NCBI GenBank assembly: GCA_022448725.1
Contig: JAKUTR010000001.1
Span: 62,001 to 126,000, forward strand
Source: SAR202 cluster bacterium
GTDB lineage: Bacteria > Chloroflexota > Dehalococcoidia > Lucifugimonadales > VXLM01
Length of the DNA: 64,000 nucleotides
Reading direction: 5' to 3'
A program made the position numbers and the translations under genes. A model generated the notes under the pieces. That model saw nothing but the letters and a program-made list of their open reading frames with translations. It was not told the DNA's origin and made no database searches. Positions 1-64,000 of the stretch are shown piece after piece (the stretch's first letter is position 1; each line of letters begins with the position of its first letter).

Positions 1-304
1 TTCCAGCTAAGAACGCGGGTACGTTGCATTGAGGGACACCGATAAAATCCCCCTGCATTTGTGATGGGTCAATATGTTTGAATGCTTCTCGGATGGCATG
101 TGGGCCTTCGTATTCGTCCCCGTGGACTCCCCCAAGGGCGACTAAAGTCTTACCTGGTTGGGTCCCCTTCGCGACCAGTACGGCAAGTCTTAGCGGGTCT
201 CCATTTGCTAAAGTTGCTATGTGATAGTACTGACTCAGTTTCGAACCTGCCGGTATCGACGAGGGATCGAATTCTCGGAAATGTTCTGATGTTATCTGGC
301 TCAT
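1..304 (-). CDS. Partial AstE/AspA-type zinc hydrolase (peptidase M14-like)
   Basis: Only the first 101 residues lie in the window; the gene runs off the left edge. On the minus strand an ATG at 304-302 opens a frame without stops to base 2. Residues 58-66 read GGVHGDEYE, the zinc-binding motif of the succinylglutamate desuccinylase/aspartoacylase branch of M14, with H61 and E64 as the expected zinc ligands. Such enzymes hydrolyse N-acyl amino acids or related amides; the substrate cannot be told from this fragment. It follows the SelA-like gene by 100 bases on the same strand and may end the kbl operon. An AGAGGG stretch precedes the ATG as a weak ribosome site. Confidence 0.8.
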   Translation of the reverse strand, partial: MSQITSEHFREFDPSSIPAGSKLSQYYHIATLANGDPLRLAVLVAKGTQPGKTLVALGGVHGDEYEGPHAIREAFKHIDPSQMQGDFIGVPQCNVPAFLAG

Positions 305-404
305 TTACCCTCTACCCGAGACTGGTTTTTAACTAGGTGACCATTTATTTTCAGGCGAACTAGCTTGTCTTGTGTATGCGTCCAGCTGTTTACGCCCCAT
401 GACC

Positions 405-1553
405 TTATTCGGTAAAGGCGGCTAATAAGCGGTCCGCTATTCTTTGCTCTTGGCCATCATGCAAAGTGTGAAGCGCCAGATGTAATAAGGTGTCGCTACC
501 ACCGAGGAGTATTGATGGATTCTCAGATGCGAGTATTTCCTTAATTTGTAGCCCTGTTTTCCCAATAGTTCCAGGGTCGAATGTAATAGAGAGTGAAGCG
601 CCCGTATGGCTATTTGTTAGCGCTACCTCGCTCGAGAGAGATGGCAATGTTTTGATGGCTTCTTGTACCACCCGTGCTTTGGCGAGATATCCCAGTATAC
701 GATCCTCATGGTCGATGGTGAGCCATTCCTCTAGTGCGACTACCATTCCAACGATTTCCTGGCGATCCACCTTCATCGAGCGCCCAAATGATCGAGGGCG
801 ATCACCTGATTGCGAAGCTACGAACCCTTGGCGGGAGGCGGCTTGAACTAGATCAGATCGTCCACAGAGAAATCCTGTAGAACTGGGCGCCCCAAAATAT
901 TTACCTCCGAAACAGACGATGTCAGCTGCTCCGGCAATCCATCGAAGTTTCTCGATTGGAAAAGACTGATATGCCGCATCGACAATAACTGGTAGTCCGT
1001 GGGTTCCCCCTATAGCCATCGCTTCCTCAATCGAAACGAGCGAGGAGTCGGAATTGCCACGTGTTTTGTCAACGTAGCCAATTGCAGCGGTATTCGGCCC
1101 AATTGCAGCTTCCATCTCTTCGATGGTACAACCGTGTTCGTCTCCTGCGATAACAAGTTGCCCGCCGGGGACCACGTAGCAGCGATCATAGAAGTATCTC
1201 TGCTTCTGCTGGAAAATGAACTCGTTTCTCATGCCTGTGGTGTCGGGTAACCTGCCGATCATCTCCTTGTCAGTACCGGCCATTACTCCGGCTGCCGCAT
1301 GAACGATTGCTGAAGCACACCCAGATGTAACAAAAGCGGCCTCAACATCCAGTAGAGTCGCTATTCGCTCGCCAGAAACTTCCATCAATTCAGGCATGTC
1401 GACATAGTATTCATTGGCAGCGTCCATAGCAGCCCTAACCTTGGTTGTTGCTGTTGAGCCACCGAGGGTAGTCTTGTTGCCAATAGCGTTTATGACAGGT
1501 GTTAAACCCAAGTCATTGTAGATATCGATTTGCTCTTCGGTGTTATGTGACAC
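405..1553 (-). CDS. SelA-fold PLP-dependent enzyme (D-glucosaminate-6-P ammonia-lyase-like)
   Basis: A PLP enzyme of the SelA/cystathionine-beta-lyase-like fold, the branch that includes D-glucosaminate-6-phosphate ammonia-lyase (DgaE). The N-terminus has the family form DIYNDLGLTPVINA. The PLP lysine is probably K218 in CFGGKYFG, preceded by D192 in VIVDAAY, which would hold the pyridine nitrogen. I place the start at GTG 1553, just after the stop of the upstream gene at 1562; an ATG at 1595 is in frame but would give a non-family N-terminal extension overlapping that gene. The 382-residue length suits the family. Pairing with a DHDPS-type lyase resembles DgaE-DgaF modules: deaminate an amino-sugar acid, then cleave or dehydrate it. 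The substrate is inferred only. Confidence 0.7.
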   Translation of the reverse strand: MSHNTEEQIDIYNDLGLTPVINAIGNKTTLGGSTATTKVRAAMDAANEYYVDMPELMEVSGERIATLLDVEAAFVTSGCASAIVHAAAGVMAGTDKEMIGRLPDTTGMRNEFIFQQKQRYFYDRCYVVPGGQLVIAGDEHGCTIEEMEAAIGPNTAAIGYVDKTRGNSDSSLVSIEEAMAIGGTHGLPVIVDAAYQSFPIEKLRWIAGAADIVCFGGKYFGAPSSTGFLCGRSDLVQAASRQGFVASQSGDRPRSFGRSMKVDRQEIVGMVVALEEWLTIDHEDRILGYLAKARVVQEAIKTLPSLSSEVALTNSHTGASLSITFDPGTIGKTGLQIKEILASENPSILLGGSDTLLHLALHTLHDGQEQRIADRLLAAFTE

Positions 1554-1561
1554 GGGCTTTA

Positions 1562-2530
1562 TCAGTCCAGAATCGACTGGTCCCAATCGACCCAATCACG
1601 AATACCACTTGCATCGACAGTTTTTTTATAGGCATCAATGTGTGATTGGGGATATCCAACCTGCGCAGGGAAGTGTGGCCCGGTTTCCATGCCGAGGACA
1701 GATAGACGAAGCCGTGCATCCGGTCCTTCTCCCATTCCGGGTGCACTCATATCCCCAGGCTCAACCGCGAACGCCGGATCATAACGCATGCTTACCTCGA
1801 GTTCATCAAACTCAGTCCAACGCTGCTCTTTTACTAGTTGCCAACGAAGTAGAGAGAGTCTTGGGGCGACATTAACCATAAAATCAGTAAAGCCCCGGGC
1901 GCCCATCTGATAACCAATCGACATCACACCCCCATTGCTAACGAAGCTAATGCGATCACCGAAATGGCGAATCATGCTGATGTAATCGTCAGCGCGGGTT
2001 GTTGACCACTTGATCCCTGCGAAGTTATCGATTTGTGTGAAACGTTCAATTAGACTTCTTGAAAAATTGTAACCACCTGGCATAGCCCATGGAGTGTTGT
2101 ATGCCATGATCCCAATGTCTGCATTGTCGCTTATGTATTGGTAGTGGGTGAATATCTCGTCTTCTGTGGGTTGCATATAGCGTGGTGGTGCACATTGAAT
2201 AAATTCCATGCCGATATCTGCAGCTATTTTAGCTTTCTTAGCTGCGCGACGGGCACTCAATTCAAAAACACCAATTCCTGTCGGTACCTTGCCTGCCGCA
2301 GCCTCTACAAGGGTTTCGGCCATCGCTACCCATTCATCATCATCCAGGAAATATCCTTCTCCCAGCCCCCCGGCTGTGAAAACTACGCAATTCTCCTCGG
2401 TCAGACCCTGGTCGATTAGCCATCGGATTTGCTTTTGTGCTTTACCTAGCTCGAGGTTGTATTCTTGGTCAGTGAATGTTGGTAGCGAGACAGAGATTCC
2501 TGAAAGTCTTTCGTAACGTGAGTTGTTCAT
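1562..2530 (-). CDS. DHDPS/NAL-family lyase (dihydrodipicolinate synthase-like)
   Basis: A class I TIM-barrel lyase/dehydratase of the DapA/N-acetylneuraminate-lyase family, 322 residues. The Schiff-base lysine is probably K174 in AGIKWS and the catalytic tyrosine Y144 in AYNTPW, 30 residues earlier as is usual. The GG-E substrate-binding turn is present as AGGLGEG near residue 53. Family members act on pyruvate-yielding sugar acids, 5-dehydro-4-deoxyglucarate or dihydrodipicolinate; this one sits among catabolic genes rather than lysine genes, so a sugar-acid role is more likely. The SelA-like gene follows immediately. A weak AGG precedes the ATG. Confidence 0.75.
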   Translation of the reverse strand: MNNSRYERLSGISVSLPTFTDQEYNLELGKAQKQIRWLIDQGLTEENCVVFTAGGLGEGYFLDDDEWVAMAETLVEAAAGKVPTGIGVFELSARRAAKKAKIAADIGMEFIQCAPPRYMQPTEDEIFTHYQYISDNADIGIMAYNTPWAMPGGYNFSRSLIERFTQIDNFAGIKWSTTRADDYISMIRHFGDRISFVSNGGVMSIGYQMGARGFTDFMVNVAPRLSLLRWQLVKEQRWTEFDELEVSMRYDPAFAVEPGDMSAPGMGEGPDARLRLSVLGMETGPHFPAQVGYPQSHIDAYKKTVDASGIRDWVDWDQSILD

Positions 2531-2568
2531 ATTTACCTATCCATAAATTTAGTGGTCGTTGTGTTATC

Positions 2569-2614
2569 GGACTGAGCCTCAGCTGAGGTTTGTGTGTTTT
2601 GGCTTTCTCAGTCC
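2569..2614. repeat. Nested inverted repeat between the SDR and DHDPS-type genes
   Basis: Eight-base arms GGACTGAG (2569-2576) and CTCAGTCC (2607-2614) enclose a perfect 12-base palindrome CCTCAGCTGAGG at 2577-2588. It lies in the 103-base spacer between two genes of one strand. It could be a protein-binding operator or an RNA structure in the operon transcript; the T-run expected of an intrinsic terminator on the minus strand is absent. Confidence 0.55.
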
Positions 2615-2633
2615 TGCGAAGGTTAATCTCTAA

Positions 2634-3392
2634 TTATGAGATCATCAAGTCACCACCGTTGATGTCTAGAGAAGCACCTGTGATATAGGCTGCGCGGTCA
2701 GAGGCTAAAAACGCCACGAGTTCGGCTACCTCGGCTGGGTCACAAATACGGGGAATCGGGAAACTGTCAATGTATCCTGTTAGCTGCTGACTTGAGACAT
2801 TTTCTTGGACCATCTCAGTATCAACAAGGCCTGGGCATACAGCGTTCACTGTGATCCCCATTGGCGCGACTTCCTTTGCAACTGCTCGAGTCAAGCCTAG
2901 GATGCCTGCTTTGGCAGCGGTGTAGCGTGGTCCTCCCAGGGTGCTAACGGCTTTCCCTGCAGTTGACGAAAAATTAACGATGCGGCCCCAACCAGCTTTG
3001 CGCATATGAGGGATAACGGCACGACTAAACAAATAAGTACCTTTCATGTTTACGTTAATCACCAGATACCATTCTTCTTCCTCCATATCGAGAAGGCGGG
3101 TCCTAAAAAGTATCCCAGCGTTGTTCACGAGGATATCAACGGCGCCAAACTCATCCAAAGCGGTCGCTACAATTGCGTCTACGTCGTCCTTTTTGGTTAC
3201 ATCACCCGGTGCTGCGACAGCCGAGGCTCCTGAACTCGTCAGATCATTAACAACCTTGGATAAAGCCTCAAGGTTCTTGTCGTTCACAATGACATTCGCG
3301 CCTTCAAGGCTAAGCTTTTGAGCAACCGAACGTCCCATTCCCTGTCCACCACCTGTGATTATCGCAACTTTGCCTTCAAATTCTTTTTCCAT
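2634..3392 (-). CDS. Short-chain dehydrogenase/reductase (classical SDR)
   Basis: A 252-residue classical SDR, NAD(P)-dependent, acting on an alcohol or ketone group. The dinucleotide motif TGGGQGMG is at 13-20, NNAG at 90-93, and the catalytic triad is S142/S143, Y157 and K161 in the YxxxK motif. I chose ATG 3392 because the frame before it overlaps kbl and has no family similarity, while MEKEFEGKVAIITGG is the expected N-terminus. It lies 73 bases after kbl. L-threonine dehydrogenases are MDR or extended-SDR proteins, so despite the kbl neighbour this is not recognisably Tdh; the fold is closer to 3-oxoacyl-ACP reductase or sugar dehydrogenases. Confidence 0.85.
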   Translation of the reverse strand: MEKEFEGKVAIITGGGQGMGRSVAQKLSLEGANVIVNDKNLEALSKVVNDLTSSGASAVAAPGDVTKKDDVDAIVATALDEFGAVDILVNNAGILFRTRLLDMEEEEWYLVINVNMKGTYLFSRAVIPHMRKAGWGRIVNFSSTAGKAVSTLGGPRYTAAKAGILGLTRAVAKEVAPMGITVNAVCPGLVDTEMVQENVSSQQLTGYIDSFPIPRICDPAEVAELVAFLASDRAAYITGASLDINGGDLMIS

Positions 3393-3465
3393 AAAAATCA
3401 CCGCTCCAGGTGCAGGAATTCTTAGGATCGCCCCTTGGATCTTCAGACCGTTAGGGGAGGTCTCT

Positions 3466-4653
3466 TCAGATGATACCTTGCTCTTCGCCCGCTTGTTTGA
3501 AGACACTGATAGCGTAGTCGAGTTGATCGCGGGAGTGGGCCGCGGACATCTGTACACGGATACGAGCCTCACCACGCGGTACTACAGGAAAACTAAATGC
3601 GACTACAAATACGCCCTGGGCGTTAACTGCATTGGCTAAAGCGACGTTCTTTTTTTCATCTCCGATCATGATTGGCACGATGGGGTGATCGCCTGCAATG
3701 ATGTTGAATCCGAGTTCGTTCATCTGGTTCCGGAAGTGACGAGTGTTCTCGTGCAGTGTCTCCCGTAACGCTGGGCGTGTTTGAATAATCTCTAATGCTT
3801 TGGTCGTTCCGACGACTACTGGTGGAGCTATGGTATTTGAGAACAGATACGGCCGTGAGCGCTGTCGCAAGATGTCTACGATCTCTTGTTTACCCGTAGT
3901 GAATCCGCCGGAGGCTCCACCAAGTGCTTTCCCCATTGTGCTAGTTATTACGTCAATACGCTCAAGCACTCCCTGTTTCTCAGGGGTGCCCCGCCCCGTT
4001 GGACCCAGAAAACCCGTCGCGTGAGAGTCATCGACCATCACGAGTGCATCGTACTTATCTGCGAGATCACAGATGTTTACAAGATCAGCTTCGTCACCTT
4101 GCATAGAGAACACGCCATCAGTAGCGATCATACGAAACCGGGAGTCTCGGCTCTCCTTTAGCTTCTCCTCGAGATCATTCATATTGTTGTGTTTGTAGAC
4201 TTTACGGGTCGCTTTGCATAGTCGAACACCGTCTATGATGCTTGCGTGGTTTAAGGCGTCAGATATGATCGTATCCTCAGGACCAAGTAACGTTTCGAAC
4301 AGGCCAGTATTCGCGTCGAAACATGAGCTGTATAGGATGGTAGCATCCGTACCAAACCACGCAGTGATTTTCTCTTCTAATTCCTTATGAATATCTTGTG
4401 TGCCGCATATGAAACGTACAGATGCCATGCCAAAACCATGTGTCTTCAGTCCATCAGCTACAGCATCCTCGATCTCTGCACTATCAGCCAAGCCGAGGTA
4501 GTTGTTAGCGCACATGATTATTTCGTGTCCGCTACTTGTATCAACCTCAGCACCCTGTGGCGTTCGGATGATCTTCTCGTTCTTGTAAAGCCCGCTATCA
4601 CGGATTCCGTCTAGTTCATCTTGAAGGAATTCCTTCATTGCGGTATAGGCCAT
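3466..4653 (-). CDS. kbl: Glycine C-acetyltransferase (2-amino-3-ketobutyrate CoA ligase)
   Basis: A PLP alpha-oxoamine synthase that cleaves 2-amino-3-oxobutyrate with CoA to glycine and acetyl-CoA, the second step of threonine catabolism. At 395 residues it matches the E. coli enzyme length. The internal aldimine lysine is K242 in TSTMGKALGG, with D208/D209 and H211 in VDDSHATGF binding the cofactor. The N-terminal AMKEFLQDELDGIRDSGLYK is typical of Kbl rather than BioF or HemA. AGGAG ends about seven bases before the ATG. It is the first gene of the leftmost minus-strand group; no threonine dehydrogenase is adjacent. Confidence 0.9.
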   Translation of the reverse strand: MAYTAMKEFLQDELDGIRDSGLYKNEKIIRTPQGAEVDTSSGHEIIMCANNYLGLADSAEIEDAVADGLKTHGFGMASVRFICGTQDIHKELEEKITAWFGTDATILYSSCFDANTGLFETLLGPEDTIISDALNHASIIDGVRLCKATRKVYKHNNMNDLEEKLKESRDSRFRMIATDGVFSMQGDEADLVNICDLADKYDALVMVDDSHATGFLGPTGRGTPEKQGVLERIDVITSTMGKALGGASGGFTTGKQEIVDILRQRSRPYLFSNTIAPPVVVGTTKALEIIQTRPALRETLHENTRHFRNQMNELGFNIIAGDHPIVPIMIGDEKKNVALANAVNAQGVFVVAFSFPVVPRGEARIRVQMSAAHSRDQLDYAISVFKQAGEEQGII

Positions 4654-4691
4654 GGATGTGTCTCCTAGGGGTTGGTCACGAATCGTGTGCG

Positions 4692-4720
4692 AGAGTAACT
4701 TGTAGGTATGGGAGTGTCAA
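4692..4720 (-). promoter_or_regulatory. Candidate promoter of kbl operon
   Basis: On the minus strand TTGACA (4720-4715) is followed after 17 bases by TACTCT (4697-4692). The -35 is perfect and the -10 weak (3 of 6). It would start the mRNA about 32 bases before the kbl ATG. Confidence 0.35.
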
Positions 4721-4793
4721 TGGCGTTGGCGCCTGACAGATTGACTCACAGGGAATCAACTTGTTGTCTTTGGGAGCCTCGCTGAGTCAGTAA

Positions 4794-4813
4794 GGTACAT
4801 CTAGGTACATCTG
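4794..4813. repeat. 10-base direct tandem repeat upstream of kbl
   Basis: GGTACATCTA at 4794-4803 is followed directly by GGTACATCTG at 4804-4813. It lies in the 240-base spacer between fmdA and kbl, just upstream of the candidate kbl promoter. It could be a tandem regulator site or a slippage duplication. Confidence 0.5.
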
Positions 4814-4893
4814 CTAATTACCACACTGGCATTCCGTGGGTGTTGTTAGAGTGGAGATGTCAAGCTTGATTCTTAATCGTTTGGAAGTCAGGA

Positions 4894-5856
4894 TCAGGTC
4901 TGTAGGTATTTTTTGGGAATCTCGGCTCCCGCTGTGTATTGTAAGCGGCCGAGGCGGACCATTTGATACACGTTGACTCTAAACTCAGGGTTTATGCAAA
5001 CGTGCATGTATGCGTCGTGCTCTGAGATATCGTATTCCTCTACCATCCATTCCATTAAATTCACGATCGCGCTCTCGACAGCGTTCTCCAGAGGCCGGAA
5101 CGAATACAGGGAAATGATTGAGTCGGCTTTCTCAAGGCGTAGGAACGGTATCGTCTTGTTTTTGATGACTCGTACGCTTAGTGTGGTATCGCCTCTGGTT
5201 TCGTCAGCAGTTCCGTAAAATTCGGTGTCACCCTGACTAGCGTGTACGTCCCCTATATACAGAAGACCTCCTTCATGGTAGCTATTGATGTAAACTCGAG
5301 TGCCTTCCTTTACGTCGCGTACGTCAAGATTGCCTCCCCAGGGGCCTTGTCCCACGGCGCTTGTCTCAACTTCTCGGTCAGGTGCGACTCCGATCGTGCC
5401 AATCATTGGAGCCAGATCCCAAGTGATTGTGTCGTTAAATACCCCTTTACCATCGCGAGTCGTTCCACTGGGACCCGGAAGATGTTTGATGATGTGCACG
5501 AATGGGTTCTGAAAGGCGCTCCATTTATACGAGTCACCGAGTGGGCCTGATCCTGGTCGAATGTTGGTAAAGCCTTGGTCGTCCACTATCAGTTTTTCTA
5601 TCGTGACTTCAAGTAGATCACCTCGACTCGCTCCCTCGATATATACGGGGCCTCCAATTGGATTACCCTTCGGAGGTTCAAAGTTTCGCGTAGGAAAATC
5701 CATGATATGAGGAGCTACGTCAGTCGATCGAACGAGTCCCGATCCAGCGTCTTCCGTCTCAATTATGAAACTTTCCCCTTGGCGTACTCGCAGTAGTGGT
5801 TCATGCCTGTAGTCGAATTCGTATTTCATCGCTTGGTCACGGCTAATTTTCTGCAT
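4894..5856 (-). CDS. fmdA: Formamidase/acetamidase (FmdA/AmdA family)
   Basis: A 320-residue member of the FmdA/AmdA amidohydrolase family, which hydrolyses formamide or acetamide to the acid and ammonia. The family core is visible as GPWGGNLDVRDVKEGT (about 170-190), followed by EGGLLYIGDVHASQGDTEF and GTADE, which carry the conserved His, Asp and Glu residues of the beta-rich fold. GAGG lies six bases before the ATG. The gene is divergent from the M19-like gene and close to the methylamine cluster, so a role in small C1/N substrates is plausible. Other members act on different amides, so the substrate is not settled. Confidence 0.85.
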   Translation of the reverse strand: MQKISRDQAMKYEFDYRHEPLLRVRQGESFIIETEDAGSGLVRSTDVAPHIMDFPTRNFEPPKGNPIGGPVYIEGASRGDLLEVTIEKLIVDDQGFTNIRPGSGPLGDSYKWSAFQNPFVHIIKHLPGPSGTTRDGKGVFNDTITWDLAPMIGTIGVAPDREVETSAVGQGPWGGNLDVRDVKEGTRVYINSYHEGGLLYIGDVHASQGDTEFYGTADETRGDTTLSVRVIKNKTIPFLRLEKADSIISLYSFRPLENAVESAIVNLMEWMVEEYDISEHDAYMHVCINPEFRVNVYQMVRLGRLQYTAGAEIPKKYLQT

Positions 5857-5962
5857 TGGAACCTCAGGTATTGGTTGTTGTGGGATCTGTTAGTGGGACT
5901 GTGAGATATGCGGGACTGCAGGTACTCAGGTTAGCTTCAAAATCGTTAACTACGAGGCACGC

Positions 5963-5991
5963 ATCGTAAGTACGGACCCGATAAGTGTCAA
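5963..5991 (-). promoter_or_regulatory. Candidate promoter of fmdA
   Basis: TTGACA (5991-5986, minus strand), 17-base spacer, TACGAT (5968-5963). It predicts a leader of about 100 bases before fmdA. Together with the small ORF this accounts for most of the 301-base gap 5857-6157. Confidence 0.5.
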
Positions 5992-6028
5992 GATGAGCCC
6001 ATGTGGCTCTCGGCTAGGAGGTTGTAAC

Positions 6029-6106
6029 ATGAACGGAACCAGTCTACCTGTATACGAATACGGTTATCATCGGTATTTCGTAACTGATGGGGACGCACTA
6101 TTATAG
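6029..6106 (+). CDS. Possible 25-residue small ORF with perfect Shine-Dalgarno
   Basis: AGGAGG at 6016-6021 lies seven bases before ATG 6029, and 25 codons follow to TAG at 6104-6106. The peptide ends FVTDGDALL and is rich in Tyr and acidic residues; it has no signal or membrane segment and I recognise no family. It ends 51 bases before the M19-like gene, which has a much weaker ribosome site, so it may be a leader peptide or a small protein of its own. The main support is the ribosome site, which is stronger than that of most real genes in the window. Confidence 0.35.
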   Translation: MNGTSLPVYEYGYHRYFVTDGDALL

Positions 6107-6157
6107 AATTTTCAAAGAATGTTACAGATTTCTAACTTAATTAAATCTAGGTGATTA

Positions 6158-7141
6158 ATGCAAAATATTTATCAGGATTCGATCGTTATTGATGGTCTGA
6201 ATGTCAGTAATTGGGAGAGCGAACAAGCTCTAAAAGGTGTCTATGATGGTCAAGTGACAGCCATCAACGCTACGACAGCTATTTTCGAAAATTACAACCA
6301 GGCAATGGATAATATTTCTGGTTGGTATCGTCGCTTTCACGCGCACTCTGACATGCTTACCCATATCACGTCTGTACAAGATATTCATGATGCTAAAAGA
6401 GATGGAAAGAGTGGGGTTATCTTCGGCTGGCAAAATGCGAGCCCGATTGAGAACGATCTGGATAGAATCGAGCAGTTCAAAATTCTTGGTGTTAGGATCA
6501 TTCAGATTACTTACAACGAACGGAATTTAATCGGCAATGGTTGCTACGAACGAAATGACGATGGTCTTAGTAATTTCGGGCGCGATGCTGTTAGGCAGAT
6601 GAACCGTCTCGGGATCCTAATCGATCTCTCTCACGTTGGTGATAGAACAACCCTGGAAGCAGCCGATCTTTCGGATAAACCGGTCGCTGCAACACACGCT
6701 AACGCTCGATCTTTCGTTGACCACCCACGAAATAAAACAGACGATGCTCTTAAGTTGATTGCTGAGAGAGGTGGAATAATCGGGGTGACGTCGTGGCCAC
6801 CCTTCCTGCCCAATAAATTCAAATCAACGCTTCGGGACTTTGGTGATGCTATTGATGACATGGTGGAGCGAGTTGGTATTGATCACGTTGGTGTTGGGAA
6901 CGATTATACTATTGGTCAAAGTAAGGAGTGGTTTGACACACTGATGGCCCAACAGGGCACGAAGTGGAACCCTCGGCGACTAGATTACCCGGATACGGTT
7001 ACTCACCCCCGTGGGATTGAGACCCCGGATAAGCTTCCATGCTTAGCGGATGAACTCCTTAGCCGAGGTTACAAAGAGGTTGATATTAAGAAGATATTGG
7101 GTGGGAATTTCCTGCGAATTTTTCAAGAGACTTGGGACTGA
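6158..7141 (+). CDS. Membrane-dipeptidase (M19) homologue with degenerate metal site
   Basis: A 327-residue TIM-barrel protein of the renal dipeptidase family M19. Family features present: IDLSHVG with H159, ATHANAR with H180, and GVGNDY with D249. Family features missing: the N-terminal HxD metal pair reads DGLNVS (L14, V16), and the bridging Glu of the usual EGG motif is replaced by Q92 in GWQNAS. A classical binuclear zinc dipeptidase would need these, so activity is either lost or changed. I recall a similar DGL/GWQN branch annotated as M19 in marine proteobacteria, so this looks like a conserved subfamily rather than a decayed gene. It has no signal peptide. It precedes the methylamine cluster by 135 bases. 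Confidence 0.8.
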   Translation: MQNIYQDSIVIDGLNVSNWESEQALKGVYDGQVTAINATTAIFENYNQAMDNISGWYRRFHAHSDMLTHITSVQDIHDAKRDGKSGVIFGWQNASPIENDLDRIEQFKILGVRIIQITYNERNLIGNGCYERNDDGLSNFGRDAVRQMNRLGILIDLSHVGDRTTLEAADLSDKPVAATHANARSFVDHPRNKTDDALKLIAERGGIIGVTSWPPFLPNKFKSTLRDFGDAIDDMVERVGIDHVGVGNDYTIGQSKEWFDTLMAQQGTKWNPRRLDYPDTVTHPRGIETPDKLPCLADELLSRGYKEVDIKKILGGNFLRIFQETWD

Positions 7142-7215
7142 TAGCCCTTGAGAAATACTAAACCGGAGAACAATCCCCTTTGAAGAAAGGACATATCTAT
7201 TTAGATTCACTCGCC

Positions 7216-7244
7216 TTGTCGCTGTACTGAGGCGGGTGTACCAT
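7216..7244 (+). promoter_or_regulatory. Candidate promoter of the methylamine cluster
   Basis: TTGTCG (7216-7221), 17-base spacer, TACCAT (7239-7244). The same -10 hexamer is proposed for the exopolysaccharide cluster. It would give a leader of about 26 bases. A second weaker pair, TTGAAG/TAGATT, lies at 7180-7207. Confidence 0.4.
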
Positions 7245-7276
7245 TTGCAGACCTTGTATTCGGAGTTTTAACTGCG

Positions 7277-8197
7277 ATGTGTGGCATTAGTGGAATCATG
7301 TACAAAAACAGTCGTCATCAAGGTCTTGCTCCTGTTGGTAATGATCTTGTAAGAATGCTCGACTCACTTGCACATCGTGGGCATGATTCTACTGGTTACA
7401 CAATTGTTGGTGAAAACAATGATGGCCAATTGATTCTCCGTATTTGGACGGGGGAATCGGAGCACCCTGACGTAATACTTGCTCGAGCCCAAGAAGCAGT
7501 CGAACAAGTCGGTTGTGTGGTGAATTCAAGACAGGCATGGGGAGGTTTTCTGCGCCTGAACTTGAACTACGAGGGCGAGATTCCGGAGCTAGCTGAGGCT
7601 ATCCTGCAGACAGAGGGTGTAGTTATCCATAGCATTGGCGAAGCATCAGAAGTGATTAAAGATGTTGGTACTGCTAGTGATATGGAGCCTCGCCATCAGG
7701 TAGGTTCTCTAAAAGGTACACATGGCATCGGTCACGTGCGGATGGCAACTGAAAGCAAGGTGGATATTACTCACTCCCATCCGTTTTGGGCTTACCCTTT
7801 CACTGACGTAACGGTAGTCCACAACGGTCAACTTACCAACTATCATAAGCTTAAGCGGCATTATGAGGATGTCGGAGGTTATCGCTTTTTAACCGACAAC
7901 GATTCTGAACTGATAGCCGTTTACCTTGCTGATAAGTTGGCTCAAGGAGACTCTCTAACTGACGCGCTTAGGTACTCGTTGGAAGAACTAGATGGAACTT
8001 TCACTTACCTAGTTTCAACGAAAGATGGTATCGGAGTTGCCAAGGACCGTTGGGCAGCCAAGCCACTCGTTACGATGGAGACCGATGATGTCGTAGCAGT
8101 GGCATCTGAGGAGATAGCACTCAGGAGCGTTTTCACCGATCAAGAACTTGATCGGGCTGAGCCTCAGGAAAACGAGGTTCTCACGTGGTCAGTCTAG
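7277..8197 (+). CDS. mgsA: N-methylglutamate synthase subunit A (class II glutamine amidotransferase)
   Basis: A free-standing Ntn-type glutaminase domain of 306 residues that corresponds to the N-terminal domain of glutamate synthase. The start is fixed by Cys2 of MCGISG, the nucleophile exposed after Met removal. Other landmarks are RGHDSTG (about 35-41), GHVRMAT, HNGQLTN and DNDSEL, which bind glutamine. In the N-methylglutamate pathway this subunit acts on gamma-glutamylmethylamide instead of glutamine, releasing methylamine to the synthase subunit. The assignment rests on the order mgsA-mgsB-mgsC-gmaS and the mgd genes behind it; alone it could be a GlxB-type protein. The stop overlaps the next gene by 13 bases. 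Confidence 0.85.
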   Translation: MCGISGIMYKNSRHQGLAPVGNDLVRMLDSLAHRGHDSTGYTIVGENNDGQLILRIWTGESEHPDVILARAQEAVEQVGCVVNSRQAWGGFLRLNLNYEGEIPELAEAILQTEGVVIHSIGEASEVIKDVGTASDMEPRHQVGSLKGTHGIGHVRMATESKVDITHSHPFWAYPFTDVTVVHNGQLTNYHKLKRHYEDVGGYRFLTDNDSELIAVYLADKLAQGDSLTDALRYSLEELDGTFTYLVSTKDGIGVAKDRWAAKPLVTMETDDVVAVASEEIALRSVFTDQELDRAEPQENEVLTWSV

Positions 8198-8868
8198 ATG
8201 CACACAGCCTGAGCGCTCGTGAACTGAACCAAGCTATAAAAAAAGCTGCACTTACTGGTAGTCAGATTACTATTTTGAACCCTCAGGCTCGTCACAATAT
8301 TGCCGTCGGGATTCTTGATTCATGCAAGATTGATATCGATGGTAGTGTTGGCTACTATGCCGCGAGCCTAATGGACGGGCCAGAAGTTAATATTGATGGA
8401 AATGCTGGATGGGCTCTTGGTGAGAACTTGATGAGCGGAAAGATAGTACTTACCAAGGATGCCGGTGCGTCGGTCGCAGCCAGTATGCGTGGAGGCGATA
8501 TCGTTGTGGGAGGTAATGCCGGAGCAAGAGCTGGCATATCTATGAAGGGTGGTACTCTTCTCATCGGGGGCAACGCAGGCTTCCTGACCGGATTTATGAT
8601 GCAGAAAGGTCGGATAGTAGTTTGTGGAGATGTGGGGGATGCAGTTGGCGATTCCATGTACGAAGGGGTCATTTACGTTGGAGGCGACATCGGGTCACTT
8701 GGAGCCGACGCAAAAATTATTGAACCTTCGGAGACAGATCTTATTGAACTGTGGGGTTTACTTGAGCAAAGTGGAATAAACGATAGACCCCGCTTCAGAA
8801 AGATTGTATCCCAGAAAAAACTGTATCACTTTGACAATCTAGAACGGCTCGAGATGTCAGCTGTTTAG
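8185..8868 (+). CDS. mgsB: N-methylglutamate synthase subunit B (GXGXG beta-helix protein)
   Basis: A 227-residue protein made almost wholly of the GXGXG right-handed beta-helix that forms the C-terminal domain of glutamate synthase. The repeats are visible as NAGWALGE, GGNAGARAG, GGNAGFLTG, CGDVGDAVG and GGDIGSLG, spaced about 20 residues apart from residue 60 to 175. It is structural in the synthase complex and links the amidotransferase and FMN subunits. The GTG start at 8185 has GAGG seven bases upstream and lies inside the end of mgsA, suggesting translational coupling. GlxC-type proteins share this fold. Confidence 0.85.
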   Translation: MVSLDAHSLSARELNQAIKKAALTGSQITILNPQARHNIAVGILDSCKIDIDGSVGYYAASLMDGPEVNIDGNAGWALGENLMSGKIVLTKDAGASVAASMRGGDIVVGGNAGARAGISMKGGTLLIGGNAGFLTGFMMQKGRIVVCGDVGDAVGDSMYEGVIYVGGDIGSLGADAKIIEPSETDLIELWGLLEQSGINDRPRFRKIVSQKKLYHFDNLERLEMSAV

Positions 8869-8885
8869 TTTAGGAGTGTCCACTT

Positions 8886-10190
8886 ATGGTACAGGCGTCT
8901 AGTCAGGTTTGGTCACAGCAGATTATTGACGATATCCATGCTAAGGCTGACCTTGGTCGCTACCGTATACGCGGCTTTAGCACCTTCCAGAAAGTAACTC
9001 ATTTCGATGACCTGACCTTTTTGTCCACCGGTCTTACCCGTTTCCCACTTGAAGGGTATAAGGAGAAGTGCAGCACTCAGGTGACTCTTGGTGCACGATA
9101 TGCCAGCGAACCCCTTGTACTTGAGACTCCGGTCTACATTACTGGGATGAGCTACGGCGCGCTTTCGGTTAGTGCTAAGACTGCTTTGGGAAAAGCTGCG
9201 TCAATGGTTGGAAGTGCGAGTTGCACCGGCGATGGAGGGATGCTTCCCGCCGAGCGTGAGGCTTCAGACAAGCTAATTTACCAAGTGCTCCCTAGCCGGT
9301 ATGGGTTCAACCCACATCATCTACTGGAAGCACAAGCAGCGGAAATCGTGGTTGGCCAAGGGGCAAAGCCAGGGACGGGCGGTATGTTAATGGGCGTAAA
9401 AGTCCTTGATCATATTGCTGAAAGTCGGGACTTGCCATCCGGTATCGATCAAAGGAGTCCAGCAAGACATCCGGACTGGTTGGGTCCAGACGATCTAGCA
9501 GTCAAAATTGAGCAGATTCGAGAAGCAACGGATGGGCGTATTCCCGTTAGTGTTAAGTTGGGGGCTTGCCGTGTAACCGATGACGTAAAATTGGCTGCAA
9601 AAGCCGGAGCGGACATCGTTGTTGTAGATAGTATGCTTGCTGGCACCGGTGCCTCTGGAGAAGCTTTACTGGATCATAGTGGGATTCCAACCGTACCATC
9701 GATCGTGATGGCTCGAGAGGCTCTAAGAGACATGGGACTCTATGGTACTGTCAGTTTAGTGGCCTCTGGTGGTATTCGAAGTGGCGCTGATATGGCGAAG
9801 GCATTAGCTCTTGGGGCTGACGCATGCGCGATTGGAATCGGTGCTTTGGTCGCCCTTAATTGTAATCGTGATATCCCAGAGGCCGATTTTGAGAGCGAAG
9901 TTGGGGTATCAGCGGGTCAGTGCCACCACTGCCAGACGGGTAAATGTCCTGTTGGTATAGCGACCCAAGACCCTGAATTAGAGAAACGACTCGATTCCTC
10001 GGAAGGCGCTGATCGCGTAGCTAATTTTTTGAATTCCATGACAATGGAGGCGGCACTTCTAACGCGCTCGCTTGGCAAGGGCGATGTACGTAGCCTGGAG
10101 CCGGAAGATATGGTTGCTCTGACTATCGAGGCATCAGCGATGGCACGTATCCCGCTCGTTGGTACGAATAAAGTTTTTGGTTGGGATTAG
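8886..10190 (+). CDS. mgsC: N-methylglutamate synthase subunit C (FMN/3Fe-4S synthase subunit)
   Basis: A 434-residue FMN-binding TIM barrel equivalent to the central synthase domain of glutamate synthase. Family marks are GMSYGALS, GDGGMLP, GQGAKPGTGG, VSVKLGA and SGGIRSGADMAKALALGAD. Near residue 345 the cysteines of QCHHCQTGKCPVGIATQ match the iron-sulfur signature of GltB-type proteins. In this pathway it transfers the methylamino group to make N-methylglutamate. AGGAG is ten bases before the ATG, and the gap to mgsB is 17 bases. A GlxD-type role is the alternative outside this gene context. Confidence 0.88.
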   Translation: MVQASSQVWSQQIIDDIHAKADLGRYRIRGFSTFQKVTHFDDLTFLSTGLTRFPLEGYKEKCSTQVTLGARYASEPLVLETPVYITGMSYGALSVSAKTALGKAASMVGSASCTGDGGMLPAEREASDKLIYQVLPSRYGFNPHHLLEAQAAEIVVGQGAKPGTGGMLMGVKVLDHIAESRDLPSGIDQRSPARHPDWLGPDDLAVKIEQIREATDGRIPVSVKLGACRVTDDVKLAAKAGADIVVVDSMLAGTGASGEALLDHSGIPTVPSIVMAREALRDMGLYGTVSLVASGGIRSGADMAKALALGADACAIGIGALVALNCNRDIPEADFESEVGVSAGQCHHCQTGKCPVGIATQDPELEKRLDSSEGADRVANFLNSMTMEAALLTRSLGKGDVRSLEPEDMVALTIEASAMARIPLVGTNKVFGWD

Positions 10191-10264
10191 CCCTTGCTAG
10201 TCGGTAAGTCGGTTATTATCATGGGCCGACATTAACACAATACTCTTAGGCAAGGAGTACTCAA

Positions 10265-11626
10265 ATGGCCGACCGAGAGATGATCCGACAGCAAATGAAC
10301 GCTGACGGTGTGGAATATATTCTGGCTCAGTTCATAGATATCCACGGCTCACCAAAGGTTAAGATGGTTCCAGTCGCTCACTTTGATGACATCATTGATG
10401 AGGGGGCTGGCTTTGCTGGAGCTGCAGTCTGGGGCATGGGGCAAGGTCCTCACTCTCACGATATGCTTGGTCGTATAGATCTTGATTCATACAGCGTTGC
10501 ACCTTGGACAGAGGGTGTAGCGAGGTTCGCATGTGACTTGTATGTGGATGACGAACCTCATCCTTATGATCCAAGGGTTAATCTCAAGCGGGTGCTGAGC
10601 GAGGCGGCGGACCAAGGATATGTTTTCAACACCGGGATTGAGCCAGAGCACTTCTTGGTTACCCGTGATGAAAATGGCGATATCGATATTTTCGACCCTG
10701 ATAAAGTTGATACGCTCGGCAAGCCTTGTTATGACTTCAAAGGAATATCCAATGTGCAAGGCTATCTCCGAGACCTGATGGATGGAATGGCCCGTGTCGG
10801 GTGGGATCCGTACCAATCAGATCATGAGGATGCCAACGGTCAATACGAGGTCAACTTTGTCTACGATGATGCGCTGATCACTGCTGACCGATATACCTTT
10901 TTCAAGATGATGACTAGTCAGTATGCAAAGCGCTACGGTGCGATAGCAACTCACATGGCAAAGCCTTTTTCAGACCGTACTGGTAGTGGTGGCCACGTTC
11001 ACTATCACTTAGCAGATGCCACTACAGGCGAGAACGTTCTAATGGACGAGAGTGACCCGCAAGGGCTTGGCTTATCGGAGATGGGCTACCATTTTATTGG
11101 AGGCGTACTCAAACACGCCCCTGCACTGTGCGCGATAAACTCGCCGACGATTAATTGCTATAAGCGTTTACAAGTTGGACAGGGTTTATACAGTTCTCGC
11201 TCTGGGCTTACCTGGACACCTGCATTCATAACTTTTGGTGACAATAACAGAACTCAGATGATACGAACTGCAGGTCCAGGCCATCTTGAGGACAGAACAA
11301 TATCAGCTGCTAATAACCCGTACCTGGTCTTCGCCGCTTATGTGACGGCGGGCCTTGATGGCATCAAGAATAAGATAGATCCAGGCACGCCCAACATGGG
11401 TAATAACATGTACGAGCTAGGCTTGGATGAGATCGCGCGCCGGGGTATACAAATGCTGCCTCAGTCACTTCCTGAGGCGCTTGATGAATTGAAAAAAGAC
11501 TCTGTAGTACAAGGTGCCCTAGGGGTGATCAGCGATGAATTCATACAACTGAAGGAAGCTGAACATCAGGATTACCACAGGCAAGTGACCCAGTGGGAGA
11601 TCGACCGGTATCTAACGATGTTTTAG
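10265..11626 (+). CDS. gmaS: Gamma-glutamylmethylamide synthetase (type III glutamine synthetase family)
   Basis: A 453-residue glutamine synthetase relative of the GlnT/GlnA-III branch. It would ligate methylamine to glutamate with ATP, making gamma-glutamylmethylamide. Landmarks: FIDIHGSPKVKMVP near the N-terminus, GIEPEHFLV and the SDHEDANGQYEVNF stretch that holds metal-binding Glu residues, GSGGHVHYHL for ATP/metal binding, and NNRTQMIR near residue 330. GmaS and GlnT cannot be separated by eye; the call depends on lying between mgsABC and the mgd genes. AAGGAG is eight bases before the ATG. Confidence 0.85.
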   Translation: MADREMIRQQMNADGVEYILAQFIDIHGSPKVKMVPVAHFDDIIDEGAGFAGAAVWGMGQGPHSHDMLGRIDLDSYSVAPWTEGVARFACDLYVDDEPHPYDPRVNLKRVLSEAADQGYVFNTGIEPEHFLVTRDENGDIDIFDPDKVDTLGKPCYDFKGISNVQGYLRDLMDGMARVGWDPYQSDHEDANGQYEVNFVYDDALITADRYTFFKMMTSQYAKRYGAIATHMAKPFSDRTGSGGHVHYHLADATTGENVLMDESDPQGLGLSEMGYHFIGGVLKHAPALCAINSPTINCYKRLQVGQGLYSSRSGLTWTPAFITFGDNNRTQMIRTAGPGHLEDRTISAANNPYLVFAAYVTAGLDGIKNKIDPGTPNMGNNMYELGLDEIARRGIQMLPQSLPEALDELKKDSVVQGALGVISDEFIQLKEAEHQDYHRQVTQWEIDRYLTMF

Positions 11627-11720
11627 TGTAAGCGATATCTTGCCGTACAAAGAATCCAGAATTAGTGGAAAGTACGCTCTTGATTGTCTAGGAGATAATG
11701 GCCTGTAATAAGGCTTAACC

Positions 11721-11996
11721 ATGGCATTACTTATAGAATGTCCGAACTGTGGGAGCCGGGATGTTCATGAATTCCGTCATGGAGGCGAGATATCTGATCT
11801 CTCCGAGCGTAAGGGCATTTCCGATTCTGATTTGGAATTAACTAAGTACTTCTATTTCGCCCGGAACAACGCTGGGGATAGTAAGGAATGGTGGTACCAT
11901 TCCTTCGGATGTCGCCAGTGGTTCGTTGCATACCGCAATACGGTGTCCGACCAAATCCGAGAGACAGAGTGGCCTGAGAAAAGGCTGGATTCATAA
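11721..11996 (+). CDS. mgdB: N-methylglutamate dehydrogenase subunit B (SoxD-like zinc protein)
   Basis: A 91-residue protein of the heterotetrameric sarcosine oxidase delta family. The zinc site seen in SoxD is complete: C7 and C10 in ECPNCGSR, H60 and C64 in YHSFGCRQWF. It is a small structural subunit that bridges the two large subunits of the oxidoreductase. Its stop codon TAA shares one base with the ATG of the alpha subunit, a typical coupled arrangement. The 94-base gap after gmaS shows no clear new promoter. Confidence 0.88.
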   Translation: MALLIECPNCGSRDVHEFRHGGEISDLSERKGISDSDLELTKYFYFARNNAGDSKEWWYHSFGCRQWFVAYRNTVSDQIRETEWPEKRLDS

Positions 11997-14920
11997 TGGG
12001 ACGTTACTCACAACTGCCACGTCTCGTTCCAAGCTCTCGTGAACTGATTAGCCGGAACAAAATGGTCGAATTGAAATTTGGCCGGCACACCGTGGAAGCG
12101 TTCGAGGGAGATACAATTGCCTCGGCTCTGTACGGTGCTGGATTCAGAATCTTTAGCCGAGGTTTCAAATACCACCGTGCCCGTGGGTTGCTCTGCGTTT
12201 CAGGCAATTGTCCAAACTGCTTGATGAAAGTTGATGGAATTCCCAATGTTCGTGCCTGTCTTACTCGCATTGAGCAAGGGATGAAAGTAGAGCACCAGAA
12301 TGCGTGGCCTACCTTAAATAGGGATCTTTTTTCACTGATTGACCGTCTCGACTGGGCGCTACCGATAGGATTTTACTATAAGACCATGCATCGCCCCAGG
12401 GCATTGTGGTCAATATCAAGTGCACTGATTAGGCGAGTCGCTGGGCTTGGTCGTCTTGATTCCATAGCTTCAGAATCTTTGCCTATTGAGTATCACAGGT
12501 TTCAACAGACGAACGTGGCTGTTGTGGGAGGTGGCCCCGCAGGACTCAGTGCTGCCCTTGCTGCTGCAAACTCTGGAGTTGACGTTACCCTTGTTGATGA
12601 ACAATCGACTCTTGGGGGGCACTTAAGGTTTGAGAATCGGATGCGGACTCTGGGTGGTGAGGAAAGCCGAAATGTTATCAGCGCTCTTTCTGCAAAAGTT
12701 GAGGCACATGAGAGGGTTCAAGTCATTCTTGATGCCACGGTCATTGGAAGGTACGAAGATAACCTGCTAGGTATCAGTACTCCCGGCGGATTGATCCATC
12801 TCCGGGCTCAGTCGATCATTGCAGCGACTGGTTCTCTAGAGGTTCCGCTAACGTTTGAACGTAATGACCTCGCGGGTGTGATGCTGGGTACGGGAATACA
12901 GCGTCTGATAAACCTCTATCGACTAAAGCCAGGACAAACGGCTTTGGTTGCAACCACCAATGACCAAGGTTATTACACGGCCCTTGATTTGTTGGAAGCA
13001 GGAGTTCGAGTGGCTGCGATTGCAGACACGAGACCAGAGTTTCGCAGTGACTTCGATGCTGCAGTCACGCTGAAAGGGAATGGTGTTCTGGTGTTACCGG
13101 GGCACGCAATCGTTCGTGCAGAAGGGACTAGAACAGTGATTGGTGGGGTGGTAGCAGCGATTGAGGCTGACATGCCTACTACCAAGGAACGTCAGTTTGA
13201 CTGTGATCTTATCGCGATGAGTGGTGGTTTTCAGCCTGCCAATTACATTTTGAGGCAGTCTGATGTAGGTATTGGCTTTGACTCTGAATTTGATGAACCA
13301 GTCCCAATCTCCTCTTCGACGGCTATTCGTCCTGCTGGGGATGTGACTGGGTTTCATAACCCCCATGTAGCTACTTTGCAAGGTAGATTAGCGGGTTTGT
13401 CGGTCGCAAAGACCCTTGGTATGCAGGTACCTGTTGACACTATTTCGCAAGTTGAGGTTGAGCTCAGGAACGCAGAAACTACATACAGAGACAAGGTTCA
13501 AGTTCGCCCGGCTCCTATTGATTCTGAAGCAGGGGTCAAGCAGTTTGTGTGTTTTTGCGAGGATGTAACTCTGAAGGATGTTGTACAGGGAGTAGGTGAG
13601 GGGTTCGCAGATATTCAAACCCTCAAGCGATACAGTACAACGACGATGGGGCCATGTCAGGGGAAGATGTGTCACAAGCGTTTTGTAGAAATAGTTTCGG
13701 ATCAGACTGGTATGTCGCCAGACGAGGTGGGTTCGACGACTGCAAGACCCCCCATACAGCCGGTGACGCTTGGTACTCTGGCCGGGCCGGGCCACATGGC
13801 ATGGAGGCGGACTCCGATACACAATAGGCATCTCATAGCAGGGGCTAAGATTATCGAGACTGGTGGGTGGCAACGACCTCACAGCTATGGTGATCCTCAC
13901 GATGAGGCAAAAGCTGTGCGTGAGCGTGTGGGGATTATAGACGTTAGCACTCTGGGTAAGTTGGATGTGCGAGGGCTTGACGCTGGCCAGCTCCTTGACT
14001 TTGTTTATACTCATAGATTTTCTGATCTCAGACCAGGCCGTGTTCGCTACGGTCTAATGACCGGTGATAACGGCACGATCATGGATGATGGTACCGTGGC
14101 CCGTTTGACTGACGACCGGTATTACATAACGACCTCAACTGCCAATGTAGAAACGGTAGAGCAGTGGTTCAAATGGTGGATGGCGGACCGGCAGATATGT
14201 GCTCATGTCACAAATATCACAGCTGGTTACTGTGCTATCAATGTTGCGGGTCCGGACGCTCGGGCGACGCTTGCAAAGCTGACAGATGTTGAACTTGAGC
14301 CTAAGAAATTTCGTTACATGCAAGTGAAGAGTGGCCAGGTTGGAGGAATACCAGCAATGCTCTTACGGATTGGATTCGTAGGAGAGTCTGGTTGGGAGAT
14401 ACACGTCCCTTCCGAGTACGGGGAGGAGATATGGAATGCTTTGCTTACCGCTGGCGAGGAGTTTGGGATTACTCCCTTTGGCGTTGAGGCACAACGTATC
14501 TTGAGACTTGAAAAAATGCACATCATACCGAGTCAGGACACCGATATTCTGACCACACCTTTTGATATATCAGCTGATTGGGCGGTGAAGTTTGATAAGG
14601 GTGACTTTGTGGGTTCTGGCGGATTACGCATCGCGAAAGAACGAGGGGTGAGAGATATCCTGGTGGGTTTCAAGATGCGTGGTAGCGCTGTGCCAAATGA
14701 TGGTGATGCAGTCGTATCTGAGTCCGGTTTACCGATTGGTAGGATCACCAGTGCACGGCTTAGTCCTACAATGGGTACAGGTTTTGGCTATGCTCGTGTG
14801 CCTGTTGAAGTCGGGGTCGAAGGCGGTGTTATTCACATTAGAGTCAATGGCATCAATCACCTTGCCGATGTGACCCTAAGACCCTTCTACGACCCAGATG
14901 GAGTGAGGTTAAGGGAATGA
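11996..14920 (+). CDS. mgdC: N-methylglutamate dehydrogenase subunit C (SoxA-like alpha subunit)
   Basis: A 974-residue multidomain protein with the sarcosine oxidase alpha layout. Residues about 22-100 form the Fer2-like domain with C72, C75 and C88 in the GNCPNC and ACLTRI segments. A Rossmann NAD-binding domain begins at GGGPAGLS (178-185). A BFD-like cysteine segment follows around 515-560, with VCFCEDVT and MGPCQGKMC. The rest, from about 610, is GcvT plus GcvT C-terminal domains that bind tetrahydrofolate and trap the methyl carbon as methylene-THF. N-methylglutamate would be oxidised to glutamate. Length and domain order are normal for the family. It overlaps mgdD by an ATGA. Confidence 0.9.
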   Translation: MGRYSQLPRLVPSSRELISRNKMVELKFGRHTVEAFEGDTIASALYGAGFRIFSRGFKYHRARGLLCVSGNCPNCLMKVDGIPNVRACLTRIEQGMKVEHQNAWPTLNRDLFSLIDRLDWALPIGFYYKTMHRPRALWSISSALIRRVAGLGRLDSIASESLPIEYHRFQQTNVAVVGGGPAGLSAALAAANSGVDVTLVDEQSTLGGHLRFENRMRTLGGEESRNVISALSAKVEAHERVQVILDATVIGRYEDNLLGISTPGGLIHLRAQSIIAATGSLEVPLTFERNDLAGVMLGTGIQRLINLYRLKPGQTALVATTNDQGYYTALDLLEAGVRVAAIADTRPEFRSDFDAAVTLKGNGVLVLPGHAIVRAEGTRTVIGGVVAAIEADMPTTKERQFDCDLIAMSGGFQPANYILRQSDVGIGFDSEFDEPVPISSSTAIRPAGDVTGFHNPHVATLQGRLAGLSVAKTLGMQVPVDTISQVEVELRNAETTYRDKVQVRPAPIDSEAGVKQFVCFCEDVTLKDVVQGVGEGFADIQTLKRYSTTTMGPCQGKMCHKRFVEIVSDQTGMSPDEVGSTTARPPIQPVTLGTLAGPGHMAWRRTPIHNRHLIAGAKIIETGGWQRPHSYGDPHDEAKAVRERVGIIDVSTLGKLDVRGLDAGQLLDFVYTHRFSDLRPGRVRYGLMTGDNGTIMDDGTVARLTDDRYYITTSTANVETVEQWFKWWMADRQICAHVTNITAGYCAINVAGPDARATLAKLTDVELEPKKFRYMQVKSGQVGGIPAMLLRIGFVGESGWEIHVPSEYGEEIWNALLTAGEEFGITPFGVEAQRILRLEKMHIIPSQDTDILTTPFDISADWAVKFDKGDFVGSGGLRIAKERGVRDILVGFKMRGSAVPNDGDAVVSESGLPIGRITSARLSPTMGTGFGYARVPVEVGVEGGVIHIRVNGINHLADVTLRPFYDPDGVRLRE

Positions 14921-15615
14921 AGTTTGTGGGTCTCAGTGCCATGCATCACCAGCATCTGGCTCTCAATGCGACGATGACGGAGAAGAATGATTGGATGATT
15001 CCTGCGTATTACACCTCGCCTGAGGCGGAGAGTGCTCGTCTAGAGGTTACAGTGGGTCTAATGGATGAGGGCCGTGTCGGTAAGTTTCTTATACAAGGTG
15101 AGACCGTTGAGGCAACTCTGAAGTCAGTCATTAGTGGTTATACGAATACGAAAGTGGGTGAGGTCGTAGCCGTTACCTCTCCCTCTGATAGTTCTACAGG
15201 TCTGCTGGTAGCTCAGCTTTCCGCTGATGAATACATGTTGCTGACTTTAGCAACGGAGCTGCCTAGTTTTGATTTGCAGTCAGGGGATTCTACTTGTGTT
15301 CATGTTGTAGATATGACTTCCACCCTAGCATCAGTTCGTATCATAGGACCTAACTCTATGGACCTACTAGCTCACTTGGTGGAGCTTGACCTTGATCCTC
15401 GAAGGTTTGCCGACATGAGCGTTGTTCAGACGATGGTCGCGAAGGTTCATGGAATGATCCTTCGGCGCGACATCGGCAATTTGCTATCCTACCAACTTTT
15501 TTTTAGCCGGGACTACGGCGAGTATTTGTGGGACGCACTAATGCTTGCGGGAGAGCATCATGGGGTCATTCCTGTTGGTCTTGAGACAATGGATCTTTTG
15601 CATGAGGGGCTGTGA
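14917..15615 (+). CDS. mgdD: N-methylglutamate dehydrogenase subunit D (SoxG-like)
   Basis: A 232-residue GcvT-like protein of the sarcosine oxidase gamma family. The end, with SRDYGEYLWDALMLAGEHHGVIPVGLETM, is the usual C-terminal helix pattern of GcvT-fold proteins, and IIGPNSMDLLAHL near residue 145 is the typical core. It has no recognised catalytic residues and acts as a subunit of the oxidoreductase. The start overlaps the alpha subunit by four bases and the stop overlaps the next ATG by one, so the three genes are probably coupled in translation. Confidence 0.82.
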   Translation: MKFVGLSAMHHQHLALNATMTEKNDWMIPAYYTSPEAESARLEVTVGLMDEGRVGKFLIQGETVEATLKSVISGYTNTKVGEVVAVTSPSDSSTGLLVAQLSADEYMLLTLATELPSFDLQSGDSTCVHVVDMTSTLASVRIIGPNSMDLLAHLVELDLDPRRFADMSVVQTMVAKVHGMILRRDIGNLLSYQLFFSRDYGEYLWDALMLAGEHHGVIPVGLETMDLLHEGL

Positions 15616-16838
15616 TGGTTTCCCAACTTTTCAGTAGACAGCGATTCTGGCGGAAGCAAGAGTTAAGTTCCTATTACGACATTGTGATTATCGGTGGAGG
15701 AGTGCACGGGCTTTCGACTGCATACTACCTTGCGAAATTTGATAAGGATTTAAAGGTAGCTGTGATGGACAAAAGCTACTTGGGAGCGGGTGCTAGCGGA
15801 CGTAACACTGCAATTATCCGTGCAAACTATTTAACTCCTGAAGGTATCGCTTTTATGAACGCGAGCCTGAAATTGTACGAACAACTTTCGGGTGAACTTG
15901 GTCTCAACTTACTCTTCAGTCAGATAGGAAGGTTGGATATTGGCCACACTGAGTCCACCCTGTTCTGGCTACGGCAACGGAGTGAATACAATCAACTGAT
16001 GGGTGTTGAAAGCAATTTGATCACACCTGATGAGGTAAAGGCGATTGTTCCTGAGATAGATTTGCGGGAAGGTAAACCCTTTCCGATTATGGGTGCTCTA
16101 CACCATCCCCCTGCTGGTGTAGCAAGGCACGATGCAGTTGTCTGGGGATATGCTCGGGGAGCTGATCGGAACGGTGTGGAGTTGCACCCGTTTACGGAGG
16201 TGATTGGTATAACGAAAGAGGGCAGACGAGTTACGGGAGTGGACACTTCTAAGGGACGGGTCAAGGCGGGGCTTGTGGTGAGTGCGACAGCTGGTTGGAC
16301 CTCGACGATAGCGAGAATGATAGATATAGATGTTCCGATACTAACCTATCCTCTCCAAGCATTTGTGACCGAACCACTTAAACCCATGATTGATACAACA
16401 ATTTCCTCGGGAGAGTTACATACCTACATTTACCAAACCGAGCGTGGGGAGTTGGTAATCGGCGGTGGTGTTGACCATTACCCTACTTACTCGCACAAGT
16501 CGACATTACACATGTTGGAAGAATTAGCTACCAATGCTATCCGTTTGTTGCCTCAGTTGCGCGGGGCAAAGGTTTTACGTCAGTGGACAGGTATTTGTGA
16601 TATGACACCAGATTATGCGCCGATCATTGGCCCTGTGGATGGGGTGGATAATTTTATGTTGAATTGTGGCTGGGGCACGTGGGGTTTTAAGGCTGCACCG
16701 ATCTCTGGTAAAACAACGGCCGAGTTGATATTGACTGGGAAAGTACCCGAACTCATCGAGCCGTTTGACTTGAATCGTTTCTACGAAGGACGGCTGATCA
16801 ATGAACGTGCGGCTGCAATCGCCGCTGCGATCCACTAG
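15615..16838 (+). CDS. mgdA: N-methylglutamate dehydrogenase subunit A (SoxB-like FAD/FMN subunit)
   Basis: A 407-residue DAO-family flavoprotein like the beta subunit of heterotetrameric sarcosine oxidase, where the substrate amine is oxidised. The FAD motif is IIGGGVHG (25-32). H172 in GVARHDAVVWGYA aligns by position and context with His173 that carries covalent FMN in known beta subunits. I use ATG 15615, which shares one base with the mgdD stop; a GTG three bases earlier is also in frame. In most described clusters this subunit gene comes first, whereas here it is last. It ends three bases from the convergent Memo-like gene. Confidence 0.88.
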   Translation: MVSQLFSRQRFWRKQELSSYYDIVIIGGGVHGLSTAYYLAKFDKDLKVAVMDKSYLGAGASGRNTAIIRANYLTPEGIAFMNASLKLYEQLSGELGLNLLFSQIGRLDIGHTESTLFWLRQRSEYNQLMGVESNLITPDEVKAIVPEIDLREGKPFPIMGALHHPPAGVARHDAVVWGYARGADRNGVELHPFTEVIGITKEGRRVTGVDTSKGRVKAGLVVSATAGWTSTIARMIDIDVPILTYPLQAFVTEPLKPMIDTTISSGELHTYIYQTERGELVIGGGVDHYPTYSHKSTLHMLEELATNAIRLLPQLRGAKVLRQWTGICDMTPDYAPIIGPVDGVDNFMLNCGWGTWGFKAAPISGKTTAELILTGKVPELIEPFDLNRFYEGRLINERAAAIAAAIH

Positions 16839-16841
16839 GGT

Positions 16842-18122
16842 TCAATCTTCTTTGTCGTGATTGGTAGTTTCACCATGTTCCTTATAGAGTAAAGTACCAA
16901 CTATCGAGACTACGGAACTAGCGGATATATCAGCAGGACATTGGTTGTATCCCACTGATACCCCGGACACGTCTTCAAGGATGCTGAGCATCATATAGAT
17001 TGGAGGGATTCCACATATTCGACGAGAGTCTTGCTCTTCTCGTGAGATTTGTAGGAACCCTTCGGCGTCGCCTCGCTCGATGGATGCAATTGACTTTGCA
17101 TCCCGAGTTTTTAAATCCCTCTTTGCTTCAAGATTGAGTGGTTCAGGATCATCAAAGGCTGGACCGACGTGCGCCAAGTCTCCAGCAGCGACAATAAGTG
17201 TGCGTTTCTCTGAGACAACCTGTCTCAGGTATCTAATCGCGTCGTGTAATTGGCTGTCTGGTTTGGCGTCGCCGGTGGTGATGTGGTGGAAGGATCCGCA
17301 CAAAATTGGCACTATGGGCAGGGCTCTCTGGAAGTAATGGTGGAGCCAAACTACTGCCAATTCAATCGAATGTTCTTGGAGATGGTGTAGTTCTTCAGTA
17401 TATGCACTTTGGCCCAGGGTTTTTGCTAGGCCATCGACTATATCTCGGTCGGTCGGGATAACTCCATATGGGGTTCGGTAATTTTGGCGTGTTGGTGATA
17501 ATTTCCCTAACCCACCATGGTGGTCTGTACCAAGAATAATAGCTATATCAATGTCTTGCAGATCATTCTTGCAAGATTCCCAAAGTCGAGCATAGCTAGT
17601 ACCTCCTCGAGCGTAATCGATGTGTGGTGAGACCATGCCGACTAATTCGCCAACGGGTTTTTCAAAGGATTCAGTGTGGTCTATCTTGTCTACATAACCC
17701 GATATCATTTCTTTGAAATCAGGTCTTGTAGAAGGATAGACGTGTCCAGCATGAGAAGGGGCCCTAGATTTCCGACGACGGTATCGGTTGATAGCTGCTT
17801 GGTAGGCGCGATTGAAGGTATCGCCCTCAAGTAGTAAGGCAGAGTCGAGGGAACGAACGAGTTCGTCTAGTTGGTTGGCTGTCAACTGAATCCCTGACCG
17901 GAGGGCGAATCCGTGTCGAAGACTTTCGATCGTTCGTGAGCCATCAATCAGAGTAAGGAGAGGCGCCACTTGTTGTGGTATGAGCACGCCTTTGGAGGCG
18001 ATACCAAGGGGGTCTCTCAGGTCAATATACTGGCCGCCGTTATGTTGTACCCATGTTGGCTGCAGTACTCGTAGCTTGGGTTGTTGAATATGAGATGTTG
18101 AAGGAATTTCTATTACCGCCAA
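16842..18122 (-). CDS. Memo-like protein (AmmeMemoRadiSam system protein B) with N-terminal PqqD-like region
   Basis: A 426-residue protein whose C-terminal part (about 160-415) is the Memo fold, related to aromatic-ring dioxygenases. Candidate metal or active-site residues are H167 in SPHIDY, H201/H202 in TDHHGG, H251 in EHSIE and the Cys of RICGIPPIY. Residues about 45-105 (IDGSRT ... LDELVRSLDSALLL) resemble the PqqD/winged-helix module. The radical-SAM and AMMECR1 partners of the named three-gene system are not in the window. The start is uncertain: I use TTG 18122, as no ATG fits the N-terminus. Its biochemical role is unknown. It converges on mgdA. Confidence 0.7.
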   Translation of the reverse strand: MAVIEIPSTSHIQQPKLRVLQPTWVQHNGGQYIDLRDPLGIASKGVLIPQQVAPLLTLIDGSRTIESLRHGFALRSGIQLTANQLDELVRSLDSALLLEGDTFNRAYQAAINRYRRRKSRAPSHAGHVYPSTRPDFKEMISGYVDKIDHTESFEKPVGELVGMVSPHIDYARGGTSYARLWESCKNDLQDIDIAIILGTDHHGGLGKLSPTRQNYRTPYGVIPTDRDIVDGLAKTLGQSAYTEELHHLQEHSIELAVVWLHHYFQRALPIVPILCGSFHHITTGDAKPDSQLHDAIRYLRQVVSEKRTLIVAAGDLAHVGPAFDDPEPLNLEAKRDLKTRDAKSIASIERGDAEGFLQISREEQDSRRICGIPPIYMMLSILEDVSGVSVGYNQCPADISASSVVSIVGTLLYKEHGETTNHDKED

Positions 18123-18309
18123 ACTTCAGAGTCCCATTAAGCATCGCGGTAAAGTATAACCCTACAATCGTTCTGAAGGAACAGTGTCTTTATCCGTAAT
18201 TCCGCAATAGAAAAGTGGGTCAACGCTTAGACGGCTGAGGTGTTACGGGCAGCGACAACTATAGCTGGCAAGTAAGTAATTAGTCCGGCTATCGGTTCAG
18301 GAGCGTTAG

Positions 18310-18384
18310 TGGAGCGGGAGACGGGATTCGAACCCGCGACATCTTCCTTGGCAAGGAAGTGCTCTACCACTGAGCTACTCCCGC
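18310..18384 (-). tRNA. tRNA-Gly (anticodon GCC)
   Basis: On the minus strand the full cloverleaf is present: acceptor GCGGGAG pairing with CTCCCGC, D-arm GCTC/GAGC, anticodon stem CTTCC/GGAAG with loop TTGCCAA (anticodon GCC), T-arm with GTTCGAAT, discriminator T and an encoded CCA at 18312-18310. It follows tRNA-Phe by nine bases and is probably cotranscribed with it. Confidence 0.97.
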
Positions 18385-18393
18385 TCACTGTGC

Positions 18394-18469
<76 letters not shown>

Positions 18470-18479
18470 GCGAACATTT

Positions 18480-18509
18480 AATATAGGCCTCGTTTACAGA
18501 TAGTGTCAA
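18480..18509 (-). promoter_or_regulatory. Promoter of tRNA-Phe/tRNA-Gly
   Basis: TTGACA (18509-18504), 18-base spacer, TATATT (18485-18480) on the minus strand, ending about ten bases before the tRNA-Phe 5' end. This is the clearest housekeeping-type promoter in the window and serves as a guide for the others. Confidence 0.85.
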
Positions 18510-18533
18510 GCTATCAGACTGTTCCTGAGGCCC

Positions 18534-18562
18534 TTCAAGCGGGAGCACACCGGTGATATACT
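18534..18562 (+). promoter_or_regulatory. Candidate promoter of transketolase gene
   Basis: TTCAAG (18534-18539), 17-base spacer, TATACT (18557-18562) with an extended -10 TG at 18554-18555. The predicted start near 18569 leaves a 29-base leader with GGGAGG before ATG 18598. Confidence 0.5.
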
Positions 18563-18597
18563 CCGCCCGTTATGGAGTCAATGGGAGGATAATAAAA

Positions 18598-20544
18598 ATG
18601 GGCTATTCAGAGTCGATGTATGCAAAGGCAATTGAGTTGACCCGTTCGGTAATAGAGATGACTGCTGCCGCTGATTCTGGGCACCCTAGTTCTGCTGCAA
18701 GCCTTGCGCATATCGTGACCGTTCTTATGTACGACCATATGCGCTATGACCCTGCGGATCCTGCGAACCTTGCTGCTGACAGGCTTGTACTTTCCGAAGG
18801 TCACTCAGCGCCGATAGTGTATGCAGCTGGTGCAGATCTTGGCATTGCTATAAAAAATAACGGGGAAACGAGGCAAATGACGACTGAAGACAGTCTGGAA
18901 CTCCGTGCCATTGATAGTCCAATTGATGGCCACCCAAATCCCGCGGAGGGCTTTATCTTTTTCCCAGCTGCTACAGGCTCCTTAGGTCAAGGGCTCTCGG
19001 TAAGCGCAGGAATGGCCGCTGCATCCCAATTAAATGCTAGTGATAGTCGCGTGTATTGCCTTATCGGAGACGGTGAGAGTCGTGAAGGCCAAATTTGGGA
19101 AGCCATTGATTTCATTGTTGATTATGAATTGGCGGCAGTTTGTCCCATTTTCAACTGCAATGGTTATGGGCAGTCTGACCCGGTCAGTGTTCAGCAGATG
19201 GCGAATCGTACAGAATCAAAACTGCGCGGAGCGGGATTTGACGTAAAAGTGGTTGATGGCCATAACCCTCAAGAGATCAAAGATGCTCTTGTGATGCACA
19301 CGCAGCGTATCGAGGAAGGAAAGCCTTTTGCGATTGTTGCAAAAACTGTTAAGGGTTGGGGTTTTACTAGCGTTGCAAAGGATGGTCTGCATGGTAAGCC
19401 GGTAACCGGAACTGATAAGGACATAGCATTTGAGCAACTCCAAAAAATGCTTGATGACTTGCCCTCTATTACAGAGAACTTACATCCAACCAGACCGTCC
19501 GTAATTCCCTCAGTCAAAGCGACCAGCCCCGTATTGGACTTCAGGCAGGCGTTGGAGGAATTTGGACAAGCGGATGCGCTTGATAGTGGAAAACTAGCGA
19601 CTCGTAGAGCTTATGGACATGCATTACGAGCACTAGGTCGAGCCAATCCGAATATTGTGGTTCTGGATGGTGATACCAAGAATTCGACCTTCTCTGAGTT
19701 TTTTGCTAACGACAAGGAACTCGCTGGTAGATTTTTCGAATGTCGAATAGCTGAGCAGCATATGGTCTCATGTGCAGGAGGGCTGGCTGCCGCTGGGAAA
19801 ATACCGTTTGTATCGAGTTTTGGAAGATTCATAATGCGTGGGTACGATCAGCTTGATATGGCTATGATTAGTCGATTTAACGTCAAGATAGTGGGGTCCC
19901 ATATCGGAGCGAATATTGGGGCAGATGGTCCGAGTCAGATGGCGCTTTCAGACGTTGCTTTTATTCGATCACTAACCAAAGTTAGAGATCGTGATAACAA
20001 CCCTATTATGTACCTCCTCAACCCTGCAGATGCTCGTTGTGCCTATGATCTCACGGTTGCCATGGCGAGCCACGATGGTGCTTGCTATATGAGAACTCTT
20101 CGACCTGATACACCCTTTCTTTATGGAGACGAGGTTGAATTTACTTTAGGGGGCCACGAGGTTGTTTCCCAGGGCGAAGATTTACTGATTGTCGCTTCGG
20201 CATACATGGTGCACGAGGCAATTAAAGCTTTGCCGATACTAGAACAAAAAGGGATCAATGCTACGTTGGTTGACCTTTATTCGATCCCTTTCGATGTTAA
20301 GGAAATTGTTTTGCTTGCAAAGCAAAATGGTGGCAGAGTCATTACGCTTGAGGACAACTATGGTGCTGGAATTGGGTCTGAAGTTGGCGATGCGCTGCTT
20401 GAAGAAGGGGGATCGTTCATCCTAAAGCAGATGTTCGTTCGGAAAATACCTAAGTCAGGTCGATCGACCGATGATCTTATCCGGTATGTTGGACTCTCGG
20501 TTGAAGATATTGTGGAAGCTGCGCAGAGGTTGACTTTAAGCTAG
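18598..20544 (+). CDS. tkt: Transketolase
   Basis: A 648-residue single-chain transketolase that moves two-carbon ketol units between sugar phosphates in the pentose phosphate pathway. H29 in SGHPSS, H69 in SEGHSAP and H112 in DGHPNP are active-site histidines; the TPP motif runs from GDGES (158-162) to NCN (186-188); AEQHM in the C-terminal half holds the activating Glu. I use ATG 18598 because GGGAGG lies nine bases before it and the upstream in-frame codons lie within the promoter. It is somewhat shorter than the roughly 660 residues of E. coli TktA. It converges on the glycoside-hydrolase-like gene, which ends 35 bases away. Confidence 0.9.
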   Translation: MGYSESMYAKAIELTRSVIEMTAAADSGHPSSAASLAHIVTVLMYDHMRYDPADPANLAADRLVLSEGHSAPIVYAAGADLGIAIKNNGETRQMTTEDSLELRAIDSPIDGHPNPAEGFIFFPAATGSLGQGLSVSAGMAAASQLNASDSRVYCLIGDGESREGQIWEAIDFIVDYELAAVCPIFNCNGYGQSDPVSVQQMANRTESKLRGAGFDVKVVDGHNPQEIKDALVMHTQRIEEGKPFAIVAKTVKGWGFTSVAKDGLHGKPVTGTDKDIAFEQLQKMLDDLPSITENLHPTRPSVIPSVKATSPVLDFRQALEEFGQADALDSGKLATRRAYGHALRALGRANPNIVVLDGDTKNSTFSEFFANDKELAGRFFECRIAEQHMVSCAGGLAAAGKIPFVSSFGRFIMRGYDQLDMAMISRFNVKIVGSHIGANIGADGPSQMALSDVAFIRSLTKVRDRDNNPIMYLLNPADARCAYDLTVAMASHDGACYMRTLRPDTPFLYGDEVEFTLGGHEVVSQGEDLLIVASAYMVHEAIKALPILEQKGINATLVDLYSIPFDVKEIVLLAKQNGGRVITLEDNYGAGIGSEVGDALLEEGGSFILKQMFVRKIPKSGRSTDDLIRYVGLSVEDIVEAAQRLTLS

Positions 20545-20579
20545 CTGGAATTACCGTAGAGAGCGTAATCTACATTGGT

Positions 20580-22031
20580 TTATAGGCGCGATCGGAACGG
20601 ATGATACTCGACGATCGTCTCTACGTCCTCTATGACAAGGGTACCGATGCAACCCTCAGCCCGTTTGTGCAGTGTGATCGAGAGAGTATTCTCCCCTTTG
20701 ATTGGTCGCACGCCCTCCAAAATAAACTCCAACCACTGGCCCCAATACGCGTTAATGAAACTACCGTAGTCACGACGTAGAGGCTCATGTTCTAGTGATT
20801 TACCGTTTAATTCGAAGGTGACATCATCATCTGTGACCAGGTCAGCAATTAGCATCTTTATCCGGATTTCCTTGATACGGTCGGCGCTGCCTTCGGTATC
20901 GTCAGCTATTCGGATAGGGATGTTGTGCTGGCTCGTATCATCGTGTGCAATCTCGAGTGGTAAGGGTAGGTGATACCCCATCTCCTCAGTTACAGGGATT
21001 TTTTGACCCACAAGGTAATGCTTGGACTTATCAGCTATCAGTTCAGGGTCGCCCATCTCTGTAAGGGTCATCTTGCCTGCAGCATTTATCGGCCACTCGA
21101 AGAAGAATGTGTAGAGCCCATCGACTCCCATATCCCAATAGTTTGCAAAGGCAGCACGCATCATCTCAGGGCTTGCCCATTCACGAGTATGGTAATTTCG
21201 CTGCTCACTTGTAGAATATGGTCCAAGTAGTGGATAGACAGGGATGTCATGCTCGTGAGCAGCATCAATTAGCCACTGTATGGGCATGTTGTTGTCGATG
21301 GTGAAGTGACCGTAAACGAGCGGAGTTACATAGTCTACGAGTCCTTCTGCCAGCCATGTTTTTACATCGTAGCCAACCCGAGTATTCGTTTCTTCAGTCG
21401 GGTACACTCGCGCGCCAACGACACCTCGCCCACCAGGTCGCCCATGAACCATCTCCGAAACGCTTCGCACCCAGTCGGTCATGAGGGGTGTGTGTTCAGC
21501 AGCATCCTCGGGACGGAAAAGAGGAGAACTGCCACTAGGCGGTGCGGCGAGATCAAGTTCGATTCCATCAGAAGGGTAGTCGATAGCGAGTTCACGAAGT
21601 AGTTCCAAGTTATGATCCCGCATCTCCTTGTTCAGGAAACCTGGGCCGCCCGCTTTACTATCCTGAGAAGGGTCGGTGGCACCCTGAGGGCCCACACGAA
21701 GACTGGCGATAAATTCCATACCCTTGTCGTGAGCTCGGTCGATGAGTACCGTTAGAGGATCAAGACCTCGATCCATCAGGCTCTGCATGTTGTTATAGAC
21801 ACGGTAGTAAGGGGCTGCCTCGAAAACTTGATTATCTCTGAACCGTTTCCCTATTTTTGATGGATAAAAGAGTCCGTCACCACGAGCCACACCATAGATG
21901 AATGTATCCACCGCAGTCCCAGCACACTCGTCGACAGGGATCCATGCATCTTCGAGTGCCATCGGTGGTTCGAAAACGAACAGGTAGTAGTGGCGGGCGT
22001 CGTTAAAATATATGGTCCGTTTGCGTGGCAT
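20580..22031 (-). CDS. Glycoside-hydrolase-like TIM-barrel protein (GH10-like)
   Basis: A 483-residue cytoplasmic protein. Residues about 1-340 look like a TIM barrel of the glycosyl-hydrolase-like 10 type: DGIELDLAAPP near 155-165 and YVTPLVYGHF near 245-255 fall where strand-end acidic and aromatic residues are expected. Residues about 365-480 look like a beta-sandwich (FELNGKSLEHEPL, KGENTLSITLHKRA), as in carbohydrate-associated domains. There is no signal peptide, so any oligosaccharide would be imported first. The sulfatase gene upstream on the same strand suggests work on sulfated glycans. GGAGG precedes the ATG by about six bases. The catalytic residues are not certain. Confidence 0.5.
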   Translation of the reverse strand: MPRKRTIYFNDARHYYLFVFEPPMALEDAWIPVDECAGTAVDTFIYGVARGDGLFYPSKIGKRFRDNQVFEAAPYYRVYNNMQSLMDRGLDPLTVLIDRAHDKGMEFIASLRVGPQGATDPSQDSKAGGPGFLNKEMRDHNLELLRELAIDYPSDGIELDLAAPPSGSSPLFRPEDAAEHTPLMTDWVRSVSEMVHGRPGGRGVVGARVYPTEETNTRVGYDVKTWLAEGLVDYVTPLVYGHFTIDNNMPIQWLIDAAHEHDIPVYPLLGPYSTSEQRNYHTREWASPEMMRAAFANYWDMGVDGLYTFFFEWPINAAGKMTLTEMGDPELIADKSKHYLVGQKIPVTEEMGYHLPLPLEIAHDDTSQHNIPIRIADDTEGSADRIKEIRIKMLIADLVTDDDVTFELNGKSLEHEPLRRDYGSFINAYWGQWLEFILEGVRPIKGENTLSITLHKRAEGCIGTLVIEDVETIVEYHPFRSRL

Positions 22032-22043
22032 CGATCCCTCCCT

Positions 22044-22069
22044 TGTTTATTGGAAGTGTTTATTGGAAG
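22044..22069. repeat. 13-base perfect tandem repeat in the leader of the GH-like gene
   Basis: TGTTTATTGGAAG occurs twice without a break at 22044-22056 and 22057-22069, about 13 bases upstream of the GH-like start codon on the minus strand. It may be an operator pair or a slippage product. Confidence 0.6.
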
Positions 22070-22205
22070 CCATTGTACAAGGATGTGTTAGAGCAGGTGT
22101 ATCCTAGACCAAACTTATGCACATCAGGATGTATAGTCCGGGTTAACCGGGAGTAGTGAACGATAACGCTACCGTGTCTCTTTCGTGCTGGTCGGGCCCA
22201 TCAGA

Positions 22206-23747
22206 TTATAAGCCCCAGTCCTCAGGTAGGACTTGGATGTAGTCCTTATGTCGCTCCTGCCAGAGCCGTATTCGGGAGACTAGGTCACGCACACGGTCAC
22301 GTTGGACAACGTGGTGGTAAAGGTTGGTCGTTTCATAGGGATCATTGTTTAGATCATATAATTCGCACTGATCAACTCGGTTAATGCTTAGCTTCCACCC
22401 GTCGGGTGTCATGATCGTACGCCAGGGTAATCCCTTGATCAGGTCATAGGTTTTCTTTGAGAAGTTGTTTTGAAAGTCGATTGCGCAGTGTTGATGCCGT
22501 CCATCTTCACCGTTCCATTGGACGACAACGTCGTTCTCGCTAAGGTCAGTATCACCTAGCATTACCGAGGCACGGCTTTCGCCTTGTAAATGGCCTTGGA
22601 CCCGCTCTCCCAATAGTTCTAGAAGCGTTGGGACCAGATCAATGTGGCTTATATTGCCTGGGATAGTTCGGTTCTCTTCTTCTAGCCAAGGTATCCGGAT
22701 CAGTAAAGGTACGCGGATCGCTTCTTGGTACATGGAGGATCCATAGAGCATGCGGTGGTCCCCCATCATTTCGCCGTGTTCACTTGTGAAAACTATTATG
22801 GTGTTATGAGCTTGGCCACTGTCTTCTAACGCCTTCAAAATACCACCAAGAGCTCCATCCATTGTAGTAACTAAGCCAAAATATTTTGAGCGAAGCCGAC
22901 GCCAGCTAATATCTTTTGAAAGATCCTCACCTTGTTCTTTGGAGTGGGTGAAGTGGTTAGCGTGCAACCTATTTATCATTGAGGTGTTCTTGGCGGGAGG
23001 GTTTAGGAACGCGCCTCCCTCGTTGATCCGATTGGTTCGATGGGCTTTGTCGTTTGGGCTAGTAAAAGGGGGGTGTGGTTCAAGAAAATTTGCGTACAAC
23101 ATAAACGGCCGCGAGTCGGAGGTCGATTCGTGTATGAATTGTTCGGTTTGGCGTCCTACGAAAGCAGCTTTAGTGTGTTCAGAGGGCAAGTTAGCAGCAA
23201 ATTGGCTGCTAAAGACCATCCGGGAGCCCGCAGTGTCGGCCTGAGAATCGCCCTGCTCGGCTGGATCCAACTCGTCTCCTGCAGAGTCTGGTTCATAGCC
23301 TTGTTCAATAAGGTATTGGTGGTAATCTGAATGCCTATCAAGGTCGCTTTTGTCTGAGTAGTAGCTACGATATGCATCTTCTATAGTCCGCCATTCTTCG
23401 AAGCCGTGTTGGGGCCGTAACTCGTCACCGAGGTGCCATTTCCCGTAATAGCCTCTGCGGTAGTCGTTACTGACCATCTCAGCGATGGTTTTGGCATCGC
23501 GGTGTAGAGTTAAATTATTTGAAGTACATCCGTTGGTGTGAGGATACGTGCCTGTCAGTATGGTTGATCGGGAAGAAGTACTTACTGGCTGGCTCGCGTA
23601 TGCATTTTCAAATACAAAGCTTTGTTTTGAGAGCAGGTTGAGGTTCGGTGTACGAATGTGGTCGTTGCCGTACGCAGCCATCGTGTCAGCACGTTGCTCG
23701 TCAGTGAAGATGAACAATAGGTTTGGTCGATCAGGACGAGTGGCCAT
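22206..23747 (-). CDS. Sulfatase with atypical maturation motif
   Basis: A 513-residue alkaline-phosphatase-superfamily sulfatase. Metal and core motifs are present: D16 in FTDEQRAD, GTYPHTNG, GKWHLGD, NFLEPHPPF, and TSEHGEMMGDHRML. The formylglycine site normally reads C/S-x-P/A-x-R; here residues 56-60 are S-T-S-S-R, a serine-type site with Ser at the third position. Serine-type sulfatases are matured by the radical SAM enzyme anSME, which is not in the window. No signal peptide is seen. The GH-like gene follows on the same strand after 174 bases, suggesting joint use of a sulfated sugar. Confidence 0.85.
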   Translation of the reverse strand: MATRPDRPNLLFIFTDEQRADTMAAYGNDHIRTPNLNLLSKQSFVFENAYASQPVSTSSRSTILTGTYPHTNGCTSNNLTLHRDAKTIAEMVSNDYRRGYYGKWHLGDELRPQHGFEEWRTIEDAYRSYYSDKSDLDRHSDYHQYLIEQGYEPDSAGDELDPAEQGDSQADTAGSRMVFSSQFAANLPSEHTKAAFVGRQTEQFIHESTSDSRPFMLYANFLEPHPPFTSPNDKAHRTNRINEGGAFLNPPAKNTSMINRLHANHFTHSKEQGEDLSKDISWRRLRSKYFGLVTTMDGALGGILKALEDSGQAHNTIIVFTSEHGEMMGDHRMLYGSSMYQEAIRVPLLIRIPWLEEENRTIPGNISHIDLVPTLLELLGERVQGHLQGESRASVMLGDTDLSENDVVVQWNGEDGRHQHCAIDFQNNFSKKTYDLIKGLPWRTIMTPDGWKLSINRVDQCELYDLNNDPYETTNLYHHVVQRDRVRDLVSRIRLWQERHKDYIQVLPEDWGL

Positions 23748-23781
23748 ACGATACCTGTAAATATCTGGATCCTACTTGACG

Positions 23782-24636
23782 ATGATACCATGCACTGTAA
23801 TGGGAACCATAAGATTTACTGTCACAGGGAGACATCAGGTCTCTTTGAGAAGCACTGTAAACAGCCATGGTTGGGTAGCACTTCAACCTTGGATTTGGAA
23901 CCATGAGACAGAAGTTTTATCTCGTGTCGAGCGAGTATCATCAGGCCCTCTTGTGGAAGTTTCAGTTTGCCAGATTGATACTAGTTCCTATTCGGTGACT
24001 GCTTCTGGGGGTGGTAAAAATGAAATCGAAAGGCTTGTCAGAAGGTGGCTTTCGTTAGATTGGGATCCTGCAGAAGCACTGCAAACTGCTAGTCGTTTCG
24101 ATACCTATGTGGAAAGCCTTATCAAAAATGGATCTGGTCGATTTTTGAGAGGGAGCACTTTTTTCGAGGATTACCTCAAAACGGTATGTACAGTGCAGAT
24201 CAACTGGAAAGGCACGATAAGAATGGTTCAACGTCTTGTCATCGAGATTGGTGGAGGTAGTGTGCCGACCCCGCTTGATATTCTACGCGCTGGGGAGGAG
24301 GACTTAAGGCTGCTGGCCAGTCTCGGGTTCCGAGCCAAAGGTATTATTCTCTCAACACAGATGATGCTTGAAAACGGTTTGATTGACGAGCAAGGCAATG
24401 GGGATGAACAACGTCTGAGTTACGGGAACCTCATTAAGCTCTTTGGTGTGGGAGACTACGCCGCTAGGCATTTGAGGGTTCTTCTTCACGACTACAGTCA
24501 GATTCCAGTTGATTCCGAAGTGAGTAAATTCTTTTTGCAGGAACACAATATCGAGAAAAAGGATATCGATGCTTTTGGAGAAGGCTGGGGAGCCTATCGC
24601 TTTCTTGCCTATAAATTGCGGCGATCCCTAGCATAG
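23782..24636 (+). CDS. HhH-GPD superfamily DNA glycosylase (AlkA/OGG-like)
   Basis: A base-excision-repair glycosylase of the helix-hairpin-helix-GPD superfamily. The hairpin is LFGVGDYAARH (about 218-228 in this frame), followed by YSQIPVDSEV, whose Asp is the expected catalytic residue. OGG1-type bifunctional enzymes have Lys in the hairpin; here the position is Tyr, which fits a monofunctional AlkA-like enzyme. The start is uncertain: ATG 23782 and ATG 23800 are both possible, the latter giving the more usual N-terminus MGTIRFTV. It is divergent from the sulfatase and nine bases from the next gene. Confidence 0.75.
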   Translation: MIPCTVMGTIRFTVTGRHQVSLRSTVNSHGWVALQPWIWNHETEVLSRVERVSSGPLVEVSVCQIDTSSYSVTASGGGKNEIERLVRRWLSLDWDPAEALQTASRFDTYVESLIKNGSGRFLRGSTFFEDYLKTVCTVQINWKGTIRMVQRLVIEIGGGSVPTPLDILRAGEEDLRLLASLGFRAKGIILSTQMMLENGLIDEQGNGDEQRLSYGNLIKLFGVGDYAARHLRVLLHDYSQIPVDSEVSKFFLQEHNIEKKDIDAFGEGWGAYRFLAYKLRRSLA

Positions 24637-24644
24637 GCTAACTC

Positions 24645-25784
24645 ATGGTATATAAGGTCGGAATTATTGGCGGCGGACGGATGGGGACGCATCATGCGCG
24701 TGCGTACTCGCTTAACGCTTCTACTCGAGTCGTAGCTGTGGCTGATACTGATGATGAAAACCGGGAACTGTTCGCAAAACGGTTTGATGCGGCCCCATAT
24801 GAGACGTATGAAGAGATGCTAGCCCAAGAACCCCTCGATATTGTGGGAGTGATTTTACCAGTTAAGTTTAACGCTGCTGCAGTTGTCGCTGCTGCTAACT
24901 CAGGAGCCAAAGCCATATTTTGTGAGAAGCCGATGACTGCTAAGTTGTCAGATGCTGATCATATGGTTTCTGTGTGTGAGGAGAGGGACGTCGTATTTGC
25001 TGCCGGCGTGATTCCTCGCAATTATCCGGAGTATTGGAAAGCTCGTGACATGCTCGAAGCTGACGAAATTGGAGAGGTTAGGACAATAAATATATACGAC
25101 CCTAATGGACAAGGTGGTTGTCATGGGATAAACCTCGCCCTTATGTATGCGTTTGATGCGGATGTGCAATGGGCAGTTGGTTCAGTCGGAGGTGATGCGT
25201 TTAGTAATGATGACGGTGACGGCACCCTTAACGGTATCGGTGGATACTTCAAATTTGCTAATGGAATTGAGGTGTTTTCCCATACTCGGCCGGGTGTGAG
25301 GACTCGTGCCAGTGAGTCTGGCCAAGGAATTGAAGTTATAGCCAGCCACGGTCTTATTTGGAACGATTACGATGGTCTTCATATTTCTAAGGCCCAGACC
25401 GGCTATCAACCTGGAGAGAGGGCGCGCTTGAAGGAACTTACAGGTTTCTTTCAGGACACAAGGAACATTTCAGAACGAGGTTACGATGCTGATGGCTGGC
25501 GGTTACCTACCCCGGGCATGGCGGCTAGTGTTCAAGCTCTCGTAACCGCCCTAGAATCAGGCTCTACCCCTCGGATGAGCACTGGTCAAAGTTTGCGAAA
25601 ATCTCTTGAGATCTGTATCGCACTTCGCCAATCCGCAAGACAGGATCATATTCCTGTAACGTTACCACTCTCAGACCGTAGTCTTGCAATGTACCCTGTG
25701 CCGTCCCGTTGGAATTTCAAAAAGGAGATCTTGGGGACTCAGGCTTACATGGAGCAGCTTGCTAGTTGGACTCTCGACGGCTGA
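24645..25784 (+). CDS. Gfo/Idh/MocA-family oxidoreductase
   Basis: A 379-residue NAD(P)-dependent sugar or inositol dehydrogenase. The Rossmann motif GIIGGGRMGTHHA is at 6-18 and the family EKP motif at CEKPMTA (about 90-96), with the Lys that takes part in catalysis. The C-terminal alpha/beta domain follows from about 125. The substrate is not readable; such enzymes often act on sugars or inositols. It lies nine bases after the glycosylase gene on the same strand, probably a chance pairing rather than shared function. Confidence 0.85.
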   Translation: MVYKVGIIGGGRMGTHHARAYSLNASTRVVAVADTDDENRELFAKRFDAAPYETYEEMLAQEPLDIVGVILPVKFNAAAVVAAANSGAKAIFCEKPMTAKLSDADHMVSVCEERDVVFAAGVIPRNYPEYWKARDMLEADEIGEVRTINIYDPNGQGGCHGINLALMYAFDADVQWAVGSVGGDAFSNDDGDGTLNGIGGYFKFANGIEVFSHTRPGVRTRASESGQGIEVIASHGLIWNDYDGLHISKAQTGYQPGERARLKELTGFFQDTRNISERGYDADGWRLPTPGMAASVQALVTALESGSTPRMSTGQSLRKSLEICIALRQSARQDHIPVTLPLSDRSLAMYPVPSRWNFKKEILGTQAYMEQLASWTLDG

Positions 25785-25980
25785 ATGGGTCAGAGACATG
25801 TGCTCTGGTCGGGTGCTCTGAAGGTTTTCGTGTTCTTATAATCACATAAACTAGTTAGGCCTATCATGATTCTAAATCCTTTAAATTCAAGTTGGATATC
25901 GCTAGTAGCCAAAACTAAAGCCCGTCATTTATTTTTTGTGGTGCTCAGTATGTCAGTAATTCTAGGAAGGATACTGTCTG

Positions 25981-26970
25981 GTGAATAAGCCAAGCAGCCT
26001 TGTAGCTCAAACTCTGATAGATAGTAGAACCATATTATTAACGACGCATAAAGATCCCGATGGGGATGGACTTGGAGCAGCTACAGCCCTTTATCATGCA
26101 TTGAGCCAACTGGGTAAAGATGTTCGGTTAATCATCAATGACCCTGTGCCTCAACGATACTCTTTCCTATATGGAATTGAAGTATCAGAGGTTTACAAAA
26201 ATGATTCGCACGACGTAGCTATTTCGCATGCCGATGCTATTGTGCTTCTTGATGCAGCGACCGCTAGCAGAACTGGTCGAATGCATCGTGCACTACTCTC
26301 AGCAAGTGGGCATAAAGTTGTTATTGATCATCACCCCATCCGCGAGTGGGGTGACGTGAAATTGGTGAATACGAAGGCAGCGTCGACGTGTGAGTTAGTT
26401 GAGCAGATAGTCGTGGCTCTAGAAGTGGAAATTACCCCGCAAATAGCCGAGGCACTATACACAGGTATGGTCTACGACACTCAGTGCTTTATGACACCCA
26501 ATACCACATCAATAACTCATAAACTAGCAGCTCAGATGCTTACGGCGGGAGCTTCCTTGGAGCGAGTACACGATGCGTTATTCGGTTCTTGGCCCCAAGG
26601 CCGTTTGGGTCTTCAGGGCAGGTTCTTATCGGGACTAAAGAGCGATACTAGTGGCAGGATAAGTTGGGGAATTATTAAACAAGAGGATCTACACGAATAT
26701 CAGGTAGATGCTGCGGTGCTTGATGGCTTTGTGAATATGGCACTTTCGACTGCTGGGACAGAGTTGGCTATCTTGTTCACGGAAGGAAAGACAGGTGAAG
26801 TAGGCCTTAGCTTTCGGGGGCGGGGGGGAGTTGTCGTTAATACACTTGCAGAGTTATTTGGAGGAGGAGGACACCGCCGCGCTGCAGGAGCCAGTGTAAA
26901 AGGTGATATTGAGATCATTGTATGCGAGGTGCTGCAGGCTGCAACAGATCTGCTATCCGAGGCGAAGTAA
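25981..26970 (+). CDS. nrnA: DHH/DHHA1 phosphoesterase, NrnA-like (nanoRNase/pAp phosphatase)
   Basis: A 329-residue DHH family protein that would degrade 2-5-mer RNA and dephosphorylate pAp. Motifs in order: THKDPDGDGLGA (about 21-32), LLDAA near 93, VVIDHHPI near 116 and the DHHA1 motif GGGGHRRAAGA near 300. Length matches NrnA. The start is GTG 25981 with AAGGA upstream. The 196-base gap before it holds TATAAT at 25837-25842 without a good -35, and a CAGAG/CTCTG hairpin at 25791-25807 that may end the previous transcript. Confidence 0.85.
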   Translation: MNKPSSLVAQTLIDSRTILLTTHKDPDGDGLGAATALYHALSQLGKDVRLIINDPVPQRYSFLYGIEVSEVYKNDSHDVAISHADAIVLLDAATASRTGRMHRALLSASGHKVVIDHHPIREWGDVKLVNTKAASTCELVEQIVVALEVEITPQIAEALYTGMVYDTQCFMTPNTTSITHKLAAQMLTAGASLERVHDALFGSWPQGRLGLQGRFLSGLKSDTSGRISWGIIKQEDLHEYQVDAAVLDGFVNMALSTAGTELAILFTEGKTGEVGLSFRGRGGVVVNTLAELFGGGGHRRAAGASVKGDIEIIVCEVLQAATDLLSEAK

Positions 26971-27007
26971 TTCTTATTTATCTGCTGAACGAATTCTTAT
27001 CGTCTTG

Positions 27008-30000
27008 CTATTCGTATCTTAAGGCTTCTGCGGGGTAGATTCTGGATGCCTGTCTGGCCGGGAGGTAAGTTGCAAGTAGTGAGAAGAAGTATGTCAATCC
27101 CAAAATGATACTCATTTGAATCCATGGGATAGAAAATGTTAAGGCTTCGACTCCTTCTTCCGCGCGAATATCTTGGACAGCGTTATAACCCAATACCAGG
27201 CCACCAAGAGTGCCTATTACAGTTCCTAGCAATGCTACGAATGATGCCTCGAATAGAAAGCTGAGTTGGATCATACCGCGGCGGTAACCGATTGCGCGTA
27301 GCATGCCAATTTGCTGTCGACGTTCGACAACTGCCCGTGTGCTAATAACGCCGAGCGCCGCAATGCCAACAACCAGTCCTAAAGCCATGAATCCAGTGAA
27401 CAGACGTAGGAAGCCACGTGATGCTGCAAAGGCATCATCGATTTGTATAGCTAGGACGTCAGTCTCTACTCCATTTTGTAAGAATGAACGTTCAATCTCT
27501 TGGGCCATAGATTGAGCTTTCTCAGGTTCGTTCAGACGAAACTCGTAGGAAAGTTTTGGTAGCTCGAATGGGAAAATGGAATCGAAAGTACTCTTAGAGC
27601 CAATTAAGCCGATGCGATCAGGTCCTGTATCGTGTACACGATCAAGGACACCGATCACAGTCAGCTTGACGATCTCGCCCGTTTGTGGCTCTCGAACTTC
27701 GATATCCACAGGTGGCATCGAGGGGTCATTATAGTTAATCTCATTGAAAACTCTGTCGATAGGCTGTCCTTGCTGCCCCTCCGTATCGTCAAGGAGTGAG
27801 CCGCCTATGACAACTAGGGTGGGATCGCGCTGGATTGCGGCAAACACCTCTTTGGGGCTAGCGCCGTATCCATCTGCAATCACCTTAAGAATGTACATAT
27901 TACCGGCGAGATAATCGTCGTCTGCAGCGGTAAACTTGTTGTTATGCCACGTTTGGTTGGTTCCCTTAACCTCGCGTAAAGCGACACCCAAATTTGTGTA
28001 ACCCCCGATCGCTTCGAATTCTGATAAATCGAGGGAGTTATTGTCGCGAATTGCAGTTTTTATGTCTTCAATCGGGGTAGTGATGTTTACACCTGCCCGG
28101 ATATCCCAGCCTCCTGTCACCGTCCGTGTGGGTGCGAACTGGGTGCCAAATGTCTCAGTTAATATCGACATGACCATTAGCGTGAATATCACAAGAGCAA
28201 ACATAGCAAGAGTAATACCGGTGCGGAATTTAGAACTGAGAGGGTAGGCCACGGCGGTGACCATTACTGGTCGGAGCTGCTTAAACCGTCCAGTGATTAA
28301 GCTAAGGCTACCGAGCAGCACATCTGCGTTATACATTATGGTCCAAACTGCAGCACCAACCATTGAAATACCGGATACGAATAGGACATCGAAATCACCC
28401 TCTAGTCGGCCTACTAGTGGTTCAAAGAATTTGCTTGGAAGGGCCCACAGAGTAAATACCAAAATGCCTACAAGAGTGAAAACTACTCGATCGATAATTC
28501 TTTGATTCGAGCCACTCCCAGAGAACAAGCTGCGTGCTAGCAGACCTGCGCCCAAAATCGTTAGGGTGGCACCACCTCCGAAGTACGATGAACGCTCGAA
28601 TTGCTGGAGGTCAGTGGTTACTATGATCCCGACCAACGCCCCGCCAGCTATCAATAGTATCCAGCCTTGGAGTATGTACGGCCATATCAACCGGAATAGT
28701 TGGATCATGATGTCGAAGATCCACACGATGATAGTTAACCAAACTAGTGTCATAACCAGGTATGTGAGGACTGCGGTGAAATCCAGATGGATAATAGATT
28801 TGAGAGCCCTATACAGAAAGATAAGAGGCCTGCCTATACCTTGTGCCAAGTTAAGCAGGCGGAGTGCTAGACGTGGAGGAGTCTTTGCCCCAATTGATTC
28901 GGGTAAATCTCGGACTGCAGAGATGATATTGAGATTACTTACTCTGTAGGCTGAAACAGCTACCGTTGAGAATGTAATGACCATCCCAAGGCAGTACGAA
29001 ATAATAACGGTCTGAGGTGTAATGGTTCTCTTAAGTGTGAAATCGTCAGCGAAAGACGAGAATATACTGTTTAGGATATCAACCATAACTGCTGCGATGG
29101 CAATACCAATGACTACTCCTATGGCAGACGATACCAAAGCGTAAGCAGTACCTTCAAAAACAAACATTTGCACTAGTTGACGTCGTTTAGCACCTACCGC
29201 GCGGACCATCCCCATTTCTGATCTGCGTGCACCGGCTAGGAGTACAAAGATTAGAAAAATCAACATCACACCGCTGCCGATAGAGAACATACTGAAGTTT
29301 AGAAAGAAGGCGGAAAAAACTGAGCCAGCCGTATCAGCCCCTTTTAGAATGCTGTCTTTAATATCGAAAACAAAATAATCACTCAAGTCAAGAAACAGAG
29401 TTTCTGCATCCCGTTGCAGTTCGCGCATTTCCTCTTGTTCTAGGATGTTGAATATGAGTTCGCGGATTTTGTCATCACCAAGCATACTCACTAGCTCATC
29501 AGTGACTCGCTCATTTGTAAGCTCGAAAATGAGGCTTTCGATATCCTTTTTACCTTCGCTAGTTATGCGTGGGTGATCGCGCCTTGTCTCAAGCTCAGTG
29601 ATAAACACGGGGGTGTTAAGTACCAGCTGTAACTCACTGGCCACTGAACGATTGGTAAATCGTGCTCGTAAGTCCTTGGTCACAGAGCTGCTGTGCTTGT
29701 TCCCTGACAGGACATCGCCGGCGTTTGATACCAGGATACTGTTTATCTGGCCGTCTCGGGCTAGGAGAGTTTGCAAGCGATCTAACTGCAGTAGCAGCGT
29801 GGGATCCCGGCCGGCGAACCCTCCGTTCTCGAGAATTCCAGCGATTTTGAAAAGGGCAGGTTTGTTGTTGATGAAGACCTGGATGTCGTCTTCAACCCGG
29901 AGCGCCATCTCTTCAGCGGCCTCTCGGTTAATGTAAACCTCTGTTGGAGCTAGAGACTGGAGATCGGTAGTGCCTCCAGAGGTGAGGATAAATTCGCTAA

Positions 30001-30505
30001 AGCCAGCCAGTAGGTTTGGATCCAAACCTACGAGGTTTAGGTCTCCAGCGCTTAGGTTCTGAATCGGGTTAATTGCGGGGAATGCTTGTGCAAGTTGTGG
30101 AGTTATCCCATCGATACGCTCGTCATCCATCAAATCTTTATATAGATCTTCATAGATTTGGAAGTCCATGAAGATCTGTCCAAACGTGTCTCCCTCGGCT
30201 GCAGGCGCGCGCGTGCGTATGACAAGCTCATCAATGTTCTTGAGATCGCTGATCGCGATGTTACGAATCGAGAATGCCAGGGTATCGCCTGTCCCGAAAG
30301 CAGCTGAGATTATCACCGTGCTCAGCATGACTCCGATAATAATCAGTGCAGTCATTCCAGGACGTCGCGGGATAGGCCGAAGTCCCATTTTCAACATAAC
30401 TCGGTTCCGAATTGCCATTCCCAGTACGACCAATAACGTGGCGATAAAAACCGCTGCAAGGGCGATCATCAAGGTGTTAATCGGCAATCCGAACAGACTC
30501 TGCAT
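27008..30505 (-). CDS. Large ABC transporter permease with two FtsX domains
   Basis: A 1165-residue MacB/FtsX-type permease. An N-terminal membrane anchor (about 10-32) and helix at 52-70 are followed by a large extracytoplasmic region to about 390, an FtsX domain with three helices (about 395-530), a group of hydrophobic segments (about 560-720), a second extracytoplasmic part and a C-terminal FtsX domain (about 1040-1160). Such proteins move lipids, lipoproteins or peptides or transmit mechanical force rather than import solutes. It follows the ABC ATPase gene on the same strand after 88 bases. GGAG lies five bases before the ATG. Confidence 0.85.
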   Translation of the reverse strand: MQSLFGLPINTLMIALAAVFIATLLVVLGMAIRNRVMLKMGLRPIPRRPGMTALIIIGVMLSTVIISAAFGTGDTLAFSIRNIAISDLKNIDELVIRTRAPAAEGDTFGQIFMDFQIYEDLYKDLMDDERIDGITPQLAQAFPAINPIQNLSAGDLNLVGLDPNLLAGFSEFILTSGGTTDLQSLAPTEVYINREAAEEMALRVEDDIQVFINNKPALFKIAGILENGGFAGRDPTLLLQLDRLQTLLARDGQINSILVSNAGDVLSGNKHSSSVTKDLRARFTNRSVASELQLVLNTPVFITELETRRDHPRITSEGKKDIESLIFELTNERVTDELVSMLGDDKIRELIFNILEQEEMRELQRDAETLFLDLSDYFVFDIKDSILKGADTAGSVFSAFFLNFSMFSIGSGVMLIFLIFVLLAGARRSEMGMVRAVGAKRRQLVQMFVFEGTAYALVSSAIGVVIGIAIAAVMVDILNSIFSSFADDFTLKRTITPQTVIISYCLGMVITFSTVAVSAYRVSNLNIISAVRDLPESIGAKTPPRLALRLLNLAQGIGRPLIFLYRALKSIIHLDFTAVLTYLVMTLVWLTIIVWIFDIMIQLFRLIWPYILQGWILLIAGGALVGIIVTTDLQQFERSSYFGGGATLTILGAGLLARSLFSGSGSNQRIIDRVVFTLVGILVFTLWALPSKFFEPLVGRLEGDFDVLFVSGISMVGAAVWTIMYNADVLLGSLSLITGRFKQLRPVMVTAVAYPLSSKFRTGITLAMFALVIFTLMVMSILTETFGTQFAPTRTVTGGWDIRAGVNITTPIEDIKTAIRDNNSLDLSEFEAIGGYTNLGVALREVKGTNQTWHNNKFTAADDDYLAGNMYILKVIADGYGASPKEVFAAIQRDPTLVVIGGSLLDDTEGQQGQPIDRVFNEINYNDPSMPPVDIEVREPQTGEIVKLTVIGVLDRVHDTGPDRIGLIGSKSTFDSIFPFELPKLSYEFRLNEPEKAQSMAQEIERSFLQNGVETDVLAIQIDDAFAASRGFLRLFTGFMALGLVVGIAALGVISTRAVVERRQQIGMLRAIGYRRGMIQLSFLFEASFVALLGTVIGTLGGLVLGYNAVQDIRAEEGVEALTFSIPWIQMSIILGLTYFFSLLATYLPARQASRIYPAEALRYE

Positions 30506-30593
30506 GTGGGCTCCAGGTCCGCTGATACGTTGAACTTGTGGAGACTGTTCAGCGTTTGTTTAAAGTAGTTTTAGTGATGGCGAAACTTGTGTA

Positions 30594-31316
30594 TCAAGAA
30601 ATCGATTCTGCTACTTTGTTGCCGAGCCCATCGTCAATGACAATACCATCTTTCATACGGACAATCCGGTCCGCCATATCACCAACTTCTTCTGCGTGAG
30701 TCACAATGACGAAAGTTTCCCCGGACTCTTTGTTGAGGGTTGTCATGAGGTCCATGATCTCTTGGGCCGTCTCGCTATCCAGATCACCAGTAGGTTCATC
30801 TGCCCAGACAATCGCAGGCCTGTTGATGAGCGCTCGAGCGATCGTAACTCTCTGACGCTGTCCTCCAGATAGCTCGGCGGGTAGGTGGTCGGCTCTGTCT
30901 GCAAGATTTACTTCGTCCAACAGCTCAATCGATCGCTTCCGTGCTTCACGAGCACTGACACCCGCAACCAGCAAAGGCATTTCGACGTTCTCCACGGCGC
31001 TCAACACCGGTAAAAGGTTATATAACTGAAATACGAACCCCATGCGCCGTGCACGATAGTCGCTCCGTTCATCGTCTGGGAGGTCGTGAATCACTTGGCC
31101 TTCGACGATCACCTCACCCGCGTCGATTTCATCGAGTCCGGATAGGCAGTTAAGGGTGGTTGTTTTCCCACAGCCGCTAGGCCCCATGATGGCGACCATT
31201 TCACCAGCAGTTACCTTCAAGTCAATGCCCTTAAGGGCGGCTACCTCAACTTTGCCAGTGCTATAGGTTTTTAATACACCAGAAGCATCAACAATGTAGT
31301 TACCGTTGTCAGCCAT
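30594..31316 (-). CDS. ABC transporter ATP-binding protein (LolD/MacB type)
   Basis: A 240-residue ATPase of the LolD/MacB/FtsE group. Walker A is GPSGCGKTT, the signature LSGGQRQR, and Walker [11 protein letters not shown] followed by [18 protein letters not shown], typical of this group. I use ATG 31316, with GGAG ten bases before it, rather than an upstream TTG at 31349. It energises the double-FtsX permease encoded downstream. No HlyD-type adaptor or outer-membrane channel lies nearby, as expected in a monoderm. Confidence 0.9.
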
Positions 31317-31373
31317 ATGGAGTGCGCTCCAATTTTGTATCAGAGTCAATCGTGAAGAATTTCACCACTTATG

Positions 31374-31403
31374 AGTTTACTGTGATACCCGTCTGTGGGT
31401 CAA
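31374..31403 (-). promoter_or_regulatory. Candidate promoter of the ABC exporter operon
   Basis: TTGACC (31403-31398), 18-base spacer, TAAACT (31379-31374) on the minus strand, giving a leader of about 50 bases before ATG 31316. Confidence 0.4.
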
Positions 31404-31466
31404 TCAGTTTTTGCGATAATCTGAGGTTGGATCAGGAGTGAACAGGACGGAAAAAGGATGGGAAAA

Positions 31467-31501
31467 TGTTACAATGCGAGAAGTGGAGAGATTCCCACTT
31501 C
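31467..31501 (+). promoter_or_regulatory. Extended -10 promoter and leader hairpin before the NAL-type gene
   Basis: TGTTACAAT (31467-31475) is an extended -10 with no good -35. Just behind it GAAGTGG (31480-31486) pairs with CCACTTC (31495-31501) around an eight-base loop, placing a hairpin in the 5' leader before the AAGGAG at 31513. Confidence 0.4.
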
Positions 31502-31524
31502 CACAGCTAACCAAGGAGATTAAA

Positions 31525-32415
31525 GTGCCTCGATTTGAAGGAGTAGTGCCTGCAATTATTACACCGATGACACCATCAGGTGAAGTAGACGAAGATGCCT
31601 TTAGGCAAGTGATGGAATACAACATCCAGGCGGGGGTCCATGGTTTTTGGGCCGCTGGAGGCACAGGTGAGAGTGTTCTACTTTCAGATGACGAAAATTT
31701 GCGTATCGCTACGGCGGCAGCAGACCAGAACCAAGGTCGTACAAATGTCATCATGCATGTGGGCGCTCAAACCACCGTGAGGGCAGCTCGCAACGCGGAG
31801 AGCGCTGCAAGGGCTGGAGTCGAGGCGATCTGTGCTGTTCCGCCATTCTTTATACGTCCGGGAGATGAAGGAGTAATTGAGTACTATAAGACGGTGGGAG
31901 CTGCTACTGACTTGCCCTTGTTTGTTTATAACCTTCCGCAAGCTACAGGAGTCGAGATCACCGTAGAGCTTATGACAGCACTACAGAATGAAGTTCCCCA
32001 GTTGGTTGGGGTAAAGCATTCAGCCTTCGATTTCAACAACATCTATCTTTTTTCATTGATGGGTATCAAAGTTTTTACCGGGAACGGTAGGCTAATGCTT
32101 CCTGCATTGACTGTCGGCGCAGCTGGTTGTGTAGACGGTCCTCCGTGTCTTGCTCCAGAGTTGTGGGTTGAGGTGTGGGAAGCTTATACTGCGCGTGATC
32201 TAGATCGTGCTGAAGCTGCGCAATCTCGCGCAAATGAAATCATGGACGTTGTAGTGTCTTTAGGATATTTTGGGGCCTTAAAGGCAGCCGTAGGGGCTCG
32301 TTTGGGTATTGAGACAGGAGATCCAAGGCTTCCGAATTTGCCTGCAACCCCCGATCAGAAAGCAGGAGTTGTTGAAGCACTACACCGCCTCGGTCTGATG
32401 GATAAGGTGGCCTAA
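31525..32415 (+). CDS. DHDPS/N-acetylneuraminate lyase-family protein
   Basis: A second class I TIM-barrel lyase, 296 residues. The Schiff-base lysine is K164 in VGVKHSA and the tyrosine Y135 in FVYNLPQ; the AGGTGES turn lies at 44-50. The start is GTG 31525: AAGGAG stands six bases before it and MPRFEGVVPAIITP is the standard N-terminus; in-frame codons upstream cover the promoter and hairpin. The YNLPQ motif and catabolic setting favour an aldolase/lyase of sugar acids or sialic-acid-like substrates over lysine synthesis. The isomerase-like gene starts three bases after its stop. Confidence 0.8.
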   Translation: MPRFEGVVPAIITPMTPSGEVDEDAFRQVMEYNIQAGVHGFWAAGGTGESVLLSDDENLRIATAAADQNQGRTNVIMHVGAQTTVRAARNAESAARAGVEAICAVPPFFIRPGDEGVIEYYKTVGAATDLPLFVYNLPQATGVEITVELMTALQNEVPQLVGVKHSAFDFNNIYLFSLMGIKVFTGNGRLMLPALTVGAAGCVDGPPCLAPELWVEVWEAYTARDLDRAEAAQSRANEIMDVVVSLGYFGALKAAVGARLGIETGDPRLPNLPATPDQKAGVVEALHRLGLMDKVA

Positions 32416-32418
32416 CTA

Positions 32419-33261
32419 ATGACCAAATACACTGAACTAAGATATCCGCTAGGTAGCCAAGTTAAGGCTGGGATTGACACGTTAAATAACCTCCACCTGA
32501 ACACGGAATGTTCAATGGCTGATGATATAGAGGATCTAGCAGACTTCGCCGATATTCTTGTTAGTGCGCATGCTCCCGCTTCGGTGGGTGATATACGACT
32601 TAACGCTGCCGCTAAGGATGCAGAGTTTCGTACTTATTCCATTGGTGTTGTGACGGATTATATCGACAAGGCACGTGAATATCCCAAAGTAAAACAGATT
32701 AATTTACACTTCGGCATGAAACGATGGACGCAACGCGGTGGTGAAGGGGATTACCAACTTCAGATCGAAGGTATCCGCGAAATCGCAGAGTATTGTGATA
32801 GCTATGACTTGGAATTAGTGTTGGAGAATCTCAACGCTTATTGGTCTGGAATAGAAGGGGCGTCTTGGGATGAGGTTGATTGGACTGAGCGTAACGAAGC
32901 CTTTGGGATGTCACCTGAGGAATGGATTGCGATATGTGAAGATGTTGATCGTGCCAATGTCGGACTCTGTTTAGATTCTAGTCATACTTGTACTTATGCT
33001 CATAAGTTTGCCCCGGAGCAGCGCGAGGAGAGGGTGTTGGCGTTTCTCAATCGTCCAGAACTAATTAGGCATGTCCATTGGAATGATAACTATCTCTACG
33101 ACGATAGGGGGCAGAACGACTCTCACGCGGCTCTGAACCGTGGGACTTTGCCAACAGAGATGCACCGTAAGATCAAGTACCTCGATGCGACATTGCTAAT
33201 GGAGCATTTCCATGGCATAGATGTGCTTAGAGAAGAGCTTGCCTTTATTGATACCCTTTAG
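32419..33261 (+). CDS. Xylose isomerase-like TIM-barrel protein (sugar isomerase/epimerase)
   Basis: A 280-residue protein of the AP-endonuclease-2/xylose-isomerase-like superfamily. Metal-binding positions are seen at strand ends: Glu in LVLENLNAYW (about 137), Asp and His in LCLDSSHTC (about 192-195), and HVHWND (about 218-223). Such proteins isomerise or epimerise sugars or keto-sugar acids. It follows the NAL-type lyase by three bases, so the two probably act on consecutive intermediates of one pathway. The substrate is not known. Confidence 0.7.
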   Translation: MTKYTELRYPLGSQVKAGIDTLNNLHLNTECSMADDIEDLADFADILVSAHAPASVGDIRLNAAAKDAEFRTYSIGVVTDYIDKAREYPKVKQINLHFGMKRWTQRGGEGDYQLQIEGIREIAEYCDSYDLELVLENLNAYWSGIEGASWDEVDWTERNEAFGMSPEEWIAICEDVDRANVGLCLDSSHTCTYAHKFAPEQREERVLAFLNRPELIRHVHWNDNYLYDDRGQNDSHAALNRGTLPTEMHRKIKYLDATLLMEHFHGIDVLREELAFIDTL

Positions 33262-33269
33262 CTTATTAG

Positions 33270-34037
33270 CTAAGAGTCTGTCCCATACGGTTTCCACGTA
33301 AGGATACGTACTTCCTGTTCTACTTTGGGGTCTGTCGGCCCCGGGATCTGTCGTAGATATGTGGTAACGGTTGTAGCTCCAGCCCTTGCAGTTACGACAT
33401 AATCTTTGTGCGCTTGAACGAAGATCCAGCTCGCCGATGGATTGCCCAGTGGGTCGAATTCGCTTGACGTGACAGTACTAGATGATGTGAACGTAATCTC
33501 CACATGCCCCGGAGTGGTGGTAGCTGTAGTGGGACTAGGCGAGGTTGGTAAGGTGGTTGTCGTTTGTTGGAGGAATGCCAATGTACTTGTCACGGAAGGT
33601 TCGAATTGCCAATTTACCTTTATGTGGGGCCCAACTGAGTTCTCGAAGATGAAGCGATGACTGTTTTCAGCGGACACCGTGTTAACCAGGGCATCAACGT
33701 AAACGCCATCACTTGCTGGTGCCAGTGTTGTAGGGGTGGAGACAGTTAAGTGAACGTCAAGCCCATTTACAAATAATGCCGGTGGGGTGTAACTCGGGCT
33801 AAGGATATCGGCACTTGCCTGTAACTCACCCATAATATGCCGAATCCCTGATTCAGCTGCGTATAATTCCAAAACGCTTTCGGTATCGTTGGTACCAGAT
33901 TTTAGGATTGCGCTGGTGATACCAAGAACCCCAATCACCACTAGTGCTCCTACTGCCACCACAATTATCACTAGTGGCAACATGATACCTGTTTCAGAGG
34001 CTGTAGAAGTTTGCTGGTAGTGTGGTCGGGAATTCAT
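33270..34037 (-). CDS. PilX-like/pilin-like membrane-anchored protein
   Basis: A 255-residue protein with a single N-terminal hydrophobic helix (about 19-45) preceded by SETGIMLPLVII, followed by YAAESGIRH near 59-67. This arrangement is like the N-terminal part of PilX-type minor pilins, where an AESG-like segment follows the helix. The rest is Thr/Ser/Pro-rich, with a low-complexity stretch of Thr near 155-180, and has no known domain. It stands alone, without pil genes, in a convergent position after the isomerase-like gene. The ATG has no clear ribosome site. Confidence 0.55.
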   Translation of the reverse strand: MNSRPHYQQTSTASETGIMLPLVIIVVAVGALVVIGVLGITSAILKSGTNDTESVLELYAAESGIRHIMGELQASADILSPSYTPPALFVNGLDVHLTVSTPTTLAPASDGVYVDALVNTVSAENSHRFIFENSVGPHIKVNWQFEPSVTSTLAFLQQTTTTLPTSPSPTTATTTPGHVEITFTSSSTVTSSEFDPLGNPSASWIFVQAHKDYVVTARAGATTVTTYLRQIPGPTDPKVEQEVRILTWKPYGTDS

Positions 34038-34084
34038 TCGTATGCGGCAATTGTTCTAGAAACTAAACACCTAAAGCCTGGTCT

Positions 34085-35047
34085 CTAATCAGGGATTCCC
34101 CCCTCTAGGATAGTTATGAACTTTTCAGAGTCGATGTTGCCGCCGGAAACAACACATACAACTTTCCCAGTGCCAACTTTTCCTGCTAGTACTGGTGCTA
34201 CTGATGCCGCTCCAGCGCCCTCTGCTATGACGTTATTCTCTATTGCTATCAATTTTACGGCTTCGGCTACCTCGGAGAGACTGGAAACTACAGCTCCATC
34301 AAGTAGGTCCTTTACAACCGGCCACACGTCTGTGAACACCCGGGGTGTACTAATCCCACTGACCCATGTGTTTCGCTGGTCTACCTGGGTTGGTTCACCG
34401 GCTAAGTATGATGCGGCAAATGGAGCGCCGGTTTCTCTCTCGGCGGCGTAAACCTTTGTTTTTGGGCGTAGAGCTTTGGTTGCCGACGCCACTCCTGCTG
34501 CGAATCCGCCGCCGCCGTACGGAACGGTTATGGCATCAACGTCGGGGAGGTCTTCAATGATTTCAAGGCCAATGGTTCCATTACCGTTCATTACCGTCTG
34601 GTCCGCAAACGGATGGATGAACATCCCGGACATCCCAGGGTAGGTTCGGGTTTCAGCAACTTCTAGCATCTGAGGCCAAGGCACGGATACAACCTTTGAG
34701 CCAAGTGTATTGATCGCCGCTAATTTTTTGGGAGGTAAGTCTTCGGTCACTACCACAGTACAGGCTAGATTTAGCTCGCGAGCTGCGTATGAGACCGCGA
34801 TAGCCATATTGCCCGAACTAACAGTCCACACGCCATCTTGAAGTTCTTCTTCGCTGGCAGACAGCATGGCGTTGAAAGCGCCCCGCATTTTGAAGGCACC
34901 GCTGGGCTGGAGGTTCTCTAGCTTCAGATAAATTTCGAACGGTTTGTCGTAGGTATTCAAGCGAACCAAAGGGGTTCGCAACACGTACCGGGCAATACGT
35001 TCAGACGCGGACCGGATATCGGCTAGATTTGCGGGGTGAAGTTGCAT
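34085..35047 (-). CDS. Threonine/serine dehydratase-like PLP enzyme
   Basis: A 320-residue fold-type II PLP enzyme. K53 in SGAFKMRGAFNAM is the PLP lysine, SSGNMAIAV holds the phosphate-facing Ser/Asn, and the glycine loop is VPYGGGGFAAG (about 173-183). Without a C-terminal ACT domain it is like catabolic threonine ammonia-lyase or serine dehydratase, giving 2-oxobutyrate or pyruvate. Serine racemase is an alternative. A 2-oxoacid dehydrogenase operon lies just upstream on the same strand and could oxidise its product. Confidence 0.85.
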   Translation of the reverse strand: MQLHPANLADIRSASERIARYVLRTPLVRLNTYDKPFEIYLKLENLQPSGAFKMRGAFNAMLSASEEELQDGVWTVSSGNMAIAVSYAARELNLACTVVVTEDLPPKKLAAINTLGSKVVSVPWPQMLEVAETRTYPGMSGMFIHPFADQTVMNGNGTIGLEIIEDLPDVDAITVPYGGGGFAAGVASATKALRPKTKVYAAERETGAPFAASYLAGEPTQVDQRNTWVSGISTPRVFTDVWPVVKDLLDGAVVSSLSEVAEAVKLIAIENNVIAEGAGAASVAPVLAGKVGTGKVVCVVSGGNIDSEKFITILEGGIPD

Positions 35048-35119
35048 GACAGGCAGTATGGGGTTCTATAGTTGTGGTTGATTTTGGTTCTAAAGAAGAG
35101 GCGGCGGTACTTAACTCAT

Positions 35120-36301
35120 TCATTTAAAAAGTGCGCTGGGCCGCTCAATTGATTGTTGTAGTCGCCTCAGGAACGCAGTCGCTACTGCTCCATCTATAAC
35201 TTGATGATCAATTGTAAGACTCAGGGTCAACATTTCACGGATGACGATTTCTGATTTGCGGACGACGGGTTTTTCCAATGAACGGCCAACACCTAGAATC
35301 GCACTCTGGCCTGCATTCAGGATAGGTGTAAAACCGTCAGCAACCCCAAGTACACTGATAGTAAACGTTCCTCCAACGACTTGATCGGGTAGTAACTTAC
35401 CATCACGAGCTTGACTTACCAGGTCCTCCATATCTGCGGCAATGTCTGTGAGGTTCTTACTTTCAATCTCTCGGATGACGGGCACGATTAGCCCATCGTC
35501 AAGTGCAACAGCGAATCCCATATTCACTGATTCGAACGAGTGGATGATCCCATCGGACAGGACACTGTTCATAGCGGGCACGCGCTTAATTGCTTCACTG
35601 CAAGCCTTCATAAGCAAGTGAGCAAGAGTGATTGTTGAACCTGATTCCTTGGATGCCTCACGTCTATCTCGCTGGGCGTCGGTCACGTCGACGTCGATAA
35701 AGAAAGAGAGCTGTGCTGTATTGGAGAGACTTGAGCGCATGTGGGCAGCGATTCCTCGCCGCATACCGTCAAGCGGTCGGGATTCTAATGGAGTAGGGAG
35801 ACCAGTAGGGAGATTTATGCCTGAATCATCCGGATCTGATTGATCGGCATAGGACCGGACGTCTGCTTCGGTTATTCTTGCACCACTAGGTGATACCAAA
35901 GAGATATCAATTCCGAGGGATGTAGCCACCTTCCGAGCGCCTGGGGTGGATTTAACGGTTACTTTGCTAGGTGCTTGGTTAGAGGTTGATTCTTTAGCTG
36001 TCCCAGATGAAGTGGCCGGAGAGGCAAGCGGAGCTTCGGCTGTCGGTGCTGCGGGAGGCTCTTCACCCTCTTCTAGCAGGTATGCAATTATACCGTCGAC
36101 AGCTACGGTCTCCCCGGAGTTCGCGACTATGTGTAGCATGCCAGAGGACGTTGCCTCGAGATCGTAGTTTAACTTCTCAGACTCGATCTCGGTCAGGGAC
36201 TCTCCCTGTGAGACTTGGTCTCCAGACTGCTTGTTCCATGATCCGACGACGCCTTCGGTCATAAAATCGCCAAGCCTCGGCATGACTATTGGTATTGCCA
36301 T
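35120..36301 (-). CDS. 2-oxoacid dehydrogenase E2 component (dihydrolipoamide acyltransferase)
   Basis: A 393-residue E2 with one lipoyl domain (1-80; lipoylated K43 in ESEKLNYD), an Ala/Ser/Pro-rich linker, a peripheral-subunit-binding domain (about 120-155, ARKVATSLGI ... ITEADVRSY), and a catalytic domain with DHQVIDGA near the end, giving the catalytic His and Asp. It takes the acyl group from E1 and passes it to CoA. AGGAG is six bases before the ATG. The specificity (pyruvate, acetoin or branched-chain) cannot be fixed by eye. Confidence 0.88.
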   Translation of the reverse strand: MAIPIVMPRLGDFMTEGVVGSWNKQSGDQVSQGESLTEIESEKLNYDLEATSSGMLHIVANSGETVAVDGIIAYLLEEGEEPPAAPTAEAPLASPATSSGTAKESTSNQAPSKVTVKSTPGARKVATSLGIDISLVSPSGARITEADVRSYADQSDPDDSGINLPTGLPTPLESRPLDGMRRGIAAHMRSSLSNTAQLSFFIDVDVTDAQRDRREASKESGSTITLAHLLMKACSEAIKRVPAMNSVLSDGIIHSFESVNMGFAVALDDGLIVPVIREIESKNLTDIAADMEDLVSQARDGKLLPDQVVGGTFTISVLGVADGFTPILNAGQSAILGVGRSLEKPVVRKSEIVIREMLTLSLTIDHQVIDGAVATAFLRRLQQSIERPSALFK

Positions 36302-36384
36302 TGCGACTCCTATCGGGAGTGAGTAACTTTCTAATGTTTGGTATGCGTGGGCCTGGACTGAACAATACTTCGGATACGAGGTCC

Positions 36385-37422
36385 CTAGGCCATTACTTCT
36401 CGAACTGCCTCTACTACCTTTTCTGCGGTTGGCATATATGCAGCCTCGAGAGGTTGGCTGTATGGTACTGATGTATGAGGAGGGCTCACTCGCTTTGGTG
36501 GTGCGTCAAGATAGTCAAATCCCTGCTCAGCTACGAGCGCGGAGATATCAGTAGCCAGACTACAGCGTGGATAGTCCTCATCGACGATGACAACCTTACG
36601 GGTCTTCTGGACCGAATCCAAGATTGCCTCTTCGTCTAACGGAGAAGTCCAAAGTAAATCAACGACGTCAGCTGATATACCTTCCGCAGCAAGCAGATCC
36701 GCCGCTTGGTTGTTCAGGTAACTAGTAAAACCGATCCCGACGAGAGTTACGTCACTGCCTTCACGGGTGATACGTGCTTTGCCAATCGGTAAAGTGTATG
36801 GATCCTCAGGGACATGGGTGCTAGCAGGTAAACCCATCAGTTGGCGGTTCTGGAAGATTATTACGGGATCATCATCACGGATGGAAGTGGTCATAATCCC
36901 CTTGCCAGTGTAAGCATCCGAAGGTACGGCGCATTTTAAGCCAGGGAAGTGGGTAAATATTGAGTAAAGTGTTTCTGAGTGCTGTGCGGCGGTGGCTAGT
37001 CCGGCACCCATTCCAGTCATGATCGTCAGTGGCAGCTTAATTTTGCCTCCGAACATATAGTGCATCTTCGCAGCGTTATTGGTGATTTGGTCAGAGCATA
37101 CTCCAAAGAAGGAGACATACATCAACTCAACCACGGGTCGCAGTCCGGTTGCGGCTGCACCGACTCCGGCTCCAATAAACCCAGCTTCAGAGATGGGCGT
37201 GTCGCGAACTCGTTCCTTTCCGAATTGTTTTATGAGTCCTTTAGTAAGTCTCATCGGGCCACCCCATGAGTCGATGATCCCCTGGTCTTCCCTGCCTGCG
37301 CCGCCGGCAATGTCCTCACCCATAATGAAGACAGCAGGGTCCCTTTCCATTTCCTGCCGCAGAGCTTCGTTAACTGCTTGGATGTAACTTAATTTCCTTG
37401 TCTCGGTTTCGGTCGTGACCAT
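36385..37422 (-). CDS. 2-oxoacid dehydrogenase E1 component, beta subunit
   Basis: A 345-residue transketolase-C-type subunit of a heterotetrameric thiamine-dependent dehydrogenase. Family segments: MGEDIAGGAGR, DTPISEAGFIGAGVGAA, MYVSFFGVCSDQI, and DLLWTSPLDEEAI in the C-terminal domain. Its Glu in PISEAGF helps activate TPP. The form resembles acetoin/pyruvate dehydrogenase beta subunits. It follows E1 alpha after 26 bases, with GGGAG before the ATG. Confidence 0.9.
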   Translation of the reverse strand: MVTTETETRKLSYIQAVNEALRQEMERDPAVFIMGEDIAGGAGREDQGIIDSWGGPMRLTKGLIKQFGKERVRDTPISEAGFIGAGVGAAATGLRPVVELMYVSFFGVCSDQITNNAAKMHYMFGGKIKLPLTIMTGMGAGLATAAQHSETLYSIFTHFPGLKCAVPSDAYTGKGIMTTSIRDDDPVIIFQNRQLMGLPASTHVPEDPYTLPIGKARITREGSDVTLVGIGFTSYLNNQAADLLAAEGISADVVDLLWTSPLDEEAILDSVQKTRKVVIVDEDYPRCSLATDISALVAEQGFDYLDAPPKRVSPPHTSVPYSQPLEAAYMPTAEKVVEAVREVMA

Positions 37423-37448
37423 GCTATGCTCCCTAGTTTTTCACGTAC

Positions 37449-38429
37449 CTACGGGTACGATATATATACGTCAGTCGTTAGCTCCTCTGGGTCCGGGAAG
37501 GGGCTGTCATCTGCAAACCTAGCCGCTTCTTCCACGGTAGCCAAGGCTTTCTTATCAATCTCGTTAATTTCGTCTTCAGTTGCAACCTTGGTTTGAGATA
37601 GGTGGGCTTTCATGCGTTCAACACAGTCGCGGCCTTCATAGTAATCTTCTTCCTCTTGAGTTCGATATGTAAGAGGGTTGTCGGCGCCGAAGTGCCCATT
37701 GTATCGGTAGGTTTGAGCTTCAATGAAAGTTGGTCCCTCTCCTGCCCTAGCTCTTCGGACTGCCTCGCCACCGATTTCATACATCTCGAGAACGTTCTGC
37801 CCATCGGCTATTACACTCGGAATGTTGTAGCCCGATGCTCGCTCTGCAATTGATTCACCAGAGACTGAGTATTCCACTGGGGTCGATTCGGCGTAGCGAT
37901 TATTTTCGCAAACAAAGAGTGTCGGCAGTTTCCAGATACCAGCGAGGTTCATTGCTTCGTGTAAGGTTCCTTGGTTAGCAGCTCCGTCACCAAAAAATAC
38001 TACTGAGACTTGGTCAGTCCCTCGAATTCTCGCGCTCAGGCCGACTCCAGCAGCCACGGGTATGTTGGATCCAACTACACCGTTTGCGCCGAGCATGCCC
38101 TTGTTTATATCGGCGATGTGCATGGTGCCACCTTTGCCCTTGTTTGTACCGGTTGACTTCCCAAGTAATTCCGCCATCATGGCATTTAAATCGAGGCCTT
38201 TGGCGATGCAGTGGTGGTGGCTTCGGTGGGTACCTAGCACATAGTCATCATCCCGCAAGTGAGCGCATACCCCGACGGGGACAGCTTCCTGTCCAACGGA
38301 GGAGTGCATCCCCCGCAACTTGCCGGCATCTGCTTCCCGTTTGGACTGTTCTTCAAACCGTCGGATGGTCACCATCATCTGGTACATCCAGAGGAGTTTG
38401 TCGTTGTCGATACTGGTAGTTATTGTCAA
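37449..38429 (-). CDS. 2-oxoacid dehydrogenase E1 component, alpha subunit
   Basis: A 326-residue TPP-binding subunit of a 2-oxoacid or acetoin dehydrogenase. The TPP motif starts at FGDGAANQG and ends at CENNRYA. THRSHHHCIAKG holds active-site histidines. The start is TTG 38429, seven bases after GGAGGGG; no upstream ATG fits and the next in-frame ATG would cut the N-terminal helix. It is first in the E1alpha-E1beta-E2 operon. No E3 gene lies in the window, so E3 must be shared from elsewhere. Confidence 0.88.
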   Translation of the reverse strand: MTITTSIDNDKLLWMYQMMVTIRRFEEQSKREADAGKLRGMHSSVGQEAVPVGVCAHLRDDDYVLGTHRSHHHCIAKGLDLNAMMAELLGKSTGTNKGKGGTMHIADINKGMLGANGVVGSNIPVAAGVGLSARIRGTDQVSVVFFGDGAANQGTLHEAMNLAGIWKLPTLFVCENNRYAESTPVEYSVSGESIAERASGYNIPSVIADGQNVLEMYEIGGEAVRRARAGEGPTFIEAQTYRYNGHFGADNPLTYRTQEEEDYYEGRDCVERMKAHLSQTKVATEDEINEIDKKALATVEEAARFADDSPFPDPEELTTDVYISYP

Positions 38430-38494
38430 TGTATTACCCCTCCGGTCCTATGGACTCTTGTGATATCCCGTTTGGTTCCCTCAGTGACCGGGTA

Positions 38495-38503
38495 ATCATA
38501 CCA
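38495..38503 (-). promoter_or_regulatory. Extended -10 promoter of the 2-oxoacid dehydrogenase operon
   Basis: TGGTATGAT on the minus strand at 38503-38495. It predicts an mRNA start near 38488 and a leader of about 59 bases. It is one arm of a perfect 10-base inverted repeat with the amidohydrolase promoter. Confidence 0.4.
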
Positions 38504-38535
38504 AGGATGCTCTCGACGGTACAGCGTCATTCCTG

Positions 38536-38544
38536 TGGTATGAT
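38536..38544 (+). promoter_or_regulatory. Extended -10 promoter of the amidohydrolase gene
   Basis: TGGTATGAT at 38536-38544, the same nine bases as on the other strand at 38503-38495. No -35 is evident. The predicted leader is about 24 bases. Confidence 0.4.
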
Positions 38545-38574
38545 TGGCGCACTTTTGTAAAAGGTTGTCCTACC

Positions 38575-39813
38575 GTGAAGCTGGTATTACAGGCAGAGAG
38601 AGTAGTTGCCGGTGATGGAAATAAGCCCATCGAGTCAGGGGCTGTCTTAATCGATAACGGACGTATTGTTGCCGTTGACCGACAAAGTGAGATCGCGTCT
38701 GCTATCGATGAGTTTACCGACGTCATTGATGCTCCGGGGCAGACCATCATGCCAGGACTTGTAGAGGTGCATACGCATATGCACTGTACTGCTGAGCCTG
38801 ACGCCTATGAAAAAATGATAATAGACGATGACCAAACTCTGTTAATGAGAGCGAGTGTAGCAGTCCGTAAATCTTTACTCTCTGGAGTGACCACAATGCG
38901 TGATCTGGGGAGTAGGAATCAAATCGCGTTCCCCATCAAGCACGCGATTAATCATGGGATCATACCAGGTCCTCGTTTATTGGTTACCGGGACACCTATT
39001 ACGACAACTGCGGGGCATTGCAACATGTTTGGTACTGAGGCTGACACCACCGAACAAGTTATTTCTGCTGTGAGGACCCAGGCGAAGATGGGTGCTGACC
39101 ATATCAAGATCATGTCTACAGGGGGTAACTTCACTCCTCGAAGTAATACACGTGAGGCTCAATACTCGTATGAAACTATACAGGCTGCTGTTGAAGACGC
39201 TGAGAGATTAGGGATGACGGTAGCTGCTCATTGTCATGGCACAGTAGGGGTTAAGAACTGTATCGATGCGGGGGTGCATCATCTAGTTCACTGTTCGTGG
39301 CTCTCATCAGACCCAACAAAAGAGTACGACTATGATCCTAAGCTGGCAGATGCCATTGCTGCAGCTGGTCAGTACGTTGATCCAACAATCGCATTAGCGC
39401 CGCTTCGGTATGACGCGAATCCAGGCGATCCAGTTTTTCAACCGGGCGGAGTTTATCAGCACCTACCACAGCGGTACTCGATATTGAGAGACATGCTAGA
39501 TCGGGGAGTGAAATTCATTGCTGGCCTCGATGCAGGTATGCCACAAGGCCGGTTTGGAGAGCATGCATGGGTCCCTCGGACGATGGTAGAAGAACTTGGC
39601 GTGTCTCCGATGGACGCCTTAGTCTCTTCAACGAAGACCTCGGCGGAGGCTCTAGGGGTTGCAGATGTAACCGGCACGATTAAGCCGGGCAAATCTGCTG
39701 ATATTATAGTTGTCGATGGTGACCCCACCGTAGACATTAAAGCCCTTCATACAGTCTCTACAGTGCTTATGTCTGGGCACGTTGTTAAGAGGTCAGGTGT
39801 CCCGCTAGTTTAG
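38575..39813 (+). CDS. Amidohydrolase-family protein (imidazolonepropionase/prolidase-like)
   Basis: A 412-residue metal-dependent hydrolase with the split beta-sandwich and TIM barrel of the amidohydrolase superfamily. H66 and H68 lie in VEVHTHMH; the Lys of DHIKIMSTGG, His residues in AAHCHG and LVHCSW, and Asp in GLDAGMP complete a binuclear site. The subgroup includes Xaa-Pro/Xaa-Lys dipeptidases and arylalkyl amidases. It has no signal peptide. The start is GTG 38575 with no clear ribosome site. Its stop overlaps the convergent tmk stop region by four bases. Confidence 0.82.
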   Translation: MKLVLQAERVVAGDGNKPIESGAVLIDNGRIVAVDRQSEIASAIDEFTDVIDAPGQTIMPGLVEVHTHMHCTAEPDAYEKMIIDDDQTLLMRASVAVRKSLLSGVTTMRDLGSRNQIAFPIKHAINHGIIPGPRLLVTGTPITTTAGHCNMFGTEADTTEQVISAVRTQAKMGADHIKIMSTGGNFTPRSNTREAQYSYETIQAAVEDAERLGMTVAAHCHGTVGVKNCIDAGVHHLVHCSWLSSDPTKEYDYDPKLADAIAAAGQYVDPTIALAPLRYDANPGDPVFQPGGVYQHLPQRYSILRDMLDRGVKFIAGLDAGMPQGRFGEHAWVPRTMVEELGVSPMDALVSSTKTSAEALGVADVTGTIKPGKSADIIVVDGDPTVDIKALHTVSTVLMSGHVVKRSGVPLV

Positions 39814-40436
39814 TCAGCCGTAAGATACGGTGTGACTAAAGCCCATACGAACTCTTCAATTTTTGGAACACTCAAGGTTGAGTCGATAGTATGCCAGCGG
39901 TCCGAATGGGCGTTGGCTAGTTTCAGGTATCCTTGGCGAACACGCTCGTGGAAGTGGAACGACTCCTCCTCAAATCGTCGCTGTCCCTGCCCATCATTAC
40001 CACGAGCAAGACCAATCTCCACAGGACAGTCGAGCAATATCGTAAGGTCTGGTATCAAACCACTAGTTGACGTTTTGTTGATCTCATTGATTGTGCCAAT
40101 TGAGAGGCCGCGTCCGTACCCCTGGTAAGCGAGCGTGGAGCCGGTAAATCTGTCGCTGATTACCGTAGTGCCTTTTTCCAGTGCAGGAGCGACTACTTTT
40201 TCAACTAATTCCGCGCGGGCTGCGGAGAAAAGTAGAAGCTCCGTAGTTGGTGATATGTCATCAGTATCGCGCTCCTGTTTTAACCATTCACGAAGATATT
40301 GGCCAAGGGGAGTTGACCCTGGCTCACGAACTAGTTTGACATCCAAACCTTCAAGTTTTAGGCGATTCGCAAGTGTGCGGGCATGAGTACTTTTCCCGCT
40401 GCCGTCACCACCTTCGAAGGAAATAAATATCGCCAC
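39810..40436 (-). CDS. tmk: Thymidylate kinase
   Basis: A 208-residue P-loop kinase that phosphorylates dTMP to dTDP. The P-loop is GGDGSGKST (9-17), followed by the REPGSTPLG substrate loop (usually REPGGT), and the DR motif is SDRFTGSTLAYQG (about 93-105). The start is GTG 40436 with AGGAG about ten bases upstream. It is last in a minus-strand group with the R3H ATPase, 21 bases before it. Confidence 0.9.
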   Translation of the reverse strand: MAIFISFEGGDGSGKSTHARTLANRLKLEGLDVKLVREPGSTPLGQYLREWLKQERDTDDISPTTELLLFSAARAELVEKVVAPALEKGTTVISDRFTGSTLAYQGYGRGLSIGTINEINKTSTSGLIPDLTILLDCPVEIGLARGNDGQGQRRFEEESFHFHERVRQGYLKLANAHSDRWHTIDSTLSVPKIEEFVWALVTPYLTAD

Positions 40437-40457
40437 TTAGACTATCTCCTCTGATGA

Positions 40458-42080
40458 CTATTCGCGGTACATCACGACTCGTCGCCGTGGTTCGCTGCCC
40501 GAGCTGGTAGACTTGAGTCCATGTTCCTCGGCCACTTGGTGTTGGAGGTGGCGTATGTAAGAGGTTTGTGGAGTTAACTCGGAGTGTTGGCCACTATCAT
40601 CCACTTTTTTAGCTGCAAGTTCTGCTTCTTTGACAGCTTCCTCAATCCGGTCTTGGTTGCGCTCGTGCGCGTTATTTTTCCGAGTGATGGCTGTGAGGAA
40701 TTGGTGCATTTGGGACGTTGTATTTTTCCGAAGCACATAGACTGGGCGTCCGGCTTCTTCTGCCTGTCTAAGTGCATTTGTTCTACGGCGGTAAAAACTC
40801 TTGGTTGTTAATACCAATTCCGCTTCTTCCAGATTGTCGGTTAGGGATACTGCTAAATCTGCAGCGCCAATCGCTTGTTGGACTTTGCCTTTATTCACGC
40901 CATATGGCATAACTTTAATTGTTCTGGGACTTGGCTGCCCCTGAGTTAAATGGTCCTCCGTAGTCTCCTCGATGGTTGTCGGTTCCGGTGGCTTGGACGT
41001 AGTTTGCCGAGTTTGAACCGAATGATACTCACGCCTCCTTATTCCACCGCGTTCTTGCGCTACAACTTCAGGTGCGCGTCCAACCTGTGTGTTTTGAACC
41101 TCCCCGTTTGCCCCAAGAAAACGTTCCTCAAGTGTGACGCCGTAACCGCGTAACATACGATCTACGGCTTCCGTCAAGTCTGAGTGAATGGCGACTCTGC
41201 TCCAGCCCTGTATCTCAACAAGAGCGTCAAAGGTAGGTGGCGCTTTTCGTTCGAGTACCGTTTTTTGCGTGCGGCGCCTTCGGGCTTCAATGTCCCCGAG
41301 TGTAACTGCTTGAATGCCTCCAACAAGGTCAGACAGTGTGGGATTCTGGACTAGGTTCTCAAGAGTGTTCCCGTGAGCCGTGGCGACTAACTGAACACCC
41401 CGCTCAGCTATGGTACGTGCAGCGTTGGCTTCTAGCTCGGTACCGATTTCGTCGATGATGATCACTTCTGGCATGTGGTTTTCGACCGCTTCGATCATTA
41501 CACGGTGTTGCTGATCAGGGGAAGTGACTTGCATACGGCGAGCACCACCAATTCCAGGATGAGGAATATCACCATCCCCTGCGATTTCGTTTGAGGTGTC
41601 TACAATGACTACTCGTTTTTGTGCATCATCAGCGATTACTCGACTGACCTCTCGTAACATAGTTGTCTTGCCAACACCAGGCTTTCCTAACAAGAGAATA
41701 CTCTGGCCAGAAAGAACGAGATCTTCGATGACCCTGATTGTGCCGAATACAGCTCTACCTATACGTATAGTAAGCCCTATCACTTTACCGGTTCGATTGT
41801 GGATTGCTGAAATCCGGTGGAGTGACCTCTCAATCCCTGCCCGGTTATCACCACCGAAAGGGCTTATCCGTTTAGTGACATATAGGATGTCATCATCCGA
41901 CACCTCGCGGTCACTAAGTATCACAGTTTCATCTATGTAGCGTGCTTCTGGTTTTCGGCCAAGATCGAGGATAACTTCTAGCAGCCCATCCCTATTGCCC
42001 CGATCGCGTAAGATCGTAGCCACGCTTGGTGGTAGTCTCTCAATTATGACTTCTAGGTCTGCCCCTGATGGCTGTTTCAT
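40458..42080 (-). CDS. SpoIIIAA-type AAA ATPase with C-terminal R3H domain
   Basis: A 540-residue protein. An N-terminal region (1-120) leads to a RecA/AAA-type ATPase with Walker A LGKPGVGKTT (131-140) and Walker B EVIIIDEIGTE (about 205-215), as in SpoIIIAA and the plastid Ycf45 group. Residues about 385-450 (TIKVMPYGVNKGKVQQAI) form a further small domain, and the C-terminus has an R3H motif ending GSEPRRRVVMYRE, which binds single-stranded nucleic acid. Its job is not known; it need not relate to sporulation. The ATG lacks a clear ribosome site and is preceded by a tandem repeat. Confidence 0.78.
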   Translation of the reverse strand: MKQPSGADLEVIIERLPPSVATILRDRGNRDGLLEVILDLGRKPEARYIDETVILSDREVSDDDILYVTKRISPFGGDNRAGIERSLHRISAIHNRTGKVIGLTIRIGRAVFGTIRVIEDLVLSGQSILLLGKPGVGKTTMLREVSRVIADDAQKRVVIVDTSNEIAGDGDIPHPGIGGARRMQVTSPDQQHRVMIEAVENHMPEVIIIDEIGTELEANAARTIAERGVQLVATAHGNTLENLVQNPTLSDLVGGIQAVTLGDIEARRRRTQKTVLERKAPPTFDALVEIQGWSRVAIHSDLTEAVDRMLRGYGVTLEERFLGANGEVQNTQVGRAPEVVAQERGGIRRREYHSVQTRQTTSKPPEPTTIEETTEDHLTQGQPSPRTIKVMPYGVNKGKVQQAIGAADLAVSLTDNLEEAELVLTTKSFYRRRTNALRQAEEAGRPVYVLRKNTTSQMHQFLTAITRKNNAHERNQDRIEEAVKEAELAAKKVDDSGQHSELTPQTSYIRHLQHQVAEEHGLKSTSSGSEPRRRVVMYRE

Positions 42081-42097
42081 TATGGAATGTTTCTAAA

Positions 42098-42145
42098 TCT
42101 GACCTTACTACAATTTCGTTATCTGGCCTTACTGTAATTTCGTTG
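42098..42145. repeat. 24-base imperfect tandem repeat before the R3H ATPase gene
   Basis: Two copies, 42098-42121 and 42122-42145, match at 20 of 24 positions and share CCTTACT and AATTTCGTT. The second copy ends directly at the stop codon of the GNAT-like gene, and the pair fills most of the 65-base spacer. It may bind a regulator or affect mRNA stability in the operon. Confidence 0.7.
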
Positions 42146-43153
42146 TCAAGAGGGTAACACGTCGGTTGTTCTTAATTTCTCGGATTGGCCCCACTCTTGC
42201 AATTCAATAAGCTCTACCGAGGGGCCGATACCAGCGTATTGGAGTTTAGCGTTGAGCGGGTGGTCTTTGACCGCAGCGGTTATCCAACGTACTAGCGTCA
42301 CGTATCGCGCAGCTGGCTTGAACCGGTGCTGTTCCAGAACACGATGCAGTTGGGCTTGATACTCTGGAACCAAGACTTGGACCTTTGAAGTACCTGGGAG
42401 TGTCCGAGAAAGACAGTATTCTATGATTGAGGAAATGCTCTCTTCTGGGTCAGGCAGTAACATCAGCGAAATTTGGGCTGAGCCGAGTCCTTGAATGACC
42501 CTTGCCCAAGCTTGGATTCCTTCAGGAGAATCGTAGACAGATTCACTCGTCCGTAGCCGACGCCGTTCGATAGACAACTGCCATTGGTCAAATGTCATAC
42601 CGTAGGCGAACCGGACAGAAGCTGGGGTAGCGGTGTTGTACAACCGAAACACATTGTATTCGTCGTTCGTTCGTTTAGGGCGCAGTCGCGCGCGTTTGGT
42701 TCCACTAAAAATTCCCCGTTTACCCATGTAGAGGGTTTCTTCGTTTGCTAAAACAAAACCACAGTTTCGGATAGATGGAATTAAAGAATCATCGGCGCGT
42801 AGCCTGATGAAAATCCGCTCTGCACCTCTAAGTGATGCCTCTTGGATCAGCGTGTTCAGGAGATTTTTGCAGGTTGAGGGGGCATTATCATCGTGAAGTA
42901 GGAGATGCGAAAGTTCCCAAGTCCCTAGCCCAGCCCGAGGCTTCGCGGCTATTATCGAAATGTTTTGGCTATCAGACTGTTCAGCGATCGCGCAGCATTG
43001 GCTTCGTTGGGTAGCTAAGTATAATCGGGCGATATCAGTTCTTGGCACAGTGTTGCGAACTAGGTTGGCAAGGGTGAAAACCCGGTTTGTCCGGGATCTG
43101 TTTCTATCGAAAGTGTATGTAGGAACATCGAGCAGACGAAGTTGGCGGATCAT
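42146..43153 (-). CDS. GNAT-like protein of unknown function
   Basis: A 335-residue protein without clear motifs. Residues about 95-145 (LIQEASLRGAERIFIRLRAD ... NCGFVLANEETLYMG) look like the end of a GNAT acetyltransferase fold, and 255-295 repeats the pattern (VQVLVPEYQAQLHRVLEQHRFKPAARYVTLVRW), suggesting two tandem GNAT-like halves. No acetyl-CoA loop R/Q-x-x-G-x-G/A is obvious, so activity is doubtful. It starts six bases after pdxT and has a GGCGG-type ribosome site, so it is cotranscribed with the PLP synthase genes. Confidence 0.55.
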   Translation of the reverse strand: MIRQLRLLDVPTYTFDRNRSRTNRVFTLANLVRNTVPRTDIARLYLATQRSQCCAIAEQSDSQNISIIAAKPRAGLGTWELSHLLLHDDNAPSTCKNLLNTLIQEASLRGAERIFIRLRADDSLIPSIRNCGFVLANEETLYMGKRGIFSGTKRARLRPKRTNDEYNVFRLYNTATPASVRFAYGMTFDQWQLSIERRRLRTSESVYDSPEGIQAWARVIQGLGSAQISLMLLPDPEESISSIIEYCLSRTLPGTSKVQVLVPEYQAQLHRVLEQHRFKPAARYVTLVRWITAAVKDHPLNAKLQYAGIGPSVELIELQEWGQSEKLRTTDVLPS

Positions 43154-43158
43154 CAGAT

Positions 43159-43743
43159 CTACCGCCTAGTTTCTTCGACCATACCTAGGAACATCTGATG
43201 GATCCTGTGATCCAAGGTGAGTTCAGGATGGAACGCTGTGGCTAGCATATGATTCTCCCGAACCGCGACTGGACGGCCATCATTTAGGCGGGATATGACT
43301 CGGACGTTCGGTCCAACTGAGTTCACTATTGGTGCACGTATAAAAATCGCTTTGTAGGATTGTCCATCGACTTCATCGATTTCCAGGTCTGCTTCGAAGC
43401 TGTCGACTTGGCGGCCAAAGGCGTTCCTGGTCACGTTAATGTCCATCAGTTTTAGGGGGTTAGGGCGGTGATCGGTGAGGGAATTCGCCAGTACGATCAT
43501 GCCTGCGCATGTCCCCCAAATAGGCATACCGTTCTTGACCAAATTTACCAGATGGTCACGCATATCAAAGATGTCGAGTAGCTGGACAATGGTAGTGCTC
43601 TCCCCACCAGGAATAATCAGGCCATCGACTTTATCGAGTTCGTTCCGGGTGCGGACCTCTAGTACTACCGATCCTAGACGCTCGAGCATCTGCCGGTGCT
43701 CAAGGAAGTCGCCCTGTATAGCCAGGACCCCGATGGTCGCCAA
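43159..43743 (-). CDS. pdxT: PLP synthase glutaminase subunit
   Basis: A 194-residue class I glutaminase that supplies ammonia to PdxS. The triad is C79 in GTCAGM, H172 and E174 in FHPEL; the GGEST motif is at 46-50. The start is TTG 43743, one base after the pdxS stop, with GAGG inside the pdxS end. Length and motifs are complete. Confidence 0.95.
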   Translation of the reverse strand: MATIGVLAIQGDFLEHRQMLERLGSVVLEVRTRNELDKVDGLIIPGGESTTIVQLLDIFDMRDHLVNLVKNGMPIWGTCAGMIVLANSLTDHRPNPLKLMDINVTRNAFGRQVDSFEADLEIDEVDGQSYKAIFIRAPIVNSVGPNVRVISRLNDGRPVAVRENHMLATAFHPELTLDHRIHQMFLGMVEETRR

Positions 43744-43744
43744 G

Positions 43745-44653
43745 CTACCAACCTCTTACGGCTAATTGTTCCTCAACGGGCATTGTCCGGACGTCTAGAC
43801 CTGGCATGGCGTCGCCTAGTCCACGGGAGACCTCGGCTATGATATCCGGGTTATTATAATTGGTGGTTGCCTTAACTATTGCCGATGCCATCAACTCTGG
43901 CTGTTGGGACTTGAAGATACCAGAGCCGACGAATACTCCATCCACACCTAGTTGCATCATAAGAGCGGCGTCTGCCGGCGAGGCAATACCACCAGCTGCG
44001 AAGTTGACAACCGGTAGCTTACCCGTCTCATGTACTTCCCTGACAAGTTCGTAAGGAGCCTTAAGGTCTCTAGCAGCGGCCATTAGTTCCGCCTCTTCCA
44101 AACCCTGGATGCGTCGAATGTCACCAAGCACCGTCCGGGCGTGGCGAACAGCCTCCACTATGTTGCCGGTGCCAGCTTCACCTTTGGTTCGGATCATTGC
44201 TGCACCTTCGCCGACACGTCGAAGCGCCTCCCCAAGGTCTCGAGCACCGCACACGAAAGGTACTTTGAAATCATGTTTGTTGACATGATTGTCTTCGTCA
44301 GCTGGGGTCAGGACCTCAGATTCGTCGATGTAATCGATTTTCAGGGCTTCCAGAACCTGAGATTCCACGAAGTGCCCAATTCGGCATTTCGCCATAACGG
44401 GAATTGTTACGGCTTCTTGTATTTCAATGATTTTAGTAGGATCGGACATCCTGGAGACGCCGCCCTCTTTTCTGATGTCAGAAGGGACTCTTTCAAGTGC
44501 CATCACTGAGCATGCCCCTGCGTCTTCTGCGATTTTTGCTTGGTCTGCCGTCACCACGTCCATGATGACTCCACCCTTTAGCATCTGGGCGAGACCGGCC
44601 TTAATGCGCCAGGTACTAGTTTCAGAAGTTGTTTCGATGGTTTCGAGCGCCAT
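43745..44653 (-). CDS. pdxS: PLP synthase lyase subunit
   Basis: A 302-residue PdxS that makes pyridoxal phosphate from ribose 5-phosphate, glyceraldehyde 3-phosphate and ammonia. Family segments: [48 protein letters not shown] and [21 protein letters not shown] use ATG 44653, with GGAGG six bases upstream, instead of ATG 44665, which would overlap that site. It leads the operon pdxS-pdxT-GNAT-like-R3H ATPase-tmk. Confidence 0.96.
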
Positions 44654-44694
44654 GCGCGCCTCCATTAGGTAGCTGCGGCCTAGAGTAGGATCAT

Positions 44695-44723
44695 ATTATA
44701 GCGGTGGCCAGATCCACAGGCAA
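44695..44723 (-). promoter_or_regulatory. Promoter of the pdxST operon
   Basis: TTGCCT (44723-44718), 17-base spacer and a perfect TATAAT (44700-44695) on the minus strand, giving a leader of about 35 bases. The rest of the 264-base gap to the next plus-strand gene shows nothing further that I can name. Confidence 0.6.
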
Positions 44724-44929
44724 TCGTATCCTGCTGAATACATCACACCTAACCTTGTTATGGGTTGTTAAATTCACAACTACAAAGGCGCTAGCATTTC
44801 CTGCCCAGTCCATTCACAGAGTTAGCCGGAATACCTATTGGTTTTGTCGGTTCATCTATTCCGTCAGTTAAAGTCTTAGATAATGGTGCGAAAGTGTCAC
44901 TGCTATCATGATCTTAAGGACTTAGGAAT

Positions 44930-45982
44930 ATGAAGATTACTGACATCAAGGCTGTGTATCCGAAATGGACAAAACTGCCAGAGTCTAAATGGCAGTCAAG
45001 ATTTTGGCAGATTGTTGTTCGTGTAGAGGCTGATACAGGGGATGTTGGCTATGGGTACGGAGGTGGTGGTGAAGCCGGGTGTCTAGTTATTAATCGACAC
45101 ATGCGGGAGTTGCTACTTGGCACTGAGATCAATTCCGTAAACGCCATTCAGCATGTTTGGGACAGGCTGTACCACTTGTCGTTGCCATACGGTCGGAAAG
45201 GCCTGGCAGTAATGGCACTGAGTGGTGTTGATTTAGCCCTGTGGGATCTGCTCGCAAGAGCGCAGGGATTGCCTGTTCATCGATTGATCGGAGGTAGGAG
45301 TAAGGATGCTGCACGCGCTTACGCCACTGGTGCTAATGTGGAAAAGTATCGCGATATGGGGTTTTCAGCTAATAAATTTCCGCCCGCTTTCATCAATGGT
45401 TCGCCAGACTATGTTGGAACAGAAGCCAATGCACGCCGAGCTAGGACTGCTCTTGGTGACAAAGCAACAATTATGACGGATTGTTATATGGGCTGGGATG
45501 TGCAAACAACGACCAGGATGGCGCAACTACTATCGGAATTTAATCTGTATTGGTTTGAGGATCTCGTTACCCCTGATCATCTCTTGGAGCAAGCTGCGCT
45601 CAAACCGGTGATAGCACCAATCAAGATTGCTGGTGGGGAACATGAAGTTACCCGTTTCGGATTCAAGTCGGTATTGGATTCAGGTGCCCTCGACATTTGG
45701 CAACCGGACCTAACATGGTGTGGCGGTATAACGGAGGGATTACGGATTCTTGATCTTGCGCTGAGCAACAATATTCCGGTAGTACCACACCGAGGTGGGG
45801 AACCATGGGGTCTGCATTTTATCGTTTCCACAGGATGTGAGGACCTGGCTGAAACAATGCCGGAACGCTGGGATATTGGCTCTGACGTCCTTTGGGTTAA
45901 TGAGCCTCACGTTATTGATGGCTACATCCGGCCGACCGATGAGCCTGGTTTCGGGGTGCGACTTAACGAGGCTATGATTTAA
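44930..45982 (+). CDS. Enolase-superfamily sugar-acid dehydratase (L-rhamnonate dehydratase-like)
   Basis: A 350-residue member of the mandelate racemase/enolase superfamily. Metal ligands are probably D184 in MTDCYMGWD, E210 in YWFEDLV and E237 in AGGEHE; H287 in VVPHRGG would be the general acid/base. This residue set and the GGEHE and PHRGGEPWG segments resemble the rhamnonate dehydratase group, which removes water from sugar acids to give 2-keto-3-deoxy acids. Those products could feed the DHDPS/NAL-type lyases elsewhere in the window. It is somewhat shorter than RhamD (near 400). It stands alone. Confidence 0.8.
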   Translation: MKITDIKAVYPKWTKLPESKWQSRFWQIVVRVEADTGDVGYGYGGGGEAGCLVINRHMRELLLGTEINSVNAIQHVWDRLYHLSLPYGRKGLAVMALSGVDLALWDLLARAQGLPVHRLIGGRSKDAARAYATGANVEKYRDMGFSANKFPPAFINGSPDYVGTEANARRARTALGDKATIMTDCYMGWDVQTTTRMAQLLSEFNLYWFEDLVTPDHLLEQAALKPVIAPIKIAGGEHEVTRFGFKSVLDSGALDIWQPDLTWCGGITEGLRILDLALSNNIPVVPHRGGEPWGLHFIVSTGCEDLAETMPERWDIGSDVLWVNEPHVIDGYIRPTDEPGFGVRLNEAMI

Positions 45983-46029
45983 CCATAGGGCTAACAGACT
46001 TTGTGGGGCCAACCGCTTCGATGTCGCTT

Positions 46030-46350
46030 TTAGCTCATGTGATGGGGGCCAGCGTCGTGCTCTCCTTCAAAGTTGCGGGTACTGAAGACGCCGAGGTCAC
46101 GCCCTTGGTGAACATGAACAATGATTTCTTCGCGGGTCACTCCAACCGAGTCGATGAGTTCTTCGTCAATTGTGTCAATAAGGTCTTGAATGTCTTCATT
46201 ACCTAACCCATCCATCACGTTCAAAGTTGCGTGGACGGCGGGAGTTGCAAAATGGATATCGACCCGACCAACAGTATTTTCGTTGGCAAGGACGGTGTAG
46301 CACTCTGAGTTAGGTGTGCGAGTTTCTCTTTCGAAGTAGAAAGTGGCCAT
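46030..46350 (-). CDS. Small protein of unknown function coupled to proA
   Basis: A 106-residue acidic protein I cannot place. It looks like one alpha/beta domain: VGRVDIHFATPAVHATLNVM, then an acidic helix NEDIQDLIDTIDEELID, then REEIIVHVHQGRDLGVFS, and a His-rich end GPHHMS. The ATG at 46350 shares its A with the proA stop TAA, so translation is probably coupled. A longer frame starting inside proA exists but is less likely. Several His and Asp residues could bind metal, but that is speculation. Confidence 0.6.
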   Translation of the reverse strand: MATFYFERETRTPNSECYTVLANENTVGRVDIHFATPAVHATLNVMDGLGNEDIQDLIDTIDEELIDSVGVTREEIIVHVHQGRDLGVFSTRNFEGEHDAGPHHMS

Positions 46351-47618
46351 TAGTTTCGCACCTGTCCTTCCCCAACCACGATCCACTTGTATGAAGTTAG
46401 TTCTTGCAAACCCATCGGGCCGCGAGCGTGAGTTTTGTTGGTGCTAATCGCGACCTCAGCGCCGAGTCCGAACTGTGCTCCGTCATTGAATCGTGAACTG
46501 GCATTTACCATCACTACAGAAGAATCCACTATGTCCAGAAATCTCGTAGCTGAGGTGTGATCCTCAGTTACTATAACGTCAGTATGGCCTGATCCATAGG
46601 TATTAATATGGTCTAGTGCGTCATCGAGAGAGTCAACGATTTTTATTGCAGCGGTAAGCGATAGATACTCGTGTCCCCAGTCCAGGTCTGTCGCAGCTTT
46701 AATCAGAGAACTGTTAAGCCCGAGGATGCTTAGTGCACGAGAATCGCAGTTAAGGGTTACGTTACTAGCGCCCAATCTGCTTGCTATCTTGGGCAGCAAT
46801 GTTGGGGCAACATCTGTGTGAATTAACAAGGTGTCCAGGGCATTACAAACGTATGGCGAAGATGTCTTAGCGTTGTACGCAATTTCTACTGCCATATCTT
46901 CATTTGCAGTTCTGTCTACGTATGTATGGCATACTCCAATACCACCAGTGACAGCCGGCATGGTAGCTTCTTCAGCAACATGTCGGACAAGTTCAGCTCC
47001 ACCACGAGGGATCATCAAATCTATATATCCGGAGAGCTTGAGCATTTTGGATACCAGAGTTCGATCCGGACTTTCAATAAACTGAACGGCATCGCGTGGG
47101 ATACCCGCCGAGAAAATGGAATCTCGCACGACTGCTGCAAGCGCCTTATTGGAATTAATAGCCTCTTTCCCACCCCGTAGGATAGCCGCGTTACCAGACT
47201 TAAGGCAGAGGGCTGAGATGTCGATGGTGACGTTGGGTCTACTCTCGTAGATAACTCCGATTACCCCAAGGGGCGTTCGTCTTCGGCTGATCTCTAGCCC
47301 ATTGGGTAATGTACGGATGTCATAGTTTTCGCCTGTCGGATCTGGGAGTGCAGCGATCCTACGGATATCGTCCGCTATTGATTCAAGTTTAGTGGAGTCT
47401 AGTAACAGCCTTCCAAGGATATTGTCTGGCAGGCCAGTATTTTGCCCTGTTGTAATGTCTTTTCCATTAGCGCGAAGTAGTTCGTCTTGGCGATTGTGAA
47501 GGTTGTCCGCAATGGTTTCGAGGGCTCGATCCTTGACCGTGCTTGGTAGCTGGGCGAGTTGGCGTGACGCCTGCCTTGCTCGCTTTCCCATTGATTGAAG
47601 GTCGACCATGTCATCCAT
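46350..47618 (-). CDS. proA: Gamma-glutamyl phosphate reductase
   Basis: A 422-residue aldehyde-dehydrogenase-fold enzyme, second in proline synthesis, reducing glutamyl 5-phosphate to the semialdehyde with NADPH. Landmarks: GVIGVIYESRPNVTID near 115-130, CLKSGNAAILRGGKEA, and the catalytic Cys in GGIGVCHTYVD. Length matches the family. It follows proB by 26 bases and is followed by the small coupled gene. Confidence 0.95.
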   Translation of the reverse strand: MDDMVDLQSMGKRARQASRQLAQLPSTVKDRALETIADNLHNRQDELLRANGKDITTGQNTGLPDNILGRLLLDSTKLESIADDIRRIAALPDPTGENYDIRTLPNGLEISRRRTPLGVIGVIYESRPNVTIDISALCLKSGNAAILRGGKEAINSNKALAAVVRDSIFSAGIPRDAVQFIESPDRTLVSKMLKLSGYIDLMIPRGGAELVRHVAEEATMPAVTGGIGVCHTYVDRTANEDMAVEIAYNAKTSSPYVCNALDTLLIHTDVAPTLLPKIASRLGASNVTLNCDSRALSILGLNSSLIKAATDLDWGHEYLSLTAAIKIVDSLDDALDHINTYGSGHTDVIVTEDHTSATRFLDIVDSSVVMVNASSRFNDGAQFGLGAEVAISTNKTHARGPMGLQELTSYKWIVVGEGQVRN

Positions 47619-47644
47619 TGGAGCTTGTCCCGAGGTAGGTTGTA

Positions 47645-48790
47645 TTACAAGATTACCATGTTGTTGCGGTGGATAACCTCGTCACCGTAGTGGTCGCCCA
47701 GCACAGTGGCAATCCGATCTGACTTTAGGCCGTTAATTTTGGCAAGTTCCACAGAGCTATAGTTGGTGATGCCGGCTGCGATCTCTAGTTTGGCTGTATT
47801 TCGGATTGCGACGGTTTCTCCACGTTTGAAGTCACCCAACACCTCGGTGACACCGACTGGAAGTAGACTGCGATGGTTTCCACCTAGCAGGGCCGTTGCA
47901 GCCCCCTCATCGATTACGATGCTTCCTGCTTCCGAGATGTTTTTCCGTAGCCATTTCCTGCGACTTATCTTGTCAGAATGACTAGCCGGACAATAAGTGC
48001 CGATTCTCACACCTTGCATTAAGTTGGCTAACACCTCGGGCTCCATTCCTCCAGCGATGACAACGTTCACGCCGTTAGTTGTAGCAAACCTAGCGGCTTC
48101 GATCTTGGTTGCCATGCCTCCGCGGCCTTTTTGATCACGAGGACCGCCCGCTATTGCACTAATGGATCTGTCAAAGCGCTTGATTGTCGGAATAAGTTCT
48201 GCGGTCGTGTCCTCATGTGGATCCGCTGTGTAAAGACCATTAACGACACCCAGTATCACAAGTAGGTCAGCGTCGATAGATCGAGCGACCCGCGCCGAGA
48301 GGTTATCATTATCTCCAAAGTCTGCTCCGGCGAGTTCGTCCACAGCTACAACGTCGTTTTCGTTTACGATAGGCAGGATACCTAGTTCTAGTAATGACAG
48401 CAGTGTATTTCGAACGTTAAGATCACGTAACTTTTCACCCATTGACTCACGTTCTCCAACATCATGCAGAGTCAGCAGCACCTGAGCGACGGTAATCCCA
48501 TGGGTACCGAACATTTCCTGGTATAGAGCCATTAAACGAGGATGTCCTACAGCCGCCAGTGCTTGCCGAAACGGCACGCTACTACTGTTTTTGACTTGAC
48601 CCACCGCGCCTCTTCCCGCAGCAATTGCACCCGATGAGACAAAGAGTATTTCTGTACCCTGCCGGTGAAGATCCGCCATTTGGGCAACTAAGGACGACAT
48701 GACCTCAAGATTAGGTTGGTCGCTATCGTAGGTCAGTAGGCTTGTACCAGCCTTCACAACGACGCGTTCATATGTGCCTTCGGTTTGCAT
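47645..48790 (-). CDS. proB: Glutamate 5-kinase
   Basis: A 381-residue kinase that starts proline synthesis. The amino-acid-kinase domain (1-260) has VVVKAGTSLLT, FVSSGAIAAGRG, PIVNENDVVAVDE and GRGGMATKIEAA; a PUA domain follows from about 280 (GSIVIDEGAATAL ... LLPVGVTEVLGDF), as in long ProB forms. No Shine-Dalgarno precedes the ATG, and a promoter lies so close that the leader would be very short. Confidence 0.95.
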   Translation of the reverse strand: MQTEGTYERVVVKAGTSLLTYDSDQPNLEVMSSLVAQMADLHRQGTEILFVSSGAIAAGRGAVGQVKNSSSVPFRQALAAVGHPRLMALYQEMFGTHGITVAQVLLTLHDVGERESMGEKLRDLNVRNTLLSLLELGILPIVNENDVVAVDELAGADFGDNDNLSARVARSIDADLLVILGVVNGLYTADPHEDTTAELIPTIKRFDRSISAIAGGPRDQKGRGGMATKIEAARFATTNGVNVVIAGGMEPEVLANLMQGVRIGTYCPASHSDKISRRKWLRKNISEAGSIVIDEGAATALLGGNHRSLLPVGVTEVLGDFKRGETVAIRNTAKLEIAAGITNYSSVELAKINGLKSDRIATVLGDHYGDEVIHRNNMVIL

Positions 48791-48804
48791 GTTGGTTGTC
48801 TCGA

Positions 48805-48832
48805 ATGCTAGCAGTCAGGAGGGCTGTGTCAA
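48805..48832 (-). promoter_or_regulatory. Candidate promoter of proBA
   Basis: TTGACA (48832-48827), 16-base spacer, TAGCAT (48810-48805) on the minus strand. It puts the mRNA start about eight bases before the proB ATG. Confidence 0.4.
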
Positions 48833-48940
48833 GGAAAACGTGAACACCTTTACCGCTATTTGTGTTTATAACGCCTAGATACTACTTGGATATTGTTTAA
48901 CACTTGAGTCAAACTAAGTCTAAAAATAGGTAGGTTTATT

Positions 48941-49312
48941 ATGACGGAGGTTTCCTCCCAGCAATCGAATGTTAAAGTCAACCGACTAGGGGTGACGGTT
49001 GGGGTGGTTAGTGAATCGGAACACCGTTTTCAATATACGTTCTCAGACGAGACGTTATTGACGTACTTCCTTGACCCTCTCACTAAATCAGGTGCGGACA
49101 CTGAAATCGCAATGTGCGTGGTGGCAGAGGCTCTTATCTTGTCCGATTTGAAACATTTGGCGAGCCATCCTTTGTATTCCATCAATCCAATTGAATATGA
49201 ACGAGCCGCGTTGGTAAGACAGCTACTTACAAACTGTTGTGTGTCTGGAAGAGACGATAACCTGATACGTGTCAGCCTAAACAGTATGCTGTGCGGGGTC
49301 GGATTGGCTTAG
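48941..49312 (+). CDS. Hypothetical protein, 123 residues
   Basis: I recognise no family. The protein is soluble, with no membrane segment. It begins with a polar stretch, then beta-like GVTVGVVSESEHRFQYTF, and a mostly helical second half with three cysteines (CVV near 60, NCC near 98, MLC near 118). GGTAGG lies about six bases before the ATG. It is divergent from proB and convergent with glcF. The 143 bases after it show no convincing terminator. It is probably a real gene, given its length and the absence of an overlapping gene. Confidence 0.5.
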   Translation: MTEVSSQQSNVKVNRLGVTVGVVSESEHRFQYTFSDETLLTYFLDPLTKSGADTEIAMCVVAEALILSDLKHLASHPLYSINPIEYERAALVRQLLTNCCVSGRDDNLIRVSLNSMLCGVGLA

Positions 49313-49455
49313 CTTCTACCCTTTTGTTCCAATCAGCGTGTTGATAGAGTTTGGGCTTTTCCCTACCACTAGAATATGTTTGGAATCGGACCGCGTCAGG
49401 AGGCCCTAGTAGCTGACTGGACTAATAATAGCTCAGGGTCAGAACCGTTGGTAGC

Positions 49456-50775
49456 CTACATATCGGCTTTGAATCCGTACCCCATGTACAGAAGATCAGT
49501 GACATAGAGGATCTTGGTGTTACTCCCTGTTCGACTAGTACCGTATTCAAGCTGAATAATACAGCCGGGGTTTGCGGTCGCAACAATCGCTGCTTCGGTG
49601 CTCGCGATGCTTTCCATTTTTGAATCTAGGACTCGCTGGGAGAAATCACGTTCCGTGATGCTGTAAGTGCCACCTGCCCCACAGCAGATGTTTGAACTAG
49701 GCAGTTCAACCAGGTCTAGGCCAGGAATCGCGCGAAGCAAAATTCGTGGGGCATCAGTAATTCTTTGAGAGTTTGCCAGATGGCACGAATCTTGGTAGGT
49801 GACCCGTTTGTCTACCTGGTGAGTTGGAGGTACAAACGGCAGGTCTACAAGGAATTCATGAATATCTTTGACTTTTTGACTAAACCGTTCTGCACGATCG
49901 GCGTAGCTTTGATCTTCACGCAGAAGGTGTCCGTACTCTTTCATTAATGTGCCGCAGCCCGCAGAGGCCGATATCACCGCGTCAAGGTTGCGGGCTTCAA
50001 AGATGTCAATGTTGATTCGCGCCAGCTCTCTGCTACGTTCAAGTTCACCCACATGACTGTGAATAGCGCCGCAGCATGCCTGCCCCGTAGTTATTTCAAC
50101 GTCGCATCCGTTGTGAGTTAAAATTTTAACCATGGAGTTCATTTGCTCAGCGTGAATGAGTGGCATCACACACCCGGAGACCAATCCTACTTTGGCTCGG
50201 GGCTTCCCTTGAGCAGGGATCATCCGGTCTTGGGTTTTGAAGGACGATCTTGAAACTCGTGGAGAAGAACTCTCCAAATCGGCTAGGCCGACGAACTTGA
50301 GAAGACCACTTTTTCGTGCGAGCCACTGAATACCTGACTGCTGATACATTCTCAGAGAGAGAGTTAGTATTGATAGAACCCGCTGACTAGGTAGTATGGT
50401 ATTCAAGAATACGTGGGCCAATATTTTGGAGAGCAGGGAAGGCTTTCGGTATTTGTTTACCTGAGACATTGTTGCTTGAATAAGGTTTCCGTATGGTACG
50501 CCTGAAGGACAAGCAACCTCGCACGCGCGACACTGGATGCATAGATCCCAATGACGGTATACCCCTGGGTTCAGAGTAATTCGATTTTCGTTAACCGCTT
50601 TCATCAACGCGATGCGACCCCGAGGCGATTCTGTTTCCAGTCCGGTTTCTAGGTAGGTTGGGCATACCTGAAGACAGAATCCACAATGCACGCATTTGTA
50701 CATATCGTCTTCTAAAGGTGCATCAGGGCCCGAGAATAGACTTAAGGTGTCTTTATTAAGAGATTTTTGAATCAT
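49456..50775 (-). CDS. glcF: Glycolate dehydrogenase iron-sulfur subunit
   Basis: A 439-residue electron-transfer subunit. Two 4Fe-4S motifs are CVHCGFCLQVCP (about 28-39) and CIQCRACEVACP (about 77-88). Two cysteine-rich CCG domains follow (GQACCGAIHSHVGE and SNICCGAGG). It passes electrons from GlcD/GlcE toward quinone. Its ATG overlaps the glcE stop by four bases (ATGA). Confidence 0.9.
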   Translation of the reverse strand: MIQKSLNKDTLSLFSGPDAPLEDDMYKCVHCGFCLQVCPTYLETGLETESPRGRIALMKAVNENRITLNPGVYRHWDLCIQCRACEVACPSGVPYGNLIQATMSQVNKYRKPSLLSKILAHVFLNTILPSQRVLSILTLSLRMYQQSGIQWLARKSGLLKFVGLADLESSSPRVSRSSFKTQDRMIPAQGKPRAKVGLVSGCVMPLIHAEQMNSMVKILTHNGCDVEITTGQACCGAIHSHVGELERSRELARINIDIFEARNLDAVISASAGCGTLMKEYGHLLREDQSYADRAERFSQKVKDIHEFLVDLPFVPPTHQVDKRVTYQDSCHLANSQRITDAPRILLRAIPGLDLVELPSSNICCGAGGTYSITERDFSQRVLDSKMESIASTEAAIVATANPGCIIQLEYGTSRTGSNTKILYVTDLLYMGYGFKADM

Positions 50776-52100
50776 ATGTGTCCGATGAATCGTCCGGGAT
50801 TAAGCGTTCCTCGTGGATCATACTGTGCTTTGAGGTTCCTCATAGTTTCCATTGATCCACCATAGTTGTCCCATACATCAAGATCTGACCTTTGAGGGAT
50901 CGGGTAGTGTTCGACGAATGTATGACCTCTGAGTGTGCGTGTGTGGTTGCGGATTTGGCCGATCATCGCACGCAGTGTGCTCGATTGGATTGGGGAGCCA
51001 TCTAGGTGCCAATTTGCTATCAAGGTGCCGTGTGCCGGATGAGCCACAAGTGCCGGTGTGAGCGCTGTATCGGTTGAAAGGTCATAGATTACTTTTGAAA
51101 GTAAGGCTAGTTTTGATGGGGGAGCGGATATCCTTACACCTAGAGTTGGCAACGTTACTTTGTCGTAACCAAAATTAGATATGCTGCCCCAAAGGCTGGC
51201 TGCATCTTTTTCGTTCATTGAATCGCACTGGAATAAATTGCGGCATTCGTTGATTTGACGTGCAAGACCTCTTTCTCGACCGGCGAGTTTAACAATAAGT
51301 GTGTGGCGGGATTGATGTAACGCGTCAGATCTCATTTGCTCGGCTGCTTTATTATCGATTGTAACGATTGCAAGTGGTAAAACATCACTTTGGTAAATCA
51401 GCATTGCTTTTTCCAAACTCTCGTTAATAGTGTCAAAGCTGCCGATTAAGGTAGCTTCAACTGGAGGTTTGGGGGTGAGTTTAAACGAAACTTCTACAAT
51501 AATTCCTAGGGTTCCCAGTCCTCCAATGTGTAGGCGCGCCATGTCGTAGCCCGAGACATTTTTTACTACCCGCCCGCCACTCTTGACGAGAGTGCCGTTT
51601 GGCTGCACGACTTTCATTCCAATTACGGTGTCGCGCGGGTTCCAATATTGCCATTTCATTGGTCCGGAATGTCCGACGGCTAAGGCGCCGCCAATAGTAG
51701 CTTGGTTTGGTAGGGGCGGATCGATGGCAAGGAATTGTCTATGGTTGGCTAGAGTATCTTGAAAATTTGACACCGTGACACCGGCCTCGACAGTTGCAGT
51801 GAGGTCAGCGTAATCGTGGGAGACCATTTTGTTAAGTCCTGTAGTTTCGATAGCAAGGTCGTAAGCTCGTAAAGGGTTACCAAGACTTATTTGTGTGCCA
51901 CCCCCTCTAGGTGCTATTGCCAGGTTGTTGTCGTTAGTGATGCTCATCAGATCACTAAGTTCGTCGATTGATTTTGGGCGCGCTACAGCGGAAGGGGACA
52001 GGTCGTGAATTGTGTGTTCGGGGGTAACCGGACGGTTGAGCATATAGTCCGGAACGACGGTCAGAGGATTTGTAGAGGGATGTGGTGGTTCAAATTCCAT
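50772..52100 (-). CDS. glcE: Glycolate dehydrogenase FAD-binding subunit
   Basis: A 442-residue FAD_binding_4 protein. The nucleotide-binding part shows LAIAPRGGGTQISLG (about 55-69), IGGALAVGHSG near 135 and VSGYDMARLHIGGLGTLGIIVEVSFKL near 180-206. It is the second FAD subunit of the complex, shorter than GlcD in its C-terminal domain. It starts eight bases after the glcD stop. Confidence 0.88.
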   Translation of the reverse strand: MEFEPPHPSTNPLTVVPDYMLNRPVTPEHTIHDLSPSAVARPKSIDELSDLMSITNDNNLAIAPRGGGTQISLGNPLRAYDLAIETTGLNKMVSHDYADLTATVEAGVTVSNFQDTLANHRQFLAIDPPLPNQATIGGALAVGHSGPMKWQYWNPRDTVIGMKVVQPNGTLVKSGGRVVKNVSGYDMARLHIGGLGTLGIIVEVSFKLTPKPPVEATLIGSFDTINESLEKAMLIYQSDVLPLAIVTIDNKAAEQMRSDALHQSRHTLIVKLAGRERGLARQINECRNLFQCDSMNEKDAASLWGSISNFGYDKVTLPTLGVRISAPPSKLALLSKVIYDLSTDTALTPALVAHPAHGTLIANWHLDGSPIQSSTLRAMIGQIRNHTRTLRGHTFVEHYPIPQRSDLDVWDNYGGSMETMRNLKAQYDPRGTLNPGRFIGHI

Positions 52101-52108
52101 AAAACATC

Positions 52109-53569
52109 CTAAATAAAAGCGTCAGGTCCAGTTCTGGATATGGCTCCAGTCTGTGGGATAGCGACGTGTGAACTACCTGTGGGGAATATTTTTCCAGGGT
52201 TAAGTATGTCATTGGTCTCGAATGCTAGTTTAAGCTTTGCCATAGAAGTCATATCATCATCTGTGAACATCAGAGGCATGTATTCTTGCTTTTCCATTCC
52301 GATCCCGTGCTCACCAGAGAGGACGCCCCCTGCCTGAATACATAGCTCCAAAATTTTACCGCCGGCCTCCAAAGCCTTTTGGGTATCTCCAGGCTTTCGT
52401 TCATCAAACAGTATCAGGGGGTGGAGATTCCCATCGCCTGCATGAAGAAGATTACCGATCGGTAGTTCATAATCCTTTGATATTTTTTCCACACCTTTCA
52501 GGGTATCCATGATGCGGGTACGGGGAACGGTACCATCGACTAGGTAATAATTAGGTGCGAGTCTTCCTAACGCACCAATGACACCTTTTCTGCCTGCCCA
52601 AAGTTTCTCACGCTCGATATTGTCAGATGCTGTCCGGATCTCGATAGGGGAGTGCTTATTACAAACGTGAATTATGTCGGCCACTTGTTCATCTGTTACC
52701 TCTGAGAGACCATCTACTTCTACTAGCAAGATTGCTCCAGCATCTTGGGGATATCCTGCAGGCACTGATGCCTCGGCTGCTCGGATACAAAGTTTGTCCA
52801 TCATCTCTAGGGCCGCAGGGACAATTCCCGCTGCAATGATGTCGGAGACTGCTAAGCTGGCATCTTCGACATTGTTGAACACTGCAAGTAGAGTACGTAC
52901 TACTTCTGGGATTTTGACTAACCGGACGGCGATCTTGGTCACTATGCCGAGCGTACCTTCTGACCCGACCATGATACCTCGCAGATCATACCCCCCAACC
53001 TCACGAGTAGTTTCTCCAAACCATTGAACTGATCCATTTGCCAAAACTACCTCGAGCCCCAGCACATAATTAGTAGTGACACCGTATGCCAGGCAGTGGG
53101 GGCCACCCGAATTTTCTGCGACGTTGCCACCGAGGGTACAGACCTTTTGACTGGATGGATCTGGGGGATAGTACAAGCCGTAAGGGGCTGTCGCGGTTGA
53201 CAAGTCGATATTTACCACGCCGGGCTCCACTATCGCAGTCATATTTTCAGCATCAATTTGGATAATGCGTGTCATTCGTGTTAAAGCCAGCACAATACCG
53301 CCGTGATTTGCAATAGCACCTCCACTTAGTCCTGTCCCTGCACCCCTAGCTGTGATGGGGATGCTGTAGGTTGCGGCGAGCTTCGTAACACTAACAACCT
53401 CATTGGTATCAGCAGGTAGTACTACAGCGGTGGGAAGAGCCTTGTCGACCGACCCGTCGTACTCGAAAACGAGAAGATCTTCATCTCGGTGGATAACGTA
53501 TTCGTCTCCCACGACAGACTTCAATTCTTCGATGAGGCGTCTGGTGCTCGGTTTGCCTAGACTGACCAT
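52109..53569 (-). CDS. glcD: Glycolate dehydrogenase catalytic FAD subunit
   Basis: A 486-residue FAD-linked oxidase. FAD-binding segments are PITARGAGTGLSGGA (about 75-89), LGGNVAENSGGPHC and GYDLRGIMVGSEGTLG; the C-terminal domain holds HAGDGNLHP and GGVLSGEHGIG, which bind substrate and metal. It would oxidise glycolate (or D-lactate) to the 2-oxo acid. No Shine-Dalgarno precedes the ATG; TATCAT at 53581-53576 lies so close that a leaderless mRNA is possible. It heads glcDEF. Confidence 0.92.
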   Translation of the reverse strand: MVSLGKPSTRRLIEELKSVVGDEYVIHRDEDLLVFEYDGSVDKALPTAVVLPADTNEVVSVTKLAATYSIPITARGAGTGLSGGAIANHGGIVLALTRMTRIIQIDAENMTAIVEPGVVNIDLSTATAPYGLYYPPDPSSQKVCTLGGNVAENSGGPHCLAYGVTTNYVLGLEVVLANGSVQWFGETTREVGGYDLRGIMVGSEGTLGIVTKIAVRLVKIPEVVRTLLAVFNNVEDASLAVSDIIAAGIVPAALEMMDKLCIRAAEASVPAGYPQDAGAILLVEVDGLSEVTDEQVADIIHVCNKHSPIEIRTASDNIEREKLWAGRKGVIGALGRLAPNYYLVDGTVPRTRIMDTLKGVEKISKDYELPIGNLLHAGDGNLHPLILFDERKPGDTQKALEAGGKILELCIQAGGVLSGEHGIGMEKQEYMPLMFTDDDMTSMAKLKLAFETNDILNPGKIFPTGSSHVAIPQTGAISRTGPDAFI

Positions 53570-53616
53570 AGAGACATGATAACCCAGTGAAAAACAAGGT
53601 GATAGATTCAGAGTTT

Positions 53617-53645
53617 TTGAGAAAGCTCACTGTCGCCTGTACCAT
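53617..53645 (+). promoter_or_regulatory. Promoter of the exopolysaccharide cluster
   Basis: TTGAGA (53617-53622), 17-base spacer, TACCAT (53640-53645). The start would be near 53652, followed by AAAGGAGG at 53656-53663 and the GTG at 53669. Confidence 0.55.
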
Positions 53646-53668
53646 TCTTGATATCAAAGGAGGCAGTC

Positions 53669-54589
53669 GTGGCAAGGACACTTATAACTGGAGGGGCGGG
53701 GTTTGTCGGATCTCATATCGTCGACTCTTTCCTTCATCGTGGACACAAGGTTCTTGTAGTTGATGACCTTACAACTGGTAAACTGCAGAATATTCCGAAC
53801 GATGTTGAGTTTCATCAAGTAGGCATTCAGTCGACTCAATTCACGGAATCTGTCCGGGCGTTCCAGCCAGACATAATTGTCCATGCGGCTGCACAAGCCT
53901 CAGTAGCAGTTTCGATGTCTGACCCAAAGCTTGACGCAGGAATTAACATCATAGGGAGCATCAACGTTGCACAAGCAGCCCGAGACGTTCAGTGCGAACA
54001 GCTAATCTATATCACAACAGGTGGAGCGCTCTATGGAGAGCCTAAGTACGTCCCATCCGATGAGAAACACCCGATTCAACCTGTAAGTGGATATGGACTG
54101 AGCAAATGGACTGTAGAGCGCTACTTAGCCATTATGTTACCTGCCACTATAGATCTTAAAGTTCTTCGTCTTGCCAATGCTTATGGGCCACGGCAAGATC
54201 CAAAAGGAGAGGCAGGTGTTGTAGCCATTTTCGCTGCTGCCATGGTGGAAGGGATGCAAATAACGATCGACGGTGACGGCAACCAGACCCGCGATTTTGT
54301 GTTTGTTACTGATGTAGCACGCGCCGTCAGTCTAGTGGCTGAAACACAAGGTCCAGTCGTTGCGAATGTTGGGACAGGGCGAGGTACCTCGATTAATGAA
54401 CTGGCTCGTCATATGGGTTCTTTGCTAGATGGGGAAACAAACTCCGTTCGTGGGTCATCCCGTCTAGGAGACATCAAAAATGTTGCGCTAGATAGCACTC
54501 ACGCAAAGAAGATGTTTGGATGGGAACCTAGGGTTTCTCTGTCCGAAGGACTCGGCATTACAATCGGGTTTTTCAGCGAAGGGTGTTAA
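53669..54589 (+). CDS. NAD-dependent sugar epimerase (GalE-like extended SDR)
   Basis: A 306-residue extended SDR that would epimerise or otherwise modify a nucleotide sugar. The NAD motif is TGGAGFVGSH (8-17 region), the catalytic Thr/Ser segment ITTGGALYGE near 113-122 and the Tyr-Lys pair in SGYGLSKW near 140. The start is GTG 53669 with AAGGAGG seven bases upstream; an upstream ATG in frame has no such site. It is the first gene of the polysaccharide cluster. UDP-glucose 4-epimerase is likely but not proven. Confidence 0.85.
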   Translation: MARTLITGGAGFVGSHIVDSFLHRGHKVLVVDDLTTGKLQNIPNDVEFHQVGIQSTQFTESVRAFQPDIIVHAAAQASVAVSMSDPKLDAGINIIGSINVAQAARDVQCEQLIYITTGGALYGEPKYVPSDEKHPIQPVSGYGLSKWTVERYLAIMLPATIDLKVLRLANAYGPRQDPKGEAGVVAIFAAAMVEGMQITIDGDGNQTRDFVFVTDVARAVSLVAETQGPVVANVGTGRGTSINELARHMGSLLDGETNSVRGSSRLGDIKNVALDSTHAKKMFGWEPRVSLSEGLGITIGFFSEGC

Positions 54590-54633
54590 GCAAGATATTG
54601 GTGTATCTGAACTCTTGCGTTTAAGATAGGTTT

Positions 54634-56733
54634 GTGGAACGGACCCTTCTTAATACCACTCGTCTCGTACTAGCGCTTATTCTCGTCACTCCTCTGATTG
54701 TGACGGATGAACCTCTGCCGCTCACTTATTTTCCATTCATTGTTGGTAAAGCGCTGTATGCAAGAACCCTGATCGAGATTGGCTTTGGTGTTTGGTTGGT
54801 TCTTGTCATGAGGAACAGTTCTTACGGAATTCCTCGAACATGGTTACTACCGATCTTTGGAATCTATGTAGCTGTGACGCTAGCATCTGCATTCGCAGGA
54901 GTGAGTTTTGATCGAAGTATGTGGTCCACTTACGAACGGATGCAAGGTTGGGTTGATCTTCTACATTGGTTCGTCTTCGTTGTCGTTCTAGTGTCGACGC
55001 ACCGAACTTGGGATCACTGGCGAACACTGCTGAATTTCAACCTAGGTGTCAGCTTTGTACTCGGTCTAATGGGGCTTGCTCAGTATGTCGATCAAGGGAT
55101 TTTCATCTATATGCAAGCGACGACACGTCTTGATATTACCCTGGGCAATCCTGCTTACGCTGGATGCTACATGGTAGTCAATCTTCTTATTGCTACTGGC
55201 TTTCTAATCCAATCGTTTGCTAACAATACCCTTACTGTTTCAGCGGGGGATTCGGAACGAGATGCTGGAACAAAGAGATCCGAGCGTCGTCGGGGCGCGC
55301 GGATTCCACTGAAGGGTAAGAGCTTTGACAATCTTGCCGCTCTGCGGACTTTCTGGATTATGGTCATAGCGTTGGATTTCATAATCTTTTACCTGTCTGG
55401 CACGCGGGGTGCTATGGCTGGGCTACTTATGGGGATATTGGCATTTGCGATTGCTTACATCATCTGGGGTAAGTATCGCGTTATACGCCAGTGGTCTTTG
55501 GGTGTAATTCTGCTCATTCTTGTATCAGCAGTTTTGGTCGGAATTTCAGTGATAGTCAGAGATGGCTCTACGACGGGCGGAGTTGAGGAATCAGGGAACC
55601 TACTTACTCGTAGTATAAACACAGGTTTGGGAGACCCAAGCCTGGAAGGTAGGCTTAATGCTATGAGGGTAGGAGTCGACGGATTCACTGCTCGGCCGAT
55701 ACTGGGCTGGGGACCTGAAAACTATTCGACAGCATACGATCAAAAAGTAACGCCTGAGGGTGTCGCACGTGGGCAAAAATCTTACGATCAAGCCCACAAT
55801 AAGCTGCTTGAAGAATTGACGACCAAAGGGGTCTTAGGGCTCTTGGGCTACCTTGCAATCTGGTCGTATGTTGTTTTTATCGTGTTCCGAAAAGTAAAGC
55901 TAATTGGGAGTAATGAACAGATTTTCGTACTGTTTATGGTGGCTGCGATCACAGCATTTTTTGGAAACAACCTCTTTCTCTTTGATACCCCCGGTACGTT
56001 ACCTCAGTTCTACGTGCTGTTGGCGTTTATCGGCTTTGTGGATCTGCAGGTACAAATAAGAAGATCGACTCTACCCTATTCTAGTCATGGCCAACCGATG
56101 CATCAGTTCTTGGAAACGAGGTTTGGCGTATTAATGTCAACTGCAGTTGTAATGGTCCTCGTGGTGGCTGTTATTTTCGTTGTCAATATAAGAATCTTCC
56201 GAGCCGCTCAGAATGTTATTGGTATGGTAAATCCGGTCAATTCTTGGACTGAGAGATCGGAGAAATTCATATCCGCAGTCACCGAGTTCCCCCAGCTGGG
56301 CAATTACCCGAGAGTTTTATGGATGGACCGGGCCACGAGGGATTGGTTGGAGATGGATATCCAGGATAAGTCCGCAGTTTTTGAGTCCATCAATAATTAT
56401 GCCGAGGCTGGTATTGAGCGAGAACCCCAAGAGTGGAGGATTCGCAAAGGGCTAGCTTACTTCTATCAAAAGGCAGCCCAAAATGCTGGAGATGATCGAG
56501 AAATACTTGTAAAGAAGGCAAGACAACTAGTGGACGAAGCGGTAGACAATGCCCCCTCTCGTATTCAGATACAACTTGTGCGGGTGAACCAGCACTTACT
56601 CGAGTCAGATCCAGAAGGAGCTCTAGAAGTGATAGATAGTTATCTTGCGCAGGCACCAGAAGCCGAAGGACGGATGAGGAATGTACGGGCACAGATAGTA
56701 GATAGAATTGAAAAACGGAGTGAAGAAGAGTGA
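54634..56733 (+). CDS. O-antigen ligase/Wzy-like polymerase with C-terminal TPR-like region
   Basis: A 699-residue membrane protein with about a dozen hydrophobic segments between residues 8 and 515. The Wzy_C core is visible: LSGTRGAMAGLLMG near 250, then a periplasmic loop with GRLNAMRVGVDGFTARPILGWGPENY (a conserved region) and AHNKLLEELTTKGVLGLLGYL. From about 560 to the end it is soluble and helical (EWRIRKGLAYFYQKAAQ, ALEVIDSYLAQAPEAEG), like TPR repeats. It would polymerise or ligate polysaccharide units outside the membrane. It starts with GTG and its end overlaps manC by four bases. Confidence 0.82.
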   Translation: MERTLLNTTRLVLALILVTPLIVTDEPLPLTYFPFIVGKALYARTLIEIGFGVWLVLVMRNSSYGIPRTWLLPIFGIYVAVTLASAFAGVSFDRSMWSTYERMQGWVDLLHWFVFVVVLVSTHRTWDHWRTLLNFNLGVSFVLGLMGLAQYVDQGIFIYMQATTRLDITLGNPAYAGCYMVVNLLIATGFLIQSFANNTLTVSAGDSERDAGTKRSERRRGARIPLKGKSFDNLAALRTFWIMVIALDFIIFYLSGTRGAMAGLLMGILAFAIAYIIWGKYRVIRQWSLGVILLILVSAVLVGISVIVRDGSTTGGVEESGNLLTRSINTGLGDPSLEGRLNAMRVGVDGFTARPILGWGPENYSTAYDQKVTPEGVARGQKSYDQAHNKLLEELTTKGVLGLLGYLAIWSYVVFIVFRKVKLIGSNEQIFVLFMVAAITAFFGNNLFLFDTPGTLPQFYVLLAFIGFVDLQVQIRRSTLPYSSHGQPMHQFLETRFGVLMSTAVVMVLVVAVIFVVNIRIFRAAQNVIGMVNPVNSWTERSEKFISAVTEFPQLGNYPRVLWMDRATRDWLEMDIQDKSAVFESINNYAEAGIEREPQEWRIRKGLAYFYQKAAQNAGDDREILVKKARQLVDEAVDNAPSRIQIQLVRVNQHLLESDPEGALEVIDSYLAQAPEAEGRMRNVRAQIVDRIEKRSEEE

Positions 56734-58184
56734 TATATCCCGTTCTGTTAGCGGGTGGTTCTGGGACAAGGATGTGGCCTTTATCAAGGGAGCATTCCCC
56801 CAAGCAATTCCTTCCGTTGGTTAGCGCAAAGAGTATGTTTCAAGAAACGGTTTCTCGTCTTGAAGGGATGGGAGCCAAGCCACCACTGGTAGTTTGTAAC
56901 GATATACACAGGTTTATGCTTTCCGATCAATTGCGCGAAATAAATCTCAAGCCGCTTGAAGTCATAACTGAACCAGTGGGACGTAACACAGCTCCTGCTC
57001 TCACGCTTGCGGTTCTACATATACAAAATGTGTGTGGTGGGCAAGATACTGACCCAATCATTTTGTCTATGCATTCAGATCACCTGATTCAGGACACCAG
57101 TGCCTTTCATAGCGCAGTGGTTAAGGGAGTCGAGCTAGCTCAGCGAGGGTACTTGGTCACATTTGGGGTTCCACCTGATACTCCGGAGACTGGCTATGGT
57201 TACATTCGTAAAGGTTCTCAGATCAATGACATAAATCAGGCTAACGTGATTGATCAGTTTGTGGAAAAGCCGGATCCTCAGACTGCCCGTGAGTACCTAG
57301 GTTCCGGGGACTATCTTTGGAACAGCGGCATTTTTATGATGAAGCAGTCAGTTTGGTTTTCTGAATTAGGTCGTCATAGGCCTGACATTCTCGCTGCGGC
57401 TAAACTGGCCTACGATGCAGGAAGCGACCATTTTGAGTTCTTTCGGCCCGGAGTCGAAGAGTTTCTAAGGTGTCCTAGTGAATCTATTGACTATGCGGTT
57501 ATGGAACCGGCTACCTCCTCGACAGACCAAAGTGTCAGGTGTGCTGTTATAGAACTAGAAGCTGGGTGGTCTGATATTGGTTCTTGGTCTGCGATATGGG
57601 CAAGACGTGAAAAAGATAGCAACGGCAACGTAACTCTAGGAGACGTGTATGCCTCTGGCACTACAAATTCACTGTTAATGGCGGAGCAAAGACTTCTTGC
57701 TACGGTAGGTGTATCCGATGTGGTCGTCATAGAAACCCCCGATGCGGTTCTCGTGTCTCGTAAAGACCGGGTGCAAGAAGTGAAACAAATCGTTGAGAGA
57801 TTGAAGGCTGACAGACGTACGGAAACAGAAGTTAACACACGTGTGCATAGACCTTGGGGCAGTTATGAGGTTCTCGATTCAGGACAAAACTTCCAAGTCA
57901 AGCGATTGACCGTGAATCCTGGTGCTTCTCTTTCCCTTCAATATCACCACCATCGTGCTGAACATTGGGTTGTAGTTGGAGGTACAGCGAAAGTCACTCG
58001 AGACGGAGAAGTCTTTACTCTTACTGCGAACGAATCGACTTATGTGTCACCGTCTAGTATTCATCGTCTAGAGAATCCATCTGATGAGCCCTTGCTGATG
58101 ATCGAAGTTCAGACGGGTGACTATCTCGACGAGGATGATATTGTACGGCTTGAAGATAATTACAACAGGCTAAATGATGCTTAG
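56730..58184 (+). CDS. manC: Mannose-1-phosphate guanylyltransferase/mannose-6-phosphate isomerase
   Basis: A 484-residue bifunctional enzyme that makes GDP-mannose. The nucleotidyltransferase begins with LAGGSGTRMWPLSRE (7-21) and PKQFLPL, with FVEKPD near 178. The C-terminal cupin (about 370-480) has RPWGSYEVL and HHHRAEHWVVVGG, the metal-binding His cluster of the isomerase. Both domains are complete. It starts at GTG 56730 (GTGA overlap with the previous stop). Confidence 0.93.
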   Translation: MIYPVLLAGGSGTRMWPLSREHSPKQFLPLVSAKSMFQETVSRLEGMGAKPPLVVCNDIHRFMLSDQLREINLKPLEVITEPVGRNTAPALTLAVLHIQNVCGGQDTDPIILSMHSDHLIQDTSAFHSAVVKGVELAQRGYLVTFGVPPDTPETGYGYIRKGSQINDINQANVIDQFVEKPDPQTAREYLGSGDYLWNSGIFMMKQSVWFSELGRHRPDILAAAKLAYDAGSDHFEFFRPGVEEFLRCPSESIDYAVMEPATSSTDQSVRCAVIELEAGWSDIGSWSAIWARREKDSNGNVTLGDVYASGTTNSLLMAEQRLLATVGVSDVVVIETPDAVLVSRKDRVQEVKQIVERLKADRRTETEVNTRVHRPWGSYEVLDSGQNFQVKRLTVNPGASLSLQYHHHRAEHWVVVGGTAKVTRDGEVFTLTANESTYVSPSSIHRLENPSDEPLLMIEVQTGDYLDEDDIVRLEDNYNRLNDA

Positions 58185-58266
58185 CAGATTTGACGGGAAA
58201 CACTCCCGCGCCCTTTCATAACCCATATATCCTTGGTTCATTGGCCACAGATTGCGCTGAAGGTAC

Positions 58267-58296
58267 TTGACATCCACGGGCCTCAGTTTTTATATT
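58267..58296 (+). promoter_or_regulatory. Promoter of the winged-helix regulator gene
   Basis: TTGACA (58267-58272), 18-base spacer, TATATT (58291-58296): the same hexamers and spacing as the tRNA promoter. The expected start lies at about 58303, the A of the regulator ATG. Confidence 0.75.
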
Positions 58297-58302
58297 CGGA
58301 TT

Positions 58303-58971
58303 ATGCGTTCCATAAATGAACAGAGCCCTCCCCTCGAAGGAACAGCATATCGGGAATTGCGTGTTCTTGAGGAGATGGACGGCACTGCGGAGATTAGTCA
58401 GAGACGCCTCTCTAGTCAACTAGGCGTTGCTCTTGGTGTTACCAACCTACTAGTCAAGAAACTCGCGAAGCAAGGTTACATACGTGTCACCCAACTTGGC
58501 TGGAAAAGATGGGCGTACGTTGTAACACCCCGAGGGATGGCCCGCAAGATACACCTAACGAAAGCTTACGTTGAGCGTTTTATTGATCATTATAGTCGTG
58601 TGCGAGCACTACTACGGGAGGACCTCAGAGATCAGGGTTTTACTCCAACCACACAGGTTGCGGTGGTGGGTACAACTGAGATATCAGAACTTGCTTTCCT
58701 TGCGCTACGCGATATCGGCGCTACCAATATTGATGTGTACGCAATAAACCCTGTAAGGCAGGAATTCTTAGGTATCACGGTACAAGATCTGAATTTCCTT
58801 GCTCCCTCAAAGTATGGATTCGTAGTACTCACCCAATCGAATGACGAGAATGGCCTGCGTGAATCTCTTTTAAGCAATGGCGTTTTAGAGTCGCAGATCG
58901 TCGAACTTTTTCGGGTGCCCGATGGATCACAAGCTACTACGGATATAGATTCGGAACTTGGAACTAATTAA
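58303..58971 (+). CDS. Winged-helix regulator with C-terminal Rossmann-like sensor domain
   Basis: A 222-residue protein. Residues about 12-85 form a MarR-type winged helix (RELRVLEEMDG ... ISQRRLSSQLGVALGVTNLLVKKLAKQGYI), as in exopolysaccharide-associated MarR-type regulators. After a helical linker, residues 118-205 look like a Rossmann fold (QVAVVGTTEISELAFLALRDIG ... VYAINPVRQEFLG), suggesting it senses a nucleotide or nucleotide sugar. I use ATG 58303; the in-frame TTG at 58267 is the -35 hexamer of its promoter. There is no Shine-Dalgarno, so translation is probably leaderless. It is followed directly by the NusG paralogue and probably controls this cluster. Confidence 0.75.
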   Translation: MRSINEQSPPLEGTAYRELRVLEEMDGTAEISQRRLSSQLGVALGVTNLLVKKLAKQGYIRVTQLGWKRWAYVVTPRGMARKIHLTKAYVERFIDHYSRVRALLREDLRDQGFTPTTQVAVVGTTEISELAFLALRDIGATNIDVYAINPVRQEFLGITVQDLNFLAPSKYGFVVLTQSNDENGLRESLLSNGVLESQIVELFRVPDGSQATTDIDSELGTN

Positions 58972-58973
58972 GT

Positions 58974-59606
58974 ATGCACAGGTCACCCTCAATGAATGAA
59001 CCGGGCTGGTACTTAGCGCGTACCAAGCCTATGTCGGAATACGTAGCCGCAGATTCCCTAGCCCGTAGGGGGTACAGGCTATTTTTGCCGTTAGTTAAAA
59101 CACCCCGACCACGTGCGGGCCGTAACGACGCCCCATTGTTCCCAGGGTATATTTTTGTTCACCGTGATATAGAAGAAACCTTACCCCCAATTGGGCAGAT
59201 GGCAGGTTTTATTGGATGGGTTGAGTTTGATGGGAGTCTTGCTTCTCTAAGTGATCAGGCTGCTGAACAGCTTAGAGAGAGAGTCCGGGCTATTGATGAT
59301 GTTGGTGGACACTGGGAACGTTACAAACGTGGGCAACAGGTGAAGTTAGTTAGTGGAGAGATCGAAAGTCTTGCCGAAATCTTGGAAGAACCGAAATCGC
59401 CCCATGCCCCTGTACAGGTGTTAATGAGTTTCATGGGGCGGCGTGTGCCAGCGAAGGTTCCTTGGGGACAGATTCAGCCACTAAATATTACGCCTGATAA
59501 TCGACCCCTTTCAAGGCGAACGCGAGGGCGAGGACGTTGGATAAAAGGATTTGGACCTCGTGTTAGTGCCGTTACAACACCGCGAGGTGAGTACTTAATA
59601 ACATAG
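58974..59606 (+). CDS. Specialised NusG paralogue (RfaH/LoaP-like antiterminator)
   Basis: A 210-residue protein with an NGN domain (about 10-95: GWYLARTKPMSEYVAADSLARRGYRLFLP, FPGYIFVH) and a KOW domain (about 115-165: RYKRGQQVKLVSG ... LMSFMGRRVPAKVPW). The Arg-rich tail (RRTRGRGRW) is unusual. NusG paralogues inside long polysaccharide operons suppress early termination by riding on RNA polymerase. The housekeeping nusG normally sits with secE and rplK, so this one is specialised. The start may be ATG 58974 or ATG 58992. It begins two bases after the regulator. Confidence 0.82.
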   Translation: MHRSPSMNEPGWYLARTKPMSEYVAADSLARRGYRLFLPLVKTPRPRAGRNDAPLFPGYIFVHRDIEETLPPIGQMAGFIGWVEFDGSLASLSDQAAEQLRERVRAIDDVGGHWERYKRGQQVKLVSGEIESLAEILEEPKSPHAPVQVLMSFMGRRVPAKVPWGQIQPLNITPDNRPLSRRTRGRGRWIKGFGPRVSAVTTPRGEYLIT

Positions 59607-59624
59607 GACCCTCGTTGTAGCACC

Positions 59625-59685
59625 AGCTCCGAGGTAAGTCGGCTCTCTCGAGCTTGTTACTCTGTCTGCAGAGGTGGCGGAGCAT
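59625..59685 (+). promoter_or_regulatory. Structured leader with ops-like element before the UDP-sugar dehydrogenase gene
   Basis: The 133-base spacer after the nusG paralogue holds an outer pairing AGCTC (59625-59629) with GAGCT (59650-59654), an inner CGA/TCG stem, a hairpin CTCTG-TCTG-CAGAG (59660-59673), and GGCGGAGCAT at 59676-59685, which differs from the E. coli ops core GGCGGTAGCGT by one missing base and one change. It may recruit the NusG paralogue; this is inference. Confidence 0.35.
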
Positions 59686-59739
59686 GCCGGAGGTAGGGCA
59701 TAAAATTAATATTAGAGGTTGTATGAAAAGAGAGTATGG

Positions 59740-61107
59740 ATGATAACCCATGAAGACATAAGAATAGCTGTTTTTGGACTTGGCCACGTTGGACTTCCGA
59801 CCGCGCTTGGCTTTGCGGAATTGGGGTGGGATGTTATCGGAGTTGAGAACGATCCTGACAAGGCGAGCTTGATTGAGGCTGGGAATTCATGGTTTTACGA
59901 GCGAGGCCTCACCGAAATACTGAATCGTCATCTTGAAACGGGTACGTTTCGTGTCGAAACTGACGTGTCACAGGCCTTAAACGATGCGAATGTGCTGTTT
60001 GTGTGTGTTGGTACTCCCCAACGTGAAGATGGTGCAGCAGATCTTTCTGTGCTTGAAAGTCTTGCCCAAGGAATTGGGTCTAATCTCGACTCTTACAAGC
60101 TTGTTGTGGAGAAGAGTACGACACCAGTAAATACAGCACAACAACTGAGAGCCAGTATCACGCGTCATGCTAGGTCTAGTAAACCCACAGGTGCTAACAC
60201 CAACCCCCATTTCGATATTGCGGTGAACCCTGAGTTTCTTCAGGAGGGGCGTGCATTAGACGATTTTTTCAATCCGGACCGTATCGTTCTGGGGGTAGAG
60301 AGCGAACGTGCACAGGATTTGCTGATGACGATTTACAAACCGCTTGTGGCAAAGATGGGGTCTACCGTAGACGACACGGTAATCATAACTGATATCAATA
60401 CCGCGGAAATCATTAAACACGCTTCCAACGCCTTCCTGGCGACAAAAATCTCTTTCATCAATATGATTTCTGATCTCTGCGATGTCACTGGAGCAGATGT
60501 CACGCATGTGGCACGCGGATTGGGAATGGACCACCGGATAGGGCCAGCGTTCCTCAATGCTGGGTTAGGTTATGGTGGCTACTGTTTGCCCAAGGATCTG
60601 AAAGCTTTCAGTTACATCGCTTCTCGCCATGGTGTAGATTTTTCGTTCCTTGAGGAAGTGGAGCGGATAAACACAAACAGGATCAACAATTTTCTTGAGA
60701 AGGCACGGCAGGCATTATGGGTGCTGAAGGGGAAAACAATCGCAGTGTGGGGACTCTCTTTCAAACCAGAAACAGACGACATCCGGGATGCTCCTAGTAT
60801 TGGCGTAGTCAGTAGCTTTGTAAATGAGCAAGCACGTCTGAGATTGTATGACCCGAAGGCATCGGGCCATTTTAAGGCACTGTTTCCTCAGAATGACCAA
60901 ATCACATATTGTGACGCTGCTCTCACAGCGGTGGAAGGTGCCGACGCACTCTTAGTGGTCACAGAATGGTCAGAGTTCCTAGAGATTGATATCAGAGAGG
61001 TTGCGGACCGTATGAACGTGCCCTTAATCATCGATGGGCGTAATGTTTATGATCCTGATGAAATGAGAAAAAATGGGTTCGAGTACCATGGCCTTGGGAG
61101 GCATTAA
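59740..61107 (+). CDS. UDP-glucose/GDP-mannose dehydrogenase family protein
   Basis: A 455-residue NAD-dependent enzyme that oxidises C6 of a nucleotide sugar in two steps. The Rossmann motif is VFGLGHVGLP (11-20); AVNPEFLQEGRALDDFFNPDRIVLG (161-185) and the active-site C282 in GYGGYCLPKD are typical. The UDP-glucuronate decarboxylase gene next door argues for UDP-glucose 6-dehydrogenase; UDP-ManNAc or GDP-mannose dehydrogenase remain possible. I use ATG 59740; an in-frame TTG 21 bases upstream has less support. A six-codon ORF overlaps this start. Confidence 0.88.
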   Translation: MITHEDIRIAVFGLGHVGLPTALGFAELGWDVIGVENDPDKASLIEAGNSWFYERGLTEILNRHLETGTFRVETDVSQALNDANVLFVCVGTPQREDGAADLSVLESLAQGIGSNLDSYKLVVEKSTTPVNTAQQLRASITRHARSSKPTGANTNPHFDIAVNPEFLQEGRALDDFFNPDRIVLGVESERAQDLLMTIYKPLVAKMGSTVDDTVIITDINTAEIIKHASNAFLATKISFINMISDLCDVTGADVTHVARGLGMDHRIGPAFLNAGLGYGGYCLPKDLKAFSYIASRHGVDFSFLEEVERINTNRINNFLEKARQALWVLKGKTIAVWGLSFKPETDDIRDAPSIGVVSSFVNEQARLRLYDPKASGHFKALFPQNDQITYCDAALTAVEGADALLVVTEWSEFLEIDIREVADRMNVPLIIDGRNVYDPDEMRKNGFEYHGLGRH

Positions 61108-61110
61108 GGG

Positions 61111-62160
61111 ATGCTCCGGACGCAACCGTTGGTTTCACTGATTACAGGGGGTGCTGGGTTCCTCGGATCACATGTGTGTGACCGACTAATAAATGAGGGA
61201 CACAAGGTTCTCTGCCTTGATAACTTTGTGACGGGTAACGCTTTAAATGTCGAGCATCTGAAGATGCATCCCAGGTTCACACTTCTTCACCATGATGTCA
61301 CTCAACCTATACATATTTCTGAGTTATTGTCTGTAAATGGTTCCACTAATGCGGACTTGGATCTCGATTTCATATTTCACTTTGCGAGTCCAGCGAGTCC
61401 TAAAGACTATGCTCGCTTACCCATACCGACACTAAAAGTTGGAGCTCTTGGTACCTACCACGCCCTTGGTTTGGCTAAGGCGAACGATGCAATTTTTATT
61501 CTGGCATCTAGTTCTGAGGTCTATGGTGATCCATTGATTAGTCCACAGAGCGAAGACTACTACGGTAACGTTAACCCAATAGGTCCACGAAGCGTATACG
61601 ACGAGGCAAAACGGTTTGCTGAGGCCCTCAGTCTAGCCTATCTTCATTCACACGGTCTTGATGTCCGAGTCGCTCGTATTTTCAACACCTATGGACCAAG
61701 GATGCGTATTGATGATGGTAGGGCCGTCCCTGCTTTTCTGTCCCAAGCGATACGGGGTCTGCCAATCACGGTATATGGCGATGGATCACAGACTCGTTCA
61801 TTTTGTTACGTAGATGACACAATTGATGCTATTTACCGGTTGATGGCTTATGAGCGGCAAGTAGCAGCCAGCGATGATGATGTTGAGGAGTTGGTTGTTA
61901 ATATCGGTAATCCAGATGAAGTAACAATTTTGGAAGCTGCACGTGAACTGGTCAACGTCGTTGGCAGTGCAAGCCAAGTTGTTTTTGAGCCTCTACCCCA
62001 AGATGATCCAATGGTTAGGAAACCTGACATTTCCCGTGCGAAAGAATTACTAGATTGGGAACCGAAAGTGTCACGTCAAGAAGGATTTCCTAAGGCAGCG
62101 AGTTACTTCCGAGAGCAGCTTTCTAAAATTGATGATGTGTCGCTTGGCAAAAATGGTTAG
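61111..62160 (+). CDS. UDP-glucuronate decarboxylase-like extended SDR
   Basis: A 349-residue protein like UDP-glucuronate decarboxylase (UXS), which makes UDP-xylose. [10 protein letters not shown] is at 12-21; [10 protein letters not shown] (91-100) is the UXS-type substrate loop; S134/S135, E136, Y163 and K167 form the active site ([16 protein letters not shown]). [16 protein letters not shown] follows as in UXS. Its likely substrate is the product of the dehydrogenase encoded three bases upstream. GGGAGG lies nine bases before the ATG. Confidence 0.85.
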
Positions 62161-62198
62161 ATCAGAATGATTCACATCCAGATACGGATTTACTAAAA

Positions 62199-63980
62199 AT
62201 GTGTGGAGTTCTAGCTGTAATTGGGAAGAGAGGACCACTCGATCTACATCATTGTAGCGGGGCACTTGAAGGGCTCCGGCTCCGTGGACCAGATTTTAGT
62301 TTTGAGGAACTCGTATTAGATGGACGGCTCTACCTCGGCCAGACAGTGTTGTCGATCGTAGGGGAATCGGCTCCAGTAGTGGATACATATCACCGCTCTA
62401 GAAACAGGCAGTACAACATCGTCTACAACGGCGAAATCTATAACTACCGCAAGTTACAACGCGAAATCCTGGATGCCAAGGGTTATCATTGCCCATCGGA
62501 CACTGATACAGAGATGTTGGTGAACCTCCACGAAATTGCCGGCCCCGCTGCAGCTTATGATCAACTGGAAGGTATGTTTGCCTATATCACACATGATGCG
62601 CCACGAAACAAACTTTATGTAGGACGTGATCTTGTTTGTGAAAAGGTCCTGTATCGATATGAGGATGAGCAATACGTAATCATCTCGTCTGAGATTGGAC
62701 CAATACTAAAAATTGCACCGTACATTCGTATAAATCGATCAGTACTTAAGGAGTACTTCTTCACTAGACACCTGCTGACGCCGGACGTGTCAGTGTTTGA
62801 GGGGATAGAAGCAGTGCCTCCTGGTACGCTATATGAATATGACCTAACTGACTTTTCATCTCGAAACCTTCGGTCATCAGATCTGGGCGGTTTCGTTGAT
62901 CCAGACGTCTTAGAATTTAATCGCCGACGTGATATCGAGGATCTGGTCGACGAACTCGAGAGTGTGATGACTACTGCGGCGGAGAAAATTGCTCCTAGTG
63001 GAGTAGATTTTTGTGCTGTTTTCTCTGGCGGCGTGGACTCGTCGCTTGGTAGTAGGTTTGTAAGTGAGGTTCGTCAGCCTAAAGAACTGATCTCTCTTGT
63101 TTTCCCAGGCAAGGACAACATCAGTTCTCAACTGGCTCCGTTTGAAGCTGTAATGGGGAGAGATATTCTTACGGTAGATGTGTCCGTGGATTCCTTTCAC
63201 AAAACCCTCGACAGTGTATATAAGTCAGTATGTGCACCATTGCCAACTCACTCCTTTGTTTCACAGGCAATTCTTAGTCAGGCCGTACGAGAGACTGGAG
63301 CAAAAGTGGTGATTGGCGGTGATGGTGGGGATGAACTATTTGGTGGATACGAGTTCTACAAACGCCTACTTAGCAGATCCTACCCGTCCACGAACCCGTC
63401 AATTTATAGTGGCTATGTTGACCTGGGCTTCGAATTTGAAGGATGGGAGCCTGTTAATTTGATAAGCCAAATAAAACAACGTTGGTTAAAGCATTCTGAG
63501 GTGTATGAGTTTGAGCCTAATGAGCGAGATAGGATAATTCAAACCGTTCTTTACTCCGATACGGTCATTCAGCTTGAGTCTACGGGTATACGAGCTGGAG
63601 ACACGATGTCAATGCTTCATTCTATTGAGCCTAGATCGCTCTTTTTGATGTGGGATGTGATGAGGTTTGCATTAAACCTACCAGCGAAACTGAAGGTCGA
63701 TTCACATGGGCTAGATGAACTCATGACCACACGTCCAGCGCTCAAACATCTCTTCGTGAGGAAATTCGGTCGAGAACTTCTTTTCCCGAAGCAAGGTTTC
63801 TCTGGTTTTCCCAATGAAGCTGGGCGTATTGAAGTGAACGATGGACGTTACCCGCTTGTGATGGAGGTATTGGGGCTGCAGCGAGTTCCTGAGTATTCCA
63901 ACGATGAATCGGCTCGTGCCGCTGAATGGAAATTGCTTAACACAGAAATCTTTTTACGTAAATTCCGAGATCACGCGTAG
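62199..63980 (+). CDS. asnB: Asparagine synthase (glutamine-hydrolysing) family protein
   Basis: A 593-residue AsnB-type protein. The start is fixed by Cys2 of MCGVLAV, the glutaminase nucleophile; RLRGPDF, YNGEIYNY and DTDTEML complete that domain. The synthetase half has the PP-loop SGGVDSSLGS near 278-287 and GGDGGDELFGGY near 376-387. In polysaccharide clusters such paralogues may amidate sugar acids rather than make asparagine, which would fit the uronic-acid genes upstream. It follows by 38 bases. Confidence 0.88.
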   Translation: MCGVLAVIGKRGPLDLHHCSGALEGLRLRGPDFSFEELVLDGRLYLGQTVLSIVGESAPVVDTYHRSRNRQYNIVYNGEIYNYRKLQREILDAKGYHCPSDTDTEMLVNLHEIAGPAAAYDQLEGMFAYITHDAPRNKLYVGRDLVCEKVLYRYEDEQYVIISSEIGPILKIAPYIRINRSVLKEYFFTRHLLTPDVSVFEGIEAVPPGTLYEYDLTDFSSRNLRSSDLGGFVDPDVLEFNRRRDIEDLVDELESVMTTAAEKIAPSGVDFCAVFSGGVDSSLGSRFVSEVRQPKELISLVFPGKDNISSQLAPFEAVMGRDILTVDVSVDSFHKTLDSVYKSVCAPLPTHSFVSQAILSQAVRETGAKVVIGGDGGDELFGGYEFYKRLLSRSYPSTNPSIYSGYVDLGFEFEGWEPVNLISQIKQRWLKHSEVYEFEPNERDRIIQTVLYSDTVIQLESTGIRAGDTMSMLHSIEPRSLFLMWDVMRFALNLPAKLKVDSHGLDELMTTRPALKHLFVRKFGRELLFPKQGFSGFPNEAGRIEVNDGRYPLVMEVLGLQRVPEYSNDESARAAEWKLLNTEIFLRKFRDHA

Positions 63981-63981
63981 G

Positions 63982-64000
63982 ATGAAAGTAGTTTTTGTAA
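63982..64000 (+). CDS. Start of a further gene, cut by the window edge
   Basis: ATG 63982, one base after the asnB stop, opens a frame reading MKVVFV, a beta-strand start common in glycosyltransferases and other Rossmann proteins. Only six codons are present, so no family can be given. Confidence 0.35.

Follow-up and report, generated by a model that had tools for sequence, protein, structure and literature searches.

By 2020, E. coli RfaH was the sole NusG paralogue whose mode of recruitment was known in detail, according to the cited part of PMC7593976, and the hairpin recognised by LoaP has been worked out since (PMC12691694, cited in part). The ops core forms a small hairpin in the non-template DNA with a loop of G4-A7 closed by C3:G8, and T6 is flipped into an RfaH pocket consisting of H20, R23, Q24, and R73 (PMC5995543, cited in part). 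LoaP of Bacillus velezensis is also a NusG paralogue, and the long biosynthetic operons associated with it have a small RNA hairpin in the leader and a pause further downstream (PMC12691694). Moreover, the epsC/EAR RNA (RF01735), found in the leaders of EPS genes, has antitermination activity (PMC2864571, cited in part), and GNA or GNNA loops on at least two G-C pairs lead to very stable DNA mini-hairpins (PMC4686876, cited in part).

The locus described here is found in 64,000 nucleotides of a SAR202 cluster bacterium contig (hereafter the window), and like RfaH/ops it combines a NusG paralogue associated with EPS-type operons and an ops-like core. We consider it probable that the spacer directly behind the paralogue gene is a two-part site, acting in cis, at which the NusG paralogue is loaded. 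By analogy with the systems above, it is to the same degree probable that the two parts would be a LoaP-like RNA hairpin (P1) and an RfaH-like, ops-like motif, together serving the antitermination of an operon of ~37 kb. Searches of an open-access library for NusG/RfaH paralogues in Chloroflexi and for SAR202 antitermination found no description of such an element.

The locus and its NusG paralogue

Table 1. Features of the locus in window coordinates.
Feature	Position	Strand	Evidence
Promoter-like site TTGACA-18-TATATT, ahead of the MarR-type regulator gene	58267..58296	+	11/12 consensus match
Winged-helix MarR-type gene, related to an EPS-associated regulator family	58303..58971	+	TIGR04176
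Specialised NusG paralogue (NGN, KOW) with basic C-terminal tail RRTRGRGRWIKGFGP	58974..59606	+	Pfam NusG
P1 arms CCUCG / CGAGG	59610-59614 / 59630-59634	+	Covariation (18 elements) and whole-genome model matches
P1 head UUGUAGC-ACCA-GCUC, 15 nt	59615-59629	+
P2 hairpin CUCUG-UCUG-CAGAG, two bases upstream of the motif	59660..59673	+	Position relative to the motif across elements
Ops-like core GGCGGAGC, then AT/G; GC-GGA-GC mini-hairpin at 59677-59683	59676..59686	+
Nucleotide-sugar (UDP-glucose type) dehydrogenase	59719..61107	+	TIGR03026 E 3.1e-126, over cutoff
NAD-dependent sugar epimerase/dehydratase family and asparagine-synthase family genes, same strand	61111..64000	+

The promoter-like site (Table 1) is a possible but weak candidate for the start of the leader-carrying transcript, because two sites were found in the scanned region against 2.0 expected. 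This near-consensus promoter ends 6 bases before the likely ATG of the MarR-type gene, and the transcript may therefore be leaderless at its start. For the MarR-type gene, which scored under the cutoff of 88 for TIGR04176 (E 4.9e-15, 55.5 bits), a start at ATG 58303 is more likely than the listed TTG at 58267, and the dehydrogenase, with which the presumed target operon begins, has a frame open from TTG 59719 and more probably starts at ATG 59740. Past the window, the same-strand run covers ~37 kb from the leader (G000:C1 121716-159170), save one opposing frame of 139 codons.

The paralogue, whose stop codon is at 59604-59606, matched Pfam NusG above the gathering score (E 3.4e-13) and belongs to the NusG/Spt5 superfamily by its NGN domain and fold, NusG and RfaH being matched at the level of sequence as well as structure. 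It remained under the cutoffs of the RfaH, UpxY, NusG, and LoaP models, with 70.4 bits against a cutoff of 144.5 for the RfaH equivalog TIGR01955, 44.3 against 100 for the UpxY antiterminators (NF033644), and 22.9 against 125 for LoaP (NF033641). A C-terminal tail R-x-[TS]-R-G-x-[GN]-R was identified in 23/23 aligned paralogues and is lacking in E. coli RfaH; variants of the tail were RQTRGRRR in G012 and RFTRGRKR in G615. Matches to known structures end by profile position 166 of 192, and the AlphaFold model (mean pLDDT 79.3, pTM 0.55, 10 sequences) shows a NusG-like NGN, strands in the KOW region, and a low-confidence tail; as a static model it is compatible with a KOW that would switch fold from an alpha-helical state, as that of RfaH does. 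In one paralogue (L272 of G882) the KOW looked degraded and was hardly recognisable by eye, with NGN and tail remaining. At the position of RfaH R73, none of the 23 aligned paralogues carries Arg, whereas some of them retain R23 and many retain K10; the absence of this Arg would fit, without proving it, a motif that has no flipped T6 base.

The first-pass annotation had placed a five-pair hairpin and a motif close to the ops core in the spacer, and both were located there, the motif GGCGGAGCAT at 59676-59685 between the NusG paralogue and the nucleotide-sugar dehydrogenase gene, and the hairpin as P2 of Table 1. On the evidence of the window alone neither of the two exceeds chance, and it is the relatives that decide. 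The 10-mer GGCGGAGCAT occurs once in the window against 0.15 expected, GGCGGAGC occurs twice against 1.75 expected, with the second copy at 57680 within a gene, and the fold energy of the leader, judged from the window sequence alone, gave a z of -0.58, with 47/200 shuffles equal or better. The most important part of the spacer, the P1 hairpin at 59610-59634, which begins 3 bases past the stop codon of the paralogue, had not been singled out. Rfam at gathering level found two tRNAs only in the whole window, and in 59540-59800, searched up to E 10, it gave only a chance match to U6atac (E 2.6); JUMPstart RNA (RF01707) and epsC/EAR RNA matched neither in the window nor in the spacer.

P1 is a conserved RNA structure accompanying the basic tail

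To collect loci, 60 relatives were queried with the paralogue protein and then the 250 genomes of the order with an alignment, and the spacers were read directly. Searching the genome collection with the window protein alone gave no matches; the alignment as query (best 80 of 486 kept) led mainly to RfaH-type loci without the tail, which served as controls. Extending the protein search to the class (393 genomes, E 1e-30) contributed a single further genome, G305. Behind the paralogue genes a layout recurred in which P1 with its near-fixed 15-nt head is followed by a linker, a second hairpin, and GGCGNAGC. An order-wide letter pattern matched 18 times in 16 genomes, with 10 matches (9 genomes) directly after a paralogue gene and the remaining eight looking like chance; the pattern alone was not trusted because a reversed control pattern also matched many times. 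The resulting set comprised 35 elements, drawn from 27 genomes of Chloroflexota plus a contig of Anaerolineae (L068), with 19 of the elements beside paralogue genes and found via the protein or the P1 head, and 16 found by the RNA model or through adjoining paralogues outside the order. P1 is the defining feature of this set, and its presence in 35/35 is therefore no finding. Where genomes are related, their elements do not count as separate events.

The window's P1 is among the shorter ones, with five arm pairs and inner head pairs G59617-C59629, A59619-U59628, G59620-C59627, and C59621-G59626. Across the set the arms vary and the head is near-fixed, with GUAGC-N4-GCUCC in 24/35 elements and, as variants, GAAGC in L002, L044-L046, L249, L253, and L257, GCAGC in L258, GUAGU in L256, a five-base loop in L011, and GCUCU in L315. 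In a structure-blind MAFFT alignment of 18 elements, RNAalifold identified a 13-pair hairpin with both sides changed in 8/13 pairs, a count that is not distinctive by itself (8 vs 6.4 in shuffles, 69/500). The paired cells amounted to 90.2% as compared to 35.5-43.2% when partners were slid by 1-3 columns, and the covariation score of 0.473 was matched in 0/500 shuffles (shuffle mean 0.174). In a flank test, independent of the alignment test, the 5' flank of each of 18 elements was compared with its own 3' flank and with those of other elements, the near-duplicate L046 being dropped from an initial 19. Own flanks scored 18.3 against a mean of 9.8, with 0/20,000 permutations reaching it. P1 is a conserved RNA structure. 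The covariation check in relatives that had been proposed for the spacer thus turned out highly significant for P1, and P2 and the motif were supported. In G227 (L041), two complete tandem elements (2116-2203 and 2434-2522, 318 bp apart) stand behind one paralogue gene.

The repeat could alternatively be an inverted-repeat DNA operator for the upstream-encoded MarR-type protein, as a MarR-type gene precedes nusG in the window. This is barely credible, since variable arms around a near-fixed head are the reverse of what an operator presents, and the element is located 3' of the nusG gene, within the same-strand run.

Of the 250 genomes of the order, the protein search matched 27 at a threshold of E 1e-20, and 18 of these are tail-bearing; the covariance model R1 gave 24 matches in 20 genomes. 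The element was present in 18/18 tail-bearing genomes as compared to 2/232 others; 15 of the 18 had supplied rows to the model, so that the unbiased part of this comparison is 3/3 (G012, G041, and G018). The two exceptions were G170 (E 3.7e-7), which has a good element, yet no tail-bearing paralogue was found in its assembly (83% complete), and G147 (E 0.02), where no tail-bearing paralogue was found either and the match is probably chance. No element was detected up to E 5 in G070, whose paralogue runs off the contig with the tail unseen. In G041 and G018 the element is found before an epimerase-family gene on another contig and not behind the paralogue; directly downstream of the paralogue genes of L006 and G041/G018 there is no element, and it is present elsewhere in those genomes.

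A model scan of the phylum (400 genomes) matched eight, namely the window's genome, G305 (a model row), and six new ones, four of which (G898, G840, G882, and G758) proved tail-bearing; the two weakest, G770 and G323, were set aside as chance, no tail-bearing paralogue having been found in them. Within the family of G898 (29 genomes), the model matched G898, G882, and G840 at E 0.05, and the tail-bearing G615 gave only a weak match (E 0.17). A protein search in 340 genomes gave matches in 101, and 8 of the 30 higher-ranked loci read for tails were tail-bearing. All eight tail-bearing genomes found outside the order have P1; for G617, G812, and G615 (found via the protein) its scores are weak and the arms were identified by eye. 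Weak matches without the P1 head (L314, L317, and L320 of G812, L318 of G615) were set aside as chance, as was a weak model match in G617 (L319). Among 100 loci around NusG paralogues (80 genomic, 20 viral), with E values up to 1 admitted, the model matched only L057 and L068, which both carry the tail; L056, the remaining locus with the tail, and the other 97 gave no match, and the genome of L056, G041, has its element on another contig. Relatives keeping the paralogue had been expected to keep the structure, and with P1 in every tail-bearing genome found, inside and outside the order, this expectation was not refuted.

A viral pattern scan matched 94 stretches, of which 80 were run with the model and 8 scored at E 0.1, and only three of the 80 have the P1 head with arms of at least 5 pairs. 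On the related phage contigs L352 (1820-1900), L368 (4382-4409), and L373 (855-935), a P1-like hairpin of the form GCCCCCCG-UUGUAGC-N4-GCUC-CGGGGGGC separates genes of structural type, and GGCGTAGC follows after ~43 nt within the next frame. The portions of these three contigs that were read gave no NusG relative; a phage may borrow the loading site of its host.

The elements of G898 precede the paralogue gene, a condensation-domain (NRPS-type) gene 50 kb off, and an FMN-dependent dehydrogenase gene 112 kb off. By Pfam, the genes following other elements encode nucleotide-sugar dehydrogenase (L257, L258), epimerase-family (L250, L253), methyltransferase (L249), MFS (L260), ABC-transporter (L266), and condensation-domain (L262) proteins. 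Since element and tail-bearing paralogue pair with other sugar or NRPS-type clusters far from the paralogue gene, the factor probably acts in trans. P1 might instead be a riboswitch, or the site of another factor for sugar or secondary-metabolite genes, linked to the paralogue by shared operon membership only. That the elements mostly precede biosynthetic genes, and that the head is near-fixed as in ligand-binding RNAs, would agree with this; we nevertheless find it improbable, as the downstream genes differ and include nusG paralogues themselves, the tail-bearing paralogue is shared even when it lies tens of kb off or on another contig, and the spacer has no Rfam match beyond the chance one.

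The second hairpin and the ops-like motif

The motif GCGNAGC was found exactly in 22/35 elements (N being G in 13, A in 7, C in 1, and U in 1), as a near miss in six (L011, L234, L249, L258, L262, and L315), and was absent in seven (L002, L008, L042, L068, L263, L289, and L290), and the ops-like part can therefore not be essential everywhere. L315 has GUGGAAC at this place, so that U-A would replace C-G as the inner pair of the stem, possibly one compensating change, in what is a weak model match. The exact motif is located 36-57 nt past the GCUCC of P1; in the 27 elements with an exact or near motif at hand, the motif start follows GCUCC by 45-51 nt in 20, by 36-38 nt in six (L044-L046, L253, L256, and L267), and by 57 nt in L257. 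Moreover, 12 of the 18 elements found without use of the motif carry it exactly, a count that omits L041b (its finding pattern contained the motif).

P2 is a candidate pause hairpin. It was analyzed in 27/35 elements, with L002, L008, L042, L068, L263, L289, L290, and L315 excluded for having no anchoring motif or for late discovery. The hairpin ends 0-3 nt before the motif in 24/27 elements and 4 nt before it in L044-L046, and the hairpin letters are unrelated between elements. The 28 nt preceding the motif had a mean fold z of -2.2, with z < -1 in 17/27, against shuffles that kept base composition only; z was above -1 in ten, these being L003, L044-L046, L234, L256, L258, L260, L282, and the window itself, whose own P2 reached only -0.79. 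Together with the AT/G that follows, the motif of the window fits a G-10 Y-1 G+1 pause pattern, which would put the 3' end of a candidate pause at 59685.

It could be argued that only P1 matters, as in pure LoaP-like RNA recruitment, and that P2 and GGCGNAGC are a general pause or a chance feature of the lineage. The exact motif is indeed limited to part of the elements, the distant L068, L263, L289, and L290 have P1 without it, and GGCGNAGC alone is common. We hold this to be rather unlikely, because the motif keeps its place directly after P2 and its narrow distance from P1 where the letters of P2 are wholly changed, also in the distant family f140, and because most elements found without the motif nevertheless have it exactly.

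The P1 head and the motif might also pair with each other as an attenuator switch, GCUCCG and CGGAGC being perfectly complementary in the window. GCUCC is invariant in 18/18 aligned elements and the facing base of the motif varies without a compensating change; hence, this pairing was rejected. Furthermore, terminator-like sites were absent from the + strand of 58180-60000, and we regard a switch of this kind as very improbable.

Proposed mechanism and comparison with known systems

Returning to the two-part loading site, we propose that the polymerase, on leaving the nusG-paralogue gene, would transcribe P1, which would fold while emerging, a fold backed by covariation. About 45-51 nt further on (36-38 in some genomes), P2 would form at the RNA exit channel, and the polymerase would slow at GGCGNAGC, which is observed in a position like that of the 3' end of a hairpin-assisted pause. 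The near-fixed head of P1 would capture the paralogue, most simply via the basic tail RxTRGxGR, and the NGN would dock on the polymerase next to a GCGNAGC mini-hairpin exposed in the non-template strand, in the way RfaH does at ops. Finally, the paralogue would stay on the polymerase instead of NusG, past terminators and Rho, through the EPS operon, whose run of ~37 kb is observed. Binding, pausing, antitermination, and the assignment of protein parts to parts of the site are thus what we infer from a structure, a conservation, and a company with the protein that are themselves observed.

If true, this would be a further recruitment mode, in which a specific RNA structure and a protein tail travel together across Chloroflexota, and as both are defined, recruitment is testable with two short oligonucleotides and one protein. 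The element could in addition guide searches for long operons of EPS and NRPS type in Chloroflexota, and it would allow one to ask directly whether recruitment commonly relies on stable DNA mini-hairpins. We tentatively suggest, with somewhat less than even confidence, that the logics of LoaP and RfaH are joined in one leader and that NusG paralogues in general use very stable DNA mini-hairpins of the GNA/GNNA kind as a handle, the latter being suggested because the ops core belongs to the GNNA kind.

Across 78 loci from other phyla, GGCGGTAGC[AG]T gave 23 matches in 21 loci as compared to 0.4 expected. Of these 23 true ops matches, in RfaH-type loci, 20 share the strand of the paralogue and are located downstream of it. 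In the same 78 loci, GGCGNAGC[AG]T was not enriched (10 vs 21 expected). In 31 tail-less Chloroflexota loci, GGCGGTAGCG matched three times against 0.0 expected, with L013 and L049 being the same place. This ops core was seen near the tail-less paralogues of L051 (2167) and of L013 and L049 (1457, minus strand), and in L052 a tail-less paralogue is shortly followed by a strong hairpin and GGGCGGAGCATTGCCC, near the motif of the window, with no P1 seen.

The LoaP site dfn is a UNCG-type hairpin, whereas the P1 tetraloops are ACCA, CACU, CUAC, and others, with UNCG in 0/18 aligned elements. To our knowledge, LoaP has no tail like RxTRGxGR. The epsC/EAR RNA is a different RNA from the leader of the window. 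Unlike RfaH/ops, the window system has P1 and a basic tail, no Arg at the R73 position, and no JUMPstart match. An ops core GGCGGTAGCGTG with a flipped T6 was not found, the window having GGCGGAGCATG, and GCGGTAGC occurred in 0/35 elements. The window motif GCGNAGC has a three-base loop and represents the GNA form of the d(GCGNAGC)-type mini-hairpins, and the ops core of RfaH, GCGGTAGC, represents the GNNA form; in the cited part of PMC4686876 the d(GCGNAGC) mini-hairpins are synthetic DNA fragments and not a regulatory site. The description of the leader as ops-like in the first-pass annotation accordingly applies to the motif, which is the ops core minus one loop base, and to the placing of the site, but not to the main conserved part, which is an RNA hairpin. 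In conclusion, the window element occupies the place downstream of the paralogue that ops mostly has in other phyla, with a loop that is shorter and with P1 as an addition.
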